DNA of 64,000 bases from Providencia hangzhouensis (GTDB lineage: Bacteria; Pseudomonadota; Gammaproteobacteria; Enterobacterales; Enterobacteriaceae). Under the pieces are notes generated by a model, which worked only from the letters and a program-made list of their open reading frames with translations, had not been told where the DNA came from and made no database searches. The stretch is from the NCBI RefSeq assembly GCF_029193595.2, contig NZ_CP135052.1, positions 434,001 through 498,000 of the forward strand, written 5' to 3'. Shown here in pieces: positions 1 through 64,000 of this stretch. Position 1 is the stretch's first letter. Every line of letters begins with the position of its first letter. The position numbers were made by a program, and so were the translations under genes.

Positions 1-311
1 CGATCGCACGATTCCAAGATGAGCTTTCAGCAATGGGGTACCGCTTCCAATTCATTACGTTAGCAGGTATTCACAGTATGTGGTTCAACATGTTTGACTT
101 AGCTCATTCCTATGCACAAGGTGAAGGCATGAAGCATTATGTTGAAAAAGTCCAAGAGTGTGAGTTTGCTGCAATTAATAAAGGTTATACTTTCTCTTCG
201 CATCAACAGGAGGTAGGAACAGGCTATTTTGATAAAGTGACAACAGTTATTCAAGGTGGCACTTCATCAGTGACAGCATTAACTGGCTCGACTGAAGAAG
301 AGCAATTCTAG
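1..311 (+). CDS. aceA: isocitrate lyase, C-terminal part (5' end outside window)
   Basis: C-terminal 102 residues of isocitrate lyase, the cytoplasmic glyoxylate-shunt enzyme that splits isocitrate into glyoxylate and succinate. The frame is already open at base 3, so the gene begins outside the window (family length about 430 residues) and the catalytic cysteine loop is not visible. The readable tail is diagnostic: [15 protein letters not shown], then [15 protein letters not shown], and the end TGSTEEEQF, as in enterobacterial AceA. aceK follows 118 bases downstream after a hairpin, which is the usual aceBAK arrangement. Confidence 0.95.
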
Positions 312-369
312 TCAGATTGTTTCCCTTTCAATCGGTGTTTCTGTTGGTTAGCTGTATCTGTTAATTTTT

Positions 370-394
370 CAGGCACGTTTAGTGCCTGTTTTTT
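370..394 (+). terminator. hairpin between aceA and aceK
   Basis: CAGGCAC pairs with GTGCCTG around a 5-base loop and is followed by six T. It has the form of an intrinsic terminator. Because aceK follows in the same direction without an obvious new promoter, it probably acts as a partial terminator that lowers aceK expression relative to aceA (inference; strong aceA/aceK polarity is known in E. coli). Confidence 0.75.
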
Positions 395-429
395 ATTCAA
401 AATAAGTCTGTATTCTTATAGGAGTGGTT

Positions 430-2163
430 ATGATATTGACGACAGAACAGATAATAGCTCAGACCATTTTACAGGGTTTTGATGCTCAATATGGTCGTTT
501 CCTTGAGATAACCTCAGGTGCACAAGAAAGGTTTGAGCAGGCAGATTGGCATGCAATTCAGCATGCGATGAAAAGAAGAATTCAACTGTATGATCACCAT
601 GTTGGTTTAGTTGTCGCTCAGCTACAGTTTATGGGGCTAGTTCAATCTTTAACACCCGATAAACTGGCTCAAATAAAAAATGTTTATAAAACCTTATTAC
701 CAGATTATCCAAGGTTTGAAATAGCAGAAAGCTTCTTTAATTCAGTTTACTGCCGGTTATTTCAGCATCGGGAGCTTACACAAGATAACTTATTTATTTT
801 TACATCCCAGCCTGCAAGGCGTTTTTCTGTTTCTCCTAGGCCACTAGCTCGCGAATACTTTGTTAATAATAATTTAGAGGGGTTATTGTTCACAATATTA
901 AGTGGGTTACCACTAAGGCTAAAGTGGCGTAATTTGGATTTAGATATTCATTGTATTATCAATGTATTGAAAACAAAATTTCCTGATATTGAAACCCAAA
1001 AAGTCAGTTTTCATATTGCAAATGAGTTATTTTACCGTAATAAGGCTGCTTGGCTAGTTGGTAAAATTTATATTAATGATGAGGTTCACCCATTCTTACT
1101 TCCTATTCATCATGATGATTGTCAGCGCATTTATATTGATGCGTGTTTAACTGAGTTTGATGAAGCCAGTATTGTATTTGGTTTTGCTCGGTCCTATTTT
1201 ATGGTGTATGCCCCTTTTCCAGCAGCACTGGTTTTTTGGTTGAGGGAGATCTTACCCAGTAAGTCAATTGCTGAATTATATATGGCAATTGGTTGTCAAA
1301 AGCATGGAAAAACAGAGTATTACAGAGAATATCTCGCCTATATTAATTTTTCACGAGAGCAATTTACCGTTGCACCAGGTGTTAAAGGAATGGTGATGTT
1401 AGTCTTTACGTCCCCTTCTTTCGATCGTGTTTTTAAAATTATTAAGGATCAATTTGCGCCACAAAAGCAAGTAACACGAGAACGAGTTTTAGAATGCTAT
1501 CGTTTGGTTAAAGAGCACGATAGAGTTGGCCGTATGGCTGACACCCAAGAGTTTGAAAATTTTGTGATTAGTAAGTCTTCCATCAGCGATGAGTTAATGG
1601 CGGAATTATTGAAAGAGGTTCCATCTCAAATTGAAGATTTAGGCGATAACATATTGATTCGTCATTTGTACATGGAAAGAAAGATGATCCCATTGAATAT
1701 TTATATGGATAATGCCACTGACGCGCAATTACATAATGCATTAAATGAATATGGCTGGGCGATTAAACAATTAGCGGCTGCGAATATTTTCCCCGGAGAT
1801 ATGTTGTTTAAAAATTTTGGAGTAACGCGTCATGGCCGCGTTGTTTTTTATGACTATGATGAAATCTGTTATATGACAGAGGTGAATTTTCGTAAAATTC
1901 CTGAGCCATTATACCCTGAGCAAGAATTATCTAGTGAGCCATGGTATAGCATTAGTGAGCAAGATGTTTTCCCTGAAGAGTTTGCTTCTTTTATTTGCCA
2001 AAATGAGAAAATTCGTCATTACTTGCAACAATATCATGCAGATTTATTTTCCGCAGATTATTGGCAAAAGTTACAAAATAGAATTTTGGCGGGGCGCGTA
2101 GAAGATGTTTATGCCTATCGTGAGGAATTACGTTTTTGCCATAAATTCAGTGAGGTTGCATAA
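430..2163 (+). CDS. aceK: isocitrate dehydrogenase kinase/phosphatase
   Basis: Bifunctional enzyme that phosphorylates and dephosphorylates isocitrate dehydrogenase, steering isocitrate between the TCA cycle and the glyoxylate shunt. It is 577 residues, against 578 in E. coli, and recognisable throughout: [17 protein letters not shown] near the start, [35 protein letters not shown], and the kinase segment [19 protein letters not shown] followed by [18 protein letters not shown] use the ATG at 430 because TAGGAG lies about six bases upstream; a GTG at 424 would bury that ribosome site. It forms an operon with aceA. A bidirectional terminator separates it from the convergent eda. Confidence 0.96.
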
Positions 2164-2212
2164 CTATAATACGCAACTAATGGGAATAGTTACGTATTAA
2201 TTAAAGGCAATT

Positions 2213-2244
2213 AAAAACGACTTAGCAAGCATTGAGTCGTTTTT
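2213..2244. terminator. bidirectional terminator between aceK and eda
   Basis: AAAAACGACT pairs with AGTCGTTTTT around a 12-base loop. The A-run on one side and T-run on the other allow termination of both convergent transcripts (aceK from the left, edd-eda from the right). Confidence 0.85.
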
Positions 2245-2252
2245 CGGGAATG

Positions 2253-2894
2253 CTATTTTTTTGCGCCTTGTACAGCTTCTTGAGCAAGTTGGGTAATTTT
2301 TTCATAATTGCTTGAATTCAAAGCCTCTTCAGGCACTAACCAAGAGCCACCAATACACAGAACACTATCTAATTCTAAATAGTTAAGGTAATTATCTAGC
2401 GATATTCCACCGGTTGGGCAAAATTTGACTTGTGAGAAAGGGCCCGCAATGGCTTTTAGCGCCTTAACGCCACCATTGGCTTCCGCTGGGAAAAATTTGA
2501 ACTCTTTCAGGCCATATTGCATACCAAGCATAAGTTCAGAAACAGTTGAAATTCCAGGGATTAAAGGAATATCTCCTTTGGTTGCTGCATTGAGTAATTC
2601 ATCTGTCAAACCGGGACTAATTGCGAATTGTGCTCCAGCTTCAGTAACTTCAGCGAGTTGTTTTGCATTAATAACAGTACCTGCGCCAATAATAGCCTCA
2701 GGCACTTCTTTTGCAATGAGGCGAATAGCATCGATAGCACACTCCGTACGTAAAGTGACTTCTAACACTCTAATGCCACCTTTGACTAATGCTTTTGCAA
2801 GAGGAACCGCTTGTTCTAATTTTTTGATAACAATAACAGGGACGACAGGGCCTTGTTTTAATACGCTTTCAGCGGTCATTTTCCAATTATTCAT
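2253..2894 (-). CDS. eda: KDPG aldolase (2-keto-3-deoxy-6-phosphogluconate aldolase)
   Basis: Last enzyme of the Entner-Doudoroff pathway: cleaves 2-keto-3-deoxy-6-phosphogluconate to pyruvate and glyceraldehyde 3-phosphate in the cytoplasm. It is 213 residues, the family length. Glu45 (in RVLEVTLRT) and the Schiff-base Lys133 (in [10 protein letters not shown]) fall at the E. coli positions, and the phosphate-binding CPTGGI is present. It lies 27 bases downstream of edd on the same strand, so the two are one transcript, presumably under the GntR operator upstream of edd. In E. coli edd-eda sits beside zwf; its position beside aceK here is a different arrangement. Confidence 0.96.
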
Positions 2895-2921
2895 TTTCTA
2901 TTCCTATTCAATGAAAATAGA

Positions 2922-4772
2922 TTAAAAATCAATACTACAAGCACCTTCTTCGGCACCTGATAAATGTCTTCTTAATGCACCGAAAAGCTCCCTTCCACAA
3001 CCACTACGCTCAGCAGTTAAATCAGCCTCGAAGGGTTGGCGTTTATTGAGTTCTTCTTCATCAACTAGTAATTGTAATTCTCCAGTCAATGCATTTACCC
3101 TAATGATATCGCCATTTTTTACTTTTGCTAACAACCCACCATTATAAGCTTCAGGGGTGACATGAATTGCAGATGGTACTTTACCGGATGCTCCGGACAA
3201 GCGACCATCAGTAACTAACGCGACTTTGTAGCCTTTATCCATAAGTACACCCAGAGGAGGCATGAGTTTATGAAGTTCAGGCATGCCATTCGCGGATGGC
3301 CCTTGGAAGCGGACAACAATAATACAATCTTTATTAAGCTCACCTGCTTCAAAGTGTGATGCAATCTCATTTTGGTTGTTAAATACGACTGCTGGAGCTT
3401 CAATAACTTGATTTTCTTCAGGAACTGCTGATGTTTTCATCACGGCACGCCCTAAGTTACCAGAAAGTAATTTTGTGCCCCCATGAGGTGAGAATGGGTG
3501 TTCTATTTCAGCGATAACATCAGGATTAAACGAGGATTTAGGGCCTTCTCGCCATTCAAGTTGGCCATTATTTAGCCAAGGTTCCATGGTATAACGTTCC
3601 AGCCCGAATCCTGCTACGGTATGGACATCGTTATATAATAAACCTTTTTGTAATAGCTGGTGGATAAGCAAAGCTACGCCACCTGCGGCTTGGAATTGGT
3701 TGATATCCGCTTGGCCATTAGGATAGATACGGCAAATAAGTGGAACAATAGCTGAAATATCGGAAAAATCATCCCAATTGATAATGATCCCTGCGGCTCT
3801 TGCTATAGCAACAAGATGCATGGTTAAGTTAGTTGAGCCTCCCGTCGCGAGCAATGCGACGATACCGTTGACAATAACTTTTTCGTTAACCAGTTGACCG
3901 ATAGGTAAGTACTGGCCCGATTGTTCAGTTAAACGCGTAATTTGTCGTGCGGCAGCCTCTGTTAATGCATCCCGTAGTGGAGAGTCAGGTGGTACAAATG
4001 ACGCACCGGGTAGATGTAACCCCATGACCTCCATCATCATTTGATTCGAGTTGGCAGTACCGTAAAAAGTACAGGTGCCGATCCCATGGTAAGAGGCGGC
4101 TTCGGCTTCTAATAAAGCGAGTCGATTAACTTTGCCTTCAGCATACAGCTGGCGAATACGAACCTTTTCTTTATTTGGTAAGCCTGTTGCCATTGGACCT
4201 GCTGGGACAAATATTGCAGGAAGGTGACCAAATGAAAGTGCGCCAAGCATTAAGCCTGGAACAATTTTGTCGCAAATACCTAAATAGAGCGCACCATCAA
4301 ACATATTATGGGATAGGCCAATGGCAGTTGACATGGCAATGACATCTCGACTTAGCATCGATAGTTCCATCCCATCTTGCCCTTGGGTTACGCCATCACA
4401 CATTGCTGGGACACCCGCAGCGACTTGGCCAATTGAGCCAGCTTCTAATAATGCTTTTTTGAGTTGTTCAGGGTACTTGTCGTAGGGACGATGAGCAGAA
4501 AGCATATCATTGTAGGAATTGATGATTGCAATATCAGAGCGAGTCATGCTTTTAAGAATTTGTTTTTCTTCGCTTTGGCATGCTGCAAAGCCATGGGCAA
4601 GGTTACCGCAAGCGAGTGATGCTCGATGGACGGTCATACAACGAGCCTGCTCTATTTTTTTGAGATAAGCAGCTCGAGTTTTCAGTGAACGAGAAATGAT
4701 ACGTTGAGTGATGCGATCAAGTTCTTTATTGATCACTGAAGGATTTGTCTCTTTAGAGGTGGTCATGCTCAT
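2922..4772 (-). CDS. edd: 6-phosphogluconate dehydratase
   Basis: First enzyme of the Entner-Doudoroff pathway: dehydrates 6-phosphogluconate to KDPG. It belongs to the IlvD/Edd iron-sulfur dehydratase family. It is 616 residues, against 603 in E. coli, the excess being a short N-terminal extension. Visible blocks: [71 protein letters not shown], and [20 protein letters not shown]; the Cys residues in the first three are the expected cluster ligands. The start at 4772 has GGAG eight bases upstream; a second ATG two codons in is the alternative. It is the promoter-proximal gene of edd-eda, with a perfect GntR palindrome about 93 bases upstream. Confidence 0.96.
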
Positions 4773-4864
4773 GATAATTGCTCCATAGTGCAGTAAAAAG
4801 ATGAATCAAACTGCAAGTCAATTCGGGTTGTGCCTATCGTTATTTACTTGTGAACTATAGCATC

Positions 4865-4882
4865 AATGTTACCGGTAACATT
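4865..4882. promoter_or_regulatory. GntR operator upstream of edd
   Basis: AATGTTACCGGTAACATT is a perfect 18-base palindrome containing the LacI-family GntR core. It lies upstream of edd on the edd side of the edd/DUF1460 gap. The same core recurs in front of gntK (45447-45462), and gntR itself is in the window. In E. coli GntR represses edd-eda and gntKU, so relief by gluconate is expected here. Confidence 0.9.
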
Positions 4883-4935
4883 GTTCAATGAAAGCGGAGG
4901 AGTTGCAATATAGAAAATGAATATTCGAAGCTATC

Positions 4936-4951
4936 TGTGATCTGAATCAAA
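4936..4951. promoter_or_regulatory. possible CRP site in the edd upstream region
   Basis: TGTGATCTGAATCAAA matches TGTGA-N6-TCACA at nine of ten fixed positions. It lies about 165 bases from the edd start and 135 from the divergent DUF1460 gene, so which gene it would serve is open. Catabolite control of gluconate catabolism would make sense. A short site of this kind can occur by chance. Confidence 0.4.
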
Positions 4952-5011
4952 TTTATATTATGGTGTGGACAGGGTAGGAAATAGACAAATAAGCATGCTA
5001 TAGTGGCTTAG

Positions 5012-5030
5012 TTGATGATTTTATCATCAA
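5012..5030. repeat. palindrome upstream of the DUF1460 gene
   Basis: TTGATGAT pairs with ATCATCAA around TTT, about 55 bases before the DUF1460 start codon. There is no T-run after it, so an operator is more likely than a terminator. No regulator is recognised. The rest of the 4773-5085 gap holds only the GntR and CRP-like sites listed separately. Confidence 0.35.
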
Positions 5031-5085
5031 AATTCAATTAGATGATTGTCGAAGGTTAGGTTGTATTCATGAGAAGAGCGGCAGG

Positions 5086-5877
5086 ATGTTAAGGCTAGTT
5101 ATAGCTGCATTTATATTGTTATTGGCAAATTTTGTTAGGGCTGAGGTTATCTTAGCTTCGGGGTCATATAAAATTTTAACTGAAGTTTTTAATGAACAAA
5201 CGGCAATGCAGTTACAGAATGCGTCACAAGCAGAAAAAATTGATGTATTGACCCGATATTTTTTAACTACACCTTACAATAAACAAACTTTGAATATGAG
5301 TCCGCTATCACCTGAAGAATTGGTGATTAATTTGAAGGAGATGGACTGTATGACATTCATAGAGTACATCGAGGCTTTTAAGCGTTCTAACAATTACGAG
5401 CAATTTGTTTCAAATTTAATCAATATTCGTTATATCAACCAAAATATTACATTTAAACATCGGCGGCATTTTTTCTCTGATTGGGCGCAAGAACCTGAGG
5501 CGATAGTGGTAGATATTACTAGTGAAATAAGCCCACACTTTATTCGGGTAAATAAACAACTTAATTTGAAAAATTATAATCAGCGATATATATCAGGCTT
5601 GCCTGTTAAAAGTAGACTAATAAACTATATTCCAGTTAAATATGTGGATGATGATTTAGTATTGAGATTAAATGTAGGGGATTACATCGGCGTTTATTCA
5701 AAGGATAATGGGTTAGATGTAAGTCATGTGGGTGTTGTAATACGTAGAGGTAATAAAACAATATTTAGAAATGCCTCTTCACTACGTAGAAATCTTCAGG
5801 TTATTGATATCGAACTGAACGATTACTTAAAAGGGAAGGCCGGGATTGTTGTTTTTAGGCCGAAATCAGATTATTAG
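5086..5877 (+). CDS. exported DUF1460 (NlpC/P60-like amidase) protein
   Basis: 263-residue protein with a signal peptide (residues 1 to about 19, cut near VRA-E). The remainder resembles the DUF1460 family, an NlpC/P60-fold group described as N-acetylmuramoyl-L-alanine amidase-like enzymes acting on peptidoglycan fragments. The expected nucleophile is Cys88 in EMDCMTFIEY and the catalytic His is His214 in VSHVGVV; the HRRHFFSDW block at about 125-133 is also family-typical. It is divergent from edd and monocistronic. The MrpJ-like regulator and the amidase AmiD follow on the same strand after long AT-rich gaps. Exact substrate unknown; the family assignment is from motifs only. Confidence 0.8.
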   Translation: MLRLVIAAFILLLANFVRAEVILASGSYKILTEVFNEQTAMQLQNASQAEKIDVLTRYFLTTPYNKQTLNMSPLSPEELVINLKEMDCMTFIEYIEAFKRSNNYEQFVSNLINIRYINQNITFKHRRHFFSDWAQEPEAIVVDITSEISPHFIRVNKQLNLKNYNQRYISGLPVKSRLINYIPVKYVDDDLVLRLNVGDYIGVYSKDNGLDVSHVGVVIRRGNKTIFRNASSLRRNLQVIDIELNDYLKGKAGIVVFRPKSDY

Positions 5878-6319
5878 CCTGACTATAGAGAATATTATAA
5901 TAATAAGATAAATTATTAATCTGTTTTTTGATATAAAAAAGGGAAAACACAATTTTTGCGTATGTAAAAATTTAACATATAGAGTGAAAATTATTTAATA
6001 ATAAAAAACAGATAATTATTTTTATTGGTTACTAATTATTTCTAGTAACATTTAAAATGTAAAAGTATATTAAATTATCGATTTGATCAAAAAAAACATA
6101 TAGAAATGTAATTTAATTATAAAAATAAAAAAACTTTTATAAAGCAATGGATTACTTTACATATATTATTTTCCTCATTTTTTTTGTATATAAAAATGAT
6201 GTTTGTCTATCAATCTTGTTATCTTTGATTGCTCATAACTATTTTAAATAGTTATGATTAATTTTATAATGAATAATACTAGCTAAATTATTTTTCTTAT
6301 TTACATTTAGGAGATGGTT
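5878..6319 (+). other. AT-rich leader region of the MrpJ-like gene
   Basis: 442 bases without a convincing gene, extremely A+T-rich with many A and T runs, as expected for an H-NS-silenced promoter region. The one strong structure is the 25-base palindrome at 6233-6257, listed separately. I see no clear terminator for the DUF1460 gene. Confidence 0.6.
6233..6257. promoter_or_regulatory. 25-base perfect palindrome upstream of the MrpJ-like gene
   Basis: Two 12-base arms (TCATAACTATTT and AAATAGTTATGA) around a single T, 62 bases before the start codon at 6320. Perfect symmetry over 24 bases in an AT-rich region suggests an operator for a dimeric regulator, possibly the encoded protein itself, though AT-rich palindromes also arise by chance. 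Confidence 0.5.
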
Positions 6320-6589
6320 ATGCATATAGCTAAAAAGAAAAATATTTATGCATTACTAGGTAATCATTTACGTAAGGCTAGAGTGAGTAAAGGGTTATCA
6401 GGAAATGAGCTGGGTTCGATTATTCATTTGAGCCAACAGCAAGTATCACGATATGAGTTAGGTATTAATAAGTTGAGTTTAGATAAACTAATTGAAATTG
6501 TAATTTTTTTAGATATTGATATTAATGAGATTACTAAAATCATTGCTAAGCAGGTTGAGTATGAAAAAAATGAGTTAGCGATAACCTAA
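6320..6589 (+). CDS. MrpJ-like helix-turn-helix regulator
   Basis: 89-residue single-domain DNA-binding protein of the Xre/Cro class. The HTH spans roughly residues 11-65, with LRKARVSKGLSGNELG and the recognition-helix motif SQQQVSRYELG. SQQQ-SRYE is typical of the MrpJ group in Proteus and relatives, small regulators usually encoded at the end of fimbrial operons that repress flagellar genes and switch cells between motility and adhesion. Here the gene stands alone; the fimbrial operon is 20 kb away. The ATG at 6320 is chosen because AGGAG lies six bases upstream; an ATG at 6314 overlaps that ribosome site. Group membership is from the motif; the target genes are unknown. Confidence 0.75.
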   Translation: MHIAKKKNIYALLGNHLRKARVSKGLSGNELGSIIHLSQQQVSRYELGINKLSLDKLIEIVIFLDIDINEITKIIAKQVEYEKNELAIT

Positions 6590-6824
6590 GCAAGATAATT
6601 TTTATTTTCTTTTTATAACATTTTATGAATAATTTATTCCCTTTAAAAATGCCTAGTATAAAAAATAGGTTATAACTTATACGTTATAGAGAATTAGACG
6701 ATTAATTTTGCATAGTACTCGAAAAAAATATTTCTATGGTAACTACTTAAAATTAAAAATTAAATTCTAGAAATAAGAATAATCAATTCAATATGTCTCT
6801 ATTTTAAGGAGGGGGAGCTTATTA

Positions 6825-6914
6825 GTGATCATAATTATAATTTTTTCTGGCGCTTCTCTCTCTACTTTTTCCAATGTTCCCTACCATTTAATAGAAGGGG
6901 ATGTTTTTCGTTAA
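6825..6914 (+). CDS. possible small hydrophobic protein, 29 residues
   Basis: Begins at a GTG preceded by AAGGAGGGGG (6806-6815), the best Shine-Dalgarno match in this part of the window, at a spacing of nine bases. The product starts MIIIIIFSGASLSTF and ends EGDVFR, a hydrophobic N-terminus with a polar tail. A hairpin of AAAACCTTTT with AAAAGGTTTT follows five bases after the stop. Signal, ORF and hairpin together look like a small-protein gene, but the length is within chance and I recognise no family. It could instead be leader sequence of amiD. Confidence 0.25.
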   Translation: MIIIIIFSGASLSTFSNVPYHLIEGDVFR

Positions 6915-7014
6915 TAAGAAAACCTTTTTTGTTTCTAATATGAGCTAAAAAGGTTTTAACATGATGTATTTAAACATTTATTTCATTTTCTATTATCTAT
7001 TTTTCTAAAAAGAA

Positions 7015-7075
7015 TAAGCATTGTGATGTTGTTGGTGCATGAAAATTGATAGTATTGCAGACGACACAATGCTTA
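7015..7075. repeat. inverted repeat with 39-base spacer upstream of amiD
   Basis: TAAGCATTGTG (7015-7025) and CACAATGCTTA (7065-7075) are perfect reverse complements, ending 39 bases before the amiD start. It could form a long-looped stem in an amiD leader or be a spaced operator. No family known. Confidence 0.35.
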
Positions 7076-7114
7076 AATAAAGCTTAATGAATAATAGAGT
7101 AAGGCTATGGTTTG

Positions 7115-8005
7115 ATGTTCAAATATATAGGGATATTGTTTGCTTTTTTACTATTATTAGGCTGTTCGGCCTCGAACAAAGGTTACTATCTTGATAACCG
7201 TTACCCATCAAAAAATAGTAGTCAGCGCATTCAATATGTCATTATTCACTACACCGTTTCCGATGATGCGCGTTCCATAGCCACACTAACGCAAGGCAAA
7301 GTGAGCTCCCATTTCCTCATACCGAGTGTACCTGAAACTAAAAATGGCCAGCCTGTTGTATTACAACTCGTTCCCGAATCATTAAAAGCATGGCATGCAG
7401 GTGAAAGTTATTGGCTACAGCATAATGGTTTGAATGATATTTCTATTGGAATTGAAATCGTTAATGCAGGGGGACAAAAGGATGCTAAAGGAAAGCAACT
7501 GTGGGCTCCTTACAATGAAGCGCAAATTGTGGCATTGATACCTCTCATCCAAGATATTATGCAGCGCTATAGTATTCCCCCAGAAAATATTATTGGTCAC
7601 AGTGATATCGCACCACTGCGCAAGCAGGACCCAGGCAAGGCATTTCCATGGCAACGTCTTGCTCAACATGGTATAGGGGCTTGGCCTGACCCAAAAACAG
7701 TCACTAAATTTCTGGCGGGGCGTAATGCCAATGAACCCGCAAGCGTGTTACGAATTCAAAAAGCGCTTAATTTTTATGGATATTCAACAATCCCGCTATC
7801 AGGTAAGTTAGATCCACAGACGAAAAAAACATTGCGTGCTTTCCAATTGCATTTCCGACCGCGAGATATTGAAGGACAAGCGGACGCTGAAACAGAGGCT
7901 ATCGCGTTGGCACTCATTGAAAAGTACCGTGATATGCAAAAATTTAAGTTATTTGAAAAGACTCTGAAGTTGCCTACTATTTCAACAAATCAGCAAGGTG
8001 ATTAG
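7115..8005 (+). CDS. amiD: outer-membrane lipoprotein N-acetylmuramoyl-L-alanine amidase
   Basis: Zinc amidase that cleaves the MurNAc-L-Ala bond of peptidoglycan and anhydro-muropeptides. 296 residues. Signal with lipobox LLLLGC, lipid-modified Cys17; Ser after Cys fits sorting to the outer membrane. The Amidase_2 domain runs about residues 35-190, with VIIHYT (first zinc His), WHAG, and GHSDIAPLRKQDPGKAFPW (remaining zinc and catalytic residues). A peptidoglycan-binding domain follows at about 210-275. The ATG at 7115 is preferred over a TTG just before it; AGAGTAAGG precedes. Monocistronic. With the DUF1460 protein it makes two exported wall-remodelling enzymes within 3 kb. Confidence 0.9.
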   Translation: MFKYIGILFAFLLLLGCSASNKGYYLDNRYPSKNSSQRIQYVIIHYTVSDDARSIATLTQGKVSSHFLIPSVPETKNGQPVVLQLVPESLKAWHAGESYWLQHNGLNDISIGIEIVNAGGQKDAKGKQLWAPYNEAQIVALIPLIQDIMQRYSIPPENIIGHSDIAPLRKQDPGKAFPWQRLAQHGIGAWPDPKTVTKFLAGRNANEPASVLRIQKALNFYGYSTIPLSGKLDPQTKKTLRAFQLHFRPRDIEGQADAETEAIALALIEKYRDMQKFKLFEKTLKLPTISTNQQGD

Positions 8006-8074
8006 AGGGCAGTAAAAAGCTTTGTAAGGTTAAGTGAAATACAGGTTGCTTTGTATTTCACTTTCACTGTTTAG

Positions 8075-8905
8075 CTAGCGGTTTGCGCCATATTCATGGC
8101 TTATTTCTTTTGCGGCTTTGATAACCATAGCGCCTAATTCAGTAATACGGTCGTCAGTGATACGTGATAATGGGCCTGAAATAGAAATGGCTGCGAAAGC
8201 TTCTTTGTGTTCATCATAAATACAAGCCCCAATACAGCGTAACCCTAATGCATGCTCTTCGTCATCATAAGAAAAACCTTGCTTTTTAGCCTGTTGTAAA
8301 TTCTCTTTTAAAGCTGATGGGTTAGTTAATGTATAAGGCGTATAAGCATGTAAACCTTTACGGCTTAAAAGTGGAACCAGTTTGTCTTCTGGTAAGTTAG
8401 CAATGAATGCTTTGCCTGCCCCCGAGGCGTGTAATGGCAGTTTTCCTCCGATTGGTGCTGACATTCTCATTAGCGCATTGCATTGTACTTGGTCAACAAT
8501 GACGGCATCGTACTCTGTATGGTCTAGGATAGCTAAGTTGACAGTTTCCCCCGATTCATCCATTAAGCGGCGTAGTATTGGGTGGACGAGGGCTAACAAA
8601 TTACGACTCTCTAAAAAGCTGCTACCAATGATAAAAGCATGAGAAGCAATAACCCATAGGCCTAAATCACCAGTTTGGCGAACAAAACCATGTTGTTCTA
8701 AAGTCATTAAAAGGCGATGTGTTGTTGAGTTGGGTAAGCCAGCTTGCATCGCAAGGTCAGTGAGGGCAATTCCCCCTGTCGATTCGGAAATATATTCCAA
8801 TAGTGTTAATCCACGACTTAATGATTGAACTTGTCCTGCTGCAGCTGCGCCACTCGCCGGCCCTTTTGCTTTTTTAAGTTTCTTAGTAATTGGTGCCGTT
8901 GCCAT
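8075..8905 (-). CDS. iclR: acetate operon repressor IclR
   Basis: Represses aceBAK and responds to glyoxylate and pyruvate. 276 residues, close to E. coli IclR. N-terminal winged helix (about residues 28-90) with GQVQSLSRGLTLLEYI and QAGLPNSTTHRLL; effector domain with MRMSAPIGGKLPLHASGAGKAF, DDEEHALGLRCIGACI and AAISISGPLSRITDDR. These blocks match IclR rather than its paralogue KdgR. The start at 8905 has AGGAGA seven bases upstream; the in-frame ATG at 8926 has no ribosome site. Divergent from metH as in E. coli, but about 6 kb from aceK because edd-eda, the amidases and the MrpJ-like gene lie between. Confidence 0.95.
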   Translation of the reverse strand: MATAPITKKLKKAKGPASGAAAAGQVQSLSRGLTLLEYISESTGGIALTDLAMQAGLPNSTTHRLLMTLEQHGFVRQTGDLGLWVIASHAFIIGSSFLESRNLLALVHPILRRLMDESGETVNLAILDHTEYDAVIVDQVQCNALMRMSAPIGGKLPLHASGAGKAFIANLPEDKLVPLLSRKGLHAYTPYTLTNPSALKENLQQAKKQGFSYDDEEHALGLRCIGACIYDEHKEAFAAISISGPLSRITDDRITELGAMVIKAAKEISHEYGANR

Positions 8906-9108
8906 TAAGTCTCTCCTGACTGTCATTTAGCTTCTATTATGAACTATTTCACTTGAAAATACTCATCGGATCAGTGAAAAGTGTGCTCTTGTGCAACCTT
9001 GAAAAACTCTCATCATAACAGCGAATTTTCACGAGAGAAGTTGTGATAGGATGTTAAAGGTAAAAATTTGACTTATTTCTCAGTGTTCCATTTTAGGAGG
9101 GCAGTGCA

Positions 9109-12100
9109 GTGTCCGCAAAAGTTAATCAATTAGAACAAGAATTAAAAAAACGTATATTGGTATTAGATGGTGCAATGGGAACAATGATCCAACAACATAA
9201 GTTGTCGGAAGCCCAGTTTCGCGGAGAACGATTTGCGGATTGGCCGAGTGATTTAAAGGGAAATAATGATCTATTAGTCTTAACTCAGCCAGATATTATT
9301 CGAGATATTCATTCTCAATACTTTGAAGCGGGCGCGGATATTGTTGAAACCAATACTTTTAACTCAACATCCATTGCGATGGCTGATTATAAAATGGAAT
9401 CACTTTCCGCTGAAATTAACGAAGTTGCTGCGCGTCTTGCCCGTGAATGTGCTGACGAGTGGACACGTAAAACCCCTGACCAGCCGCGTTATGTTGCCGG
9501 AGTTTTAGGCCCGACAAACCGCACTGCTTCTATTTCTCCTGATGTTAATGATCCTGCTTATCGCAATATCACCTTTGATCAACTCGTTGAAGCCTACCGT
9601 GAATCTACCCGATCTTTAGTAAAAGGTGGGGTAGATCTGATCATGATCGAAACCATTTTTGACACATTGAATGCGAAAGCCGCGATCTTTGCGGTAGAAA
9701 CTGAACTGGAAGCTTTGGGTGTTTCTCTACCTATTATGATCTCGGGTACGATCACAGATGCTTCTGGCCGGACATTATCAGGGCAAACAACAGAAGCATT
9801 TTATAACTCATTGCGCCATGCGCAGCCGATATCATTTGGCTTGAACTGTGCATTAGGCCCGGATGAGCTGCGCCAGTATATTGCTGAATTATCAAGGATT
9901 GCGGAATGTTATGTCAGTGCGCACCCTAATGCAGGGCTACCGAATGCGTTTGGTGAATATGATCTTGATGCGCAAAATATGGCTGAACAAATTCATGAAT
10001 GGGCAACCGCAGGGTTCTTAAATATTGTTGGTGGGTGCTGTGGAACGACGCCATTACATATCAAAAAAATGGCAGAAGCCGTAAAAGGTATCACACCACG
10101 TCAATTACCGTCACTACCTGTTGAATGCCGTTTATCGGGTTTAGAACCGTTAAATATTGGCGAAAAATCGTTATTTGTTAACGTTGGGGAAAGAACCAAT
10201 GTGACGGGGTCGGCAAAATTTAAGCGGCTGATTAAAGAAGAAAATTACCAAGAAGCCTTAGATGTGGCACGTCAGCAAGTTGAAAATGGTGCGCAAATCA
10301 TCGACATCAATATGGATGAAGGGATGTTGGACTCCCACGCGGCGATGGTGCGTTTCTTGAATCTGATTGCTGGTGAGCCAGATATTGCTCGCGTGCCAAT
10401 TATGATTGACTCCTCAAAATGGGAGGTGATCGAGGCGGGGCTTAAGTGCATACAAGGTAAGGGGATCGTCAATTCAATCTCAATGAAAGAGGGGGTTGAG
10501 GCATTTATTGAGCATGCTAAATTATTGCGCAAATATGGTGCTGCGGTGGTCGTCATGGCATTTGATGAAGTTGGCCAAGCAGATACACGTGAGCGGAAAA
10601 TTGAAATTTGTCGCCGTGCTTATCAGATCCTTACCGAAGAGGTGGGCTTCCCTCCTGAAGACATTATTTTTGACCCAAATATTTTTGCCGTAGCCACAGG
10701 AATCGAAGAGCATAATAACTATGCCGTTGATTTTATTGAAGTCTGTAAGGACATTAAGGCTCAGTTACCTCATGCGATGATTTCTGGCGGGGTTTCCAAC
10801 GTCTCCTTCTCATTTAGAGGAAACGACCCTGTACGTGAAGCAATTCATGCTGTTTTCCTGTATTACGCCATTCGTAATGGAATGGATATGGGGATCGTTA
10901 ATGCGGGGCAGCTCGCTATCTATGATGACCTGCCTACTGAATTAAAAGATGCTGTTGAAGATGTGATTTTAAATCGCCGTGATGACAGTACAGAACGTTT
11001 GCTTGAACTGGCGGAAAAATACCGTGGAGCAGGGGCAGGAGAGCAGCAAGTTCAACAAGCGGAATGGCGTAGTTGGGAAGTTGAAAAGCGTCTTGAATAC
11101 GCATTAGTGAAAGGTATTACCGAATTTATCATTGAAGATACTGAAGAAACACGCCAACGTGCTTCCAGCCCAATCGAAGTGATTGAAGGCCCCTTGATGA
11201 ATGGTATGAATGTGGTTGGAGACCTATTTGGGGAAGGAAAAATGTTCTTACCTCAAGTGGTGAAATCTGCTCGGGTGATGAAACAGGCCGTAGCCTATTT
11301 AGAACCTTATATTCAAGAGCTTAAGCAGTCAGGTAGTAGTGCAGGAAAAATCTTACTCGCGACGGTAAAGGGCGATGTTCATGACATAGGCAAAAATATC
11401 GTTGGGGTTGTTCTGCAGTGTAATAACTATGAAATCATTGATTTAGGCGTGATGGTTCCGTGTGAAACTATTCTAAAAACAGCACGTGAAGAGAACGTCG
11501 ATATTATTGGGTTATCCGGTTTGATCACGCCATCTCTTGATGAAATGGTGCACGTAGCTAAAGAGATGGAAAGACAAGGGTTTACCTTGCCATTACTGAT
11601 TGGTGGGGCGACAACATCAAAAGCACACACTGCCGTGAAAATTGAGCCTAATTATAGTGGGCCAACGACTTACGTGCAAAATGCCTCTCGAACTGTGGGG
11701 GTTGTCGCAGCGCTATTGTCAGCAACACAAAAAGCAGATTTTGTTGCGCGCACTCGCCGTGAATATGAAACGGTTCGTCAGCAACATGGCCGTAGAAGGC
11801 CAAAAACACCGCCTGTGGCACTGGATGTGGCACGCGCTAATGCGGTTAATATTGATTGGCAACATTACCAACCACCTGTGCCAAAATTTCTTGGTATTCA
11901 AGAAGTCACCGCATCTATTTCAACGCTGAGAAACTATATTGATTGGACGCCATTTTTTATGACGTGGTCTCTGGCAGGTAAATACCCGCGGATCTTAGAG
12001 GATGAAGTGGTCGGTTCTGAAGCGCGTAAGCTATTGAAAGACGCCAATAATATGTTAGATAAGCTTGATAAAGAAAACTTATTAACGCCAAAAGGTATTT

Positions 12101-12792
12101 TTGGCTTATTCCCTGCAAACCGGGTTGGCGATGATATTGAAATTTATACCGATGAGTCGCGAAATCATGTGCAAGTCATGGGGCTGAATTTACGCCAACA
12201 AACTTTAAAAACTGAGTTTCCAAACTATTGTTTATCTGACTTTGTCGCGCCAAAGGACAGTGGTAAAGCCGATTATATTGGGGCTTTCGCAGTGACAGGG
12301 GGCTTAGAAGAAGACGCGCTTGCTGATGCATATGAACAACAGCATGATGACTATAATAAAATTATGGTTAAAGCGCTGGCGGATAGGCTAGCGGAGGCAT
12401 TTGCTGAATATTTACACCAACAAGTCCGCATGCAATATTGGGGTTATGCAGACGATGAAAACTTGAGTAATGAAGAACTTATTCGCGAAAATTACCAAGG
12501 GATCCGCCCTGCACCGGGGTATCCGGCTTGCCCTGAGCATACAGAAAAGGCAAAAATTTGGCAGTTACTGGACGTGGAAACGCAAATTGGTATGCAACTC
12601 ACCAGTTCCTATGCGATGTGGCCAGGGGCCTCGGTATCAGGCTGGTATTTTAGCCATCCTGAAAGTAAATATTTTGCGGTAGCCCAGCTACAAAAAGACC
12701 AAATTGAGGATTATGCAAAGCGTAAAGGGATGTCGGTGACGGAGTTGGAGCGTTGGCTAGCGCCAAACTTAGCTTATGACCCGGAAGATTAA
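9109..12792 (+). CDS. metH: cobalamin-dependent methionine synthase
   Basis: Transfers the methyl group of 5-methyltetrahydrofolate to homocysteine through methylcobalamin. 1227 residues, the full E. coli length. Homocysteine domain with zinc ligands Cys247 (GLNCALGP), Cys310 and Cys311 (GGCCGTT); folate domain around 360-620 ([22 protein letters not shown]); cobalamin domain with the B12-ligating His758 in [12 protein letters not shown]; activation (SAM) domain at about 900-1227 with the [19 protein letters not shown] block. GTG start, with AGGAGG eight bases upstream. Transcribed divergently from iclR. No cobalamin riboswitch is evident in the 203-base leader; a near-match to a MetR site is noted in the rejected list. 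Confidence 0.98.
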
Positions 12793-12861
12793 AACAAGAT
12801 CAATACATTGATTTTTCATGCATTCGGCACCATCTTATAGGTAATACATTAGAGGGGGCCA

Positions 12862-13452
12862 ATGATGAGCTATGAATTTATTATTGAAGAAGAACTGCCA
12901 CGCTCGGCAGTTTTTCCTTATCAGATCCAAAACAGTGCGGCGCCTGAAACGTTCATGATGAGCGAAGACGCGGTGAGCGCTATGATGAGTGTTTTACAGA
13001 TCATGGATAAGCTTGATACCGATGATTCACTGGGTGAGCACTGTTTTAATCAGATTTGGTTAAGAAGCGAGCTAACACCTGCAAGAGCAGAAGAAATTTA
13101 CCTATTTTTAGAAGAAAATTTAGCAGTAGAACCCGTGCCTTCAGAGGACGAAATCGCGGCTTTTCATCAAGCCCAAATCGATGAAAATAAGCTGTTATCT
13201 CAAGAAAGCCCGAAAGACGGTATGGTACCCGTGCATAAATTTTCGACCAATGACGGTTGGTTGGTGACCACGAAAGAGTGTGAATGGATTGCGGAAGTGT
13301 TTTCACCAGAACTGGTGAGTGAAAACCACTTTGTCGTTTCTCAGATCTCTGAACTGTGTGAGATTAGCCACCGCACATTGGAAGCTCTGTTAATTGAGTG
13401 GGGTAAATTTAATTTATTTGCCAGTAAACACGGTGGTTACCGCGTTAACTAA
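12862..13452 (+). CDS. hypothetical protein with possible C-terminal winged helix
   Basis: 196-residue acidic soluble protein, no signal or membrane segment; I do not recognise the family. The first two thirds are acidic and helical (TPARAEEIYLFLEENL, PSEDEIAAFHQAQIDENK). The C-terminal 45 residues (FVVSQISELCEISHRTLEAL, then EWGKFNLFASKHGGYRV) read like a short winged helix-turn-helix: a helix, a turn at EISHRT, a second helix, then a hairpin. That is an inference. GAGGGG precedes the ATG at a good spacing; a second ATG follows immediately. It is 69 bases downstream of metH on the same strand and could be co-transcribed with it. Confidence 0.7.
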   Translation: MMSYEFIIEEELPRSAVFPYQIQNSAAPETFMMSEDAVSAMMSVLQIMDKLDTDDSLGEHCFNQIWLRSELTPARAEEIYLFLEENLAVEPVPSEDEIAAFHQAQIDENKLLSQESPKDGMVPVHKFSTNDGWLVTTKECEWIAEVFSPELVSENHFVVSQISELCEISHRTLEALLIEWGKFNLFASKHGGYRVN

Positions 13453-13469
13453 GTACTGCGGCTTATTTC

Positions 13470-13515
13470 GGAGACAAAAGTTTCAGCAAGAAGCTGGCGT
13501 CTCCTCCGTTTTCTT
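13470..13515 (+). terminator. possible terminator after the hypothetical gene
   Basis: GGAGAC (13470-13475) pairs with GTCTCC (13499-13504), enclosing a smaller CAGC/GCTG hairpin, followed by a T-rich stretch. The stem is short, so this is tentative. Confidence 0.4.
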
Positions 13516-13616
13516 AATAATTCCTTTGTTATTCTACTTTTTCAGCCAACATCCCTTATGAATTTTTTATTGGAGTGATATGTTAATGACATAACGCCAA
13601 TAAATAGGTCATGGTG

Positions 13617-15092
13617 ATGAAATTACGTTCTTTTCTGTTAGTTCTCTATGTTAGCGGTATTTCCCTTGCGCAAGCTGGCAATATCGTTGAAGCACCTTCT
13701 ACGAAAGATAAACCGAATACGCTACATGCGCAGCCTAAAAGCGCGCCTATTCCTGATGAATTCAAAGCAAAATTGAAGCTAGCGAATGCCGGAGATGAAG
13801 AGGCAATGGTGGATGTTGGGCTTGCTTATATGGATGGGACTGAATTTTTAGCCGTCAATGAGCAAGAGGCTTATCGTTGGTTTAAAAAGGTGGCTGACCG
13901 AGATAATACAGATGGAGATTATTACCTTGGGATGTTATTGCAAAATCAGGAAAAATACCGACAAGCGGAACAATGGTATCGCCGAGGTGCTGAAAAAGGC
14001 GATGCTTATTGCCAATATGCGATGGGTTACTTATATGAACATGGTATTGGGGTTGAGCAAAATTTAAAGCAAGCGAAAGCATGGTATGCAGAGGCCGCGG
14101 AGCAAGAACATGCTAACGCACAGTTTGCGATGGGGTTGTTTTATCATGATGGGTTAGGTGGTGATATTGATTACCAGAAGGCTCGAGAGTGGTATGAAAG
14201 AAGTGCGGGAAATAATATTGCAGCCGCAGTGAATAACTTAGCGGTGATGTATGAAAATGGTGAGGGTGTAGAGCCGGACGCCGAAATGGCGATTTATTTA
14301 TATCGTCAAGCTGCCAATATGGGCTCTGCGACAGCGCAAGTGAATATGGGTGATTTTTATCAAGAAGGTCATAGCGCAATAGAAAAGAATAGCTACCAAG
14401 CGATGTACTGGTATAAACGCGCTGCGCAACAGAACAATATTGCGGCCCAACTGGCGATTGCGAAAGCCTATGAGCAAGGTAATGGCGTTGGTAAAGACCT
14501 CGCTGAAGCCTTTATCTGGTATGAACGTGCGGCGCAAAACAAATCCCAAGATGCAGGAATGAAAGTGGCTGAATTCTATGAAAAAGGGTTAGGTGGCGTT
14601 AAAAAAGACCCCAAAAAGGCTATTGAGTGGTATATATCACTTGCCAACAGTGATGGTAAAGCGGCTCAAATTAAGTTAGCGGAACTGTATGTGTCTGGTG
14701 AGCTGAAAAATGTTGATGTGAATGATATTTTGAGTTGGTTGCTGATTGCGCAAGAAAATAACATCGAAGCTCAAAACCAGTTAGCTATCTTTTATTTAAC
14801 GGGAACGGGTGTGGCGAAAAACACACACAGAGCACGGCAATTGCTGGAAAAAGCGGCATTTAAGAAAAATAGCGATGCCCAAAACAACCTTGCGGTGATG
14901 TATGCACGAGGCGAGGGCGGTGAGAAAAATATTTTTCGTTCAGTAATGTGGTTTGAACGAGCGGTAGAACTCGGTAATGAAACCGCAAAAAGCAACTTGG
15001 CACTTTTAAAACAGAATAAAGGCGTGACGGGAAAAATGTTGCAATACACTGGTAGTGTTGCGCAACCCAGCAAAAATGCTAGAGAGGATTAA
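13617..15092 (+). CDS. exported Sel1-repeat protein
   Basis: 491-residue protein made almost entirely of Sel1-like repeats (TPR-related helix pairs of about 36 residues): I count roughly eleven units with signatures such as AMGYLYEHGIGVEQNLKQA, AMGLFYHDGLGG, LAVMYENGEGVEPDAEMA and LAVMYARGEGG. A signal peptide covers about residues 1-20 (MKLRSFLLVLYVSGISLAQA), so the protein is exported, probably to the periplasm. Sel1 proteins are protein-protein adaptors; the partner is unknown. Start: AGG lies eight bases before the ATG at 13617, whereas the ATG at 13611 is too close. A strong bidirectional terminator separates it from the convergent lysC. Confidence 0.85.
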   Translation: MKLRSFLLVLYVSGISLAQAGNIVEAPSTKDKPNTLHAQPKSAPIPDEFKAKLKLANAGDEEAMVDVGLAYMDGTEFLAVNEQEAYRWFKKVADRDNTDGDYYLGMLLQNQEKYRQAEQWYRRGAEKGDAYCQYAMGYLYEHGIGVEQNLKQAKAWYAEAAEQEHANAQFAMGLFYHDGLGGDIDYQKAREWYERSAGNNIAAAVNNLAVMYENGEGVEPDAEMAIYLYRQAANMGSATAQVNMGDFYQEGHSAIEKNSYQAMYWYKRAAQQNNIAAQLAIAKAYEQGNGVGKDLAEAFIWYERAAQNKSQDAGMKVAEFYEKGLGGVKKDPKKAIEWYISLANSDGKAAQIKLAELYVSGELKNVDVNDILSWLLIAQENNIEAQNQLAIFYLTGTGVAKNTHRARQLLEKAAFKKNSDAQNNLAVMYARGEGGEKNIFRSVMWFERAVELGNETAKSNLALLKQNKGVTGKMLQYTGSVAQPSKNARED

Positions 15093-15102
15093 TTGTATAA
15101 TA

Positions 15103-15131
15103 TAGAAGGCGATCGAAATGATCGCCTTCTA
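15103..15131. terminator. bidirectional terminator between Sel1 gene and lysC
   Basis: A perfect 12-base stem, TAGAAGGCGATC with GATCGCCTTCTA, around a GAAAT loop in the gap between convergent genes. The flanking T-runs are short, but stem strength and position make termination in both directions likely. Confidence 0.85.
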
Positions 15132-15153
15132 GTATTTTGATCAAACTTCCACA

Positions 15154-16530
15154 CTATTCGAATAAGTTACTGTGCAAGGTACGAACGATCTCTTCAGCAT
15201 CATTTCCAGGTACCAATAAACAAATATTGTGGCTACTTGCTCCATAGCTGATCATGCGAATATTGAATGACTCAAGCGCCCCAAAAATTTGTCTCCCGAG
15301 GCCATTCACTTGCGACAGCTCATTACCAATGATTGCGACGAGCGCTAAATCTTCTTCCACTTCAACACGGCATAATGCGGATAGTTCTGTCATTAGCGCA
15401 TTGGTGAGTAAACTGCCGTTAGTTCCCGTTGAACCTGTTGTGTCTAAGGTTAGGGCGACACTGACCTCTGAAGTCGTAATTAGATCCACTGAAATATTGT
15501 GGCGCAGTAAAATGGTGAAAATTTCCGCTAAGAAACCGCGTGCGTGCAGCATTTTTAGACTGTGCAAGGTGAGTAGCGTTTGTTTACGGCGCAGTGCTAA
15601 TGCCCTAAATTGTGGTGGATTCGTGGTTTTATCACACACAATGGTGCCGCCGGCTTCGGGGGCTTTACTTGAACCGACAAAAACTGGGATCCCCGCACGT
15701 ACTGCAGGAAGGAGTGTCGCAGGATGCAAAATTTTTGCGCCAAAGGTCGCCATTTCTGCCGCTTCATCGAAAGCAATTTCATCAATGCGTTGGGCACTCG
15801 GTACGACGCGAGGGTCAGTGGTGTAAATTCCAGGAACGTCAGTCCAAATATCTACACGTGATAAATTAAGGACTTCAGCTAACAAAGCGGCGGTGTAGTC
15901 ACTTCCACCGCGCCCAAGAGTGGTCGTGCGGCCTTTTTCATCACGACCAATAAACCCTTGAGTAATGACAACCGACTCAGTAAGGCGTGGCATGAGTTGT
16001 TGTTCTGACAATGCTTTTAGCTGAGCAAGTTCTGGTTCAGCACGGCCAAAGCTGTCATTCGTTCTCATCACTTTGCGTACGTCAAACCATTGGGAGTTAG
16101 CATTACGTTGGCGTAGTACTTCAACAAATAGTAAGGTTGACATTAATTCGCCGTGGCTCACCATTTCATCCGTTAATGCATCAGAAGTGGCTAAAGCAGC
16201 CGAATCAGCTAAATGAGCAATATTATCGAGTAATCGATTGATTTCCTCACGAATAACATCAGCAGTTTGTAAGTTATCAATAATTGCGTATTGAATATCC
16301 TTCACTTTTTTCAGCAGTTCATTACGTTTATCAGCATCGCAACCTTCGGCCAGTTCGATTAATAAATTGGTAATGCCAGCAGAGGCGGAAAGTACCACAA
16401 CTCGCACATTTGGGTTGGAGAGAACAATATTGGCGCTGTTGTTCATCGCTTCAAAGTTAGCGACGCTAGTGCCGCCAAATTTGGCGATAACATACTGATG
16501 ATTGTCTGTTGAAGACGCTGCGATATTCAT
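15154..16530 (-). CDS. lysC: lysine-sensitive aspartokinase III
   Basis: Phosphorylates aspartate, the first step of lysine, threonine and methionine synthesis; the lysine-inhibited isozyme. 458 residues (449 in E. coli). Kinase domain with AKFGGTSVANFEAM at about 16-29, TTTLGRGGSDYTAALLAE, and VDIWTDVPGIYTTDPR; tandem ACT regulatory domains occupy about 310-458 (LTLHSLKMLHARGFLAEIF, ISYGASSHNICLL). The start matches the family after a short extra N-terminus. No threonine-pathway fusion (ThrA or MetL) is present. In E. coli a lysine riboswitch precedes lysC; the short leader here shows none before the ERIC-like repeats begin. Confidence 0.95.
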   Translation of the reverse strand: MNIAASSTDNHQYVIAKFGGTSVANFEAMNNSANIVLSNPNVRVVVLSASAGITNLLIELAEGCDADKRNELLKKVKDIQYAIIDNLQTADVIREEINRLLDNIAHLADSAALATSDALTDEMVSHGELMSTLLFVEVLRQRNANSQWFDVRKVMRTNDSFGRAEPELAQLKALSEQQLMPRLTESVVITQGFIGRDEKGRTTTLGRGGSDYTAALLAEVLNLSRVDIWTDVPGIYTTDPRVVPSAQRIDEIAFDEAAEMATFGAKILHPATLLPAVRAGIPVFVGSSKAPEAGGTIVCDKTTNPPQFRALALRRKQTLLTLHSLKMLHARGFLAEIFTILLRHNISVDLITTSEVSVALTLDTTGSTGTNGSLLTNALMTELSALCRVEVEEDLALVAIIGNELSQVNGLGRQIFGALESFNIRMISYGASSHNICLLVPGNDAEEIVRTLHSNLFE

Positions 16531-18787
<2,257 letters not shown>

Positions 18788-19106
18788 ATTAATAACGTAT
18801 TATTTAAATAGTTAAATGTAAGGTAGGAAGTTCCTACCTTACATTGTTTAACTGACATACTGTCCATCAGGCTATTTTTTAATTAAACAAATTCATTTTG
18901 TTACGATATTAATGAATTTTATTATTATCGATAACTTGCTAGTAATTAAAAAAATTTTCACTATATTTTTACATTTTGTGTTGAAAATGTGACTTTTTAT
19001 ATAAATTGTTAGCTAACTTTAACCTTGTCGTAAAACAACGTGATATCCTATTGCGTAAGAAATACAGTAAATCATAACCATGTTATTCATGGTGGAATTT
19101 TAAGTA
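18788..19106 (+). other. pgi-ubiC intergenic region
   Basis: 319 bases. It begins with the pgi terminator; the rest is AT-rich and must hold the ubiC promoter. No operator is recognised. Confidence 0.5.
18815..18849 (+). terminator. terminator after pgi
   Basis: AATGTAAGGTAGGAA (18815-18829) is perfectly complementary to TTCCTACCTTACATT (18831-18845), giving a stem of 13 or more pairs with a tiny loop, 27 bases after the pgi stop. Confidence 0.85.
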
Positions 19107-19619
19107 ATGGATGAAACGCTTTTTACTTCTCAGCCGATTCACTGGCTGGCGGAGAACGATAAAAACGATAAAATAGTGCCTGCCAATATATTAGATTGGC
19201 TACTAGAGCTTGGCTCCATGACAAAACGTTTTGAGCAGCATAGCCAGCAAGTTACCGTGATACCTTATTTAGAGCGCTATGTATCGCAAGATAAGCTGAG
19301 CGCGGATGAAGTGCAGTCTCTACCTGAAAGCCCGCGTTATTGGGTCAGAGAAGTTGTCATGTATGGAGATGGCATCCCTTGGTTACTGGGCCGAACAATA
19401 ATCCCTGAAGAAACACTGACTGATGATGACCAGCAACTGGTGGATATTGGGAGAATGCCATTAGGGCGTTATTTATTTAGCCGCGAGAGTTTAACTCGAG
19501 ATTATATCCATATTGGTTCTTGCGCAAACAGGTGGGTACGTAGTTCTCGGTTAAGACTATCGAATAAACCGTTGCTGTTAACAGAAATATTTTTACCTGA
19601 ATCACCTGCATATCGCTAA
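19107..19619 (+). CDS. ubiC: chorismate pyruvate-lyase
   Basis: Converts chorismate to 4-hydroxybenzoate and pyruvate, the committed step of ubiquinone synthesis. 170 residues (165 in E. coli). Family blocks: LGSMTKRFEQH, SPRYWVREVVMYGDG, PWLLGRTIIPEETL, PLGRYLFS, SLTRDYIHIG and SRLRLSNKPLLLTEIFLP, carrying the Arg and Glu residues that bind product. First gene of ubiCA, with ubiA 151 bases downstream on the same strand. Confidence 0.94.
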   Translation: MDETLFTSQPIHWLAENDKNDKIVPANILDWLLELGSMTKRFEQHSQQVTVIPYLERYVSQDKLSADEVQSLPESPRYWVREVVMYGDGIPWLLGRTIIPEETLTDDDQQLVDIGRMPLGRYLFSRESLTRDYIHIGSCANRWVRSSRLRLSNKPLLLTEIFLPESPAYR

Positions 19620-19770
19620 CTATCCTAAGTACTTTGAGTTTTCAGGTCTCTGCAATGACACTATGCCAACAAATATAAATCAGTAAGTTGCCGAGTTTGG
19701 TGGTATTAAAATATACCTAATTTGAAGTATGATGGAATTCGAAAAGGAGCACGATAAAGTGGAGGGAAGT

Positions 19771-20625
19771 ATGACGCTAAGTAAATGGCATGCATACAGC
19801 CGTTTAATGCGTATTGATAGACCCATTGGCTCATTGTTGCTATTGTGGCCGACGTATTGGGCATTATGGATTGCGGCTCAAGGTACGCCAAGTTTACATC
19901 TTTTGATTGTATTTACTGCTGGCGTATTCTTTATGCGTGCTGCTGGTTGTGTCATTAATGATTTTGCTGACCGCCATTTTGATGGCCACGTAGAGCGGAC
20001 TAAACACCGCCCACTTCCAAGTGGGGACGTAACAGAAAAAGAAGCAAAAATATTGTTTGCAAGCCTTGTTGGCCTCTCTTTTCTGCTAGTTTTGACACTC
20101 AATTCCATGACCATTTGGTTGTCGGTTGCAGGGTTGGCTTTGGCATGGGTTTATCCCTTTGTTAAGAGAGTCAGTAATTTACCCCAAGTGGTATTAGGTG
20201 CGGCTTTTGGTTGGTCAATTCCAATGTCTTTCTCTGCTGTTGGTGAAACTTTGCCAGTTGTTTGTTGGTTACTGTTTTTAGTTAATATTATTTGGTCGGT
20301 GATCTACGATACTCAGTATGCAATGGTAGACCGCGATGATGATTTAAAAATTGGTGTGAAATCAACCGCTATTCTATTCGGGCAATATGACAAACTGATT
20401 ATTGGTTTGCTGCAATTACTGATGGTTGGCTTATTATTGGTGATTGGCTCACTGGCGGGTTTAGGAACCCTTTATTATATTTCATTAGTGTTAGTTGCGG
20501 GTTTATTTATCTATCAGCAGCAATTGATGGTTAACCGTGAACGTGCGCCTTGCTTTAAAGCTTTTATGAACAATAACTTTGTCGGCTTAATATTGTTTAT
20601 TGGTATTTTTATCAGTTATTTTTAA
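19771..20625 (+). CDS. ubiA: 4-hydroxybenzoate octaprenyltransferase
   Basis: Inner-membrane prenyltransferase that attaches the polyprenyl tail to 4-hydroxybenzoate in ubiquinone synthesis. 284 residues with about eight transmembrane helices. Both magnesium-binding aspartate motifs are present: NDFADRHFD after the second helix and [12 protein letters not shown] in the later loop, plus TKHRPLPSG. The ATG at 19771 is preferred over an in-frame ATG at 19729 because GGAGGG lies four bases upstream and the extra residues are hydrophilic and not family-typical. Uses the 4-hydroxybenzoate made by UbiC. Followed by a bidirectional terminator shared with convergent plsB. Confidence 0.95.
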
Positions 20626-20650
20626 ATTACAGTTATTGAGCCAAAGTGAA

Positions 20651-20684
20651 AAAGGTCATGTTATTTCTAACATGACCTTTTTTG
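20651..20684. terminator. bidirectional terminator between ubiA and plsB
   Basis: AAAGGTCATGTTA pairs perfectly with TAACATGACCTTT around TTTC, with a T-run on each outgoing strand. Confidence 0.92.
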
Positions 20685-20708
20685 TTTTATTGGCTTGAGA
20701 AAAGGCGA

Positions 20709-23198
20709 TTAGCTTTTCACTTGTTCCGGAGATTGCGTGCTTTCAGTTGGTTTTTTTTCAGAAAACTCATCATCTTGACTAACACTTTCAATAGTTAAGC
20801 GAATCTCAGGTGACATCAATCGAGCCAGAACGGCATACAGTTTTTGCGCATTGGTGACAAAGATATCATTTTCATTATTATCAATGTAGCCTTCTTCTCT
20901 TAGGGTATCGACCAATGTGGAGAATACCGCTTTATCAAAGAATTCAGGAGCGTTGATACCGTGCAAAACAGAAAGGCGTTGTGCAAGGATACGGCTTTGT
21001 TTTTCTAGCGTATTACGGCTGATTTCAGGGCTCGCATTGAGTAATGATAATGTGATTGCATAACGTTGCAGAGTTTCACGTACGCCAGCAGCTAAGAGCT
21101 GTAATGGACGAATACGGCGAGGATTTAACACCACTATGTCGTCTTCTTTTAAGCAAATCAGCTTTTGGTTATTTAGCTCATCAATTAGCGTATCTACCGC
21201 CTCGTGTAGCTCATCACTGTTATAACGCATAAACAGTTCTGCTTTTAAGAACGGATAAATTTGGCCTACTTGATAGTGAATGTCTTGGCGACTAATGCGT
21301 TCATAGTGCAATACAATGCTAGCAATTAGTGATGGTAATACCAATAAATGATGGATATTGTTACGGTAATAGGTCATTAAGACGGCATTTTCGCGAGGAA
21401 GGATAATAATATCCCCCATGCTGTCTTTTTCGACTTCGAATTTATCCATTTGCAAAGCATGTTCTAACAATTGCTCTGCTGTTTTATTTGGGGTCGTCGC
21501 ATCTGCGGTGTATGGCACATTGCGCAATAATTGCAGGTAACATTCGACTTGTTCAATCAGTTGCTCACGAGTGAGTGAGCGTTGACGAGAAGCCAGTAAC
21601 GCAGTCGCACACAGGTTAATCGCATTGGCTGCGGCTGCATTATTAATATTGACCATAATGTTATCGGCTAACGAACTGACCGTTGGGTTTAGCCACGTTG
21701 GTCTTTGTGGTTCGATAGGGTCGATAGAGTCGCGCCAATCAGGCACGCGCTGGTTAAGGTAATGAGGTAATGAAATGGGTTGACCGAAGTTAACATACCC
21801 TTGGCCTAGGTTACGCAATTTACGTAAGCCGCGAACCATAGAGAAAAAGCCTTCTTTCTCTTTTTCTGCGCCGCGAAGTTCTTTGGCATAAGTTCCCACT
21901 TCCATCACATGCTCATACCCAATGTAGATAGGAACGATGGTGATAGGGCGTGAGTCACCGCGCAACATCGCTTGTAACGTCATTGAGAGGGTACCCGTCT
22001 TAGGCTGTAATAAACGACCGGTACGTGAGCGCCCTCCTTCCACAAAGTATTCGATGGAGTAACCTCGGGCAAACAACTCACTTAAATATTCGCGGAAAAC
22101 GGTCGAATACAGTTTATTTCCTTTGAACGTACGGCGAATAAAAAAGGCCCCTAAACGGCGGAAAATCGGCCCTGCTGGCCAGAAATTGAGGTTGATCCCC
22201 GCGGCAATATGAGGTGGAACTAGCCCTTGATGGTATAGCACATATGAGAGCAGTAAGTAGTCCATATGGCTGCGGTGAGAGGGGACATAAACGATTTCAT
22301 GGCCGTCTTGTGCAAGCTGGCGGACCCGTTCAGCGTGCTGAACATTGATGCCTTGATAAAGACGGTTCCAAGTCCAACTAAGAACCCTATCCGTTAAACG
22401 TACGGCTTCATAAGAGAAATTGGCTGCAATTTCTTCCATCATCCCAACGGCATTTTGTTGGGCTTTTTTGAGTGGAATTTTTTTACTGCGCGCTTCGTCT
22501 TCAACGGCTTTTTCAATCGCTTTAGACGTTAATAGCTTATTAAACAGCTCATAACGTGCAGGGAGTTTTGGTCCAACTGCCGCTAGGCGTTGGCGCGAAT
22601 AGTGAATACGCGCGACACGGGCGAGTTTGTTGGCAATAATGGAGTCTGTGCCGTGGTCTTGTGCCATTTTCCCAATTGAGACAATGGGTGATAAACGCAC
22701 GAAGCTGTCACGCCCTAACCATAAAACTGCAAAGAATTTTTGAATCCCATTTAACAGTTTCAATGGTGGTGCTGGAGTATGGCCTTCACGACCCGGTGAG
22801 CGGCCAAACATCACGGATGCAGGTAGCATTTGAATATCTAGATTTGGATTGTTTTTATGCAAATCTAAATAAGCATGGAATGTTTTTACTGAATCCTTGC
22901 GTGGATTCGGTGAATAATAGCGAAAAACACGTGGGCCATCATCGATAAAAACGTACGCCGGAAGCTTCGTTCCATTGATATCATTGTCGACCAGAGGGTC
23001 AGGCAGACCAATAGCTAAGCATTGATGCCGTAGCGTGAGGAGGTCAGACTTCGAATGATAAGGTAATACGTATAGGGTTGGCCTGTTGACATCAAGCTGC
23101 AACTCAGTGACGGGATCCGAAGGAATTAGTTTACTTTTTACCAATAATTTAAGTGGTAAATTCAACGTGTTGTAATATATTTTACGCCATAGTGACAT
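20709..23198 (-). CDS. plsB: glycerol-3-phosphate acyltransferase
   Basis: Inner-membrane enzyme that acylates sn-glycerol 3-phosphate at position 1, the first step of phospholipid synthesis. 829 residues (807 in E. coli). Acyltransferase blocks in order: [16 protein letters not shown] (catalytic HX4D), [33 protein letters not shown], and [17 protein letters not shown]. The extra length is mostly a polar C-terminal tail ([18 protein letters not shown]). Divergent from dgkA, as in E. coli; the two work on connected branches of phospholipid turnover. Confidence 0.96.
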
Positions 23199-23324
23199 AA
23201 ATGATTATAGCCTCTTGTTAACAATGCTGCGCAATCATACCAGAAATACATGGTTAGATCTGTTACTGACAATTCACTTTGACCGTAAAAATCGATTATT
23301 GTTTGCATTTTTTAAGGAATAAAT

Positions 23325-23699
23325 ATGGCGAGTCAAGTTAAGGGGTTCACGCGAGTGATCAAAGCGGCGGGATATTCCCTTAAAGGTTTGAAGGCAGCTT
23401 GGGTTAATGAAGCCGCATTTAGGCAGGAATCTGTTGCTGCGATTATCGCAATCTTTATCGCATTTTATATAGATATCAGCTATATAGATAGAATTTTGTT
23501 AGTGAGTTCAGTTGTCCTCGTGGCAATAGTCGAATTATTGAATAGTGCGATAGAAGCCGTAGTTGACCGTATTGGTAGTGAGTATCATGAACTGTCAGGA
23601 AGAGCTAAAGATATTGGTTCCGCTGCGGTATTTGTGAGTATCGGCTTAGCGCTATTTATTTGGGCACTGGTATTATGGCAGCGTTATTTTTCTGGCTAA
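23325..23699 (+). CDS. dgkA: diacylglycerol kinase
   Basis: Small integral-membrane kinase that phosphorylates diacylglycerol to phosphatidate, recycling the diacylglycerol left by osmoregulated glucan synthesis. 124 residues, three transmembrane helices. Key blocks: AWVNEAAFRQE and VELLNSAIEAVVDRIGSEYH, then ELSGRAKDIGSAAVF, which carry the conserved Glu, Asn and Asp active-site residues. Monocistronic, between divergent plsB and co-oriented lexA. Confidence 0.95.
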   Translation: MASQVKGFTRVIKAAGYSLKGLKAAWVNEAAFRQESVAAIIAIFIAFYIDISYIDRILLVSSVVLVAIVELLNSAIEAVVDRIGSEYHELSGRAKDIGSAAVFVSIGLALFIWALVLWQRYFSG

Positions 23700-23789
23700 G
23701 GCGTTCGGGTGCTTAATAGGGTAAAAAGAAAGTAAATCGATAACAAATGCTTAAATTGAGCGATTTAACTGTTCCAAATCTTCATTTAC

Positions 23790-23805
23790 CTGTATATACT
23801 CACAG
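23790..23805. promoter_or_regulatory. LexA box 1 in the lexA promoter
   Basis: CTGTATATACTCACAG fits CTGT-N8-ACAG exactly. Its TATACT core may also be the -10 element, so repressor binding would exclude polymerase. LexA autoregulation through two adjacent boxes is the enterobacterial pattern. Confidence 0.92.
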
Positions 23806-23810
23806 TTTGA

Positions 23811-23826
23811 CTGTATAAACAAACAG
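23811..23826. promoter_or_regulatory. LexA box 2 in the lexA promoter
   Basis: CTGTATAAACAAACAG fits CTGT-N8-ACAG. It starts 21 bases after the start of box 1, the same helical face, and ends nine bases before the lexA start codon. Confidence 0.92.
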
Positions 23827-23835
23827 GGGAACGGA

Positions 23836-24453
23836 ATGAAAGCACTGACGGCTCGACAACAGCAGGTTTACGATCTGGTGCGCGATCACATTTCGCAGAC
23901 GGGTATGCCTCCTACACGTGCTGAGATAGCAGCAAGCCTTGGTTTTCGTTCGCCTAATGCGGCAGAAGAACATTTAAAGGCCTTAGCGCGCAAAGGGGTT
24001 ATTGAAATCGTTTCAGGCGCATCCCGAGGTATTCGTCTGCTTCTTGAAGAAGAAACAGAAGACCAGGGGTTACCTCTGATTGGACGTGTTGCCGCTGGCG
24101 AACCATTATTAGCGCAGGAACATATTGAAAGTCACTATCAAGTTGACCCTGAGCTATTTAAACCACACGCAGATTTTTTGTTGCGTGTGAATGGGATGTC
24201 CATGAAAGATATTGGCATTATGGATGGTGATTTATTAGCTGTGCATAAAACGCAGAATGTCCATAACGGGCAAGTGGTTGTTGCTCGTATCGAAGATGAA
24301 GTTACTGTTAAACGTTTTAAGCAACAGGGTAACCGTGTTGAATTAATAGCAGAAAACCCAGAATTCGAACCTATTATTGTTGACTTACGTCAGCAAAATT
24401 TCACTATTGAAGGTTTAGCTGTTGGGGTTATCCGTAATAGTGATTGGTATTAA
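23836..24453 (+). CDS. lexA: SOS repressor LexA
   Basis: Repressor of the SOS DNA-damage regulon; self-cleaves when RecA filaments form. 205 residues (202 in E. coli). Winged-helix domain about 1-70 ([26 protein letters not shown] written here in two parts: [13 protein letters not shown] and [13 protein letters not shown]); cleavage site Ala87-Gly88 in GRVAAGEP; catalytic Ser122 in NGMSMKDIG and Lys159 in VTVKRF, each three residues beyond the E. coli numbering. Two LexA boxes overlap its promoter. dinF, its usual operon partner in E. coli, is absent; a terminator and zur follow. Confidence 0.97.
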
Positions 24454-24504
24454 GTTCCTTTAGTCGCTAGCCGTAATAGTAGGCTACAGGCGGGAAGGAC
24501 GATT

Positions 24505-24560
24505 GCAGGCAGATTTCATGGTGTTATTCTGAGGTCTGCCTGTTTTGTTTCTTTTATTTT
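24505..24560 (+). terminator. terminator after lexA
   Basis: CAGGCAGA (24505-24512) pairs with TCTGCCTG (24534-24541) around a 21-base loop, followed by a long T-rich run. It ends the lexA transcript before the convergent zur. Confidence 0.7.
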
Positions 24561-24624
24561 ATTTTATTTCTTTATCTTCTCTATTTTTTTTGCATTTCAT
24601 CAAGCAATTTATCAACGCAGCTAC

Positions 24625-25140
24625 TTATTTTTTCTTCTGGGCGATAGGTTGTTCATGGTTATGATGACAATGTTCGTGATCTTGGCAGCTATTCATTTCG
24701 TCACAATTTTTACATAAGCCGTGGTTTTCCACCACTGTATGTCTTAAGCGGAATTGGTGTTCATCTGCTAAATTAATGATTGCAGCTTCTATTGTTGTGC
24801 AATCACTTTCCGTTACGCTTCCACACTGGTCACAAATTAACATAACAGAGATATGGCTCGGGTTATCAAAATGGTGACAGACGACATAACTGTTCGTTGA
24901 TTCAATTTTATGGATAAAACCTTGCTCCATTAAAAACTCAAGGCCACGATAAACCGTAGGCGGTTTAGCTTGAGGTTCAATTTCCCGTAGCAAGTCAAGT
25001 AAATCATAAGCGCTGATTGCACCATGCTGCTGTGCTATCAGGCGTAATACTGTTTCTCTTTGTGGTGTTAACCTGACGCCTCTTGATTGGCAAATATTCT
25101 CGGCCATTGCAAGGATTTTGTCTTCATTCATTCTTTTCAT
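24625..25140 (-). CDS. zur: zinc uptake regulator Zur (Fur family)
   Basis: Zinc-responsive repressor of zinc uptake genes. 171 residues (171 in E. coli). Winged helix with RLTPQRETVLRLIAQQHGAI and KPPTVYRGLEFLMEQGFIHK; metal-binding part with CHHFDNP, the structural cysteine pair CDQCG, the second pair CKNCDE, and a His/Cys-rich tail (CQDHEHCHHNHEQ). These features separate it from Fur. Start at 25140 has GAGG about nine bases upstream; an ATG three codons later is possible. It marks the end of conserved backbone; the fimbrial block starts behind it. Confidence 0.93.
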   Translation of the reverse strand: MKRMNEDKILAMAENICQSRGVRLTPQRETVLRLIAQQHGAISAYDLLDLLREIEPQAKPPTVYRGLEFLMEQGFIHKIESTNSYVVCHHFDNPSHISVMLICDQCGSVTESDCTTIEAAIINLADEHQFRLRHTVVENHGLCKNCDEMNSCQDHEHCHHNHEQPIAQKKK

Positions 25141-26239
25141 CTAATCGGCCTCAATATTCGAAAATGCAAACAATTACTGCTAATAAGCTTATCATATTTT
25201 TGAGATCAGGAATGCGCGGGGATACATTGTTTTATATTTATATTATTTCTATTTAAAGGGAAATATAAGCAAACGATTATCTGGAAAAACAGATAATTAG
25301 AATACTCAAAACCAGCCTATCCTCTTTGTTTTTCTTAAACAAAAAACTCGATGTTGTTTAACAAAAAACACACAAAACGTAAGGTTTTAGATTGCCATTT
25401 AGTGTAAATTTCAATTAAGACTTATCTTACGCTTATCTGTTGTAATGGTGTAATGAATCGTATATTAAGTTGTTTTTTCATTTCAATATTTTCAATGCAT
25501 GTATTTATAGTTTTTAATATCACTTTTATTGAATTTTTAGAATTAAATAAAATGTGTGGTTTTTACATAACTAAATATAACCTGAAATATTTATAAGTAA
25601 GTTGACTTTATAAATATAAATTAATCTAAATGACGATCTTTAGTTATAGTATCTCTTCATTTTTTGGTGATTGCATCTATTTATATCATTATTTTAGTAT
25701 AAAAAAACTAAGTTAGCATCCATTTTTGTGTGATTTTGACAATTAATATTGTGGTATTAATATTGGTATCAGAAAGAAACAAGGTATTTAAAAGTTCAGC
25801 ATAATGTTTTTGTTTGTTTCGTTTTGTTTCAAACGGGAATAGCTAATGTGAATTTGAGATGAATTAAAAGTGTGGAATGCTTTTAAAGACAATTAGGTTT
25901 TATTCATACAGAATTCAAGTTGCAATAATAGCTGATTAAACTTTCATATATTTTATTTTTGTCCATTTTACTATTTCTATATTGATGTTGGTCTCTCATT
26001 TTCGGCGATACAGAAATAGTCTTTTTTTAAAACCAGTTCAATAATTTGGTTTTAAAAAAGGGTATTGAACGGATTTTAATATCCCCCAATGTTGACTTAA
26101 TTAAATAGGTTGACAGTTAGTTATCCAGGCTCATGAAAATGGCATAGGTATTTGTAAACAATTATTGTGAACTTGGTTTTTAATAAAAATTGTGTCTTTA
26201 ACTACTTACATGACGACATAAATACAGAGGTATTTACAT
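25141..26239 (+). other. 1.1-kb AT-rich region upstream of the fimbrial operon
   Basis: No convincing gene on either strand. The sequence is very A+T-rich, suggesting H-NS control. It holds an inverted repeat ATTATCTG/CAGATAAT (25276-25297) near zur and a larger hairpin at 26021-26060. It must contain the zur promoter and a long control region for the pilin operon. I looked for a recombinase gene and paired repeats flanking an invertible promoter, as in the Proteus mrp operon, and did not see them. Confidence 0.55.
26021..26060. repeat. hairpin 180 bases upstream of the major pilin gene
   Basis: A left arm with CTTTTTTTAAAACCA (26021-26035) and a right arm TGGTTTTAAAAAAG (26047-26060), complementary over 14 bases apart from one extra T, loop of about 12. 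No T-run follows in either direction, so it may be an RNA structure or protein site in the pilin leader. Confidence 0.45.
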
Positions 26240-26788
26240 ATGTTATTCAACAAAAAATTAGCGGTTTTAGCAGTATTAGCAGGTTCTATGGTAGCAGGTT
26301 CTGCATTAGCTGCAGATGGTAAGAAAGGTGCGGAAGTAACATTCAAAGCCCAATTACGTGCTCAATCTTGTGATGTGTCTTCAACTACTACAGGTTCTGT
26401 TGTTGACTGGGGAACTTTCACTAAAGATGTAACTGATGCTTTAGCACCAAATGCAGTTTTAGGTGATGAAAAATCTTTTGATTTAGTTCTGTCTAACTGT
26501 TCTGCTGACGCAGCTGATACTTCAATGAACGTATTCGCTCAAGGTCAAGCAGCAGCTGGTTTCCCAGCACTGTTTGCTAACCAAGAATCTAAAGCTTTAG
26601 CAGTTAAATTAGCTTCTGGTGCAGTTAATATTACTCCTAACGCAGATGCAGTAGTGGTTATCGACCCTAAAGTTGCTAAAGATGGTGGTGCTGTCATTCC
26701 TATGAAAGCTAATCTGATTCTTACCAAAACTGGTGTACCTACTGATAAATTATCCGTACCAGTAACATTTACTGTATCTTATAACTAA
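26240..26788 (+). CDS. major fimbrial subunit
   Basis: 182-residue pilin: signal peptide cut after residue 24 (AGSALA-ADG), then a single immunoglobulin-like pilin domain with the conserved disulfide (Cys in AQSCDVS and in LSNCSAD) and the penultimate tyrosine of chaperone-usher pilins (TVSYN end). Richer in Ala/Val/Lys and less AT-rich in codon choice than its neighbours, as expected of the most highly expressed gene. First gene of the operon, followed by a strong hairpin that should favour pilin mRNA over downstream genes. I cannot assign a named fimbrial type. Confidence 0.88.
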   Translation: MLFNKKLAVLAVLAGSMVAGSALAADGKKGAEVTFKAQLRAQSCDVSSTTTGSVVDWGTFTKDVTDALAPNAVLGDEKSFDLVLSNCSADAADTSMNVFAQGQAAAGFPALFANQESKALAVKLASGAVNITPNADAVVVIDPKVAKDGGAVIPMKANLILTKTGVPTDKLSVPVTFTVSYN

Positions 26789-26809
26789 TAATATTAGTTA
26801 ATACGAGTA

Positions 26810-26847
26810 AAGAGGCTTTTTAATTAAAAAGCCTCTTAATATTGTTT
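26810..26847 (+). terminator. attenuating hairpin after the pilin gene
   Basis: AAGAGGCTTTTT pairs perfectly with AAAAAGCCTCTT around a 4-base loop, followed by AATATTGTTTTTA. It lies between pilin and chaperone genes of the same operon, so it probably acts as a leaky terminator or mRNA stabiliser that keeps pilin in excess. Confidence 0.8.
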
Positions 26848-26866
26848 TTAATGATTGGACTAAGTA

Positions 26867-27607
26867 ATGAAAGCAAAAGAATCGTTTTTAAGAAAAAAAG
26901 TAGTTAATGATTGTTATAGAGCTTTAATTCTACTGTTTTCATTAATTACTACTACTAACGTTTACGCTGCAGGTGGTGTTGGTTTAAATGCGACCCGAAT
27001 AATATATGTCCAAGGTGAAAGTAGTGTATCGGTTGGCGCTCGAAATAATACAAATATTAATTATTTAGCAAAATTTTCGGTAAGCATGAATAATGATGGT
27101 TCAGCATCAAAAACGCCTTTTTCAGTTACACCTCCATTAATTAAAATCAACTCAGGGGCAACGCAAGATATTAGGATTTTTGCTCAACCGAATTCATTAC
27201 CAACAGATAGAGAGAGTGTTTTTTATTTCTCTGCTACTATGATACCTGCTACTGATGGTCCTTTAGAAGGATCTGCAATGAATATTGGTTATAATAATAT
27301 TATTAAGGTTTTTTACCGACCTTCAAAATTATCTATCTCACCATATGACGCATATAAAAACTTAGAGGTAAGCTCTAGTAGTACAGGTATTATTATTAAT
27401 AATAATTCACCATACTATATTTCTTTAAATAAGCTCAGTGTTAATGGTGTTAAAATTGATTTAAATATGAAAAAGCGTAATACAATGATTTCTCCTTTTG
27501 ACTCTTTCAGTTATATAACTCCGGCAAATAGCCGTAATGGTATAGTTAAATGGACAGTTATTAATGACTTAGGTGGCGAGGAATCTTTTAGTGGAAAAAT
27601 CAATTAG
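26867..27607 (+). CDS. periplasmic pilus chaperone 1 (PapD family)
   Basis: 246 residues with an unusually long signal region (mature start near ANVYA-AGG, about residue 35). PapD-type two-domain chaperone that caps pilins by donor-strand complementation in the periplasm. Domain 1 shows LNATRIIYVQGESSVSV (conserved Arg), SVTPPLIKINSGATQDIRI, the signature LPTDRESVFYFSAT and IKVFYRP; domain 2 shows NNNSPYYISLNKLSVNG. One of three chaperones in this operon; probably serves the major pilin beside it. Its end overlaps the next gene by about 17 bases. Confidence 0.88.
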   Translation: MKAKESFLRKKVVNDCYRALILLFSLITTTNVYAAGGVGLNATRIIYVQGESSVSVGARNNTNINYLAKFSVSMNNDGSASKTPFSVTPPLIKINSGATQDIRIFAQPNSLPTDRESVFYFSATMIPATDGPLEGSAMNIGYNNIIKVFYRPSKLSISPYDAYKNLEVSSSSTGIIINNNSPYYISLNKLSVNGVKIDLNMKKRNTMISPFDSFSYITPANSRNGIVKWTVINDLGGEESFSGKIN

Positions 27608-28166
27608 TAACAAAATAAAGGCATTTATTTTAAGTGCTATTTATATTGTAATAGGCATGTGTTTCTTTATTGGAAGAGTTTCAGCTTTAGATATTGAAGT
27701 TATCGGCAATGTATCTAAAGGAACGTGTGAAGTATCATATGAATCGATGACGGTTAAATTTGATAAACCATTATTAACACCTCAAATTAAACCGAATGTT
27801 GACGATGAAACCTATGTGAAACCCTTTTCTTTAAAATATAGTTGCACTGATTTTAATCTATCTGATGGTCCAGCACCATTTAAAATGAAAATAACGCCTG
27901 GGATAGGAACTTTAGTTGATAATAGTAATAAAATATATCCAACTAATAATATTACTGGAGCTGCGTTTGTTTTAAAAAACTGTGATGAGAATAAGCTCAA
28001 TTGTAAAGTCGTAAACCTCAATGCTGGCGGTGAAATTAGTTTTGATGTTACAGCTAATAGCCAATTAGAGAATCATTTTGAAGTAAATGTTGTCCAGCTT
28101 GGAACTACTCAGCCAATACCTGGAGAACTAGTTGCCTCTGTTGATATAGTATTACTTCAACCATAA
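27591..28166 (+). CDS. minor fimbrial subunit 1
   Basis: 191-residue exported protein with pilin features: hydrophobic signal ending near GRVSA-LDIEV, a disulfide pair (GTCEVS and KYSCTD), and an additional close Cys pair (KNCDENKLNCK). The C-terminal strand (ASVDIVLL) lacks the usual penultimate tyrosine. I take the GTG at 27591, inside the end of the chaperone gene, because GAGGA sits nine bases upstream; the earlier GTG at 27573 has no ribosome site. Position between chaperone 1 and another minor subunit suggests an adaptor or tip component. Weaker assignment than the major pilin. Confidence 0.75.
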   Translation: MEKSISNKIKAFILSAIYIVIGMCFFIGRVSALDIEVIGNVSKGTCEVSYESMTVKFDKPLLTPQIKPNVDDETYVKPFSLKYSCTDFNLSDGPAPFKMKITPGIGTLVDNSNKIYPTNNITGAAFVLKNCDENKLNCKVVNLNAGGEISFDVTANSQLENHFEVNVVQLGTTQPIPGELVASVDIVLLQP

Positions 28167-28188
28167 GAATTAATAGGTGGTATTGACT

Positions 28189-28761
28189 GTGAAGCCTCTA
28201 AATAAAATATGTTGTAGAGTTACATTGGCTTTTTACGTGATGTTTTTTTCTTATTCTTCAACAGCTTTAGTACCAGGTACACACGATTTTACGTTTGATT
28301 TAACTGTGCCTAAAAATACCTGTGATATTGCTGTCACTAGTGATAGTGGTAAAAAGAATATTGTTGATTTTGGAAATGTGCCTTTATCTAAGTTTGGGGC
28401 GGATGCATCTAGTGGAAAGATTAAGAAAGCTTTTGATGTTGTAATCAGTAACTGTAAAACTAATAGCTTTGATAATAACTATATTAAATTAACTGGCAAC
28501 TACACAATAAATGATGGTTTTTTAGATAATCCAGGAAAAACGTTTGCTGTAAGAATCTCTGCAAATGATAATGCAAATCAATCATCTGCAGATTTTATTA
28601 CAGAAACTAATAATGTTTTATGGTCGAATATTAAAACTCAAAATGTAACTAAAACATTTTATGCTTATGTCATGTGTAAGAACCAAGTTGCTGATTGCTC
28701 GATAGATCAAAATATTGGGGCATTTAAAGCAACACTAACATTGTCATATTATGCAGATTAA
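28189..28761 (+). CDS. minor fimbrial subunit 2
   Basis: 190-residue pilin-like protein: signal (to about ALVPG), pilin domain starting HDFTFDLTVPKNTCDI, second Cys in VISNCKTN, a further Cys pair (MCKNQVADCSI), and C-terminal ATLTLSYYAD with the aromatic near-end residues of pilins. GTG at 28189 is chosen because AGGTGG lies about eight bases upstream; the GTG at 28177 is within that ribosome site. It is 22 bases behind minor subunit 1 and 13 before chaperone 2. Confidence 0.78.
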   Translation: MKPLNKICCRVTLAFYVMFFSYSSTALVPGTHDFTFDLTVPKNTCDIAVTSDSGKKNIVDFGNVPLSKFGADASSGKIKKAFDVVISNCKTNSFDNNYIKLTGNYTINDGFLDNPGKTFAVRISANDNANQSSADFITETNNVLWSNIKTQNVTKTFYAYVMCKNQVADCSIDQNIGAFKATLTLSYYAD

Positions 28762-28774
28762 ATAGGTAAATGTG

Positions 28775-29452
28775 ATGATACGGTTGATATTAACAATAAT
28801 ACTAGCTTGGCACTTTACCCTTCATGCTGGAGGATTATCTTTAGGCCAAAGTAGAGTTATTTTCACAGATTCAGATAAGAATAAGGTTGTTAGTATCCGT
28901 AATGAGGGTGAAAGCCCTTTATTAATTCAAATGTTATTATTAGATATAAAGGATGAGAAGAATGCTGATAGTTTTATAATTAGCCCTCCTTTATTCAAAA
29001 TTAAAAGTAAAACAGAACATGCAGTTAGGATATATCCTGATAATGTTTCTAAGCTACCTAAAGATAGAGAATCAGGATTCTATTTGAAAGTAAGGGGTAT
29101 TCCACCGACTAGCAAGAAATTAGAGGAAGGGGATACGCCTGAAATAGTTTTTGTAACAGCTATAATTATTAAATTATATTATCGGCCTAATGGTATACCT
29201 GAGCCAAATAAGAATAATTTTGAACAGGTAAAGTTAAAAAATAAGGATGGAAGGTGGCAATTTCATAATCCAACCCCTTATTATATGACAATTGTTGATT
29301 TTAATATGAATGGTAAGAACTATAATGATTCCATTTTAGTTTCACCATTTAGTTATTATAAATTAGAAAATACTAATGAAAGTATAAATGTAGCAAGTTG
29401 GCGTTTTCTTGATGATAATGGTGCTGGAACTGAAGTGTTTAGAATTAATTGA
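28775..29452 (+). CDS. periplasmic pilus chaperone 2 (PapD family)
   Basis: 225 residues: signal to about LHAGG, domain 1 with LGQSRVIFTDSDKNKVVSIRN, FIISPPLFKIKSKTEHAVRI, the signature LPKDRESGFYLKVRGIPP and IIIKLYYRP, and a shortened domain 2 (FHNPTPYYMTIVDFNMNG). It is clearly diverged from chaperones 1 and 3, so it is not a recent duplicate. ATG at 28775 follows ATAGG; a GTG one codon earlier is the alternative. It sits just before the usher, the commonest chaperone position, and may be the general chaperone. Confidence 0.87.
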   Translation: MIRLILTIILAWHFTLHAGGLSLGQSRVIFTDSDKNKVVSIRNEGESPLLIQMLLLDIKDEKNADSFIISPPLFKIKSKTEHAVRIYPDNVSKLPKDRESGFYLKVRGIPPTSKKLEEGDTPEIVFVTAIIIKLYYRPNGIPEPNKNNFEQVKLKNKDGRWQFHNPTPYYMTIVDFNMNGKNYNDSILVSPFSYYKLENTNESINVASWRFLDDNGAGTEVFRIN

Positions 29453-29538
29453 AATTTCTTTTATATTTATTAAATAACATATAATGATTTTTCAGCGCTT
29501 GCATATTTTGAATGTAAAGATAATCTAAGGCTAGAGGA

Positions 29539-32091
29539 ATGGAAAACAAAATATTAAAACTTGGTTTGCTATCTTCATTGATAAGCTTATCTCTGTATTC
29601 ATATGGTGACGATTATTTTGATCCGAGCATGCTTGAAAGTCAGCTAGGAATTGATGCTAGCCAGTTAGATTTATCTCAATTTAATTCATCCAATACTATT
29701 CCGGCAGGTGTTTATCGCTTACAGATCGAAATAAATAGAAACATACTATCCGAACAAGATGTTAATTTTGTTGCAAACTCAAAAGGTCTTGTTGTACCTG
29801 AATTTGATAAGACAATCTTGGAAAATTGGGGGGTTAATGTAAAAGCACTGCCGGGGCTTAATAATTTATCTCCAGATGTTAAAATATTATCACTTAATGA
29901 CTACATTAAAGACGCAACAGTAAGAGTTGATGTTAGTAAGTTAAAATTAATAGTCACTGTCCCTCAAATATACATGGACAATAAAGTTCAAGGATATATT
30001 GATCCATCAATGTTAGATACTGGTGTTTCTGCATTATTTTTGAATTACTTCATTAGTGGTAATAAAAATAAAACAGATTCATCGTCTGGAACAAATAAAA
30101 GTGATAGTTTATTTGGAACATTGAATAGTGGCTTAAATTTAGGTCCTTGGAGACTGAGATCCAATATGAGTTACTCTTATTCTAAGAGTAATGGCGATAC
30201 TGAATCATCTACTGACTTTACTAATACATATATAATGAGAGCCCTTCACTCCATTAAATCTACAATGATGGTTGGTGAAATATCTACAGGTAGTGATGTT
30301 TTTGATTCTATTCCATTCAAAGGAATTAAAATATCAAGTGATGAGGCAATGCTTCCTAATAGCCAACGAGGCTTTGCTCCTGAAGTTGCAGGTATTGCTC
30401 AGTCTAATGCGCAGGTTACTATTAGACAAAATGGCTATGTTGTTTATCAAACATATGTGTCACCTGGAGCCTTTAGAATTAAAGATATATATTCTTCAGG
30501 TAACGCGGGTAACTTAGATGTTACGGTCAAGGAAGAAGATGGAACTGAGAAAACTTTCACAGTTGCGTATTCCTCATTACCTGTGATGCTTAGACCTGGT
30601 GGCTATAAGTATGAGACCAGTGTTGGTCGCTATGATGGTGGGTATACCGTTGATTCTAAACGATCTGATTTCTTTTTAGGATCTTTAATTTATGGTCTAC
30701 CTACAAATAGTACATTATATGGTGGCCTATTATTTGCGGATAATTATTTTTCAGCAGTAGCTGGCTTAGGTGTATCACTAGGCACTTTTGGTGCTTTATC
30801 TATGGATATTACCCATGCTACGGCTAATATGGATGGCGATTTAGGAGACCGCGCTGGACAATCATACCGTGTTCGTTATTCGAAAAGTATGATGTCGACA
30901 GGGACTTCTATCGATTTAACAGCTTTACGCTATTCTACTCGATCTTATTTTAGTTTTGCTGATTTCAATAACTATGACTATAAGTTGAAGGATGGGGTTG
31001 CGCCTTGGATTAACCAACGTCAGAGAGCGAGTTTTACCACTTCTATAACGCAAAGATTGGGAGAATATGGTAGTGTTTTCTTATCAGGAAGCATCTCTGA
31101 TTACTGGGAAATCAACCGTGAAGTTCGTCAGATGGTGATGGGATATAACGGAACTTATAACAAAATAAACTATGGTATTACATACAGCATAGATAGGATA
31201 AAAGATAATACATCTTGGCCTGAAAATAGAATGGTATCAGTAAATGTCAGCATACCGTTCAGCATATTTACTAACAATGTGTTAGCGAAGGATATATATA
31301 GTACTTATTCATTTAGCCAGAATAATGACGGCTATATTGATCAGCAAGCAGGAATTTCAGGTAACTTGTTAGATAATAAAATTTATTATGGTATTACGCA
31401 AGGGTATGGGAATAAAGGCGTCGGGAATAGTGGTTCTTTAAGTGCTGGTTATTCAGGTTCCTCGGGTAATATTTCCTCTGCATATAGCTATTCTAAGAAT
31501 AGTCAATCAATGAACGCAAGTGTCAATGGCGGCCTATTATTACATTCGGGTGGTGTTCTATTCGGGCGTACTATGGGGGATAGTATGGCGATCATTGAAG
31601 CTGAAGGTGCAGCTGGTACTAAGGTAAGTAACCAAGATGTAGAGGTTAATAATCGAGGTTATGCATTGTATCCTTATATATCTCCTTATAACGCAAATGT
31701 TATAAATATGGATGTCAACACACTACCTAATGATGTTCTTCTTAGAGAAACCAGTAAAACGGTTTATCCCGCAGCAGGGGCAATTGTTAAAGTTAAATTT
31801 GATACTAAAGTTGGATATCAAGCTGTTATCAACTTAAAAATGTCGAATGGTACTGTGCTGCCGTTTGGGGCTGTAGCATCGTTAATTGAAGAAAATGCAA
31901 CCGAAGAAAATACAGGTATTGTTGGCGATAATAATCAGTTATTTATGAGTGGGTTACCTGATTCTGGTAAATTGCAAATTCGTTGGGGTGCAAATAGCAA
32001 CCAACAATGTTTAGCGTCATTCTCTAACTTAGGCAGCATTAATATAAGTAAAGGACAGGCAATCCGTACTATCTCTATTAATTGCCAATAA
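29539..32091 (+). CDS. outer-membrane fimbrial usher (FimD/PapC family)
   Basis: 850 residues, the family length. Secretes and polymerises pilins through a 24-strand beta-barrel. Signal peptide to about residue 23, N-terminal chaperone-binding domain (FDPSMLE, IPAGVYRLQIEINRN), barrel with a plug region (GFAPEVAGIAQSNAQVTIRQNG written in parts: GFAPEVAGIAQ, NAQVTIRQNGYVVYQT, PGAFRIKDIYSSG), DLDVTVKEEDG-like strand NLDVTVKEEDG, and C-terminal domains ending in a Cys pair (QQCLASF and SINCQ). TAAGG lies eight bases before the ATG. The only usher in the operon, so it must accept complexes from all three chaperones. Confidence 0.94.
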   Translation: MENKILKLGLLSSLISLSLYSYGDDYFDPSMLESQLGIDASQLDLSQFNSSNTIPAGVYRLQIEINRNILSEQDVNFVANSKGLVVPEFDKTILENWGVNVKALPGLNNLSPDVKILSLNDYIKDATVRVDVSKLKLIVTVPQIYMDNKVQGYIDPSMLDTGVSALFLNYFISGNKNKTDSSSGTNKSDSLFGTLNSGLNLGPWRLRSNMSYSYSKSNGDTESSTDFTNTYIMRALHSIKSTMMVGEISTGSDVFDSIPFKGIKISSDEAMLPNSQRGFAPEVAGIAQSNAQVTIRQNGYVVYQTYVSPGAFRIKDIYSSGNAGNLDVTVKEEDGTEKTFTVAYSSLPVMLRPGGYKYETSVGRYDGGYTVDSKRSDFFLGSLIYGLPTNSTLYGGLLFADNYFSAVAGLGVSLGTFGALSMDITHATANMDGDLGDRAGQSYRVRYSKSMMSTGTSIDLTALRYSTRSYFSFADFNNYDYKLKDGVAPWINQRQRASFTTSITQRLGEYGSVFLSGSISDYWEINREVRQMVMGYNGTYNKINYGITYSIDRIKDNTSWPENRMVSVNVSIPFSIFTNNVLAKDIYSTYSFSQNNDGYIDQQAGISGNLLDNKIYYGITQGYGNKGVGNSGSLSAGYSGSSGNISSAYSYSKNSQSMNASVNGGLLLHSGGVLFGRTMGDSMAIIEAEGAAGTKVSNQDVEVNNRGYALYPYISPYNANVINMDVNTLPNDVLLRETSKTVYPAAGAIVKVKFDTKVGYQAVINLKMSNGTVLPFGAVASLIEENATEENTGIVGDNNQLFMSGLPDSGKLQIRWGANSNQQCLASFSNLGSINISKGQAIRTISINCQ

Positions 32092-32136
32092 TTTGTTATA
32101 CCGGACTCTTACCTTATTAAAATTTTAAGAGGGGCT

Positions 32137-33378
32137 ATGAAATTTTTTATTAAAAATAAGTCAATTAATTCACCGTTAATATTGTTGATATCACTGATTT
32201 CATTCTTTCCAATGAAATCGATGATAGCAGCTCAGAACGGCGGTACAATGACATTAACATTAGAAGGTATTATTGACTTAGAGCACCCGAAGGCAGCAAC
32301 GGATCCCTACTTAGTCGAAGGTAGGCTGTCTGGTCGAACTTCTACAACCTATAACTATATTTATGGGTCCAAAACTCAAGCGTGGACATCACCGGATTTT
32401 GCGATTTTTTCTATTTCACCTCGCAGTACATCTTGTGTTGATGAGCCTATTGTGGAAGGGGGGCCGAATGCAACTGCAGCCCTGCAGAAAGTTCCTGGAG
32501 TCAATAAAGTTGGAATAAAACTTACTCATGCTAGCGGCGCTTATGCCTATATTGTTCCTAGTTTAGGTTTTTCTGTAAAACTTTCAGGAAATAACAATAT
32601 AGGTTCATCAGGATTCGTTAAAGAAAGCTATAGTGGTGTAGTATTCGAAGATGTACCTAATTTGGTGGATAGAAGTACTAAAGGCAACCGTCAGTGGAAG
32701 CTTTGTTACACACCACCGGATGGGACAAGAGCTCCTGGTGGTTATAATTCAAAAAGGAATGTTAGTGTATATATAGCAGGTCCAATGCAAATGTATGCAC
32801 CTGTGCCTATACAACCTGGCCGTTACTCATATAGTGGAATTCCATTATATGTTGGCTCTTATGGTCAAGATAATGATCAAGATGGTGTTAGTACATTACA
32901 AATTTCAACTAGCTTGAACGTTGTAAGGGTTTGTAGTATTTCTGATGTTAGCCAAGACAATTTTACTATTATTGCTGGTAGAGAAACTGAGTTTTTCAGA
33001 CAATCCAGTTTTAAATATAAATGTACAGCAGATAATAAACCAATTTACATTTCTGCGATCGCTCGTGAAGGAACTGTGGATTCAGCTAACCAACATAAGT
33101 TATGGTTCGACCGAACTGGTGGAAACATAACCTCTAATACGCCATATCTGTTAGCATTACCATATGCAGCTGGTAGTAGCGGAAGCTTAACTTGTAAGGA
33201 CGAAGGAAAAGCGGGCTTATTGAATTTTGCTAACCAAGAAGAAACCTTATTAGGGTTAAACTCTGTTTCTAATGTAGTTCAAGATCTAAATATTAAGTGG
33301 GCTATTTGCTTAAATCCGAATACAGAGATAGGAAAGTATAGAGCACGTGTTGAAGTATCTATATATACTAAAGTTTAG
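32137..33378 (+). CDS. two-domain fimbrial tip adhesin
   Basis: 413-residue exported protein, about twice a pilin, in the adhesin position after the usher. Signal peptide to about residue 32 (MIAAQNGG). The N-terminal half (about 33-250) is the likely receptor-binding domain, with its own cysteines (STSCVDEP, KLCYTPPDG) and no recognised fold; the C-terminal half is pilin-like with CSISDVS, FKYKCTAD, SLTCKDEG and IKWAICLNPN, ending YRARVEVSIYTKV. Size, order and two-part build support tip adhesin. The ligand cannot be predicted. Confidence 0.8.
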   Translation: MKFFIKNKSINSPLILLISLISFFPMKSMIAAQNGGTMTLTLEGIIDLEHPKAATDPYLVEGRLSGRTSTTYNYIYGSKTQAWTSPDFAIFSISPRSTSCVDEPIVEGGPNATAALQKVPGVNKVGIKLTHASGAYAYIVPSLGFSVKLSGNNNIGSSGFVKESYSGVVFEDVPNLVDRSTKGNRQWKLCYTPPDGTRAPGGYNSKRNVSVYIAGPMQMYAPVPIQPGRYSYSGIPLYVGSYGQDNDQDGVSTLQISTSLNVVRVCSISDVSQDNFTIIAGRETEFFRQSSFKYKCTADNKPIYISAIAREGTVDSANQHKLWFDRTGGNITSNTPYLLALPYAAGSSGSLTCKDEGKAGLLNFANQEETLLGLNSVSNVVQDLNIKWAICLNPNTEIGKYRARVEVSIYTKV

Positions 33379-33422
33379 CAATATCAGTGGAATTATTTTA
33401 TTAAGAAAAATTGGGTGATAAA

Positions 33423-34181
33423 ATGTTTTTCCGTTCACTAGGGTTAGTTCCATTATTTTTATCTTTATTTTTTGGTTTTATAAGCGTATCTTGGGGGGAG
33501 AATAGAACATTAGTTTTTCCCTACCAAAGAACAACATTTATTGAAGGTGAGAAAAGTGTGTCATTTAGAATTTTGAATGATACAGATAAAACACCTTATT
33601 TAATGCAATCATCTGTTGAATTATTAGATGAAGGTAGTGGTCTTGATATAAAAGAAAATAATATAAATATTCCTTTTATGGTCACTCCTCCACTTCATAA
33701 GCTGGAAGCTGGCAACTCTTATACTTGGCGAGTTATGTTTATTGGTGATAGTGATAAATTAGCGAAAGATAGGGAAACGGTTTATATTGTAAAATATAGA
33801 GCTATCCCTCCATTAGACAAAAACATGCGAGAAAATAATAGTAGTATTGATGTAAATACTATTCAAGTCCTTCACTTTAAAGTTTATTATAGGCCTAAGC
33901 AATTTGCTAATTTAACCATAGAAAATGAGCAAAAAAAGATTTCCTTTAGGCGAGAAGGAAATAATATTATAGTTAAAAATAATTCACCAATTTATATGTC
34001 CTTTGAAAGTTTGGCTGTTAATGGAGTATCCGTTGATTACAAAGAATTATTTAAGCCAATTAAGCCACTATCAGAGCAAATATTCATTTCAGATAGCAAA
34101 ATCCGTGATGTAAATACGATTACATGGAGTGTGTTGGATGAATTAGTATTAGAATTGCCTAAAAATACATCCACACTGTAA
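33423..34181 (+). CDS. periplasmic pilus chaperone 3 (PapD family)
   Basis: 252 residues: signal ending near SVSWG-ENR, domain 1 with FPYQRTTFIEGEKSVSFRI, FMVTPPLHKLEAGNSYTWRV, the signature KLAKDRETVYIVKYRAIPP and FKVYYRP, domain 2 with KNNSPIYMSFESLAVNG. The insertion before the PPL strand (DEGSGLDIKENNINI) is longer than in the other two. ATG at 33423 is chosen over a TTG at 33411. Placed directly after the adhesin, it may be dedicated to it. Last gene of the pilus operon. Confidence 0.86.
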   Translation: MFFRSLGLVPLFLSLFFGFISVSWGENRTLVFPYQRTTFIEGEKSVSFRILNDTDKTPYLMQSSVELLDEGSGLDIKENNINIPFMVTPPLHKLEAGNSYTWRVMFIGDSDKLAKDRETVYIVKYRAIPPLDKNMRENNSSIDVNTIQVLHFKVYYRPKQFANLTIENEQKKISFRREGNNIIVKNNSPIYMSFESLAVNGVSVDYKELFKPIKPLSEQIFISDSKIRDVNTITWSVLDELVLELPKNTSTL

Positions 34182-34266
34182 TTTACAGGTAATGTTATAG
34201 TATTTAGGGCTAGGAGTAACTTGATTTGTTTAATAATGTAATCCTATGTATTACTGAGAGATCCAA

Positions 34267-35340
34267 ATGCAAGATATAATGTATAAACTGAAGGATTACG
34301 AGAAAGAAAAACTATCTACCTTTTTATTTTTTATTCTTTATTTTTTGTTTTTTTTCTCATCTCTAGCCTTTTCAAAATCCGATACTAACTTTCGTCTTGT
34401 CATCCATGGCGGAGCAGGGGATATTACAGAACGTTTACTCACTCTTGAATTACAAAAAGAGCATGAAGAGAAATTAAAGGAAGCATTACAGGCAGGATAT
34501 TCCATTTTAGCTCAAGGTGGCGATAGTATAGATGCCGTTCAAGCGGCTGTGATCGTAATGGAAGACTCTCCGCTATATAACGCAGGTAAAGGGGCTTCTT
34601 TAACTACAGATAATAAAGTGGAATTAGATGCTTCTATCATGGATGGTCGCGATCGCAAAGCTGGCGCCGTAGCGGGTGTATCGAATGTAAAAAACCCTAT
34701 CATGGCCGCCTATAAAGTGATGACTAAAACCCCTTATGTGATGATGGGAGGAACCGGAGCTGAACAATTTGCGAAATCAGAAGGGTTAGATATTGTTGAT
34801 GAATCCTATTTTATTACTGAAAAACGCAGCGAACAATTAAAGAAAGTGAAAGAGATCAGCCGGAAACTCGATCAAGAAAAGGGAATTAACGCCTCGCTAT
34901 TTATAGACCCGCTAATGTTTGATTATAAGTATGGCACTGTGGGTGCTGTTGCCGTTGATAGCCGCGGAAATGTTGCCGCAGCAACCTCTACAGGTGGCAG
35001 TACTAATAAACATTATGGCCGAATTGGTGATTCACCCATTATTGGAGCTGGAACATATGCGGATAATAATACAGTTGCAATTTCTACAACTGGTTTAGGT
35101 GAGGTCTTTATCCGAGGTGTTGCTGCTTATGATGTTGTTGCTCAAATAAAATACGGCAATACGCCATTGGCTGAAGCCACAATGAATACTTTGAATTCAG
35201 TGAAAGATATGGGAGGCACTGGAGGTATTATCGCTGTAGATAATAAGGGCAATTTTGTTATGCAATTTAATACTAAAGGTATGTTTCGCGGGATGATTGA
35301 TCAAAATGGTGTTTCACAAGTTGCAATGTTTGGTTTTTAA
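34267..35340 (+). CDS. exported isoaspartyl peptidase / type III L-asparaginase
   Basis: 357-residue Ntn-hydrolase of the IaaA (plant-type asparaginase) family, which removes beta-aspartyl residues from isoaspartyl dipeptides and hydrolyses asparagine after self-cleavage. Family blocks: LVIHGGAGD, AGYSILAQGGDSIDAVQAAV, PLYNAGKGASLTTD, ELDASIMDG, and the cleavage site KYGTVGAVAVD, where Thr224 would become the N-terminal nucleophile; then ISTTGLGE and the GGTGGIIAVD strand. Residues 17-36 form a hydrophobic segment ending LAFS-KSD that reads as a signal peptide, whereas E. coli IaaA is cytoplasmic. It lies 85 bases after the last chaperone, same strand; a link to fimbriae is not shown. Confidence 0.88.
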   Translation: MQDIMYKLKDYEKEKLSTFLFFILYFLFFFSSLAFSKSDTNFRLVIHGGAGDITERLLTLELQKEHEEKLKEALQAGYSILAQGGDSIDAVQAAVIVMEDSPLYNAGKGASLTTDNKVELDASIMDGRDRKAGAVAGVSNVKNPIMAAYKVMTKTPYVMMGGTGAEQFAKSEGLDIVDESYFITEKRSEQLKKVKEISRKLDQEKGINASLFIDPLMFDYKYGTVGAVAVDSRGNVAAATSTGGSTNKHYGRIGDSPIIGAGTYADNNTVAISTTGLGEVFIRGVAAYDVVAQIKYGNTPLAEATMNTLNSVKDMGGTGGIIAVDNKGNFVMQFNTKGMFRGMIDQNGVSQVAMFGF

Positions 35341-35421
35341 TATGTTATCTATTTAATTTTAATTGTTTTTTATTTTTAAGAATCGAATTTGAAATTACTA
35401 GTTTCCCATGTTGACGGTTTT

Positions 35422-35459
35422 GCCTACTTAAGCGTAATTGTTGGTAGGCTTTTTTTTTA
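35422..35459 (+). terminator. terminator after the isoaspartyl peptidase gene
   Basis: GCCTAC (35422-35427) pairs with GTAGGC (35444-35449), followed by a run of nine T. The T-run touches the stop of the convergent FidL-like gene. Confidence 0.8.
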
Positions 35460-35933
35460 TTGGAGTTGGCATGTAAAAGCAGAAGAAGATTCATCTTTGA
35501 TAATATAAAGATTATCACTCATTTTAGTTATATTAATATAGTACTTGATTTTATCTTTTTCTAATTGAATGAAATTAGAAAATAGCTTCTCAGGTATATT
35601 ATCTGAATTGGTTACTGATGAAGATTTAAAGGTAACAACATAGTTACCATTGTGGTCAATCGCTAAGTAATTAAAATAAATTGCTCTATTAAGCCGGTAG
35701 ATTTTTTTATCATCTTTTAAGTAGCCATACATATTCATGCGACCATAATTTTTTGTTGAAATTTGTAAATTAATCTTTGATTTCAAGCTCAACCCATTCT
35801 GTGTATTATTATCTTTAATCCATAATATTTCAGAATGGCAGATTTGAACATTGTGATTATTTTTATTGATAACAAAGGATGCGGTTGATGCGGTTGCGAT
35901 TAAAAATAACGATACGGCAATATATTTTTTCAT
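35457..35933 (-). CDS. FidL-like inner-membrane protein
   Basis: 158 residues with one N-terminal hydrophobic segment (IAVSLFLIATASTASFVI) and a polar, probably periplasmic rest. Sequence features (NGLSLKSKINLQIS, KNYGRMNMYGYLKDDKKIYRLNR) and, above all, linkage to a ToxR-like regulator recall FidL, encoded next to MarT on Salmonella SPI-3. Its start codon abuts the stop of the regulator gene, so translation is coupled. FidL has no established biochemical role; a partner or modulator of the regulator's periplasmic domain, like ToxS for ToxR, is inference. Confidence 0.72.
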   Translation of the reverse strand: MKKYIAVSLFLIATASTASFVINKNNHNVQICHSEILWIKDNNTQNGLSLKSKINLQISTKNYGRMNMYGYLKDDKKIYRLNRAIYFNYLAIDHNGNYVVTFKSSSVTNSDNIPEKLFSNFIQLEKDKIKYYINITKMSDNLYIIKDESSSAFTCQLQ

Positions 35934-36869
35934 TCAAATTCTCTGATCATTAATCGATATGCAATCATGTTTAATGTTAATGCTGCTACAAATGCTGAGA
36001 GATATATTTTTATCAATGGAATAAGCTTGATTTAAGTCTGACAAAAGAATGATTCTTTTGGGTTCATCACATCGAATATTATATTTATCCAGCTTGCTAT
36101 GTATTAGATTGATATTATCGCTAGAAACTTTAGCTAGCATATTAACCGGTGCTTGTATGATACATTTTTCACGTGAACTGACTGACAGGTAGTCACTCGT
36201 TGGATTTTCCTTAGCCATATAATACCAAAAAAATAAATTAATTAAATAGCATATCGCTATTGTTGAAATAGCTAATAGCAATATTTTTAAAGTTTTTTTG
36301 TTTAATGTTTTTTTGTTTTTATTTTTAATCGCGAGTGTCGTATTGATATTGCTACTATTGTCTTCTCCAGTTAATAATTCCGAGTTATTGGTATTTTCAT
36401 CAAGTGATAAGTTTTCTGATACTGTGTTATCAGGGAGTTTTTGAGATAACTCTGAATTTTCGATATAGCCATGCTTACTTATATGAAGGGGACTAACTTC
36501 ATTATTTTGTTCGTCAGATTTTACGTGTATAACGATATGACTATCAAGACGAAATCCTTTTTTGGGTACTGTAACAATACACTTAGGATCAATACTGACC
36601 TGCTCTAATTTTTTTCTTATTTCACTAATGTAAGTATTTAAATTATTATTAGAACCAACAAGGCCATATTCTTCCCATACATTCGTTAAAAGTTCATCTC
36701 GTGTTGCGAGTCCTTTTTTTAAATTTAATGAGATAATCTCATCGAATAATCTAGCAGCAGGTTTAGATAATTCAATAAATTGATTTTTATCATCTTTTGA
36801 GTATATTAAGCTTGTGTTTTTTTCGAAAATATATTTTTCGTCAATAGTGTAGTCATGTGACTCGTTCAT
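35934..36869 (-). CDS. membrane-anchored winged-helix regulator, MarT/ToxR-like
   Basis: 311 residues. The N-terminal OmpR-type winged helix (about 8-110) lies without a receiver domain: LSKPAARLFDEIISLN, TRDELLTNVWEEYGLVGSNN, LNTYISEIRKKLEQ, IVTVPKKGFRLDS. A polar linker of some 80 residues, one transmembrane helix (about 191-213, ILLLAISTIAICYLINLFF), and a roughly 95-residue periplasmic domain with several Cys follow. This is the ToxR/CadC/MarT layout, in which a membrane regulator senses periplasmic conditions and binds DNA directly. MarT activates an adhesin gene in Salmonella; the nearby fimbrial operon is a plausible target here but that is inference. Confidence 0.82.
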   Translation of the reverse strand: MNESHDYTIDEKYIFEKNTSLIYSKDDKNQFIELSKPAARLFDEIISLNLKKGLATRDELLTNVWEEYGLVGSNNNLNTYISEIRKKLEQVSIDPKCIVTVPKKGFRLDSHIVIHVKSDEQNNEVSPLHISKHGYIENSELSQKLPDNTVSENLSLDENTNNSELLTGEDNSSNINTTLAIKNKNKKTLNKKTLKILLLAISTIAICYLINLFFWYYMAKENPTSDYLSVSSREKCIIQAPVNMLAKVSSDNINLIHSKLDKYNIRCDEPKRIILLSDLNQAYSIDKNISLSICSSINIKHDCISINDQRI

Positions 36870-37317
36870 AGATGCCGTCTGCTCTCTAATTAAAATAACG
36901 AATAGAAAATCTAAAAGTAATAACAGCCAATTTTAATAAATAGGCTGAATAAATATTATTATTTAACTTCTTGTTGTTATAGTTTAAATAGGGATTCAAT
37001 TTACTGCAAGTTTTATGCGATGAGCTTTTTTGTAATTAATTAGCAAATTTATTGAATTGATACCTTGGTTGGGTTTAAAAACTGTATTAAAATAATTTTT
37101 AGGTGATTTAATTCATATTGCCTACATATTTGTTGTTAAAAAAATATATTAATCTAAATAAATCCATTCTTACCTATGGATGTTCTTTTGTGGGAATAAT
37201 CCTAGGTATTTGCACTTAAATTAATGCCTTTGTTATTTTATGAGAGACAGAAGTTAATTTTGTAAAGTTTACACTTTATTAGGCGAAGAAATTAATCTTC
37301 GCCTAATATATTAAGGA
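36870..37317. other. gap between MarT-like gene and TonB receptor gene
   Basis: 448 AT-rich bases. The terminator of the receptor gene occupies 37279-37306 and the rest is presumably the promoter region of the MarT-like/fidL pair. No other feature seen. Confidence 0.5.
37279..37306 (-). terminator. terminator of the TonB receptor gene
   Basis: TTAGGCGAAGA and TCTTCGCCTAA form an 11-pair stem around AATTAA just after the receptor stop codon. The T-run is modest. Confidence 0.75.
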
Positions 37318-39315
37318 TTAATATTTATATTCAATACCTAACCAATAGTTACGGCCTTCTTCAATATAACCATTAGTGTATTCATAGGATTTATCAAATA
37401 AGTTGTTCACTGAGGTGTTAACAGAAATACCTTGGCCAAAATCATAATCTAAGCGCAGGTCAGTTTTAGCATAGCCACGTACTTTGCTTTCTGCATCAAC
37501 ATAATTAAATGCCCAACTTCTTGCTTCTTCGGTAATGGTAATGCTAAATGGATCGTATGGCGTGAATTTCACCCAAGCAAAGGCTTTGTGGGTAGGTAAT
37601 TCGGCAACGTGTTTTACACTGTAGTGCTTAGGATCAGCGTGAATATATCCGTAGCTTAAACCAGTTTCCATCCAATCAGTGATTTGTCCGTTAGTCCCTA
37701 AATCAATCCCAAAGTAGTCAACTTTGCCACTATTGCGGTTTTCAAGCACGTATCCCCCATTTTTATTAGTACCAACACGATGGGCCATAATCGCATCAGA
37801 GACATGGTTGTAATAAATACTTGATGTATATGACCAAACTGGGGAGATATGACCTTTATAGGTCAAATCGTAAGTTAGGGCTCGTTCTGTATCAATATGA
37901 GGATTAATGATAAAGGTATCATCACTTTTCATTTTTTCTTTGGTATAGCGTTCTTTCTGTGTTGGGAAACGGCTTCTTTCTGATACCGAGAACTGTACGG
38001 TATCTTCATTTTCTAAATGGTAACGAGCCATCATTTCCCAGTTGAATGCATGTTGGCTATTACCATCATATTTTTCAAAATCTCCTGATTTGTAATCATA
38101 ACGTTTGCCGTCGGCACTTTTGCGCCAATCGTAGCCAATACCAGCGATAATATCGAGATTATCTATCGCAACCCATTGATATTCTGTAGCAATAGAATAG
38201 GTATTATCTTTATAGCGGTCGAATGGGACATCTCTCTTTGCACGTGCGCGGTGAACGTCTTCTTTCCAGTGTGCGGCAAATGACAGCATATCTAATTCAC
38301 GCACGGTGAAGTCAACACGCATGTCAGCCCCATTACTGTAGTCATCATAGCGGCTGTAGTTATAGATACCGTCTTTATAGTCTTTAACAGACCTATATTG
38401 ATGGAGTGTATTCTTAAATGTGTCGTGGTACAGACGGCTCTGTAACGCGATATCATTGGTTATTTGGGTTGTTCCATTGAAATAAATACTTTCTTTATCA
38501 TAAGCTGGCCATTGCCAAATTTGAGGTTTGGTGTTTGTTACACTCGGCGGGCTGTTTTTATCACCATCTTGCTTTAGATAGGTAACCACATACTCGTCAG
38601 CTTCACGGGGTATCCAGCCCACTTTCACCATCATACGTTTATCGTCTGTTGCAGAGTTAGGACGGCGTCCATTATTTCCCGCCAATGGGTTATCATTTTC
38701 TGAACTCGGGATCCCCATAAAACGCTGCTTATATTGGCTACCACTGACTTGAATAAAACCTAAGTCATTGCGGCCACCTAAGCGTGCACTAATATTGTGG
38801 GCATTATCTGCGCCACGAGCGAAACCTTGGTTTAAGCTGATATTGGCCTCAAAAGGTTTTTTAGGGGTAGCGGTGGTTAGGTTAATCGCTCCCCCCATCA
38901 AGTTTGGACCTTGTAATAGTGAAGTATATCCGGTTGATAGCTCAACGCTTGCGAGTTCGCTCGTCATAAAGCGCCCTAGGTCAAGGGTGCCATCATAAGG
39001 GACATAAGTTGGGATGCCATCAAAAAAGATAGGGACTTGGCGGCTATCAAATCCACGTACATTCACTTGGGTTTCGTTGCGATTACCTGATTTTTGAATG
39101 GATACACCTGGCATTGTACTCAGTGCTTGTGCAACGTTGGTTTTATTCAATTGTGTCATTTGCTCTTGCGTGATGACATTTGCATCCGCTGCTAATGGTG
39201 TACTCCAAACAGACATCACATCAGTGTTTTTTTCTGCTTTAGGGTCAGACGCGGCTTGTCCCTGTGCTGCGAATAAAGCCATCCCAACCAAATAGGTAAT
39301 TTGTTTTATTTTCAT
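37318..39315 (-). CDS. TonB-dependent outer-membrane receptor (predicted molybdenum/tungsten-compound uptake)
   Basis: 665 residues: signal peptide (1-22, ending QGQA), a TonB-box-like stretch DVMSVWS near residue 33, plug domain to about 165 (TQLNKTNVAQALSTMPGVSI, NVRGFDSRQVPIFFDG, LQGPNLMGGAINLTTATPK), then a 22-strand barrel ending in ...GIEYKY. The overall type is that of ferri-siderophore or metallophore receptors. It is transcribed alone, behind modD and the ABC importer genes, and its 132-base upstream gap carries a ModE-like operator. Substrate is therefore predicted to be a molybdenum or tungsten complex rather than iron; the sequence alone does not prove this. Confidence 0.85.
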   Translation of the reverse strand: MKIKQITYLVGMALFAAQGQAASDPKAEKNTDVMSVWSTPLAADANVITQEQMTQLNKTNVAQALSTMPGVSIQKSGNRNETQVNVRGFDSRQVPIFFDGIPTYVPYDGTLDLGRFMTSELASVELSTGYTSLLQGPNLMGGAINLTTATPKKPFEANISLNQGFARGADNAHNISARLGGRNDLGFIQVSGSQYKQRFMGIPSSENDNPLAGNNGRRPNSATDDKRMMVKVGWIPREADEYVVTYLKQDGDKNSPPSVTNTKPQIWQWPAYDKESIYFNGTTQITNDIALQSRLYHDTFKNTLHQYRSVKDYKDGIYNYSRYDDYSNGADMRVDFTVRELDMLSFAAHWKEDVHRARAKRDVPFDRYKDNTYSIATEYQWVAIDNLDIIAGIGYDWRKSADGKRYDYKSGDFEKYDGNSQHAFNWEMMARYHLENEDTVQFSVSERSRFPTQKERYTKEKMKSDDTFIINPHIDTERALTYDLTYKGHISPVWSYTSSIYYNHVSDAIMAHRVGTNKNGGYVLENRNSGKVDYFGIDLGTNGQITDWMETGLSYGYIHADPKHYSVKHVAELPTHKAFAWVKFTPYDPFSITITEEARSWAFNYVDAESKVRGYAKTDLRLDYDFGQGISVNTSVNNLFDKSYEYTNGYIEEGRNYWLGIEYKY

Positions 39316-39340
39316 TATGTCTTTCCAGTTTTATGAATAA

Positions 39341-39364
39341 CGATATATTATTTTTTATATAACG
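39341..39364. promoter_or_regulatory. ModE-like operator upstream of the TonB receptor gene
   Basis: CGATATAT, an 8-base spacer, then ATATAACG: an inverted repeat of CGNTATAT half-sites starting 26 bases before the receptor start codon. The form is that of molybdate-responsive ModE sites of enterobacterial mod genes as I recall them. A second match is in front of the importer genes (43953-43976). Occurrence at both promoters of one cluster that also holds modD makes chance unlikely. Confidence 0.75.
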
Positions 39365-39391
39365 ATATGCGTCATTAACCATAAGCGAATG

Positions 39392-39415
39392 CAGCCTACG
39401 AGGTAGGCTGTTTTT
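39392..39415 (+). terminator. hairpin between modD and the receptor gene
   Basis: CAGCCTAC pairs with GTAGGCTG around GAG and is followed by TTTTT on the + strand. On the strand in use the T-run precedes the stem, so it may instead end the modD transcript weakly or be a processing site. Confidence 0.5.
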
Positions 39416-39447
39416 ACAAATGATTTTTTTAACGCTAACTACTTAGG

Positions 39448-40293
39448 TTACTGCTTAAAAATATGTACTTTAATATCTCGCGGCGCTGCGTAGTAAGGGG
39501 CTGATGTAACCAATAATGGCACCCCTGTTTGTGCGAATGCTTCGATTGTTTTTAAATTAATTCCACCTGCAATGGACAGTCGACAAGGCCGACTTTGTTG
39601 TTTGGTGAGTTCTTGTAGCCGCTGAATTTGTTCAATGGGCAATTTATCTAGCTGAATAATATCGGCTTGCGCATTGATGGCAAGAATGGCTTGTTCATAG
39701 TCATCCGCCTCAACAATAATCATTTTTTCAGGGGCGGCTTGGCGTAGTGTTTTAATATGACTCACCCAATCATTTGGATTTTCAAGGCATTGGCGATGAT
39801 TGGTGAACAGTAAAATACTTTCTGCACTACCTGCTCGGTGAATAATAGCGCCCCCAGCCAAAATCGCAGTTAAGGCAAGGGGCTTAGTATGAGGAATGGT
39901 TTTTCGCGTGCACGCAAGTTGCCCATCAGGTTGATATTGATGCAAAATATTTACCATTTGCTGGGTGTAGTGGCTGACACCTCCACACCATTCCAGTACG
40001 TTTTGTACCGCTTTCCAGCCCTGATGTAAGGCCTCAATAGGCCCAATAGCACGAATTAAAACGCTTTGTGGGGCAACTTGTTGGCCATCTTGAAAGTGAC
40101 AATCACAAGTGATACCAAGTTTCTCTAACATACGTCTGGCGATGGTGACTCCACTGATGCAGCCCCCAAATTTGGATGCAAAGGTCATCACCCCCATTTG
40201 AGACTGCAAGCCGAGCGCACGGGTGGTAAGGTCGCCGTACTGGATATCATCTAGCAGTAGTTGGTCGATTAATGCATCAGGCACATAAATCAT
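39448..40293 (-). CDS. modD: ModD, NadC-like molybdenum-associated phosphoribosyltransferase homologue
   Basis: 281 residues of the ModD branch of the nicotinate-nucleotide pyrophosphorylase (NadC) fold: LLLDDIQYGDLTTRALG at the start, EWCGGVSHYTQQMV, CTRKTIPHTKPLALTAILAGG, HRAGSAESILLFTNHR, DIIQLDKLPIEQI and SIAGGINLKTIEAFAQTGVPLLVTS. ModD occurs in molybdate transport operons (for example of Rhodobacter); its reaction is not established. The start overlaps the methyltransferase stop (ATGA), so the two are translationally coupled. It is the last gene of the five-gene importer operon and a main reason for assigning the cluster to molybdenum. Confidence 0.85.
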   Translation of the reverse strand: MIYVPDALIDQLLLDDIQYGDLTTRALGLQSQMGVMTFASKFGGCISGVTIARRMLEKLGITCDCHFQDGQQVAPQSVLIRAIGPIEALHQGWKAVQNVLEWCGGVSHYTQQMVNILHQYQPDGQLACTRKTIPHTKPLALTAILAGGAIIHRAGSAESILLFTNHRQCLENPNDWVSHIKTLRQAAPEKMIIVEADDYEQAILAINAQADIIQLDKLPIEQIQRLQELTKQQSRPCRLSIAGGINLKTIEAFAQTGVPLLVTSAPYYAAPRDIKVHIFKQ

Positions 40294-41108
40294 AATATCA
40301 GTTCCGATTCATCGACCACATCCCAAGAGACCATTGCCCAATCTCTGGATGGATAAGGGATTGTTTTGCCTAGTGCCGCTTGTTCATCATAATACTGACG
40401 TAAGATAGCGGTTTCTTCTGGTGTAATATTTTTAAGGGACCAATTGACACTGTCAGTGAAAGTGTCAAAGCTATCAAATCCACCTTTATTTGGACTTTTA
40501 ATAAAATCAACGCGTGCATTGATGCCCATTTGATGCAATATATTCACTGCATAAATATAGGTGGGTAAACGAACCACTTCGCGGCCTATTTTGCGAATTA
40601 TTTTTTCATCAATAAATGTTGGGTTGATGGTATGGGTCGTGTATACCCGCAATTTTGTTTGGCGATTAAGCTTCAGTAAGGCTGCTTTTAAATCATCAAC
40701 GAGTGTTGAGCGTGACGCTACTGAAATATCGACTTTGGGTAATGAACTCCAGTCATCTTCCCATGCCAGTTGTTCAAAGCGCGCATTGGGAATATTTAAT
40801 TCTTTCGCCCGCAGTTCAGCCATTTCGAGCATGCCGCGGCTATAATCAATACCTATAGTTTCCTTGAATTCATTAGCAAGGCAAAGGCTAACGGAACCTG
40901 GGCCACAGCCCACATCAAGCAAAGTTTCAGCGCCTGCCAAATCCATTAATTCACGAAAGCGCACTAAGTATGGGTCATGGGGATTAGCGCAAGTTTGCGC
41001 CATTTGTTGTGCTTTTTTATCCCAATGCTCTGGCTCTTTGCGGCTTCGTTGGGCTTGTTGCATATGTTTCTGATACATTTTTGCAAAATCGATTTGATTA
41101 ATTAACAT
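40290..41108 (-). CDS. class I SAM-dependent methyltransferase
   Basis: 272 residues. Rossmann-fold methyltransferase: SAM motif I LLDVGCGPGSVSLCLANEF at about 60-78, motif II acidic GIDYSRGMLEMAE, motif III with VDISVASRSTLVDDL, where the usual NPPY is absent, so this is not an N6-adenine methylase. Substrate unknown. It is sandwiched between the ABC ATPase gene (11 bases upstream) and modD (4-base overlap), a fixed place that argues for a role with the imported metal compound, such as altering a chelator, but this is inference. Confidence 0.82.
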   Translation of the reverse strand: MLINQIDFAKMYQKHMQQAQRSRKEPEHWDKKAQQMAQTCANPHDPYLVRFRELMDLAGAETLLDVGCGPGSVSLCLANEFKETIGIDYSRGMLEMAELRAKELNIPNARFEQLAWEDDWSSLPKVDISVASRSTLVDDLKAALLKLNRQTKLRVYTTHTINPTFIDEKIIRKIGREVVRLPTYIYAVNILHQMGINARVDFIKSPNKGGFDSFDTFTDSVNWSLKNITPEETAILRQYYDEQAALGKTIPYPSRDWAMVSWDVVDESELIL

Positions 41109-41119
41109 GATCCCTGACC

Positions 41120-41887
41120 TTAACTAGAAAATGTTGATGGAAGCTGAAAGTGAGATTGAATGCTGTGTTTATCCACATTATAAAGTGCTGCCAAGTTAGT
41201 AAGTGTTAACATACATTTTGATAACCCTTGTCTGGCTTTTTGCTGTTTATCGAGCAAAATGACATTGTCAGCGATGGCTGCGGCATGCTGTGGGTGATGG
41301 GTTGACATCAATATCGTCATACCATGGGATTTAAGCTTTTCAATTTGCTCAAGCAAGCGAATTTGGTTACCAAAATCAAGGCTAGCGGCAGGCTCATCCA
41401 TAATTAGAAGTAATGGTTTTTGTATTAAAGCCCTTGCTATCAATACTAACTGTTTTTCTCCGCCACTAAGCGTGCTGTATAGCCGTGTTGCCAAATGTGA
41501 AATGCCAAGGTGCTTTAGTTGTTGATATGCTAAATTTTTTTCGGTCTCTTTAGGGACTGAAAATAATGAAATATGGGGAGTTAAGCCCATCATGACCATA
41601 TCGACTACAGTGAAAGTAAAGGGGGTATCATGGGCTTGGGGAACATAGGCGACAGTTTTGGCTATTTCGCGTGGTTTAAAAGTTTGAATTCCTTGCCCAT
41701 TGAGTAGGATCTCGCCTTTAATTGCAGGTAATAACCCCAGTAAAGTTTTCATTAAGGTGGTTTTACCGCAGCCATTTGCACCTAATAAGCAGCTAATCTC
41801 CCCCTTAGGTAATGAAAGATTAATGCCATCAATGATAGCTGTGCTATGATAACCAATTGCGACCTCTTGCAAAGATACAATGCTCAT
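41120..41887 (-). CDS. ABC importer ATPase (FepC/BtuD type)
   Basis: 255 residues. Drives uptake of a metal chelate. Walker A GANGCGKTTLMKTL at about 34-47, Q-loop VAYVPQAH, signature LSGGEKQLVLIARAL, Walker B LLIMDEPAASLD, H-loop STHHPQH. Closest in type to the ATPases of type II importers for iron siderophores, B12 and, in Haemophilus, molybdate/tungstate (MolC). Start overlaps the permease stop as ATGA. Confidence 0.92.
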   Translation of the reverse strand: MSIVSLQEVAIGYHSTAIIDGINLSLPKGEISCLLGANGCGKTTLMKTLLGLLPAIKGEILLNGQGIQTFKPREIAKTVAYVPQAHDTPFTFTVVDMVMMGLTPHISLFSVPKETEKNLAYQQLKHLGISHLATRLYSTLSGGEKQLVLIARALIQKPLLLIMDEPAASLDFGNQIRLLEQIEKLKSHGMTILMSTHHPQHAAAIADNVILLDKQQKARQGLSKCMLTLTNLAALYNVDKHSIQSHFQLPSTFSS

Positions 41888-42900
41888 CTCACCCGCCTTG
41901 TCTGCAATAAAATAGCTAAAAAGAAGGGCGCACCGATTGCAGAGGTTAAAATGCCTATGGGTAATTCAATCGCGGCGATAGTACGTGCTAAGGTATCAGT
42001 AATGAGTAATAAAATAGCTCCAATTGCCAGTGATGCAGGGAGCTGATAGCGAAAGTTAGCACCCACTATCATTCGGGTAATATGTGGCACAATCAAGCCT
42101 ATCCAACCAATAATTCCAGCAATAGAAACAGCGCTTGCCGTGAGCAGTGTGGCACAAATAATGAAGGTAGCTCGAGTTAAACTGACATTGATCCCAAGGC
42201 TTTTAGCTTCTTCATCGGATAAGCTGAGTAAATTCATGCGCCAGCGCAATAATAATAGTGGAATAATACCGATAACCATCAGAGGTAATACTGACATTAA
42301 ATCTGCTTGGGTAATTGATGATAACCCACCTAATAGCCAAAACGTGATGGAAGGCAACTGGGTGTAAGGGTCTGCAAGAATTTTCATCAATGAAATTGCT
42401 GAACCACATAACGCACTGATAGCGACACCGACAAGAACCAAAGATAAAATGGGGTCATGTTGACGCGCTAGTCGGGCAATAAAGCACACTAAAGTAACGG
42501 TAATTAGGCCACCAATAAATGCACTTAGCTGAATGTAAAATAATGATTGCCCAAAAAAAATACCGATAACAGCCCCCACGCCAGCACCCGCTGAAACCCC
42601 TAAAATATCTGGTGAAACCAATGGATTGCGGAACATTCCCTGATAAGCAGCACCTGCAATAGCCAGTCCTCCACCAATAACAATAGCGGCTAATGTGCGC
42701 GGGAATCGTATTTGCCAGAACACGGTTTCATGCCGCGGATTACTCAACTCGCTGTGAGAAGGTAACTGACTAATGAGCAGGTGGTAAAGCTCATTTAGTG
42801 TAAGTGAGTACTTACCACTTATTAAGGCGATAATAAAGCTTATTAATAAAACAGCGATTAATAAAAGGGATTTTCCGCCTTGTTTCAATACACCATTCAT
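41884..42900 (-). CDS. ABC importer permease (FecCD/BtuC type)
   Basis: 338 residues, about ten transmembrane helices. Family blocks: FWQIRFPRTLAAIVIGGGLAIAG, AYQGMFRNPLVSPDILGVSAGAG, WLLGGLSSIT, GIIGWIGLIVPHITRMIVG. I take the ATG at 42900, which overlaps the binding-protein stop as ATGA; an in-frame TTG at 42918 would give an extra six residues. Works with the ATPase and the Tat-exported binding protein. Same family as MolB, the Haemophilus molybdate/tungstate permease. Confidence 0.93.
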   Translation of the reverse strand: MNGVLKQGGKSLLLIAVLLISFIIALISGKYSLTLNELYHLLISQLPSHSELSNPRHETVFWQIRFPRTLAAIVIGGGLAIAGAAYQGMFRNPLVSPDILGVSAGAGVGAVIGIFFGQSLFYIQLSAFIGGLITVTLVCFIARLARQHDPILSLVLVGVAISALCGSAISLMKILADPYTQLPSITFWLLGGLSSITQADLMSVLPLMVIGIIPLLLLRWRMNLLSLSDEEAKSLGINVSLTRATFIICATLLTASAVSIAGIIGWIGLIVPHITRMIVGANFRYQLPASLAIGAILLLITDTLARTIAAIELPIGILTSAIGAPFFLAILLQTRRVR

Positions 42901-43934
42901 GATTTTTCCATGAGCCAATCAACCTGCTCTAAAGTCAGTGGAGAATGGTAAAAATGGGTAAAAAATTCAGCAATATCATGCTTGATATTTTCGGCAATAC
43001 TCTTATCGAAATGGCTCTGTAGCCGTCTCATGCCGAGTAAGCGGTTAACCCCCGGAGGCCCATCTAACCAGCCAAATGGCATACCGCTGAAAACCAGTAA
43101 CTGGTTGTTAGTAATGGCATCTAGCCCTTTCCATAATGCAGAGTTTGTGATCAATTCAATGGCTTCGTCATATTGCGTTATAATGATGTCAGGGTTCCAT
43201 TGATATAATTGCTCCATAGAAACCGTTGTCAGTCCATGGAAGTTAGGGATATCAACTACATTACGCAAACCAAGCATTTCAATGGCTTCAGTATGAATTG
43301 AGCCTTTAGCGCCGGTTTCTAAACCTTTTGCCCCTCTCGCGAGGTAAAAACTTAGTGATTTCTGTTGGTTTTGATGAGCAAATAAGGCAGCATCATCAAT
43401 ATAGCGTTGAGCAAGTTGGCCTAACTTTTGAGCCTGTGGGATAACGCCTAAAACCTCACCGAGTTGCATAAGCTGTTGTGGCGCATCTTTTAACCCTCCA
43501 GCCATTAATAAATAAGGTACATGGGTTTGTTGGGCAACCTTTTCTGCTTGTGAAAGATAGGTATCATTAATATTACCAGTATCAATAATTAAATCTGGGT
43601 TATAGGATAGAAGCTGTTCTAAGGAAAGCGTACTGCCTCGACCTGCTAAACGACCATATACGGGTAATTCGAGCCATTGCGCTGCAAAAAGGCCACTGTG
43701 TCCTTTTTTCAGTGAAATTGAGGAAAATCCCACCATTTTTTCGGGAGCTAATGCGAACATCAATAGATCAGAAGGGGGGCCTGAGCTGATGACGCGTTGA
43801 ATATCCTTTGGCGTCGGAAGATGACCAAATAAAGCTTTTTCAACGGCTGGACGAGTTTGTGCGAAGCTCGGCAAACTGTAAAAAGCAGCAAGTACTGCAC
43901 TTGATTTAAGGAACTGCCTACGATTGATCGCCAT
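42897..43934 (-). CDS. periplasmic metal-compound-binding protein, Tat-exported
   Basis: 345 residues, FecB/BtuF-type solute-binding protein with two lobes joined by a long helix (SYNPDLIIDTGN in lobe 1, QWNPDIIITQYDEAIELI in lobe 2). The N-terminus MAINRRQFLKSSAVLAAFYS is a textbook twin-arginine signal, unusual for this family, suggesting folding or ligand loading in the cytoplasm. First gene of the importer operon, with a ModE-like operator 19 bases upstream of the start codon. The likely ligand is a molybdenum/tungsten oxyanion or complex, by context. Confidence 0.88.
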   Translation of the reverse strand: MAINRRQFLKSSAVLAAFYSLPSFAQTRPAVEKALFGHLPTPKDIQRVISSGPPSDLLMFALAPEKMVGFSSISLKKGHSGLFAAQWLELPVYGRLAGRGSTLSLEQLLSYNPDLIIDTGNINDTYLSQAEKVAQQTHVPYLLMAGGLKDAPQQLMQLGEVLGVIPQAQKLGQLAQRYIDDAALFAHQNQQKSLSFYLARGAKGLETGAKGSIHTEAIEMLGLRNVVDIPNFHGLTTVSMEQLYQWNPDIIITQYDEAIELITNSALWKGLDAITNNQLLVFSGMPFGWLDGPPGVNRLLGMRRLQSHFDKSIAENIKHDIAEFFTHFYHSPLTLEQVDWLMEKS

Positions 43935-43952
43935 AGTCTAATTTCATCTATT

Positions 43953-43976
43953 CGTTATAATAATAATTATATAGCG
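43953..43976. promoter_or_regulatory. ModE-like operator upstream of the importer operon
   Basis: CGTTATAA, an 8-base spacer, ATATAGCG: the same half-site pair and spacing as at 39341-39364 with one change per arm. It lies 19 bases from the binding-protein start codon. Confidence 0.7.
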
Positions 43977-44045
43977 CGAAAATTAGCGGAGTCATGATAG
44001 AGAGTCAACTATAAAAATCGCATTGTTCGGAAAATTCGACATTTA

Positions 44046-44061
44046 TGTGATGTAAATCAGT
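44046..44061. promoter_or_regulatory. weak CRP-like site before gntR
   Basis: TGTGATGTAAATCAGT matches TGTGA-N6-TCACA at eight of ten positions, 74 bases before the gntR start codon. Tentative. Confidence 0.35.
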
Positions 44062-44134
44062 AACAAAGATTGCTATCCATTAACAGATAGCAGAACATGG
44101 TTATCGTTAACGAATTGGATATCGCTTTGAACTT

Positions 44135-45130
44135 ATGAAGAAAAAAAGACCTTCTCTACAGGATGTTGCCGACCAAGTTGGCGTCACAAAAATGACGGTA
44201 AGTCGTTTTCTACGAAACCCAGAGCAGGTTTCAGAAGCTTTACGTGAGAAAATCGCCCAAGCTGTGGAGGCTTCCGGGTATATTCCAAATAAGGCGCCCG
44301 ATATTTTATCGAATTCAACTAGCCATGCTATTGGGGTGTTGCTTCCTTCATTAACTAACCAAGTTTTTGCCGAAGTGATTCGTGGAATTGAAGCCGTGAC
44401 AGACCGCCATGGCTACCAAACCATGCTCGCTCACTATGGTTATTTGCCCGAAAAAGAAGAAGAGCGGCTGACTTCACTACTTTCTTATAATATTGATGGT
44501 GTGATTTTAGCCGAACGGACACACACTGAACGAACGCTGCGTATGTTGAAAACCGCGGGGATCCCCGTTGTTGAGATTATGGATAGCGTTTCTCCTTGCC
44601 TAGATATTGCAGTTGGTATTGATAACTTTGAAGCGTCTCGCCAAATGACTCGGGCGATGATTGAGCGTGGCTGCCGTAAGGTTGTGTACTTAGGCGCAAG
44701 ACATGATGAACGTACTTTTATTCGTTTAAAGGGTTATGAGCAGGCAATGCTCGATGCTAATCTTGAACCACGTAATGTGATGACGCAGGCTAGCTCATCG
44801 TATTCGCTAGGCGCCCAACTACTGCACGACTGCCGTGCTAAATACCCAGATACCGACGGCTTATTCTGTACCAATGATGACTTAGCGATAGGGGCTATTT
44901 TTGAATGTCAACGTTTAGGGATTCAAATTCCACAAGACCTTGCTATTTCAGGTTTTCATGGTCACGACGTAGGGCAAGTGATGACGCCAAAACTGGCGAG
45001 TATTTTGACGCCAAGAGACCAAATGGGGCGTAAGGCGGCAGAAGTCTTGTTGGCAAGAATGTCGGGTAAGAAGCTAACGGATACGCATTTTGATGTGGGG
45101 TTTTGTGTCCTTACTGGCGAAAGTATCTAA
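44135..45130 (+). CDS. gntR: gluconate utilisation repressor GntR (LacI family)
   Basis: 331 residues, E. coli length. N-terminal helix-turn-helix (about 6-28, LQDVADQVGVTKMTVSRFLR) plus the hinge; effector domain with SHAIGVLLPSLTNQVFAEVIRG, LLSYNIDGVILAERTHT, DGLFCTNDDLAIGAIFE and AISGFHGHDVGQ. It represses gluconate transport, gluconokinase and edd-eda until gluconate binds. Three perfect or near-perfect GntR palindromes lie in this window (4865-4882, 45433-45448, 45447-45462), next to edd and gntK. Placed upstream of gntKU as in E. coli. Confidence 0.96.
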   Translation: MKKKRPSLQDVADQVGVTKMTVSRFLRNPEQVSEALREKIAQAVEASGYIPNKAPDILSNSTSHAIGVLLPSLTNQVFAEVIRGIEAVTDRHGYQTMLAHYGYLPEKEEERLTSLLSYNIDGVILAERTHTERTLRMLKTAGIPVVEIMDSVSPCLDIAVGIDNFEASRQMTRAMIERGCRKVVYLGARHDERTFIRLKGYEQAMLDANLEPRNVMTQASSSYSLGAQLLHDCRAKYPDTDGLFCTNDDLAIGAIFECQRLGIQIPQDLAISGFHGHDVGQVMTPKLASILTPRDQMGRKAAEVLLARMSGKKLTDTHFDVGFCVLTGESI

Positions 45131-45132
45131 TT

Positions 45133-45259
45133 ATTCCTCGTCATACTTCGCGCTGTCGCGTTGTTGCCTGTACTCGCCAACCCTAGTCACATACTTATGT
45201 ATGCTCCTAGGGCTTGACTCGCTTGGCGCCTAGCGACAACACGAACTATTTAGAGGAAT
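45133..45259. repeat. single ERIC-like element, 127 bases
   Basis: Ends are inverted (ATTCCTC at 45133 and GAGGAAT at 45253-45259). Inside, CGTCATACTTCGCGCTGTCG is mirrored near the right end by CGACAACACGAACTATTTAG, and the centre holds CACATACTTATGTATGCTC. Length (127) and layout equal those of ERIC elements; the 16656-16990 array shares CATACTT and GTATGCTC motifs. Confidence 0.8.
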
Positions 45260-45432
45260 GCTTTAAGGGGAGTAATAAAGTTTAAATATACTTTTTGTTT
45301 TTTGTTTCTATATTGATTGCGAGTTTTGCTTTGTTCTTTACCTGCCTCTTCTGAAGTCAGTTTGAGAGTATCATCACAGATCTGTTTTCTTCTTCACCAA
45401 TTTGATTGCCAAATAAATCCGCACTGATGATA

Positions 45433-45448
45433 ATGTTACCCGTAACTT
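45433..45448. promoter_or_regulatory. GntR operator 1 upstream of gntK
   Basis: ATGTTACCCGTAACTT differs from the perfect palindrome at the centre and at the right edge. It overlaps the next operator by two bases. Confidence 0.8.
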
Positions 45449-45462
45449 GTTACCGGTAACAA
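45447..45462. promoter_or_regulatory. GntR operator 2 upstream of gntK
   Basis: TTGTTACCGGTAACAA is a perfect palindrome with the same TGTTACCGGTAACA core as the edd operator, 53 bases before the gntK start codon. Confidence 0.92.
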
Positions 45463-45515
45463 AAACCGGTTTTTAACTAAAGCCAGGACAATAGTGAATA
45501 TCTGAGGAGTTTCCT

Positions 45516-46055
45516 ATGAATGATACCCAAAAACAAAACTATACATTTGTACTAATGGGGGTATCGGGTAGTGGTAAGTCTGCTGTTGCTACCGGTGTTG
45601 CACAGCAACTACAAGCTGCTTTCCTTGATGGTGACTTTCTTCACCCTAAATCAAATATTTTAAAAATGGCATCTGGCCATGCATTAAATGATGACGACCG
45701 TAAACCTTGGTTAGTCGCACTAAATAATGCCATTTTTGCAATGCAAAGAACCAATAAGATATCACTGGTAGTTAGCTCTGCACTGAAAAAAAGCTATCGT
45801 GATATCTTAAGAGAGGGGAACCACAACCTCTATTTTATTTACCTAAAAGGTGATGCGGTTGTTATTGAAGAAAGATTGAAAGCACGTAAAGGGCATTTCT
45901 TTAAGCCTGAAATGCTGAAATCGCAATTTGATGCCTTACAAGAACCTGGCGCGGATGAACCTGATGTGCAGGTTGTTGATATTCGCCCATCCTTAGAAAA
46001 CGTGATTGAAAATACGTGTTCTACTATTCGTAAGATTGTCGCTGGAGATAACTAA
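45516..46055 (+). CDS. gntK: gluconokinase
   Basis: Phosphorylates gluconate to 6-phosphogluconate, feeding Edd. 179 residues (175 in E. coli). P-loop GVSGSGKSAVA at about 16-26, DGDFLHPKSNILKMASGHALND with the substrate-binding residues, and VSSALKKSYRDILR. GAGGAG lies ahead of the ATG. The stop overlaps the gntU start by one base (TAATG), so the two are translated together. Under the tandem GntR operators. Confidence 0.95.
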   Translation: MNDTQKQNYTFVLMGVSGSGKSAVATGVAQQLQAAFLDGDFLHPKSNILKMASGHALNDDDRKPWLVALNNAIFAMQRTNKISLVVSSALKKSYRDILREGNHNLYFIYLKGDAVVIEERLKARKGHFFKPEMLKSQFDALQEPGADEPDVQVVDIRPSLENVIENTCSTIRKIVAGDN

Positions 46056-47410
46056 TGAATACCCCAGAAACATTAAGCACGTTAACGCTCGTGCTGACGG
46101 CAGTCGGCTCTGTCGTTTTACTGCTTTTTTTAGTGATGTATGCTCGTTTACATGCTTTTGTTGCACTCATGATTGTTTCTATTGGTGCCGGTTTATTTTC
46201 AGGTATGCCAGTACAACAGATCACGGAAACCATGCAAAAAGGAATGGCGGGAACCTTAGGTTTTCTTGCTATCGTAGTCGCTCTTGGGGCAATGTTCGGT
46301 AAAATTTTACATGAAACAGGGGCATTAGATCAGATTGCGAATAAGCTACTTAACCTATTCGGTGAAAAGAATGCTCACTATGCAGTGGGTGTCGCAGGGC
46401 TGATTTGTGCGCTACCACTCTTCTTTGATGTGGCTATTGTCTTGTTAATTGGTGTGGTGTTTGCGGTAGCGAACCGCACAGGCCATAACGTTGTTCGCCT
46501 TGCTATTCCATTATTTGCTGGGGTAGCCGCTGCGGCAGCGTTTTTATTACCGGGGCCAACACCAATGCTCGTTGCATCACAAATGGGGGCAGACTATGGC
46601 TGGATGATTTTAATTGGTCTGTGTGCTGCTATCCCAGGTATGATTTTAGCGGGGCCATTATTTGGTAAGTTTATCAGTAACTTTGTTCATATTGATATTC
46701 CAGCAGATTATCAAGCGCCAAATACAGAACATGGCAAAATGCCAAGCTTTGGATTTAGCTTGTGTTTAGTGCTTTTCCCGTTGGTATTAGTGGGTTTAAA
46801 AACAATCGGAACGCATTTAGTTGAAAAAGGAACCCCCCTTGAGCATTGGTTAGAGTTTATCGGTCACCCTTTCACCGCATTACTGTTAGCGTGTTTACTG
46901 GCGATTTATGGCCTAGGTTTCCGTTATGGTATGGATAAAGAAAAAGTCATGGCGATTTGTTCCGCAGCGATTCAACCTGCTGGGATCATTTTACTTGTGA
47001 CGGGTGCTGGTGGCGTATTCAAACAAATTTTAGTGGATTCAGGTGTAGGCCCTGCACTAGGTGACTCTTTAATTGGTGCTGGTTTACCAATTGCTGTTGC
47101 TTGCTTTGTATTAGCGGGTGCAGTGCGTGTCATTCAAGGTTCTGCAACGGTTGCATGTTTAACAGCGGTAGGTTTAGTGCTACCTGTTATCAGTGAGTTA
47201 GGTTACTCAGGAGCACAGCTGGCAGCATTAGCTATCTGTATTTCTGGCGGTTCATTGATCTTAAGCCACGTGAATGACTCTGGTTTCTGGTTATATGGAA
47301 AATTCACTGGTGCGACAGAAGCGCAAACGCTAAAAACATGGACGGTAATGGAAACTATCCTTGGTACGACAGGGGCAATTGTCGGTATGGTGTTCTTCAT
47401 GTTCTTGTAA
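46055..47410 (+). CDS. gntU: gluconate permease GntU
   Basis: 451-residue inner-membrane gluconate:proton symporter of the GntP family, about 12 transmembrane helices. It matches E. coli GntU most closely (446 residues): LTLVLTAVGSVVLLLFLVM, GMAGTLGFLAIVVALGAMFG, PLFAGVAAAAAFLLPGPTPM, ASQMGADYGWMILIGL, HVNDSGFWLYGKFTGATEAQ. Translationally coupled to gntK and followed by a good terminator. Supplies the substrate for GntK and, through 6-phosphogluconate, for Edd-Eda at the far end of the window. Confidence 0.93.
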   Translation: MNTPETLSTLTLVLTAVGSVVLLLFLVMYARLHAFVALMIVSIGAGLFSGMPVQQITETMQKGMAGTLGFLAIVVALGAMFGKILHETGALDQIANKLLNLFGEKNAHYAVGVAGLICALPLFFDVAIVLLIGVVFAVANRTGHNVVRLAIPLFAGVAAAAAFLLPGPTPMLVASQMGADYGWMILIGLCAAIPGMILAGPLFGKFISNFVHIDIPADYQAPNTEHGKMPSFGFSLCLVLFPLVLVGLKTIGTHLVEKGTPLEHWLEFIGHPFTALLLACLLAIYGLGFRYGMDKEKVMAICSAAIQPAGIILLVTGAGGVFKQILVDSGVGPALGDSLIGAGLPIAVACFVLAGAVRVIQGSATVACLTAVGLVLPVISELGYSGAQLAALAICISGGSLILSHVNDSGFWLYGKFTGATEAQTLKTWTVMETILGTTGAIVGMVFFMFL

Positions 47411-47451
47411 TGTATTTTATGAAAATACATCAGAGCTAAATGTATTGAATT

Positions 47452-47482
47452 AAAACGCCCGCTATTAAGTGGGCGTTTTGCT
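47452..47482. terminator. terminator between gntU and the sii-like ABC gene
   Basis: AAAACGCCC (47452-47460) pairs with GGGCGTTTT (47471-47479). A- and T-runs on both sides serve both convergent transcripts. Confidence 0.85.
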
Positions 47483-47485
47483 TAT

Positions 47486-49471
47486 TTAGCTTAGGCTAAT
47501 TTTAGGGATGATAATTTTATTATGGTGTTGTGGCGAATTAATGTGTTTAGCATGACCCGGTGATAATGCAATATGCTTCGTAAAAAATGAGGTTAGTCCT
47601 AAGTCGTGAGTAGAAAAGAAAATAATTGATTCATCTAATTCAAACTCTTGCTTCATTAATTGTAAGAATGAGAGTGCATCAGAGGTCGCCATAAATGATG
47701 TCGATTCGTCTAAGAATATCATTTCAGGTTGTTTTATCAGAGTCAGTGCGAGCTGTAACTTTTGTTTTTCCCCTGTAGATGCGGCGATATCGGTGATGAG
47801 TGTATCGTCTAAGGTTTCCTTACTAATCAGTAAGGATGGGCAACATAATTTGGTAAGGTGAACAATTGTATTGTTATCGAATACACCATAGAAATTAAAA
47901 TTATCACGAATGCTGCCATGAATAAATGTTGAAATACCATTATGGTAGGCAATTTTTTCTGTTAAAAAGCATTGGGAAATTTCATCGATACCAATACCAT
48001 TGATTGTAATATCCCCTGATGAGTATTCTGAAATCCCACATAATGCTTTCATTAGTGATGTCTTTCCTACGCCTGAAATACCAGTAATACCAATAACATC
48101 GCCGGGTTTGGCTTCAACATCAAGCTGATTAATAATGGTTTTACCATTAATGCTAACGCTAAGATTTTTTGCACTAAAATGTTTTATTGAATCTGTTGTT
48201 ATACCATCTGCTTTGAAATGGATAAGTGGGTTGTTTTTTAACTGATCAATACTGGATTTGATATGAAATAGATGTGTTTTCACCATAAATAAGCGATTAA
48301 TGGCACTTGTAATTGCACCAGAAAGTCGACTATTAATGATCATCACGGCGATAACAGAAGCCAAGCTTAGACTGCCTTCACCAATAGCCAAATAGCTAGC
48401 TACGTACATTACTATCATAGATAAAAACGTATTTACTTTGATAATTTCCATCCAATGGTGATTGGCCTCATTTAGTTTTAATTTTATTTTTTCATCTTCA
48501 TTAGTTTTTATACTGATGTACTGTTTAAAATGGTTATCTCTGGCAAAACAAAGCTCATGTTTTTTTTGTTCCAATGAGTAGTACATGGCTGATTTTTCAT
48601 AGTTTAAGGTATTCGCTCGGAGCATATTTTTATAGGAAAGAAAGCGGATGTGTAGGCATAAAAAGATAAGCCCAGCGTAATAGCTCAATAGCAATAATGA
48701 ATAAAAACCTAACATACCAAAAATGCAAAATGAAAATAAAATGGCTAACCCGACATCATAAATAATTTGAGGCTTAATTTCCCAAACTTGTAAGATTGAT
48801 GCTTCTGCTGTTCTCACTTTAATTGAGGCACTTTTACAACTAGATTGTTTTAATAAATTAATAAAATAGCGATTAAAAGTACTGATGTTAAGCTTTATTT
48901 TTTTTGTGTTCTGTTCATGAATAATGTGTTTAATAAAAAACTCTAAGCCAATAACGACAATGAAAATAAAACTAATATATAAAAGTGAGCTTATAGATTC
49001 ACTATAAACTAAGCGGGAGTTAAAAAGATTTGAATATAAAGGTAATAATAGTGCGAATACAATTAAAGGTAATGACAATAAGCTAGATTTTGGTGTTAAC
49101 TTAATCAGTGATTTATATATGCTCTCTTCATTGAGTGTGTTTTCACTTGCAGAAAATGAAAACAAATGTTTATTTTCAATTAGTTGTTGTGTTATTGCTA
49201 TGTCGGTTGTTAGATTGGTTAGCTGGCCTCTATGATTTTTGATGATAATATATTTCCCATCTGCTATCTCCATAATAAAGAGAGCAGGTAGCTTTTTTTC
49301 ATTAAAATCTGAAATAGAAGTGTATTGATAAGTGAAAAAATCATTATTAATAAATTCATTTATATTATTTAAGATATATTTATTATCATAAGAGAGTGCT
49401 GGAGAGGAAAATGGTTCTCCTAATATCTTAAAGTATTGATTAATAACATCATGGAAACTACTTTCTTTCAT
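47486..49471 (-). CDS. type I secretion ABC exporter, SiiF-like
   Basis: 661 residues. Inner-membrane ATPase of the exporter predicted to secrete the giant adhesin. The N-terminal ~140 residues have a C39-peptidase-like fold position but no catalytic Cys/His pair, the usual degenerate domain of adhesin exporters; about six transmembrane helices follow; NBD with Walker A GITGISGVGKTSLMKAL at about 461, signature at about 565, Walker B MIFLDEST, H-loop FFSTHD. The signature reads ASTGEKQ in place of LSGGQ. ATG at 49471 is used; a GTG at 49480 is possible. Overlaps the small gene before it by 14 bases. Last gene of the operon. Confidence 0.85.
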   Translation of the reverse strand: MKESSFHDVINQYFKILGEPFSSPALSYDNKYILNNINEFINNDFFTYQYTSISDFNEKKLPALFIMEIADGKYIIIKNHRGQLTNLTTDIAITQQLIENKHLFSFSASENTLNEESIYKSLIKLTPKSSLLSLPLIVFALLLPLYSNLFNSRLVYSESISSLLYISFIFIVVIGLEFFIKHIIHEQNTKKIKLNISTFNRYFINLLKQSSCKSASIKVRTAEASILQVWEIKPQIIYDVGLAILFSFCIFGMLGFYSLLLLSYYAGLIFLCLHIRFLSYKNMLRANTLNYEKSAMYYSLEQKKHELCFARDNHFKQYISIKTNEDEKIKLKLNEANHHWMEIIKVNTFLSMIVMYVASYLAIGEGSLSLASVIAVMIINSRLSGAITSAINRLFMVKTHLFHIKSSIDQLKNNPLIHFKADGITTDSIKHFSAKNLSVSINGKTIINQLDVEAKPGDVIGITGISGVGKTSLMKALCGISEYSSGDITINGIGIDEISQCFLTEKIAYHNGISTFIHGSIRDNFNFYGVFDNNTIVHLTKLCCPSLLISKETLDDTLITDIAASTGEKQKLQLALTLIKQPEMIFLDESTSFMATSDALSFLQLMKQEFELDESIIFFSTHDLGLTSFFTKHIALSPGHAKHINSPQHHNKIIIPKISLS

Positions 49472-49928
49472 TTTCTTCACTCTTTAGGAAGCAAGCGTTA
49501 ACCCCTTGATTATCCTCAATAGGTTTTAAGGCTTTAATGTGTACATTAGGCGTGTTTTTTTTAATTAATACCGTGTTATAGATGGTATAGGTCATTGCTG
49601 CGTCAAAAGATATGTTATTTCCATAACTGCAATAAACATCAATAGATTTAACCTTTTTATGATCAATTAGTTTTAAGGTGTCATGGCTAAACATTAACGA
49701 TGTCATGATGCCATTGCCATTGCCATTGCCATTTTTATTGTCATTATTACTATCGGTATTTATAGATGAAGACGCTTCAGTATTGTGGTTATCAATTCCT
49801 ATCAATGCCGCCTTGCCTTTATTTTTTTCAGCAGCCATTGTGCTTGATAACACATTAGCTAAGAGCACAGCCATAAGTAATGTCATGGTTGCAACAGCAG
49901 CAGATAATGCAGAAATAAAACCTAACAT
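49458..49928 (-). CDS. small membrane protein of unknown function in the secretion operon
   Basis: 156 residues, unrecognised. An N-terminal hydrophobic helix (residues 2-30, ISALSAAVATMTLLMAVLLA) anchors it in the inner membrane; a low-complexity linker follows (NTDSNNDNKNGNGNGNG), then a globular, probably periplasmic domain with two Cys (DVYCSYGNN and VNACFLKSEE). The linker is encoded partly by a four-copy hexanucleotide repeat. It lies between the membrane fusion protein gene (3 bases away) and the ABC gene (overlap), so it should be expressed with them. The Salmonella siiA-F set as I know it has no gene at this place. Confidence 0.75.
   Translation of the reverse strand: MLGFISALSAAVATMTLLMAVLLANVLSSTMAAEKNKGKAALIGIDNHNTEASSSINTDSNNDNKNGNGNGNGIMTSLMFSHDTLKLIDHKKVKSIDVYCSYGNNISFDAAMTYTIYNTVLIKKNTPNVHIKALKPIEDNQGVNACFLKSEENERK
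49710..49733. repeat. hexanucleotide microsatellite (GCCATT)x4
   Basis: Four perfect copies of GCCATT on the + strand, coding for alternating Asn-Gly on the minus strand in the linker of the small membrane protein. Slippage would change linker length in steps of two residues without shifting frame. Confidence 0.9.
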
Positions 49929-49931
49929 AAG

Positions 49932-51182
49932 TCACCAAACGTTAAATGTAATGTTATCGCTAATTAATGCGGTTAAATAATGAAGTACTGAAATCTCTTT
50001 ACTAGAGATATAGAGCATCACTGGCAAACCGTCATGTTCTGGAAGGAGCTCCGTATTTTGTTCTGGTGTAATTTGTACTGAATAATAGCGTTCTTGGCTG
50101 TTCCGCTCCCTGTCACTAAAGGAATCAGCGCTGATTTTTGTAACTTTCCCGTTAATGATTTTTTTAAACCCAGGGGAGTTCACCACAATTTTGGCTGGTA
50201 GCTGTGGCGCTATAAAAGGGCGATACTTCGCTAATATTTTACCTTCAATAACCCGCGTACTTTGCTGTTTTTTAATCACCATCACTAAATTTGAGGCTTC
50301 AACATACGAACCTTTCTCTAAATCTTTTTCGATACTTAATACAATCCCGTCAGCTGGTGATAACACACTATTCGCTCTTATTTTATTGCGCAGTAATTCC
50401 ATCTGACCACTGTTTTCTAATTTCTCTTTTTTTAGTCGATTAAGTAGAGTTTCATTTTCTTGTATTTCCCCGATAAGTCGTGCGGTATACTTCTTTTCTT
50501 GCAGTGAGATTTCTCGCAATAACCCTTGAGCATTTAATTCACCTGACGCTATTAGCGCGGTGGTGCGGCTGATTTCAGCATTATTATTGAGTTTTTCAAT
50601 TTCAGGAGCTCTTGCATTTTTTAATAATAAGTCTTTCTTTTTCAGTATGTTAATTTGATTTTCTAGTTCGCTAGACTCTTTAATTTGTGAGATATATTTA
50701 TCTCGTAAATTACTTATCTCCATGCGTAAGAGAATATGACCATAGAGTTCTCTATAGGCACTTAAAGTTTTACTTTGTAAGCCCTTTGCAAAGAAAAAAT
50801 ATTCAGATTCCGTATTTATGCTTCCATCAAGGATTTTATTTAACAGTTTTTTGTTTTCTTCTAATTCATTGATGCGTTCATTAGCAAAAGTAACGAGGCC
50901 GGATAAGGTTTTTTCTTGATGAAAGACATCTAAATTAGTATAGGAAAATAAAACTTGGTCTTTTTCTACCTTATCACCAGTTTTAATAGCGAACTGATTA
51001 ATAAATCCAGAAGCCGGGCTCACTATTTCTAGTCGATTGGAGACTCCTGAGATAATCCCCTCTCCTGGAGAGGATATTTCTATTTTAGCTAATATAATAT
51101 AACCGATAAATAATGACGTGATACCTAGAAATATTTTTAATTTTTTAGGTGCCCGGTTCAGTTTATTTAGATAACGTTTCAA
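49932..51182 (-). CDS. type I secretion membrane fusion protein, SiiD/HlyD-like
   Basis: 416 residues. Periplasmic adaptor joining the ABC exporter to the TolC-like protein: short cytoplasmic N-terminus, one transmembrane helix (about 17-33), lipoyl half (IVSPASGFINQFAIKTGDKV), a long coiled coil (about 95-265), second lipoyl half (SPADGIVLSIEKDLEKGSYV), then beta-barrel parts. It starts at a TTG with AGGGAAG about ten bases upstream; no ATG occurs before the coiled coil, so the TTG is likely real. Overlaps the end of the TolC-like gene by 20 bases. Confidence 0.86.
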   Translation of the reverse strand: MKRYLNKLNRAPKKLKIFLGITSLFIGYIILAKIEISSPGEGIISGVSNRLEIVSPASGFINQFAIKTGDKVEKDQVLFSYTNLDVFHQEKTLSGLVTFANERINELEENKKLLNKILDGSINTESEYFFFAKGLQSKTLSAYRELYGHILLRMEISNLRDKYISQIKESSELENQINILKKKDLLLKNARAPEIEKLNNNAEISRTTALIASGELNAQGLLREISLQEKKYTARLIGEIQENETLLNRLKKEKLENSGQMELLRNKIRANSVLSPADGIVLSIEKDLEKGSYVEASNLVMVIKKQQSTRVIEGKILAKYRPFIAPQLPAKIVVNSPGFKKIINGKVTKISADSFSDRERNSQERYYSVQITPEQNTELLPEHDGLPVMLYISSKEISVLHYLTALISDNITFNVW

Positions 51183-52389
51183 TTTCAGCTAACTTCCCTG
51201 TTAATTGGATATATTCCATTTTGTTTTTCATATCAGCAATCATTAATTCAGCAATGCGCCTTTCCATTGTTAACATATCAAATAGTGTGTTCACCATTTC
51301 ATAGAAAGAAGATTGTGATATTTCATATTCCCTTTGTTGGCTTTTAATTATTGAGCGCATGGTCTTACGTTGTTCATGTAGCCCTATAAGTTCAGTCGAA
51401 TTTGAATTAGCGATTAATTTTAAATTTTTAATTTTAGCTGTGGATTCTTTATATTTATAATCAGCTTTTCCTTTTGTTGCTTCATACAGTTTCAGTTGAG
51501 ATTTTTCATTCAGAACTTTATCAAGGTCAAAGATATTTAATTTAACCTCCATTCCCATATAAGACTCGTTACGACTTCTAACTTGATCAATAAATCGTTC
51601 TTCGGCGATAAGATTAACATTTAAGAAGGGATTTTGTTGATAAGCATTTTCTTTCATTGCATCAGCTTGCATACGTAGCAAGTTATATTCGCTATTCTGT
51701 TGTGCATTTTCACTATCAATAATAGTTTCTTGTAATTTTTTTAATAGATTTTTTGGAACCGTTACACCTTTAGAAGGAAAGGTAATGCCTGATAAAAGCT
51801 CAATATTAGACTTATATTGCTCAATCTCTTTTTCTATATTTTGTAGCTCTGTTTCAATCCTCTGCATCAATAAAGAAGCTTGTTCAACATCACTGTATTT
51901 TGCTATGCCACTTTTATAGCGATGAGTAATAAGTTTGAAAATACTTTTAGCATTGCTATTTAAATCAGCTGTTGTTTTTGTTAGCTCATTGAGATAATAA
52001 ATACCAATTAAGTTGTTAGTTGTCGAGGTGTAAAGTTCTTCTTTTTCCTTGTTTAGTGAAAGTGCTGATATTTTTAATTTTAAATTTTTTTCATTAAACC
52101 GGTGACTTAACGTAGTGTCATAGATCAATGAACTGGCAGTAATATTACTGTTAGTGCTGCCATCATGGCTTTTTATTTTTCCTGAAGCGGATATTTTTGG
52201 TAGATAATAATAATCTGTTTGTTTTGCTCTGAGGTTTTCAGATTCTAATTCTAACGCTTTTATTTGAACTGGATTGGAGTTTTTTAATACTCGGCCAATA
52301 AATGTTTGGAAGTTTTCTACATCTTGATTGGCTAAGCTACAAGTTGGTAGTGATAATGTTAATAACAAACCTAAGGTGATAGGACGCAT
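51163..52389 (-). CDS. TolC-like outer-membrane secretion protein, SiiC-like
   Basis: 408 residues. Signal peptide to about residue 20 (LPTCSLA-NQD), then the outer-membrane efflux repeat pattern with long coiled coils (about 120-240 and 290-400), for example LITHRYKSGIAKYSDVEQAS, the motif typical of the family, and YEISQSSFYEMVNTLFDMLTM. Forms the channel through which the adhesin leaves. It is dedicated to the cluster, unlike the shared TolC. Starts 4 bases after the MotA-like gene. Confidence 0.85.
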   Translation of the reverse strand: MRPITLGLLLTLSLPTCSLANQDVENFQTFIGRVLKNSNPVQIKALELESENLRAKQTDYYYLPKISASGKIKSHDGSTNSNITASSLIYDTTLSHRFNEKNLKLKISALSLNKEKEELYTSTTNNLIGIYYLNELTKTTADLNSNAKSIFKLITHRYKSGIAKYSDVEQASLLMQRIETELQNIEKEIEQYKSNIELLSGITFPSKGVTVPKNLLKKLQETIIDSENAQQNSEYNLLRMQADAMKENAYQQNPFLNVNLIAEERFIDQVRSRNESYMGMEVKLNIFDLDKVLNEKSQLKLYEATKGKADYKYKESTAKIKNLKLIANSNSTELIGLHEQRKTMRSIIKSQQREYEISQSSFYEMVNTLFDMLTMERRIAELMIADMKNKMEYIQLTGKLAEIETLSK

Positions 52390-52393
52390 GTGC

Positions 52394-53260
52394 TTACTCC
52401 ATTGATAATAAAGTTAATAGTTTTTTTCTGCTCTCAATGGTATTTTCTTTTAGCCATTGTGTAGTTTGATCTATTTTTAATATTTCTTCTGAAATTTTTT
52501 CATTCTGATTGTTTTTGTTTATTTTTTCTTCTAATAAGTAGACGGCTAATTTTCTTTTCCAGTCATCGTCAGCTTCTTTTATTGATTGTAAAACCTCTAA
52601 GTGCTCTTGTGCTGTGGAGGATAAAGCCAGAAGATGTGAGGAAATATCAGTTGCTAGCTCATTGTTTTCGGTCACGGAAATCATTTTTTGCGCTATATTG
52701 ATATTCACTTTCTGTAATGTGTTCAGGGTTTCTTGAATATGATTAAGTTCTTCTGAGTAGTTTGCAGATTGTTGTTGAGTTTTTTTATTTTCTTTTTGGT
52801 AAAAGAAATGAAAGAAATTCAAACTCACTAACAGTAAAACTGAAATAGAAACCCCAAGAATAGAGGTTAAGAATGCAAAGGACATTGAATTAAGTGCCAT
52901 TGAGATAGATGAGATCATGGCGTTCATTTTTTCTGAGACATCACCTTCTCCTCCAAGTGATGCTGATATTGCGGTGATCATCCCTGTTAATCCAATAAAT
53001 GTTCCTATTAATCCTAATGACACAGTAACGGATGCAGATAATTTCGTTTGGTTTGAGAGTAATGTATAGTTGCTTTTTTTATTTTTATTAAATAATCGAT
53101 GAAATAAAAATATAACTAAAGGATAAATATAAATCCCAATCATGGTGTAGCTGATTTCAGGGGCAAGTAATAGACATTGCTGAACCATTTCACGTACCGA
53201 TTGTAATAAAAAACAAGCGAGAAACGTTGCGGCATAAAAAAATAATCCAAGATAATACAT
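52394..53260 (-). CDS. MotA/ExbB-like proton-channel subunit, SiiB-like
   Basis: About 288 residues. Transmembrane helices near residues 6-22 and 37-56, then the MotA/ExbB channel core (SASVTVSLGLIGTFIGLTGM and SSISMALNSMSFAFLTSILG), then a cytoplasmic, coiled-coil tail of about 120 residues. In SPI-4, SiiA and SiiB form a proton channel that energises adhesin exposure. The ATG at 53260 follows the previous stop by one base; a GTG at 53311 with AAGGA upstream would extend it by 17 residues and overlap the previous gene by 50 bases. Either is possible. Confidence 0.78.
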   Translation of the reverse strand: MYYLGLFFYAATFLACFLLQSVREMVQQCLLLAPEISYTMIGIYIYPLVIFLFHRLFNKNKKSNYTLLSNQTKLSASVTVSLGLIGTFIGLTGMITAISASLGGEGDVSEKMNAMISSISMALNSMSFAFLTSILGVSISVLLLVSLNFFHFFYQKENKKTQQQSANYSEELNHIQETLNTLQKVNINIAQKMISVTENNELATDISSHLLALSSTAQEHLEVLQSIKEADDDWKRKLAVYLLEEKINKNNQNEKISEEILKIDQTTQWLKENTIESRKKLLTLLSME

Positions 53261-53261
53261 G

Positions 53262-53717
53262 TTATTTGTAATCCCAATAAATGCATGAGTTCCAACCTGG
53301 GCAATATTCACTTGTTCCTTGTTTTAGAACAATTTCTTTATTAATTCCCAGACTCTTAATTAGTGATGCCATATAAAGAAGGTTGTAGGTGTTTTTTTCT
53401 TTACTGTGGCTGATTTTATCATTGATGTAACCACTGATAATAACTTTATTACTTTTGTTTTTAACTATTTCTTGTTTGATTAAAGAGGTTTCATTGCTTG
53501 ATAAATGAATTCCACCTTTAAAATAAAGACGTTTATTTGGGATATCTATTTGTATTTTTTCAAATTTTAATTGTCCATAATTAATATGGGTTTCTGCAGT
53601 TTTCATTCCACTGAAAATAAACACCATAGAAACTAAAATAATTATACATAGTGTTCCACTTAACCCATCAACCATTGGGGCTAGTTCTTCATCAGAGTTA
53701 TCATCATTTTCTTCCAT
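53262..53717 (-). CDS. MotB/ExbD-like subunit, SiiA-like
   Basis: 151 residues with one transmembrane helix (about 19-38). Just before it is the motif APMVDGLSGTLCIIILVSM, where Asp17 corresponds to the proton-carrying Asp of MotB-type stators. A small periplasmic domain follows with an OmpA-like pattern (KVIISGYINDK, NTYNLLYMASLIKSLGI), which in MotB and SiiA binds peptidoglycan. First gene of the six-gene secretion operon. Identity rests on topology, the Asp and the neighbouring MotA-like gene. Confidence 0.75.
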   Translation of the reverse strand: MEENDDNSDEELAPMVDGLSGTLCIIILVSMVFIFSGMKTAETHINYGQLKFEKIQIDIPNKRLYFKGGIHLSSNETSLIKQEIVKNKSNKVIISGYINDKISHSKEKNTYNLLYMASLIKSLGINKEIVLKQGTSEYCPGWNSCIYWDYK

Positions 53718-53940
53718 ATCTAATTCTTTTATTTTAGAAACAATTTTATTAATTCAGGATTATATTATAATCGCTATTGAAATGAACTCACTGGAATTGG
53801 AGCTCAAAAAAAAAGATTGTCAGACCACATTATCTTAAATGACGTTTTATTTTTAATTAAATGGATATAATCGGTTTCATTAACGGCAGCTTATGGGTAT
53901 ATAGCTGATAACCCCATTTATTAATATAATGATATAGAAC
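53718..53940. promoter_or_regulatory. divergent promoter region, secretion operon and giant adhesin
   Basis: 223 bases between divergent genes. GATTATATTATAATC (53758-53772) is a palindrome that contains a TATAAT-like -10 on both strands. No regulator site is recognised. The adhesin start at 53941 has only a weak ribosome site. Confidence 0.5.
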
Positions 53941-56900
53941 ATGACAGATAAAACTATCACAGATAAATTAAAAAGCATAGAAATCCAAAAGTTTAAAGTT
54001 CAAGGGCTTGATTTAATTGTAACTAAGCCAGATGGTTCTATTGAGAACATTAAAAATGGGCTGTCTGAAGTTATTTTAGGAAATATGACATTATTGACTG
54101 AGCAGGGCGAGATTCTTTCACAAGATGAAATTCTATCATCAATAACATTAAATGTCGGTGCTGATGCTATTTATATCAAAGAGCAATTGACGAGTGACAT
54201 CATTGAATATACGGATAGCCAAGCCTCAAAAAAGAATAATGAGCAAATTGAAGGTGAGGAACAGCAATATGATAACCGACAAGACGATGAACAAAGTTTC
54301 AGTGAAAAACTGGCGGAGTTAAATCAAAAAAACCAACAATTAGAAAAGGCGCTTCAGACCTTGTCTTCTGAGAAAGATGAAAAAGAGGTATTACTAAGTT
54401 CGTCATTAACAAAGCTCACAGAAGCGAAAAACCAGCTAAATCAAAAAAATAAAGCAGAGAAAGCACAAGTCGAAGACAGCAACTTAACCTTTCCTTCACC
54501 ATCTGCACCCGTTGTTATGCCAATAAGTTCTTCATCACCCTCTCAGACTGCAAATAAACCATTAGCACCTTCCCAGATAGCTAAACCTATAACACAGGTT
54601 TTTATTCAAGGAAAATTAAGCGAAGAATCCGACTCAGGGAAAAGGGGGGATAATATTACGAATATTAATACACCAATATTTACTGGGGTTATCTCTCCTG
54701 ATAGTCAGGGTTATCTAACGATTAATGATAACAAATATTCGGTCACAGTGGATAAAGATGGAAAGTGGTCATTAAAAATCACTGAGCCGTTAGAAGATAA
54801 AGTATATGAATATTCATTAGTTGCTTTTTCCGGTGAAGGTAAGCCTGTGACGGTGAATGGCCAATTTGAAGTCGACACTCAGCTTGATAATCTCTCTGTT
54901 AGCCTTGATGGGCATTCGGATACCGAAACGTCGGCGGAGAGACTAACTAACAAGCAAGTTCCTACTTTTATAGGGAAAGCTGAAGCTGGTAGTACGGTAA
55001 CGCTAACGATTGCAGGACAAACATTATCGGCAATTGCTGATGATAAAGGTACGTGGCGAATAACAGTCGAGAAACCATTGGCCGATGGAGTATCAAACTT
55101 CCAAATCACTGCCGTGGATCCTGCTGGTAACCAAAAAATCATCACTGAGAGCGTTACTATCAAAACATCAAAACCAGATGCTAGTGTACTGCTTGATAAC
55201 TCAACGGTTTTTTTGACCAGCAAAGTAAAGCCAACGCTTACGGGAAAAACAGATTCGAATTCCAATGTCATCGTTAAGGTAGCTGGAAAAGAGTACTTCA
55301 CTAAGGCGAATGAACAGGGTGATTGGTCACTCACTATTAGTGATAACTTAGCTGATGGCTCACATATATTAAATGTTAAGGTAACAGATAGCGTAGGAAA
55401 TCAGGGTGTTTTTATCCAAAGCCTGATAGTCGACACGACACTACCGGCTGCGACCGCGACGCTCACCGAAAGCAGCGATTCCGGCGCCAAAGGGGACAAT
55501 CTTACGCAACACCAAGCAGTCACTTTGGAAGGGATAACCAAACCGCAATCGGCGGTGGTGATCCAGTTTGCGGGGCAGGAGTACAGCACCCTTGCCGATA
55601 AAGACGGGCAGTGGCAAGTGGCATTACCCGCAGTCAATCAAGACGGTGAGTATGATTATCAAGTGAGTGTGACCGATACCGTCGGAAATATCGGGATGTC
55701 CAAGGGGCAATTCACTGTGGATACTCAGGTGGATAGCCTAGCGGTCCACCTTGATACACTGTCTGATAGTGGCAAGGTTGGCGACCATATCACTCAAGAG
55801 TCGCGTCCGCATTTTTCAGGCAAGGCGGAAGCGGGGAGCCGTGTCGAGTTGACGATTGACGGGCAACACGTGGTCACGACAGCGGATAGCCATGGGGCTT
55901 GGTCGGTGGTGACACAAAATGTATTCGCCGACGGCACCTATGATTATACGGTGAAAGCCACGGATATGGCAGGCAATAGCACCGTGGTTACAGAGTCCGT
56001 GCAGATAAAAACCACATTGCAACCGACGACGTTACAACTCAATAACCAGTCTGATTTGATGACTAACCAACCGCTCCCGACATTATCTGGGCAATCCGAG
56101 CCCCACGCGACGATACAGGTTTCACTGAGTGGGGAAATTTACTCAACGGTGGCCGATGCACAGGGCGCTTGGTCGATTATGGTCACCTCGCCGCTCGCGT
56201 CGGGAAGCCACTCGCTCAAGGTGCAGGTCACCGATATTGCTGGAAATAGCGAGAAAATCAGCGAGACGGTATGGGTCGACACGACGCTACCGGCTGCGAC
56301 TGCGAAGCTCACCGAAAGCAGCGATTCCGGCGCCAAAGGGGACAATCTTACGCAACACCAAGCAGTCACTTTGGAAGGGATAACCAAACCGCAATCGGCG
56401 GTAGTGATCCAGTTTGCGGGGCAGGAGTACAGCACCCTTGCCGATAAAGACGGGCAGTGGCAAGTGGCATTACCCGCAGTAAGTCAAGACGGTGAGTATG
56501 ATTATCAAGTGAGTGTGACCGATACTGTCGGAAATATCGGGACGTCCACCGGGCAGTTTATTGTCGATACTCAGGTGGATAGCCTATCGGTCCACCTTGA
56601 TACACTGTCTGATAGTGGCAAGGTTGGCGACCATATCACTCAAGAGTCGCGTCCGCATTTTTCAGGTAAGGCGGAAGCGGGGAGCCGTGTCGAGTTGACG
56701 ATTGGCGGGCAACACGTGGTCACGACAGCGGATAGCCATGGGGATTGGTCGGTGGTGACACAAAATGTACTCGCCGACGGCACCTATGATTATGCAGTCA
56801 AAGCCACGGATGTGGCAGGTAATAGCACCGTGGTTACAGAGTCCGTGCAGATAAAAACCACATTGCAATCCACGACGTTACAACTTAATAACCAGTCTGA

Positions 56901-59900
56901 TTTGATGACTAACCAACCGCTCCCGACATTATCTGGGCAATCCGAGCCCCACGCGACGGTACAGGTTTCACTGAGTGGGGAAATTTACTCAACGGTGGCC
57001 GATGCACAGGGCGCTTGGTCGATTATGGTCACCTCGGTACTCGCGTCGGGAAGCCACTCGCTCAAGGTGCAGGTCACCGATATTGCTGGAAATAGCGAGA
57101 AAATCAGCGAGACGGTATGGGTCGACACGACACTACCGGCTGCGACCTCGACGCTCACCGAAAGCAGCGATTCCGGCGCCAAAGGGGACAATCTTACGCA
57201 ACACCAAGCAGTCACTTTGGAAGGGATAACCAAACCACAATCGGCGGTGGTGATCCAGTTTGCGGGGCAGGAGTACAGCACCCTTGCCGATAAAGACGGG
57301 CAGTGGCAAGTGGCATTACCCGTAGTAAGTCAAGACGGTGAGTATGATTATCAAGTGAGTGTGACCGATACTGTCGGAAATATCGGGACGTCCACCGGGC
57401 AGTTTACCGTGGATAGCAATATCACGCTGACTGCACACTTAGACCCAGCGAGCCAAGACAATTCGAATGCGTTGATAACCTACTCAAAACGGCCACAAAT
57501 TAGTGGAGAAGCAGATCCCGAAAGCAAAATTACCTCTGAGTTTAAAGGACAAATTAAAACGGTTTACGCCGATAGCCAAGGAAAATGGTCTCTGATTTTT
57601 GATGTTGATGCGAATGAAGGCAAGGATAATCACTACAAGGTCATCGCAGAGGACGCTGCTGGTAACAAAGAGACAATTAGTCAGAGTTTTACATACCTGC
57701 CCTCATCAGTAGGATCTGGAGACATTCACCCCCCGACTTTAACCGCCACATTAGATGCTGCGTATGATAGTGGAAAGCAAGGTGACTATATCACTAATAT
57801 TAAAGCGCCTAAATTTACTGGGAACGCCACGGTGGGGGCTAAAGTTAGACTGACAATCGGGAATGAAAGTTTCTCTACATTGGCAGATAAAGTCACTGGA
57901 AATTGGGAAATCCAAGTTAAAGAGCTCGCGGAAGGGAATTGCCAGTATCTTGTGACGGCGGAACACCCAATAAATGGGCAAACAAAGGATATTTCTGGGA
58001 ATATTTTTATAGATACTACTGCTCCTGTATCCACAATTGAACTAAGTACAGAAACGGATACTGGAACCAAAGGAAACTTTATTACTGCACATCGTAAACC
58101 TGTATTTACAGGAAAAAGTGAGCCGGGAAGTGAAATCACTCTGGAACTAAATAATGAGTCGGTTTCGACAGTTGTTGATAACAATGGTTTCTGGAGTTTA
58201 TCTTTACCTAATGAATTACCAAAAGATTTTATTGGTGATTATAAAGTTACCGTTACGGATACGGCAAATAATCAATTTGAAACAATAGACACACTGACGA
58301 TTAATTCGAGTAAACCGGAGATTACCGATGCTGCTCTGGCTTCACCTTGGAAGAGAGGTTATCATCATGGTGATAAATCAACCAATGATTTAGAGGCAAC
58401 TTTTACAGGAAAAGTCACCCCTGGTTCAAGTTTACAATTTAAGTTTAGACTGAGTAAGAAGGATGAGCATATTTTCTCCATCTCAGACATTGATAAAAAT
58501 GGAAATTGGTCTTTTAGCTTACCGCCAGGTTTTCTTAAAGTGGATCGCCGTTATGACCTTGATAATTTGGTATTAATTGCAACGTCTCCAGCTGGGTTGA
58601 CGACAGAAAAGGTGATTGAAGAAAAAGGGATTCAAATAAAGGATTGCGTTTTAAATGTGGCATTTCAAGTTGCGGCAGAGTCGAGTAGCACTGGGGAAGT
58701 TGATAACTCACTAAGCTCAAGTCGTTCTCCAAAGTTACAGGGAAAGATTTCAGGGGCATCGGATAGAGATGAGCTTACAGGAACCATTTTTATTGGTGGA
58801 AAAACTTATTCAATAGCTTTTGGTAAAAGCAGAAGCTCATGGAATTTCAAAGTCCCCGACGATGTCCAATTACCATTGGGGGAAGTCCCTTATACCCTCA
58901 AATTTAAAGATGTTTATGGTTCGGTAAGGGAAGTATCTTCTTCTGTATTTATCAGTGATTTCAAGTTTTACCTTGACCCAGATACAGATTCTGGCCAAAT
59001 CGGTAACCACTATACCAATCATAAAAAACCCGTTTATAAAGGCAAAATAACAGCCGGTGGCACGATCTCAGCCAAAGTAAATGGTAATAGTTATCCTATT
59101 CAAGCCAATGATCAGGGAGAGTGGTGTTTCGAAGTACCGATTAAAGGGGATGGCGCTTACCATATTAGTTTTATCCAAGACGATGGTACAGTTTCAGTTG
59201 GGCAAACAACACTTAATATCCTCACTAAGGCACCCATATTTAATCATTTTCAGGTTGCTGAGGAGCAACTTCATGCGGGTACACAAGTTGCGAATGTAAC
59301 CAATCCTAAATTGGTTTTCACTTATAATGGAAATATGGATTATTACTTGATAAACGTGAATGGAAAAACGACTCGACATAATAAGCTAAAAACTAAATAT
59401 AATGGCTCTAAAACAGTTTTTGCTAATGAGCTGGCATTACCTGACGGCGAGCATGTGGCAAAAATAACTGCATTTGATATCGCGGGTAATAAAACTGAGC
59501 ATGAAGTAATTATTAAAGTGCTCAGTGATGAATCCGGTAAGACTGCCCCAAGTATTGAATTTGGTGTGAATGATAAACAATTAATTTCTGAGAAAGATGG
59601 CAAATTACTTTTCAACCAAAATGATTTAACACTCACGGGGACTACAAGCGTCGCAAGCCTAGTTACCATCAAAGACATAAATGGAAAAATACTTGGTACG
59701 ACAAAGGCAAATAATCAGGGGAGTTGGCAGCTGAAATTACCCAGTGATGTTGTTCCTGTAGGTATTAAGGATGGTGAAAAAATTCAATTATCGGTTACGG
59801 CAAAGGATTTAGCTAATCGTGAAACGCAGTTTGAGTTTGATTTGGTATATGACATTACCCCACCAGTATTGAATGCGGTATTAGACGAACAATCATCAAA

Positions 59901-61719
59901 TGGCGGCACTATTCATGTTAATCAACCAACATTTAATGGAACAACCAAAGTCAATTCGGAAGTACGCTTGACGATCAATGGAAATATTTATCACACGACT
60001 GCGGATCACGATGGTAACTGGCAAATTAAACTATCTGATAAAGAGGCCCTTGCTGAGGGAACTTACTCGTATGAAATCGAAGCTCAAGACATTTTTGGCC
60101 AAATTAGTCTACAACCTATCTCAGGCAATTTTACAGTAAAAACCATTGCTGTGGCGACCGGAGGGTTAATGTCAGACTCAGATTCGGGTATTCAAGACGA
60201 TAATTGTACAAATATAAATAAGCCTATATTTACTGGGATAACTGAACCGAATGCGACAATCCGATTAGTTTTCGATAATAAAATTGCCTCAACATTTGAA
60301 ACTATCGCTAATGAAAAAGGGGAGTGGTCTATTCACGTTGATACTGAGTTAAGTGAAGGTCTTCATGATTATGTCATTTTTGCGATTGATAATATTAAAG
60401 GTATTAAAGGACAAGTTTCTGGGCAATTGGTTATTGATACATTAGCACCTGACTACCTTATTGGTGGTGTGGTGGATCCTATAGACTCCAGCACTAAACA
60501 GAATATTTTAACCAGTATGACGAGGCCGACTTTTGCTGGGATTGCAGAGCCTAGCACTTATTTGGAAATCACAGTTGGTCAAGAGATCTACACGAATATC
60601 CTTGTTGATAAACAAGGGGAGTGGAGCTTTACGTTAACAGAACCACTAATCGATGGGACACATGATTATCATATAAGGGTAACTGACATTGCGGGGAACT
60701 TAGGGACAGACAATTTAACCGGAAAAATTACTGTTGATACTCAAGCGCCAGAAATTTTAGGGGGGCTAAATAACACCACTGACTCAAGCCACAAGGGCGA
60801 TAATATAACGAATATCAATAAGCCAAAATTTAGTGGGGTGACAGAGGCTGAGGCAGTTATTGCGCTTGAAATTGACGGTAAAATCTATCAAGGGGTGGCG
60901 GATGAAAAAGGAAAATGGGCGATATCTGTTACTGATGCCTTGATTGATAAAACCTATGATTATCGTATTGAAGTTAAAGATGCCGTGGGAAATAGGCAGG
61001 CGCTTACAGGGCAAATGACGATTGATACTAAAGCCCCTGAGCTTGTTGGTCACTTAGATGTTATGACTGACTCTGGCGAAAAAGGCGATGATATAACTAA
61101 TATTAATACGCCAAAATTCAGTGGGACAACGGAGCCAGACACTCAGGTATTTTTAACCATTGATAATCATACCTATGAACAAAAAGCGAATAAACTGGGT
61201 CAATGGGAAATATCGGTATTGAACCCATTAGCTGAAGGTGTGCATGACTATGAAATTAATGCATATGACAAAGCGGGTAATCAGGCACAGCAATCAGGAA
61301 AGGTGACTATTGATACCAAAGCCCCTGAGCTTGTTAGTGGCTTAGATATTATGACTGACTCTGGTGAAAAAGGCGATGATATAACCAATGTAAATACGCC
61401 AAAATTCAGTGGGACAACGGAGCCAGACACTCATGTATTTTTAACCATTGATAATCATACCTATGAACAAAAAGCGAATAAACTGGGTCAATGGGAAATA
61501 TCGGTATTGAACCCATTAGCTGAAGGTGTGCATGACTATGAAGTTAATGTATATGATCAGGCAGGAAATCAGGCACAGGTTAAAGGTAATCTTACTATTT
61601 ATTCCGATTTGCCCGATGCAACTGTAACGCCAATAGATAATACAGGCGGTACTCAGGTGGATATCCCGCCAATAGATACCTTAGCGCTTCCATCTGATAT
61701 CGAGGAACACTATTTTTAA
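53941..61719 (+). CDS. giant Ig-repeat adhesin, SiiE/BapA-like
   Basis: 2592-residue non-fimbrial adhesin, presumed substrate of the divergent type I secretion genes. No N-terminal signal peptide. Residues 1-90 form a beta-rich head; about 120-180 is a coiled coil (FSEKLAELNQKNQQLEKALQ), the feature that in SiiE controls surface retention; a Pro/Ser linker leads to roughly 24 bacterial Ig-like domains of about 90-95 residues, each with an SDSG-x-GD-x-T start and a D-x-GxW core (DKDGQW, DSHGAW, NKLGQW). The last 40 residues (GGTQVDIPPIDTLALPSD) carry no RTX repeats; the secretion signal is expected there. No TAAG-type LapG cleavage site was seen near the N-terminus. Contains the repeats listed separately. 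Confidence 0.88.
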   Translation: MTDKTITDKLKSIEIQKFKVQGLDLIVTKPDGSIENIKNGLSEVILGNMTLLTEQGEILSQDEILSSITLNVGADAIYIKEQLTSDIIEYTDSQASKKNNEQIEGEEQQYDNRQDDEQSFSEKLAELNQKNQQLEKALQTLSSEKDEKEVLLSSSLTKLTEAKNQLNQKNKAEKAQVEDSNLTFPSPSAPVVMPISSSSPSQTANKPLAPSQIAKPITQVFIQGKLSEESDSGKRGDNITNINTPIFTGVISPDSQGYLTINDNKYSVTVDKDGKWSLKITEPLEDKVYEYSLVAFSGEGKPVTVNGQFEVDTQLDNLSVSLDGHSDTETSAERLTNKQVPTFIGKAEAGSTVTLTIAGQTLSAIADDKGTWRITVEKPLADGVSNFQITAVDPAGNQKIITESVTIKTSKPDASVLLDNSTVFLTSKVKPTLTGKTDSNSNVIVKVAGKEYFTKANEQGDWSLTISDNLADGSHILNVKVTDSVGNQGVFIQSLIVDTTLPAATATLTESSDSGAKGDNLTQHQAVTLEGITKPQSAVVIQFAGQEYSTLADKDGQWQVALPAVNQDGEYDYQVSVTDTVGNIGMSKGQFTVDTQVDSLAVHLDTLSDSGKVGDHITQESRPHFSGKAEAGSRVELTIDGQHVVTTADSHGAWSVVTQNVFADGTYDYTVKATDMAGNSTVVTESVQIKTTLQPTTLQLNNQSDLMTNQPLPTLSGQSEPHATIQVSLSGEIYSTVADAQGAWSIMVTSPLASGSHSLKVQVTDIAGNSEKISETVWVDTTLPAATAKLTESSDSGAKGDNLTQHQAVTLEGITKPQSAVVIQFAGQEYSTLADKDGQWQVALPAVSQDGEYDYQVSVTDTVGNIGTSTGQFIVDTQVDSLSVHLDTLSDSGKVGDHITQESRPHFSGKAEAGSRVELTIGGQHVVTTADSHGDWSVVTQNVLADGTYDYAVKATDVAGNSTVVTESVQIKTTLQSTTLQLNNQSDLMTNQPLPTLSGQSEPHATVQVSLSGEIYSTVADAQGAWSIMVTSVLASGSHSLKVQVTDIAGNSEKISETVWVDTTLPAATSTLTESSDSGAKGDNLTQHQAVTLEGITKPQSAVVIQFAGQEYSTLADKDGQWQVALPVVSQDGEYDYQVSVTDTVGNIGTSTGQFTVDSNITLTAHLDPASQDNSNALITYSKRPQISGEADPESKITSEFKGQIKTVYADSQGKWSLIFDVDANEGKDNHYKVIAEDAAGNKETISQSFTYLPSSVGSGDIHPPTLTATLDAAYDSGKQGDYITNIKAPKFTGNATVGAKVRLTIGNESFSTLADKVTGNWEIQVKELAEGNCQYLVTAEHPINGQTKDISGNIFIDTTAPVSTIELSTETDTGTKGNFITAHRKPVFTGKSEPGSEITLELNNESVSTVVDNNGFWSLSLPNELPKDFIGDYKVTVTDTANNQFETIDTLTINSSKPEITDAALASPWKRGYHHGDKSTNDLEATFTGKVTPGSSLQFKFRLSKKDEHIFSISDIDKNGNWSFSLPPGFLKVDRRYDLDNLVLIATSPAGLTTEKVIEEKGIQIKDCVLNVAFQVAAESSSTGEVDNSLSSSRSPKLQGKISGASDRDELTGTIFIGGKTYSIAFGKSRSSWNFKVPDDVQLPLGEVPYTLKFKDVYGSVREVSSSVFISDFKFYLDPDTDSGQIGNHYTNHKKPVYKGKITAGGTISAKVNGNSYPIQANDQGEWCFEVPIKGDGAYHISFIQDDGTVSVGQTTLNILTKAPIFNHFQVAEEQLHAGTQVANVTNPKLVFTYNGNMDYYLINVNGKTTRHNKLKTKYNGSKTVFANELALPDGEHVAKITAFDIAGNKTEHEVIIKVLSDESGKTAPSIEFGVNDKQLISEKDGKLLFNQNDLTLTGTTSVASLVTIKDINGKILGTTKANNQGSWQLKLPSDVVPVGIKDGEKIQLSVTAKDLANRETQFEFDLVYDITPPVLNAVLDEQSSNGGTIHVNQPTFNGTTKVNSEVRLTINGNIYHTTADHDGNWQIKLSDKEALAEGTYSYEIEAQDIFGQISLQPISGNFTVKTIAVATGGLMSDSDSGIQDDNCTNINKPIFTGITEPNATIRLVFDNKIASTFETIANEKGEWSIHVDTELSEGLHDYVIFAIDNIKGIKGQVSGQLVIDTLAPDYLIGGVVDPIDSSTKQNILTSMTRPTFAGIAEPSTYLEITVGQEIYTNILVDKQGEWSFTLTEPLIDGTHDYHIRVTDIAGNLGTDNLTGKITVDTQAPEILGGLNNTTDSSHKGDNITNINKPKFSGVTEAEAVIALEIDGKIYQGVADEKGKWAISVTDALIDKTYDYRIEVKDAVGNRQALTGQMTIDTKAPELVGHLDVMTDSGEKGDDITNINTPKFSGTTEPDTQVFLTIDNHTYEQKANKLGQWEISVLNPLAEGVHDYEINAYDKAGNQAQQSGKVTIDTKAPELVSGLDIMTDSGEKGDDITNVNTPKFSGTTEPDTHVFLTIDNHTYEQKANKLGQWEISVLNPLAEGVHDYEVNVYDQAGNQAQVKGNLTIYSDLPDATVTPIDNTGGTQVDIPPIDTLALPSDIEEHYF
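55429..57414 (+). repeat. 846-base tandem repeat inside the adhesin gene (2.35 copies)
   Basis: Copies begin at GTCGAC at 55429, 56275 and 57121, exactly 846 bases apart; the third stops near 57414. Each unit encodes three Ig domains (282 residues) and copies are nearly identical at DNA level. The block is visibly more GC-rich than the rest of the gene. Recent duplication, ongoing homogenisation or import from a GC-richer source fits. Confidence 0.92.
61063..61578 (+). repeat. 288-base tandem repeat near the end of the adhesin gene
   Basis: The block starting ATGACTGACTCTGG recurs at 61063 and 61351, 288 bases apart, encoding one 96-residue Ig domain per copy with only a few base differences. 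Normal AT-rich codon use, unlike the 846-base repeat. Confidence 0.9.
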
Positions 61720-61727
61720 TTGAATAA

Positions 61728-61760
61728 TAGCCCTACCATGAAAATGGTAAGGCTAAAGTT
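61728..61760. terminator. terminator between adhesin and AraC genes
   Basis: TAGCCCTACCAT pairs with ATGGTAAGGCTA around GAAA, one mismatch, between convergent genes. Confidence 0.75.
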
Positions 61761-61777
61761 TAAAGGTGAATAAAGTA

Positions 61778-62596
61778 CTAAATCAAGGAATGGGGGAAGC
61801 TTGGCTGCGCATGAAAACTTTTAAATGCCAGTAAAAAATAAGGGACATCATCATAGCCGACTTCTTGGGCGATACGTGTCATAGGCATATTTTCTGTTCT
61901 AGATAATATCATTGCTTTGTTCATTCGGGACATTAAGCTAATTTTGGAAAAACATGTATATTCACTGGCTAGTCGTCGTTTAAGGGTTGAAGGACTCATA
62001 TGGAGTTTTTTTGCGATAGTATCTAGAGTAAGGCATTGTTTACCTGCGCTATGAAAAATTAAGTCATACACTTTATCTTTTATCGAGATATTCATTGAGG
62101 CATATAATGTAGAGGAAAATTCATTCACCAGTAAAAAAAATGATAGAATAAAGTTTAAATGAATATGAATAACATTATGGCTGGTCGGTGAGTTAGCTTC
62201 TTTAATTGCAGAATGAAATACATCTTCAATAATCGGGTTTTCTTGTAAGCTAGTACAACAAATTTGGCTTATTGAGTGTGTCTTTTTCTTATTAATAAAT
62301 AATGCTGCATGCTGTTGGTAAAAGGATTTTAACATATCGGTGGTCATTGGAAGTACATCTACAGCCAGCAGATTGTGATTATCAAGATTGATTATCTCAA
62401 TTGAAGATCCTTTGGGGAGAAAACAGATATCTGCAGCCGTTAGTCTTTGCCATGGACCTTCTTCTATCCGTATTTCAATTTCGCCAGACCTCACTTTAAA
62501 TAGTAGAGAGTGAGTTAGATAAAAGCTATTTTTTATTTTATTTGATAGGGTTTCAATATAGGTATGAAACGATTTAACACAGAAATTAGTCGACAT
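61778..62596 (-). CDS. AraC-family transcriptional regulator
   Basis: 272 residues. N-terminal cupin-like half (about 25-90, GEIEIRIEEGPWQRLTAADI then CFLPKGSSIEII), then a linker and a C-terminal double helix-turn-helix (about 175-272: LTLDTIAKKLHMSPSTLKRR, MTRIAQEVGYDDVPYFLLAF). The second HTH ends FKSFHAQPSF, near the classical FK-x-G-SP motif. Layout is like AraC regulators of virulence or acid response such as GadX and AdiY. It faces the giant adhesin gene, and is a candidate regulator of it (inference). Confidence 0.86.
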   Translation of the reverse strand: MSTNFCVKSFHTYIETLSNKIKNSFYLTHSLLFKVRSGEIEIRIEEGPWQRLTAADICFLPKGSSIEIINLDNHNLLAVDVLPMTTDMLKSFYQQHAALFINKKKTHSISQICCTSLQENPIIEDVFHSAIKEANSPTSHNVIHIHLNFILSFFLLVNEFSSTLYASMNISIKDKVYDLIFHSAGKQCLTLDTIAKKLHMSPSTLKRRLASEYTCFSKISLMSRMNKAMILSRTENMPMTRIAQEVGYDDVPYFLLAFKSFHAQPSFPHSLI

Positions 62597-63102
62597 TTTT
62601 GAACCTAAATAAATATTACCTACGATTATTACCGTAAAATTATTCTGGTTGTGTCAAAGAATTGTTCACGGCTTCCATATTTTTAACAACAAACCTTGAG
62701 CTTGCATAAGCTGAAAGATCGATTTGTTATTACTTCCTGACTTAATAAACTTCAGTGTATAGCGATGTGGTTTATTAAAAGGAACGCAGGGATACTAATT
62801 TTATATAGGGTATATTGATTTAATTACTGGTCACGATTTTTTATGTTTTTGAGAGAGAACAATAAATTCTTAACGAGTCAGTAATATTCCGAGAGTCATT
62901 ATTTTAACTCATTGTTTTTATTTAAAATAATTATTTTTATTTTAATATTGGAATTATGTTTTTAGAGTAACAAAAAGATAAGTAAGAAAAAACAAAGTGA
63001 AATGACAACTATTAGGTGCTTAACATTAAAAAATAGTAGGAGTAAATAAAAAGGCAGAGTACGTTGAATATACTTCTGCCTTATCGTGCGTTGGACCAGT
63101 AA
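62597..63102. other. AT-rich gap between AraC and SGNH genes
   Basis: 506 bases. The terminator of the SGNH gene lies at 63046-63082; the rest holds the AraC promoter. I see no gene or further structure. Confidence 0.5.
63046..63082 (-). terminator. terminator of the SGNH hydrolase gene
   Basis: AAGGCAGA with TCTGCCTT, extended by GTA/TAC with one bulged base; on the minus strand it is followed by TTTTTATTT. Confidence 0.82.
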
Positions 63103-64000
63103 TCAATTCAATATTTGGTTTAACTGACTATATAGGCCTTGTGCGCTCTTCTTATAACCCTCGACGGAGAGGTGCACATTATCAGGTCGTGCTAAATCTT
63201 GTGCTGCCCATGTGCGAATTGAACAAGGGCCACCCATAAAGGCTTGCCAGTCCCAAAATAGCGTATTTTCCTGAGCGGCAACTGTTTTTTGAATTTGAAT
63301 CACACTCGTTAAATTCACTGGCATCTGAGCTTGGCAACTCGCCGCATCATTAAATTTAAGTGAATCATTCGGGCCGATAAGTAAAATAACGCTATTTGGC
63401 ATTTGTTGGCGAATTAAGCGAATTTTGGCGCGTAAATTTTGCTCGTAAGCGGCTAAATCTAATGTATCGTTAAAAGCTTCATTGGTTCCATAGGCTAAAA
63501 TCACCATATCAGGGGACATTTGAGCTAAGGTTTCGCTCCATTGTGGTTGCCATTTATCTGTCATACTCAGTGTTGCACCATTGAGCCCAAGAGCTGAAAA
63601 CATTACTCCTGGTTTTTGCGAACGCACTAACCACCCACCAATTTTCAACCCATCACCTTTATTAACAGTAACTTGGGCTGGAAGCTGGGTATTTACAGGG
63701 GACGAAAATACCCACTGGTTGCCTGTGGCTGGCAATGCAACATTGGGGGAGACGGCAGGAGCGACACGCATTTGTGAGTCACTTGTGCTTTGGTATAGAG
63801 TTTGTAGCTGATAAGCACCTAGCGCAGGCTGTAAAGGCTTGAGCACTACTTTACTGTTGGCTGCTTGTGGCTCGGCAATTAGCCCACCCAGTGGGTAATC
63901 AAAGCGTTCATCTTTGCGGCTTGAAGCCAGTGACCACTCTTTCTTTTCGCTCATACGGTTAATGGTCGCTGTTCGTTGCCCAGGTACCGAAATCGGAGGA
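63103..64000 (-). CDS. SGNH/GDSL hydrolase, C-terminal part (5' end outside window)
   Basis: The frame stays open to the window edge, so the first residues are missing; an internal ATG at 63954 is probably not the start, since upstream codons read on as PPISVPGQRTATINR. The visible 298 residues hold a beta-rich insert (about 30-115) and the later SGNH blocks: AYGTNEAFND (block III, with Asn) and DNVHLSVEGYKKSAQGLY (block V, DxxH catalytic pair). Block I (GDSH) must lie outside. Family members remove acetyl or acyl groups, often from peptidoglycan or polysaccharide. Substrate not assignable here. Confidence 0.82.
   Translation of the reverse strand, partial: PPISVPGQRTATINRMSEKKEWSLASSRKDERFDYPLGGLIAEPQAANSKVVLKPLQPALGAYQLQTLYQSTSDSQMRVAPAVSPNVALPATGNQWVFSSPVNTQLPAQVTVNKGDGLKIGGWLVRSQKPGVMFSALGLNGATLSMTDKWQPQWSETLAQMSPDMVILAYGTNEAFNDTLDLAAYEQNLRAKIRLIRQQMPNSVILLIGPNDSLKFNDAASCQAQMPVNLTSVIQIQKTVAAQENTLFWDWQAFMGGPCSIRTWAAQDLARPDNVHLSVEGYKKSAQGLYSQLNQILN

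Follow-up and report, generated by a model that had tools for sequence, protein, structure and literature searches.

A TonB-dependent receptor and FecCD-type importer cluster with ModE-type boxes in Providencia hangzhouensis, a probable import system for a compound of molybdenum or tungsten

Two molybdenum transport systems and one presumed iron system are the closest described counterparts of the locus analyzed here. MolBCA of Haemophilus influenzae (HI1470-1472) is a BtuCD-type importer; according to the accessible parts of the sources, MolA binds molybdate and tungstate (PMC4031551), modD adjoins molABC (PMC3928620), the affinity for the free oxyanion is low, and no receptor or outer-membrane partner is given. 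ModABC, controlled by ModE, belongs to another importer class and is also without an outer-membrane part, molybdate being thought to pass this membrane via porins (PMC8264917, accessible part). Finally, prrA-modD-yc73-fepC of Escherichia coli (CFT073 pathogenicity island; O157 S-loop 83/OI 55) is described, in the part of the literature available, as a proposed or possible iron uptake system. The P. hangzhouensis cluster shares the importer type with MolBCA, and the regulatory box type and a similar box-to-start-codon distance with ModABC. With the E. coli cluster, equated with prrA-modD-yc73-fepC from its gene order and from ymgE and ycgR as adjacent genes, it shares the same six gene types in identical order, with proteins 45-56% identical. 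The E. coli relative, found in 2,094 of 5,426 complete genomes, carries a 14/14 ModE box ahead of the binding-protein gene, but differs in having this single box and the receptor gene at the end of the run.

Within the window, the whole 64,000-nucleotide stretch of DNA that was analyzed, all genes of the cluster lie on the minus strand. The TonB-dependent receptor gene (37318..39315; 665 aa, plug motif YVPYDG) is preceded by a palindromic ModE box at 39341..39364 (strand "."), 25 bases from its start codon. A second box at 43953..43976 (strand ".") lies 18 bases from the start codon of an operon encoding a periplasmic binding protein with a Tat-type signal (42897..43934), a FecCD/BtuC-type permease (41884..42918), the importer ATPase (41120..41887), a 272-aa class I SAM-dependent methyltransferase (40290..41108) and ModD, a quinolinate phosphoribosyltransferase-like protein (39448..40293). 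The sequence-only reading had described this same arrangement of boxes, receptor and operon, and both the gene identities and the box positions were confirmed; its account contained neither the kinship with the E. coli cluster nor the repression predicted by box position.

The receptor has the plug and beta-barrel layout in the domain search and resembles BtuB, FecA, OprC and ZnuD in fold and domain layout, but is set apart from them by the YVPYDG motif, the ModE boxes and molybdenum-gene neighbours. It matched 13 NCBIfam receptor models, none at its own cut-off, and its identification as BtuB was rejected (TIGR01779, 74.3 versus a cut-off of 599.7). The binding protein matches Peripla_BP_2 with 54.0 bits (cut-off 27.5), its Pfam TAT_signal score of 21.9 bits is slightly below the cut-off of 22.7, its predicted model has a pLDDT of 92.2, and MolA ranks third in its profile search (E 4.6e-18). 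Among solved structures, the permease (FecCD, 5.1e-92) is most closely related to HI1471 (MolB; 2nq2, E 1.4e-65), followed by 7lb8 (1.3e-54), and falls short of the curated BtuC models (232.2 versus 461 and 211.3 versus 334), so that it was not taken for BtuC. The ATPase (Pfam ABC_tran, 4.2e-32) is nearest to FecCD-type importers and, together with Peripla_BP_2 and FecCD, excludes an assignment of these components to ModABC. Structural matches of the binding protein and receptor failed to separate molybdenum from iron compounds as substrates.

The methyltransferase carries Pfam methyltransferase domains, and 39 columns are invariant in an alignment of 28 sequences. ModD, which NCBIfam names merely "ModD protein", scores 348 bits against TIGR01334 (cut-off 178.85). 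In all nine ModD sequences aligned with two NadC, Arg is replaced by Lys in the GERT/GWK segment and Lys by Phe in the IKENH/LFTNH segment, while TRK and HR are retained; we take the altered positions to be the acid-binding Arg and Lys of the NadC pocket, and a NadC identity was rejected because both are replaced. Searches of five sources for a Moco riboswitch or other RNA gave no Rfam matches at the gathering threshold.

The receptor box, CGATATATTATTTTTTATATAACG, agrees with 14/14 fixed positions of the pattern CGNTATAT-N8-ATATANCG, and the operon box, CGTTATAATAATAATTATATAGCG, with 13/14. The earlier claim that the two repeats have the same half-sites needs correction, as the 13/14 match shows that these are not identical throughout. 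At these values both boxes match the core of the published ModE consensus type ATCGNTATATA-N6-TATATANCGAT (PMC545781, accessible part). At most one mismatch from the pattern was found at four places in the 4.6-Mb genome, namely the two cluster boxes, the moaA promoter and one orphan, against one place for the reversed control pattern; the expectation that both boxes would rank among the top ModE sites was thus borne out, the receptor box (0 mismatches) being joint best. The orphan is a perfect match without an evident molybdenum gene. With up to two mismatches there is no genome-wide enrichment (22 places versus 36 for the reversed control), so the single-genome argument depends on the best sites. 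In the window, four such matches compare with 0.30 expected, and none of 100 shuffles attained four. The genome's own modA box scores just 12/14, and the same scan of 29 kb of E. coli K-12 returned solely the modA and moaA sites. ModE is encoded in the genome (126.5 bits versus a cut-off of 98.5; 68% identity to E. coli ModE). Sequence comparison confirms the two palindromes as ModE-type boxes, and binding of ModE to them is predicted. Lying 18 and 25 bases from the start codons, they are placed like the modA box (19 bases in E. coli and 27 in P. hangzhouensis) and unlike that of moaA (175 and 226), a position that predicts repression.

Comparative footprinting carries the most weight in the case for the boxes. 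Both are present in 12/12 Providencia loci (binding-protein-side box, 12-14/14), and the receptor-side box (12-14/14) occurs in 24/24 Providencia genomes, a count that includes one partial receptor match (L145, residues 149-665). Across the 12 loci, 24/24 binding-protein and receptor promoters contain a site scoring 12/14 or better; elsewhere in 252,424 bases there is a single site of this quality (about 1.8 expected by simulation). Related clusters of E. coli, Enterobacter, Proteus and three further family groups also carry boxes; the labels Shewanella-, Pasteurellaceae- and Orbaceae-like derive from protein matches. When 27 loci were scored over a span reaching from 250 bases before the longest ORF to 90 bases into it, 43 binding-protein or receptor ORFs had a site and 10 had none, versus 19 with and 307 without among other ORFs (Fisher 4e-32, on related and thus non-independent sequences); loci L022-L024, of 16 in one set, were omitted from the box counts as having no receptor match. 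The ten box-less cases comprise three receptors at the end of a single run (L020, L025, L082), one receptor fragment (L017), four receptor rows (L110, L112, L113) behind a small ORF bearing the box, and two binding-protein rows (L115, L116), and the 19 boxed other ORFs include ten gntR-type divergent neighbours (nine Providencia, one Proteus) and small ORFs preceding receptors. ModE scored above cut-off in 12/12 genomes of the order found with the binding protein, versus 48/197 of those sampled.

Molybdenum genes adjoin relatives of the cluster in other genomes. Cluster genes lie next to a MolABC-like operon and modD in locus L089, and the neighbours in L076 and L094 are Mop, ModD and a TOBE-bearing ModC-like ATPase. 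In a Pseudomonas aeruginosa record, a boxed receptor homologue is located beside moaA and nar (nitrate reductase) genes, with no FecCD importer among its annotated neighbours. The YVPYDG motif is common to the cluster receptor and the receptors in molybdenum contexts that were examined. Homologues from Azospirillum (L095) and Novosphingobium (L096), with about 30% identity, have YLPAD instead and were not counted in the group, the former also adjoining an annotated di-heme oxidoreductase. Several modD relatives are located in molybdate importer operons; modD was rejected as a marker for the whole system, as several copies sit with modB/modC-like genes (L083, L085, L087, L092, L093), and in L073 and L075 it lies beside modA/modB-like genes, as judged by eye. 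Both methyltransferase and ModD genes are absent from some related loci. The boxes conserved over several family groups, the encoded ModE and these neighbours support the earlier proposal of a molybdenum or tungsten importer cluster under ModE.

A siderophore-like cluster bearing molybdenum-sensor boxes probably has a molybdenum or tungsten compound as its cargo, and we consider it likely that the genes provide a TonB-dependent route of entry for such a compound and are repressed by ModE. At high cytoplasmic molybdate, ModE-Mo would occupy both boxes, which lie close upstream of the start codons, and silence receptor gene and binding-protein operon alike, as it does at modABC. Under molybdenum scarcity, the TonB-powered receptor would carry the compound across the outer membrane, and the binding protein would then deliver it to the importer of BtuCD type. 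In the cytoplasm, the ligand may be modified by the methyltransferase and ModD in a way that frees molybdenum, and these enzymes would fill the position of esterases or reductases in siderophore operons. We lean towards a chelate over a free or polymeric oxyanion as the cargo. The fuller proposal, that receptors marked by YVPYDG serve dedicated molybdophore or tungstophore uptake and that the organic chelate is dismantled by the methyltransferase and the phosphoribosyltransferase ModD, is tentative, at somewhat less than an even chance.

Transport of free or polymeric molybdate or tungstate, as by MolBCA, with TonB energy concentrating the oxyanion where porin diffusion limits, is possible but rather doubtful. 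Such a cargo agrees with the kinship of the permease to MolB, the MolABC-like operon in L089, the oxyanion binding of MolA (PMC4031551, accessible part) and the loci devoid of both enzymes; the P. aeruginosa receptor, lacking an annotated FecCD neighbour, suggests that the cargo may go to another importer. Against it, a small oxyanion is thought to pass porins (PMC8264917, accessible part), and the methyltransferase and ModD would be left without an obvious task.

An iron-siderophore system that happens to be under ModE, as the accessible E. coli papers' suggestion of possible iron uptake would have it, is improbable, even though siderophore uptake systems have the same domain types and folds. 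A scan for Fur boxes, of limited sensitivity, gave no conserved signal in the window, in the 12 Providencia loci or in E. coli. In the window its best scores were 14/19 on the binding-protein side and 12/19 on the receptor side; the 12 loci gave 11-14 and 10-12, respectively, and E. coli 13, with 30 of 1,260 background tiles scoring at least 14. The E. coli enterobactin control promoters themselves gave 13, 16 and 15 (fepA-fes only 13/19), which means that some genuine Fur promoters are poorly detected. Retention of ModE boxes across family groups and the molybdenum-gene neighbours also speak against iron. Slightly less probable again is that the two enzymes salvage an organic molybdenum-related molecule, such as a pterin or a fragment of the molybdenum cofactor. 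Both are cytoplasmic and of small-molecule type, and one combines a phosphoribosyltransferase core with a pocket unlike NadC, which would suit this reading; against it, the domain search found no pterin enzyme among the cluster genes, and several modD relatives lie in molybdate importer operons. That the palindromes are chance sequences or sites of another regulator is very improbable: intergenic DNA is AT-rich and the orphan site lacks a molybdenum gene, but the shuffles, the boxes at 24/24 promoters and in 24/24 genomes, and the same motif at moaA argue against it.

In the literature surveyed, as far as its text was accessible and with RegPrecise and subscription papers outside the scope, no ModE-controlled receptor that uses TonB to take up molybdenum or tungsten was found. 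Since a ModE regulon has already been reconstructed for Shewanella (PMC3223726; in the accessible part, ModE appears in a table and "TonB" nowhere in the main text), a database may already contain such a prediction. If a TonB receptor is indeed under ModE control, many Gram-negative bacteria would be paying energy for molybdenum or tungsten, and part of the molybdenum in their habitats would be chelated. If the molybdophore proposal is true, ModD gains a function, and its role becomes testable. The E. coli prrA cluster, so far described as possibly iron-related, would be re-assigned in those 2,094 of 5,426 genomes as a molybdenum-acquisition trait of about two-fifths of the complete E. coli genomes in the collection, and molybdoenzyme respiration would be tied to TonB-dependent competition for nutrients.

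In the window, genes for a periplasmic binding protein that carries a Tat-type signal (42897-43934), a FecCD permease, an ATPase, a methyltransferase and ModD form one tight run on the minus strand, overlapping or nearly touching, and are followed on the same strand by a TonB-dependent receptor gene (37318-39315) with its own upstream region. The source genome (G000, with the window at G000:C1:434001-498000) is P. rettgeri-like: the binding protein at the P. rettgeri YPR31 locus is 100% identical to that of the window. The next gene upstream is gntR, on the opposite strand. Between it and the binding-protein operon (44046-44059) the minus strand reads TGATTTACATCACA, a stretch largely kept in 12 aligned Providencia loci; it resembles a CRP/FNR-type palindrome and may act on gntR or in anaerobic regulation of the binding-protein operon. 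At 47486-51182, inspection by eye revealed an ABC exporter-like ORF and an HlyD-like ORF with a small ORF in between, a set resembling, by eye only, those for bacteriocin/microcin export.

Predicted ModE boxes precede the receptor gene (39341-39364) and the binding-protein gene (43953-43976). The scan pattern, CGNTATAT-N8-ATATANCG (14 fixed positions), is the core of the E. coli ModE consensus, given in PMC545781 as ATCGNTATATA-N6-TATATANCGAT; on 29 kb of E. coli K-12 the same scan picked out the sites of modA and moaA and no others. When no more than one mismatch was allowed, four places were found in the whole source genome versus one for a reversed control pattern: the receptor box and G000:2094140 (no mismatches), and the binding-protein box and a site at 3294434 upstream of moaA (one mismatch each). 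At up to two mismatches the pattern was not enriched genome-wide (22 places versus 36 for the control), and the genome's own modA promoter has two. The box count of the window was equalled in none of 100 shuffles. The perfect palindrome at G000:C1:2094140-2094163 (L008:8141-8164) is intergenic, with no known Mo gene adjoining, and a small putative secreted protein begins about 180 bases from it. Between modABC and modE of the source genome lies a 357-aa ORF (L007:6597-7670), on the strand opposite to modABC.

The binding-protein search returned 16 loci, 12 of them from Providencia. In these 12, all 24 receptor and binding-protein promoters carry a site matching at least 12/14 positions, and one more of this quality lies elsewhere in the 252,424 bases; about 1.8 in all were expected by Markov simulation. 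When the genus was searched, the receptor turned up in 24/24 Providencia genomes (one match partial), and in every one a 12-14/14 box lies 17-39 bases ahead of its start. Two boxes, as in the window, occur in Proteus mirabilis (L026), and two also in L109 and L117; Enterobacter sp. (L020), E. coli (L025) and L082, probably of the same family, have one, before the binding-protein gene heading the run. Boxes lie between the receptor and binding-protein genes, or before the latter, in L089 and L110-L114, and a single one precedes the receptor in L115 and L116. Across 27 loci, boxes accompany 43 binding-protein or receptor ORFs and are missing from 10, versus 19 and 307 for other ORFs (Fisher 4e-32, a guide only, since related sequences are not independent).

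ModE of the source genome shares 68% identity with its E. coli counterpart. A ModE over the cut-off was present in all 12 genomes of the order found with the binding protein, which are not 12 independent events because they come from 7 genera, and in 48 of the 197 genomes that served as a sample of the order; outside the order, G146 gave a match under the cut-off. As to direction of control, moaA is activated by ModE. Its box ends 175 bases from the start codon in E. coli and 226 in the source genome, whereas the modA gaps are 19 and 27 bases and those of the cluster 18 (binding-protein box) and 25 (receptor box). The cluster thus has the geometry of modABC, described as repressed by ModE in PMC8264917, unlike that of moaA, and this spacing suggests repression of the cluster by ModE.

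E. coli NZ_AP026904 carries the same gene set in the treA-ymgE interval, and a 14/14 box, CGCTATATGTGTAAGTATATAGCG, precedes the first gene of the set; this interval holds no such cluster in K-12 MG1655. At least 80% of a 6.5-kb query was matched in 2,094 of 5,426 complete E. coli genomes, on the chromosome at 2,097/2,105 places, and a 66-base query holding the box matched in 1,840 of 5,426 (at least 99% identity in 1,399/1,841 records). PMC1890555 and PMC12928451 call this cluster prrA-modD-yc73-fepC and treat iron uptake as proposed or possible. A scan of limited sensitivity gave no conserved Fur box in the window, 12 Providencia loci or E. coli.

Elsewhere, the binding protein was found in 12/394 and modD in 13/394 genomes of the order sample, so the system is patchy outside Providencia. 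In L089 a second importer sits among the cluster genes, here the boxed receptor, ATPase, methyltransferase, binding protein, permease and modD. The permease of this second importer is closest to HI1471/MolB (E 1.2e-73), and its binding protein has MolA as a match at E 5.1e-21, with 4ovk ranking first; PMC3928620 lists H. influenzae molABC beside modA and modD genes. At other loci modD accompanies molybdate importer genes, with a 14/14 box at three (L073, L083, L087). A P. aeruginosa receptor (CP109682; 41% identical, 12/14 box) adjoins an annotated molybdopterin-dependent oxidoreductase, moaA and nitrate reductase narI/narJ/narH/alpha subunit. In L076/L094 a 31% identical receptor keeping the YVPYDG plug motif is accompanied by modD, binding proteins and ATPases, as well as by a ModC-like ATPase with a TOBE domain and a TOBE protein of the Mop type. 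Neither modD (none in the nine loci L109-L117) nor the methyltransferase (none in L110-L113) is constant. Second receptor-like ORFs were seen near the cluster by eye at L111:5163-7571 and L112:5027-7321, each preceded by a 12/14 ModE-type box. In L082 a second TonB-dependent receptor ORF (3421-5571; 28% to the query, E 5e-7) lies downstream of the cluster. A sister receptor group (about 30% identity, plug motif YLPAD) occurs in L095, annotated beside a di-heme oxidoreductase, and in L096, near a ModE-like DNA-binding ORF; a different metal or ligand is possible for these.

Some features favour an oxyanion as cargo: the permease is MolB-like, the P. aeruginosa receptor has no importer beside it, and some loci lack the two enzymes. 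The layout of the cluster is that of siderophore systems, its two cytoplasmic enzymes taking the place usual for release enzymes; this points to a chelate, the somewhat likelier cargo. The cluster most likely mediates ModE-repressed, TonB-energised uptake of a molybdenum or tungsten compound.
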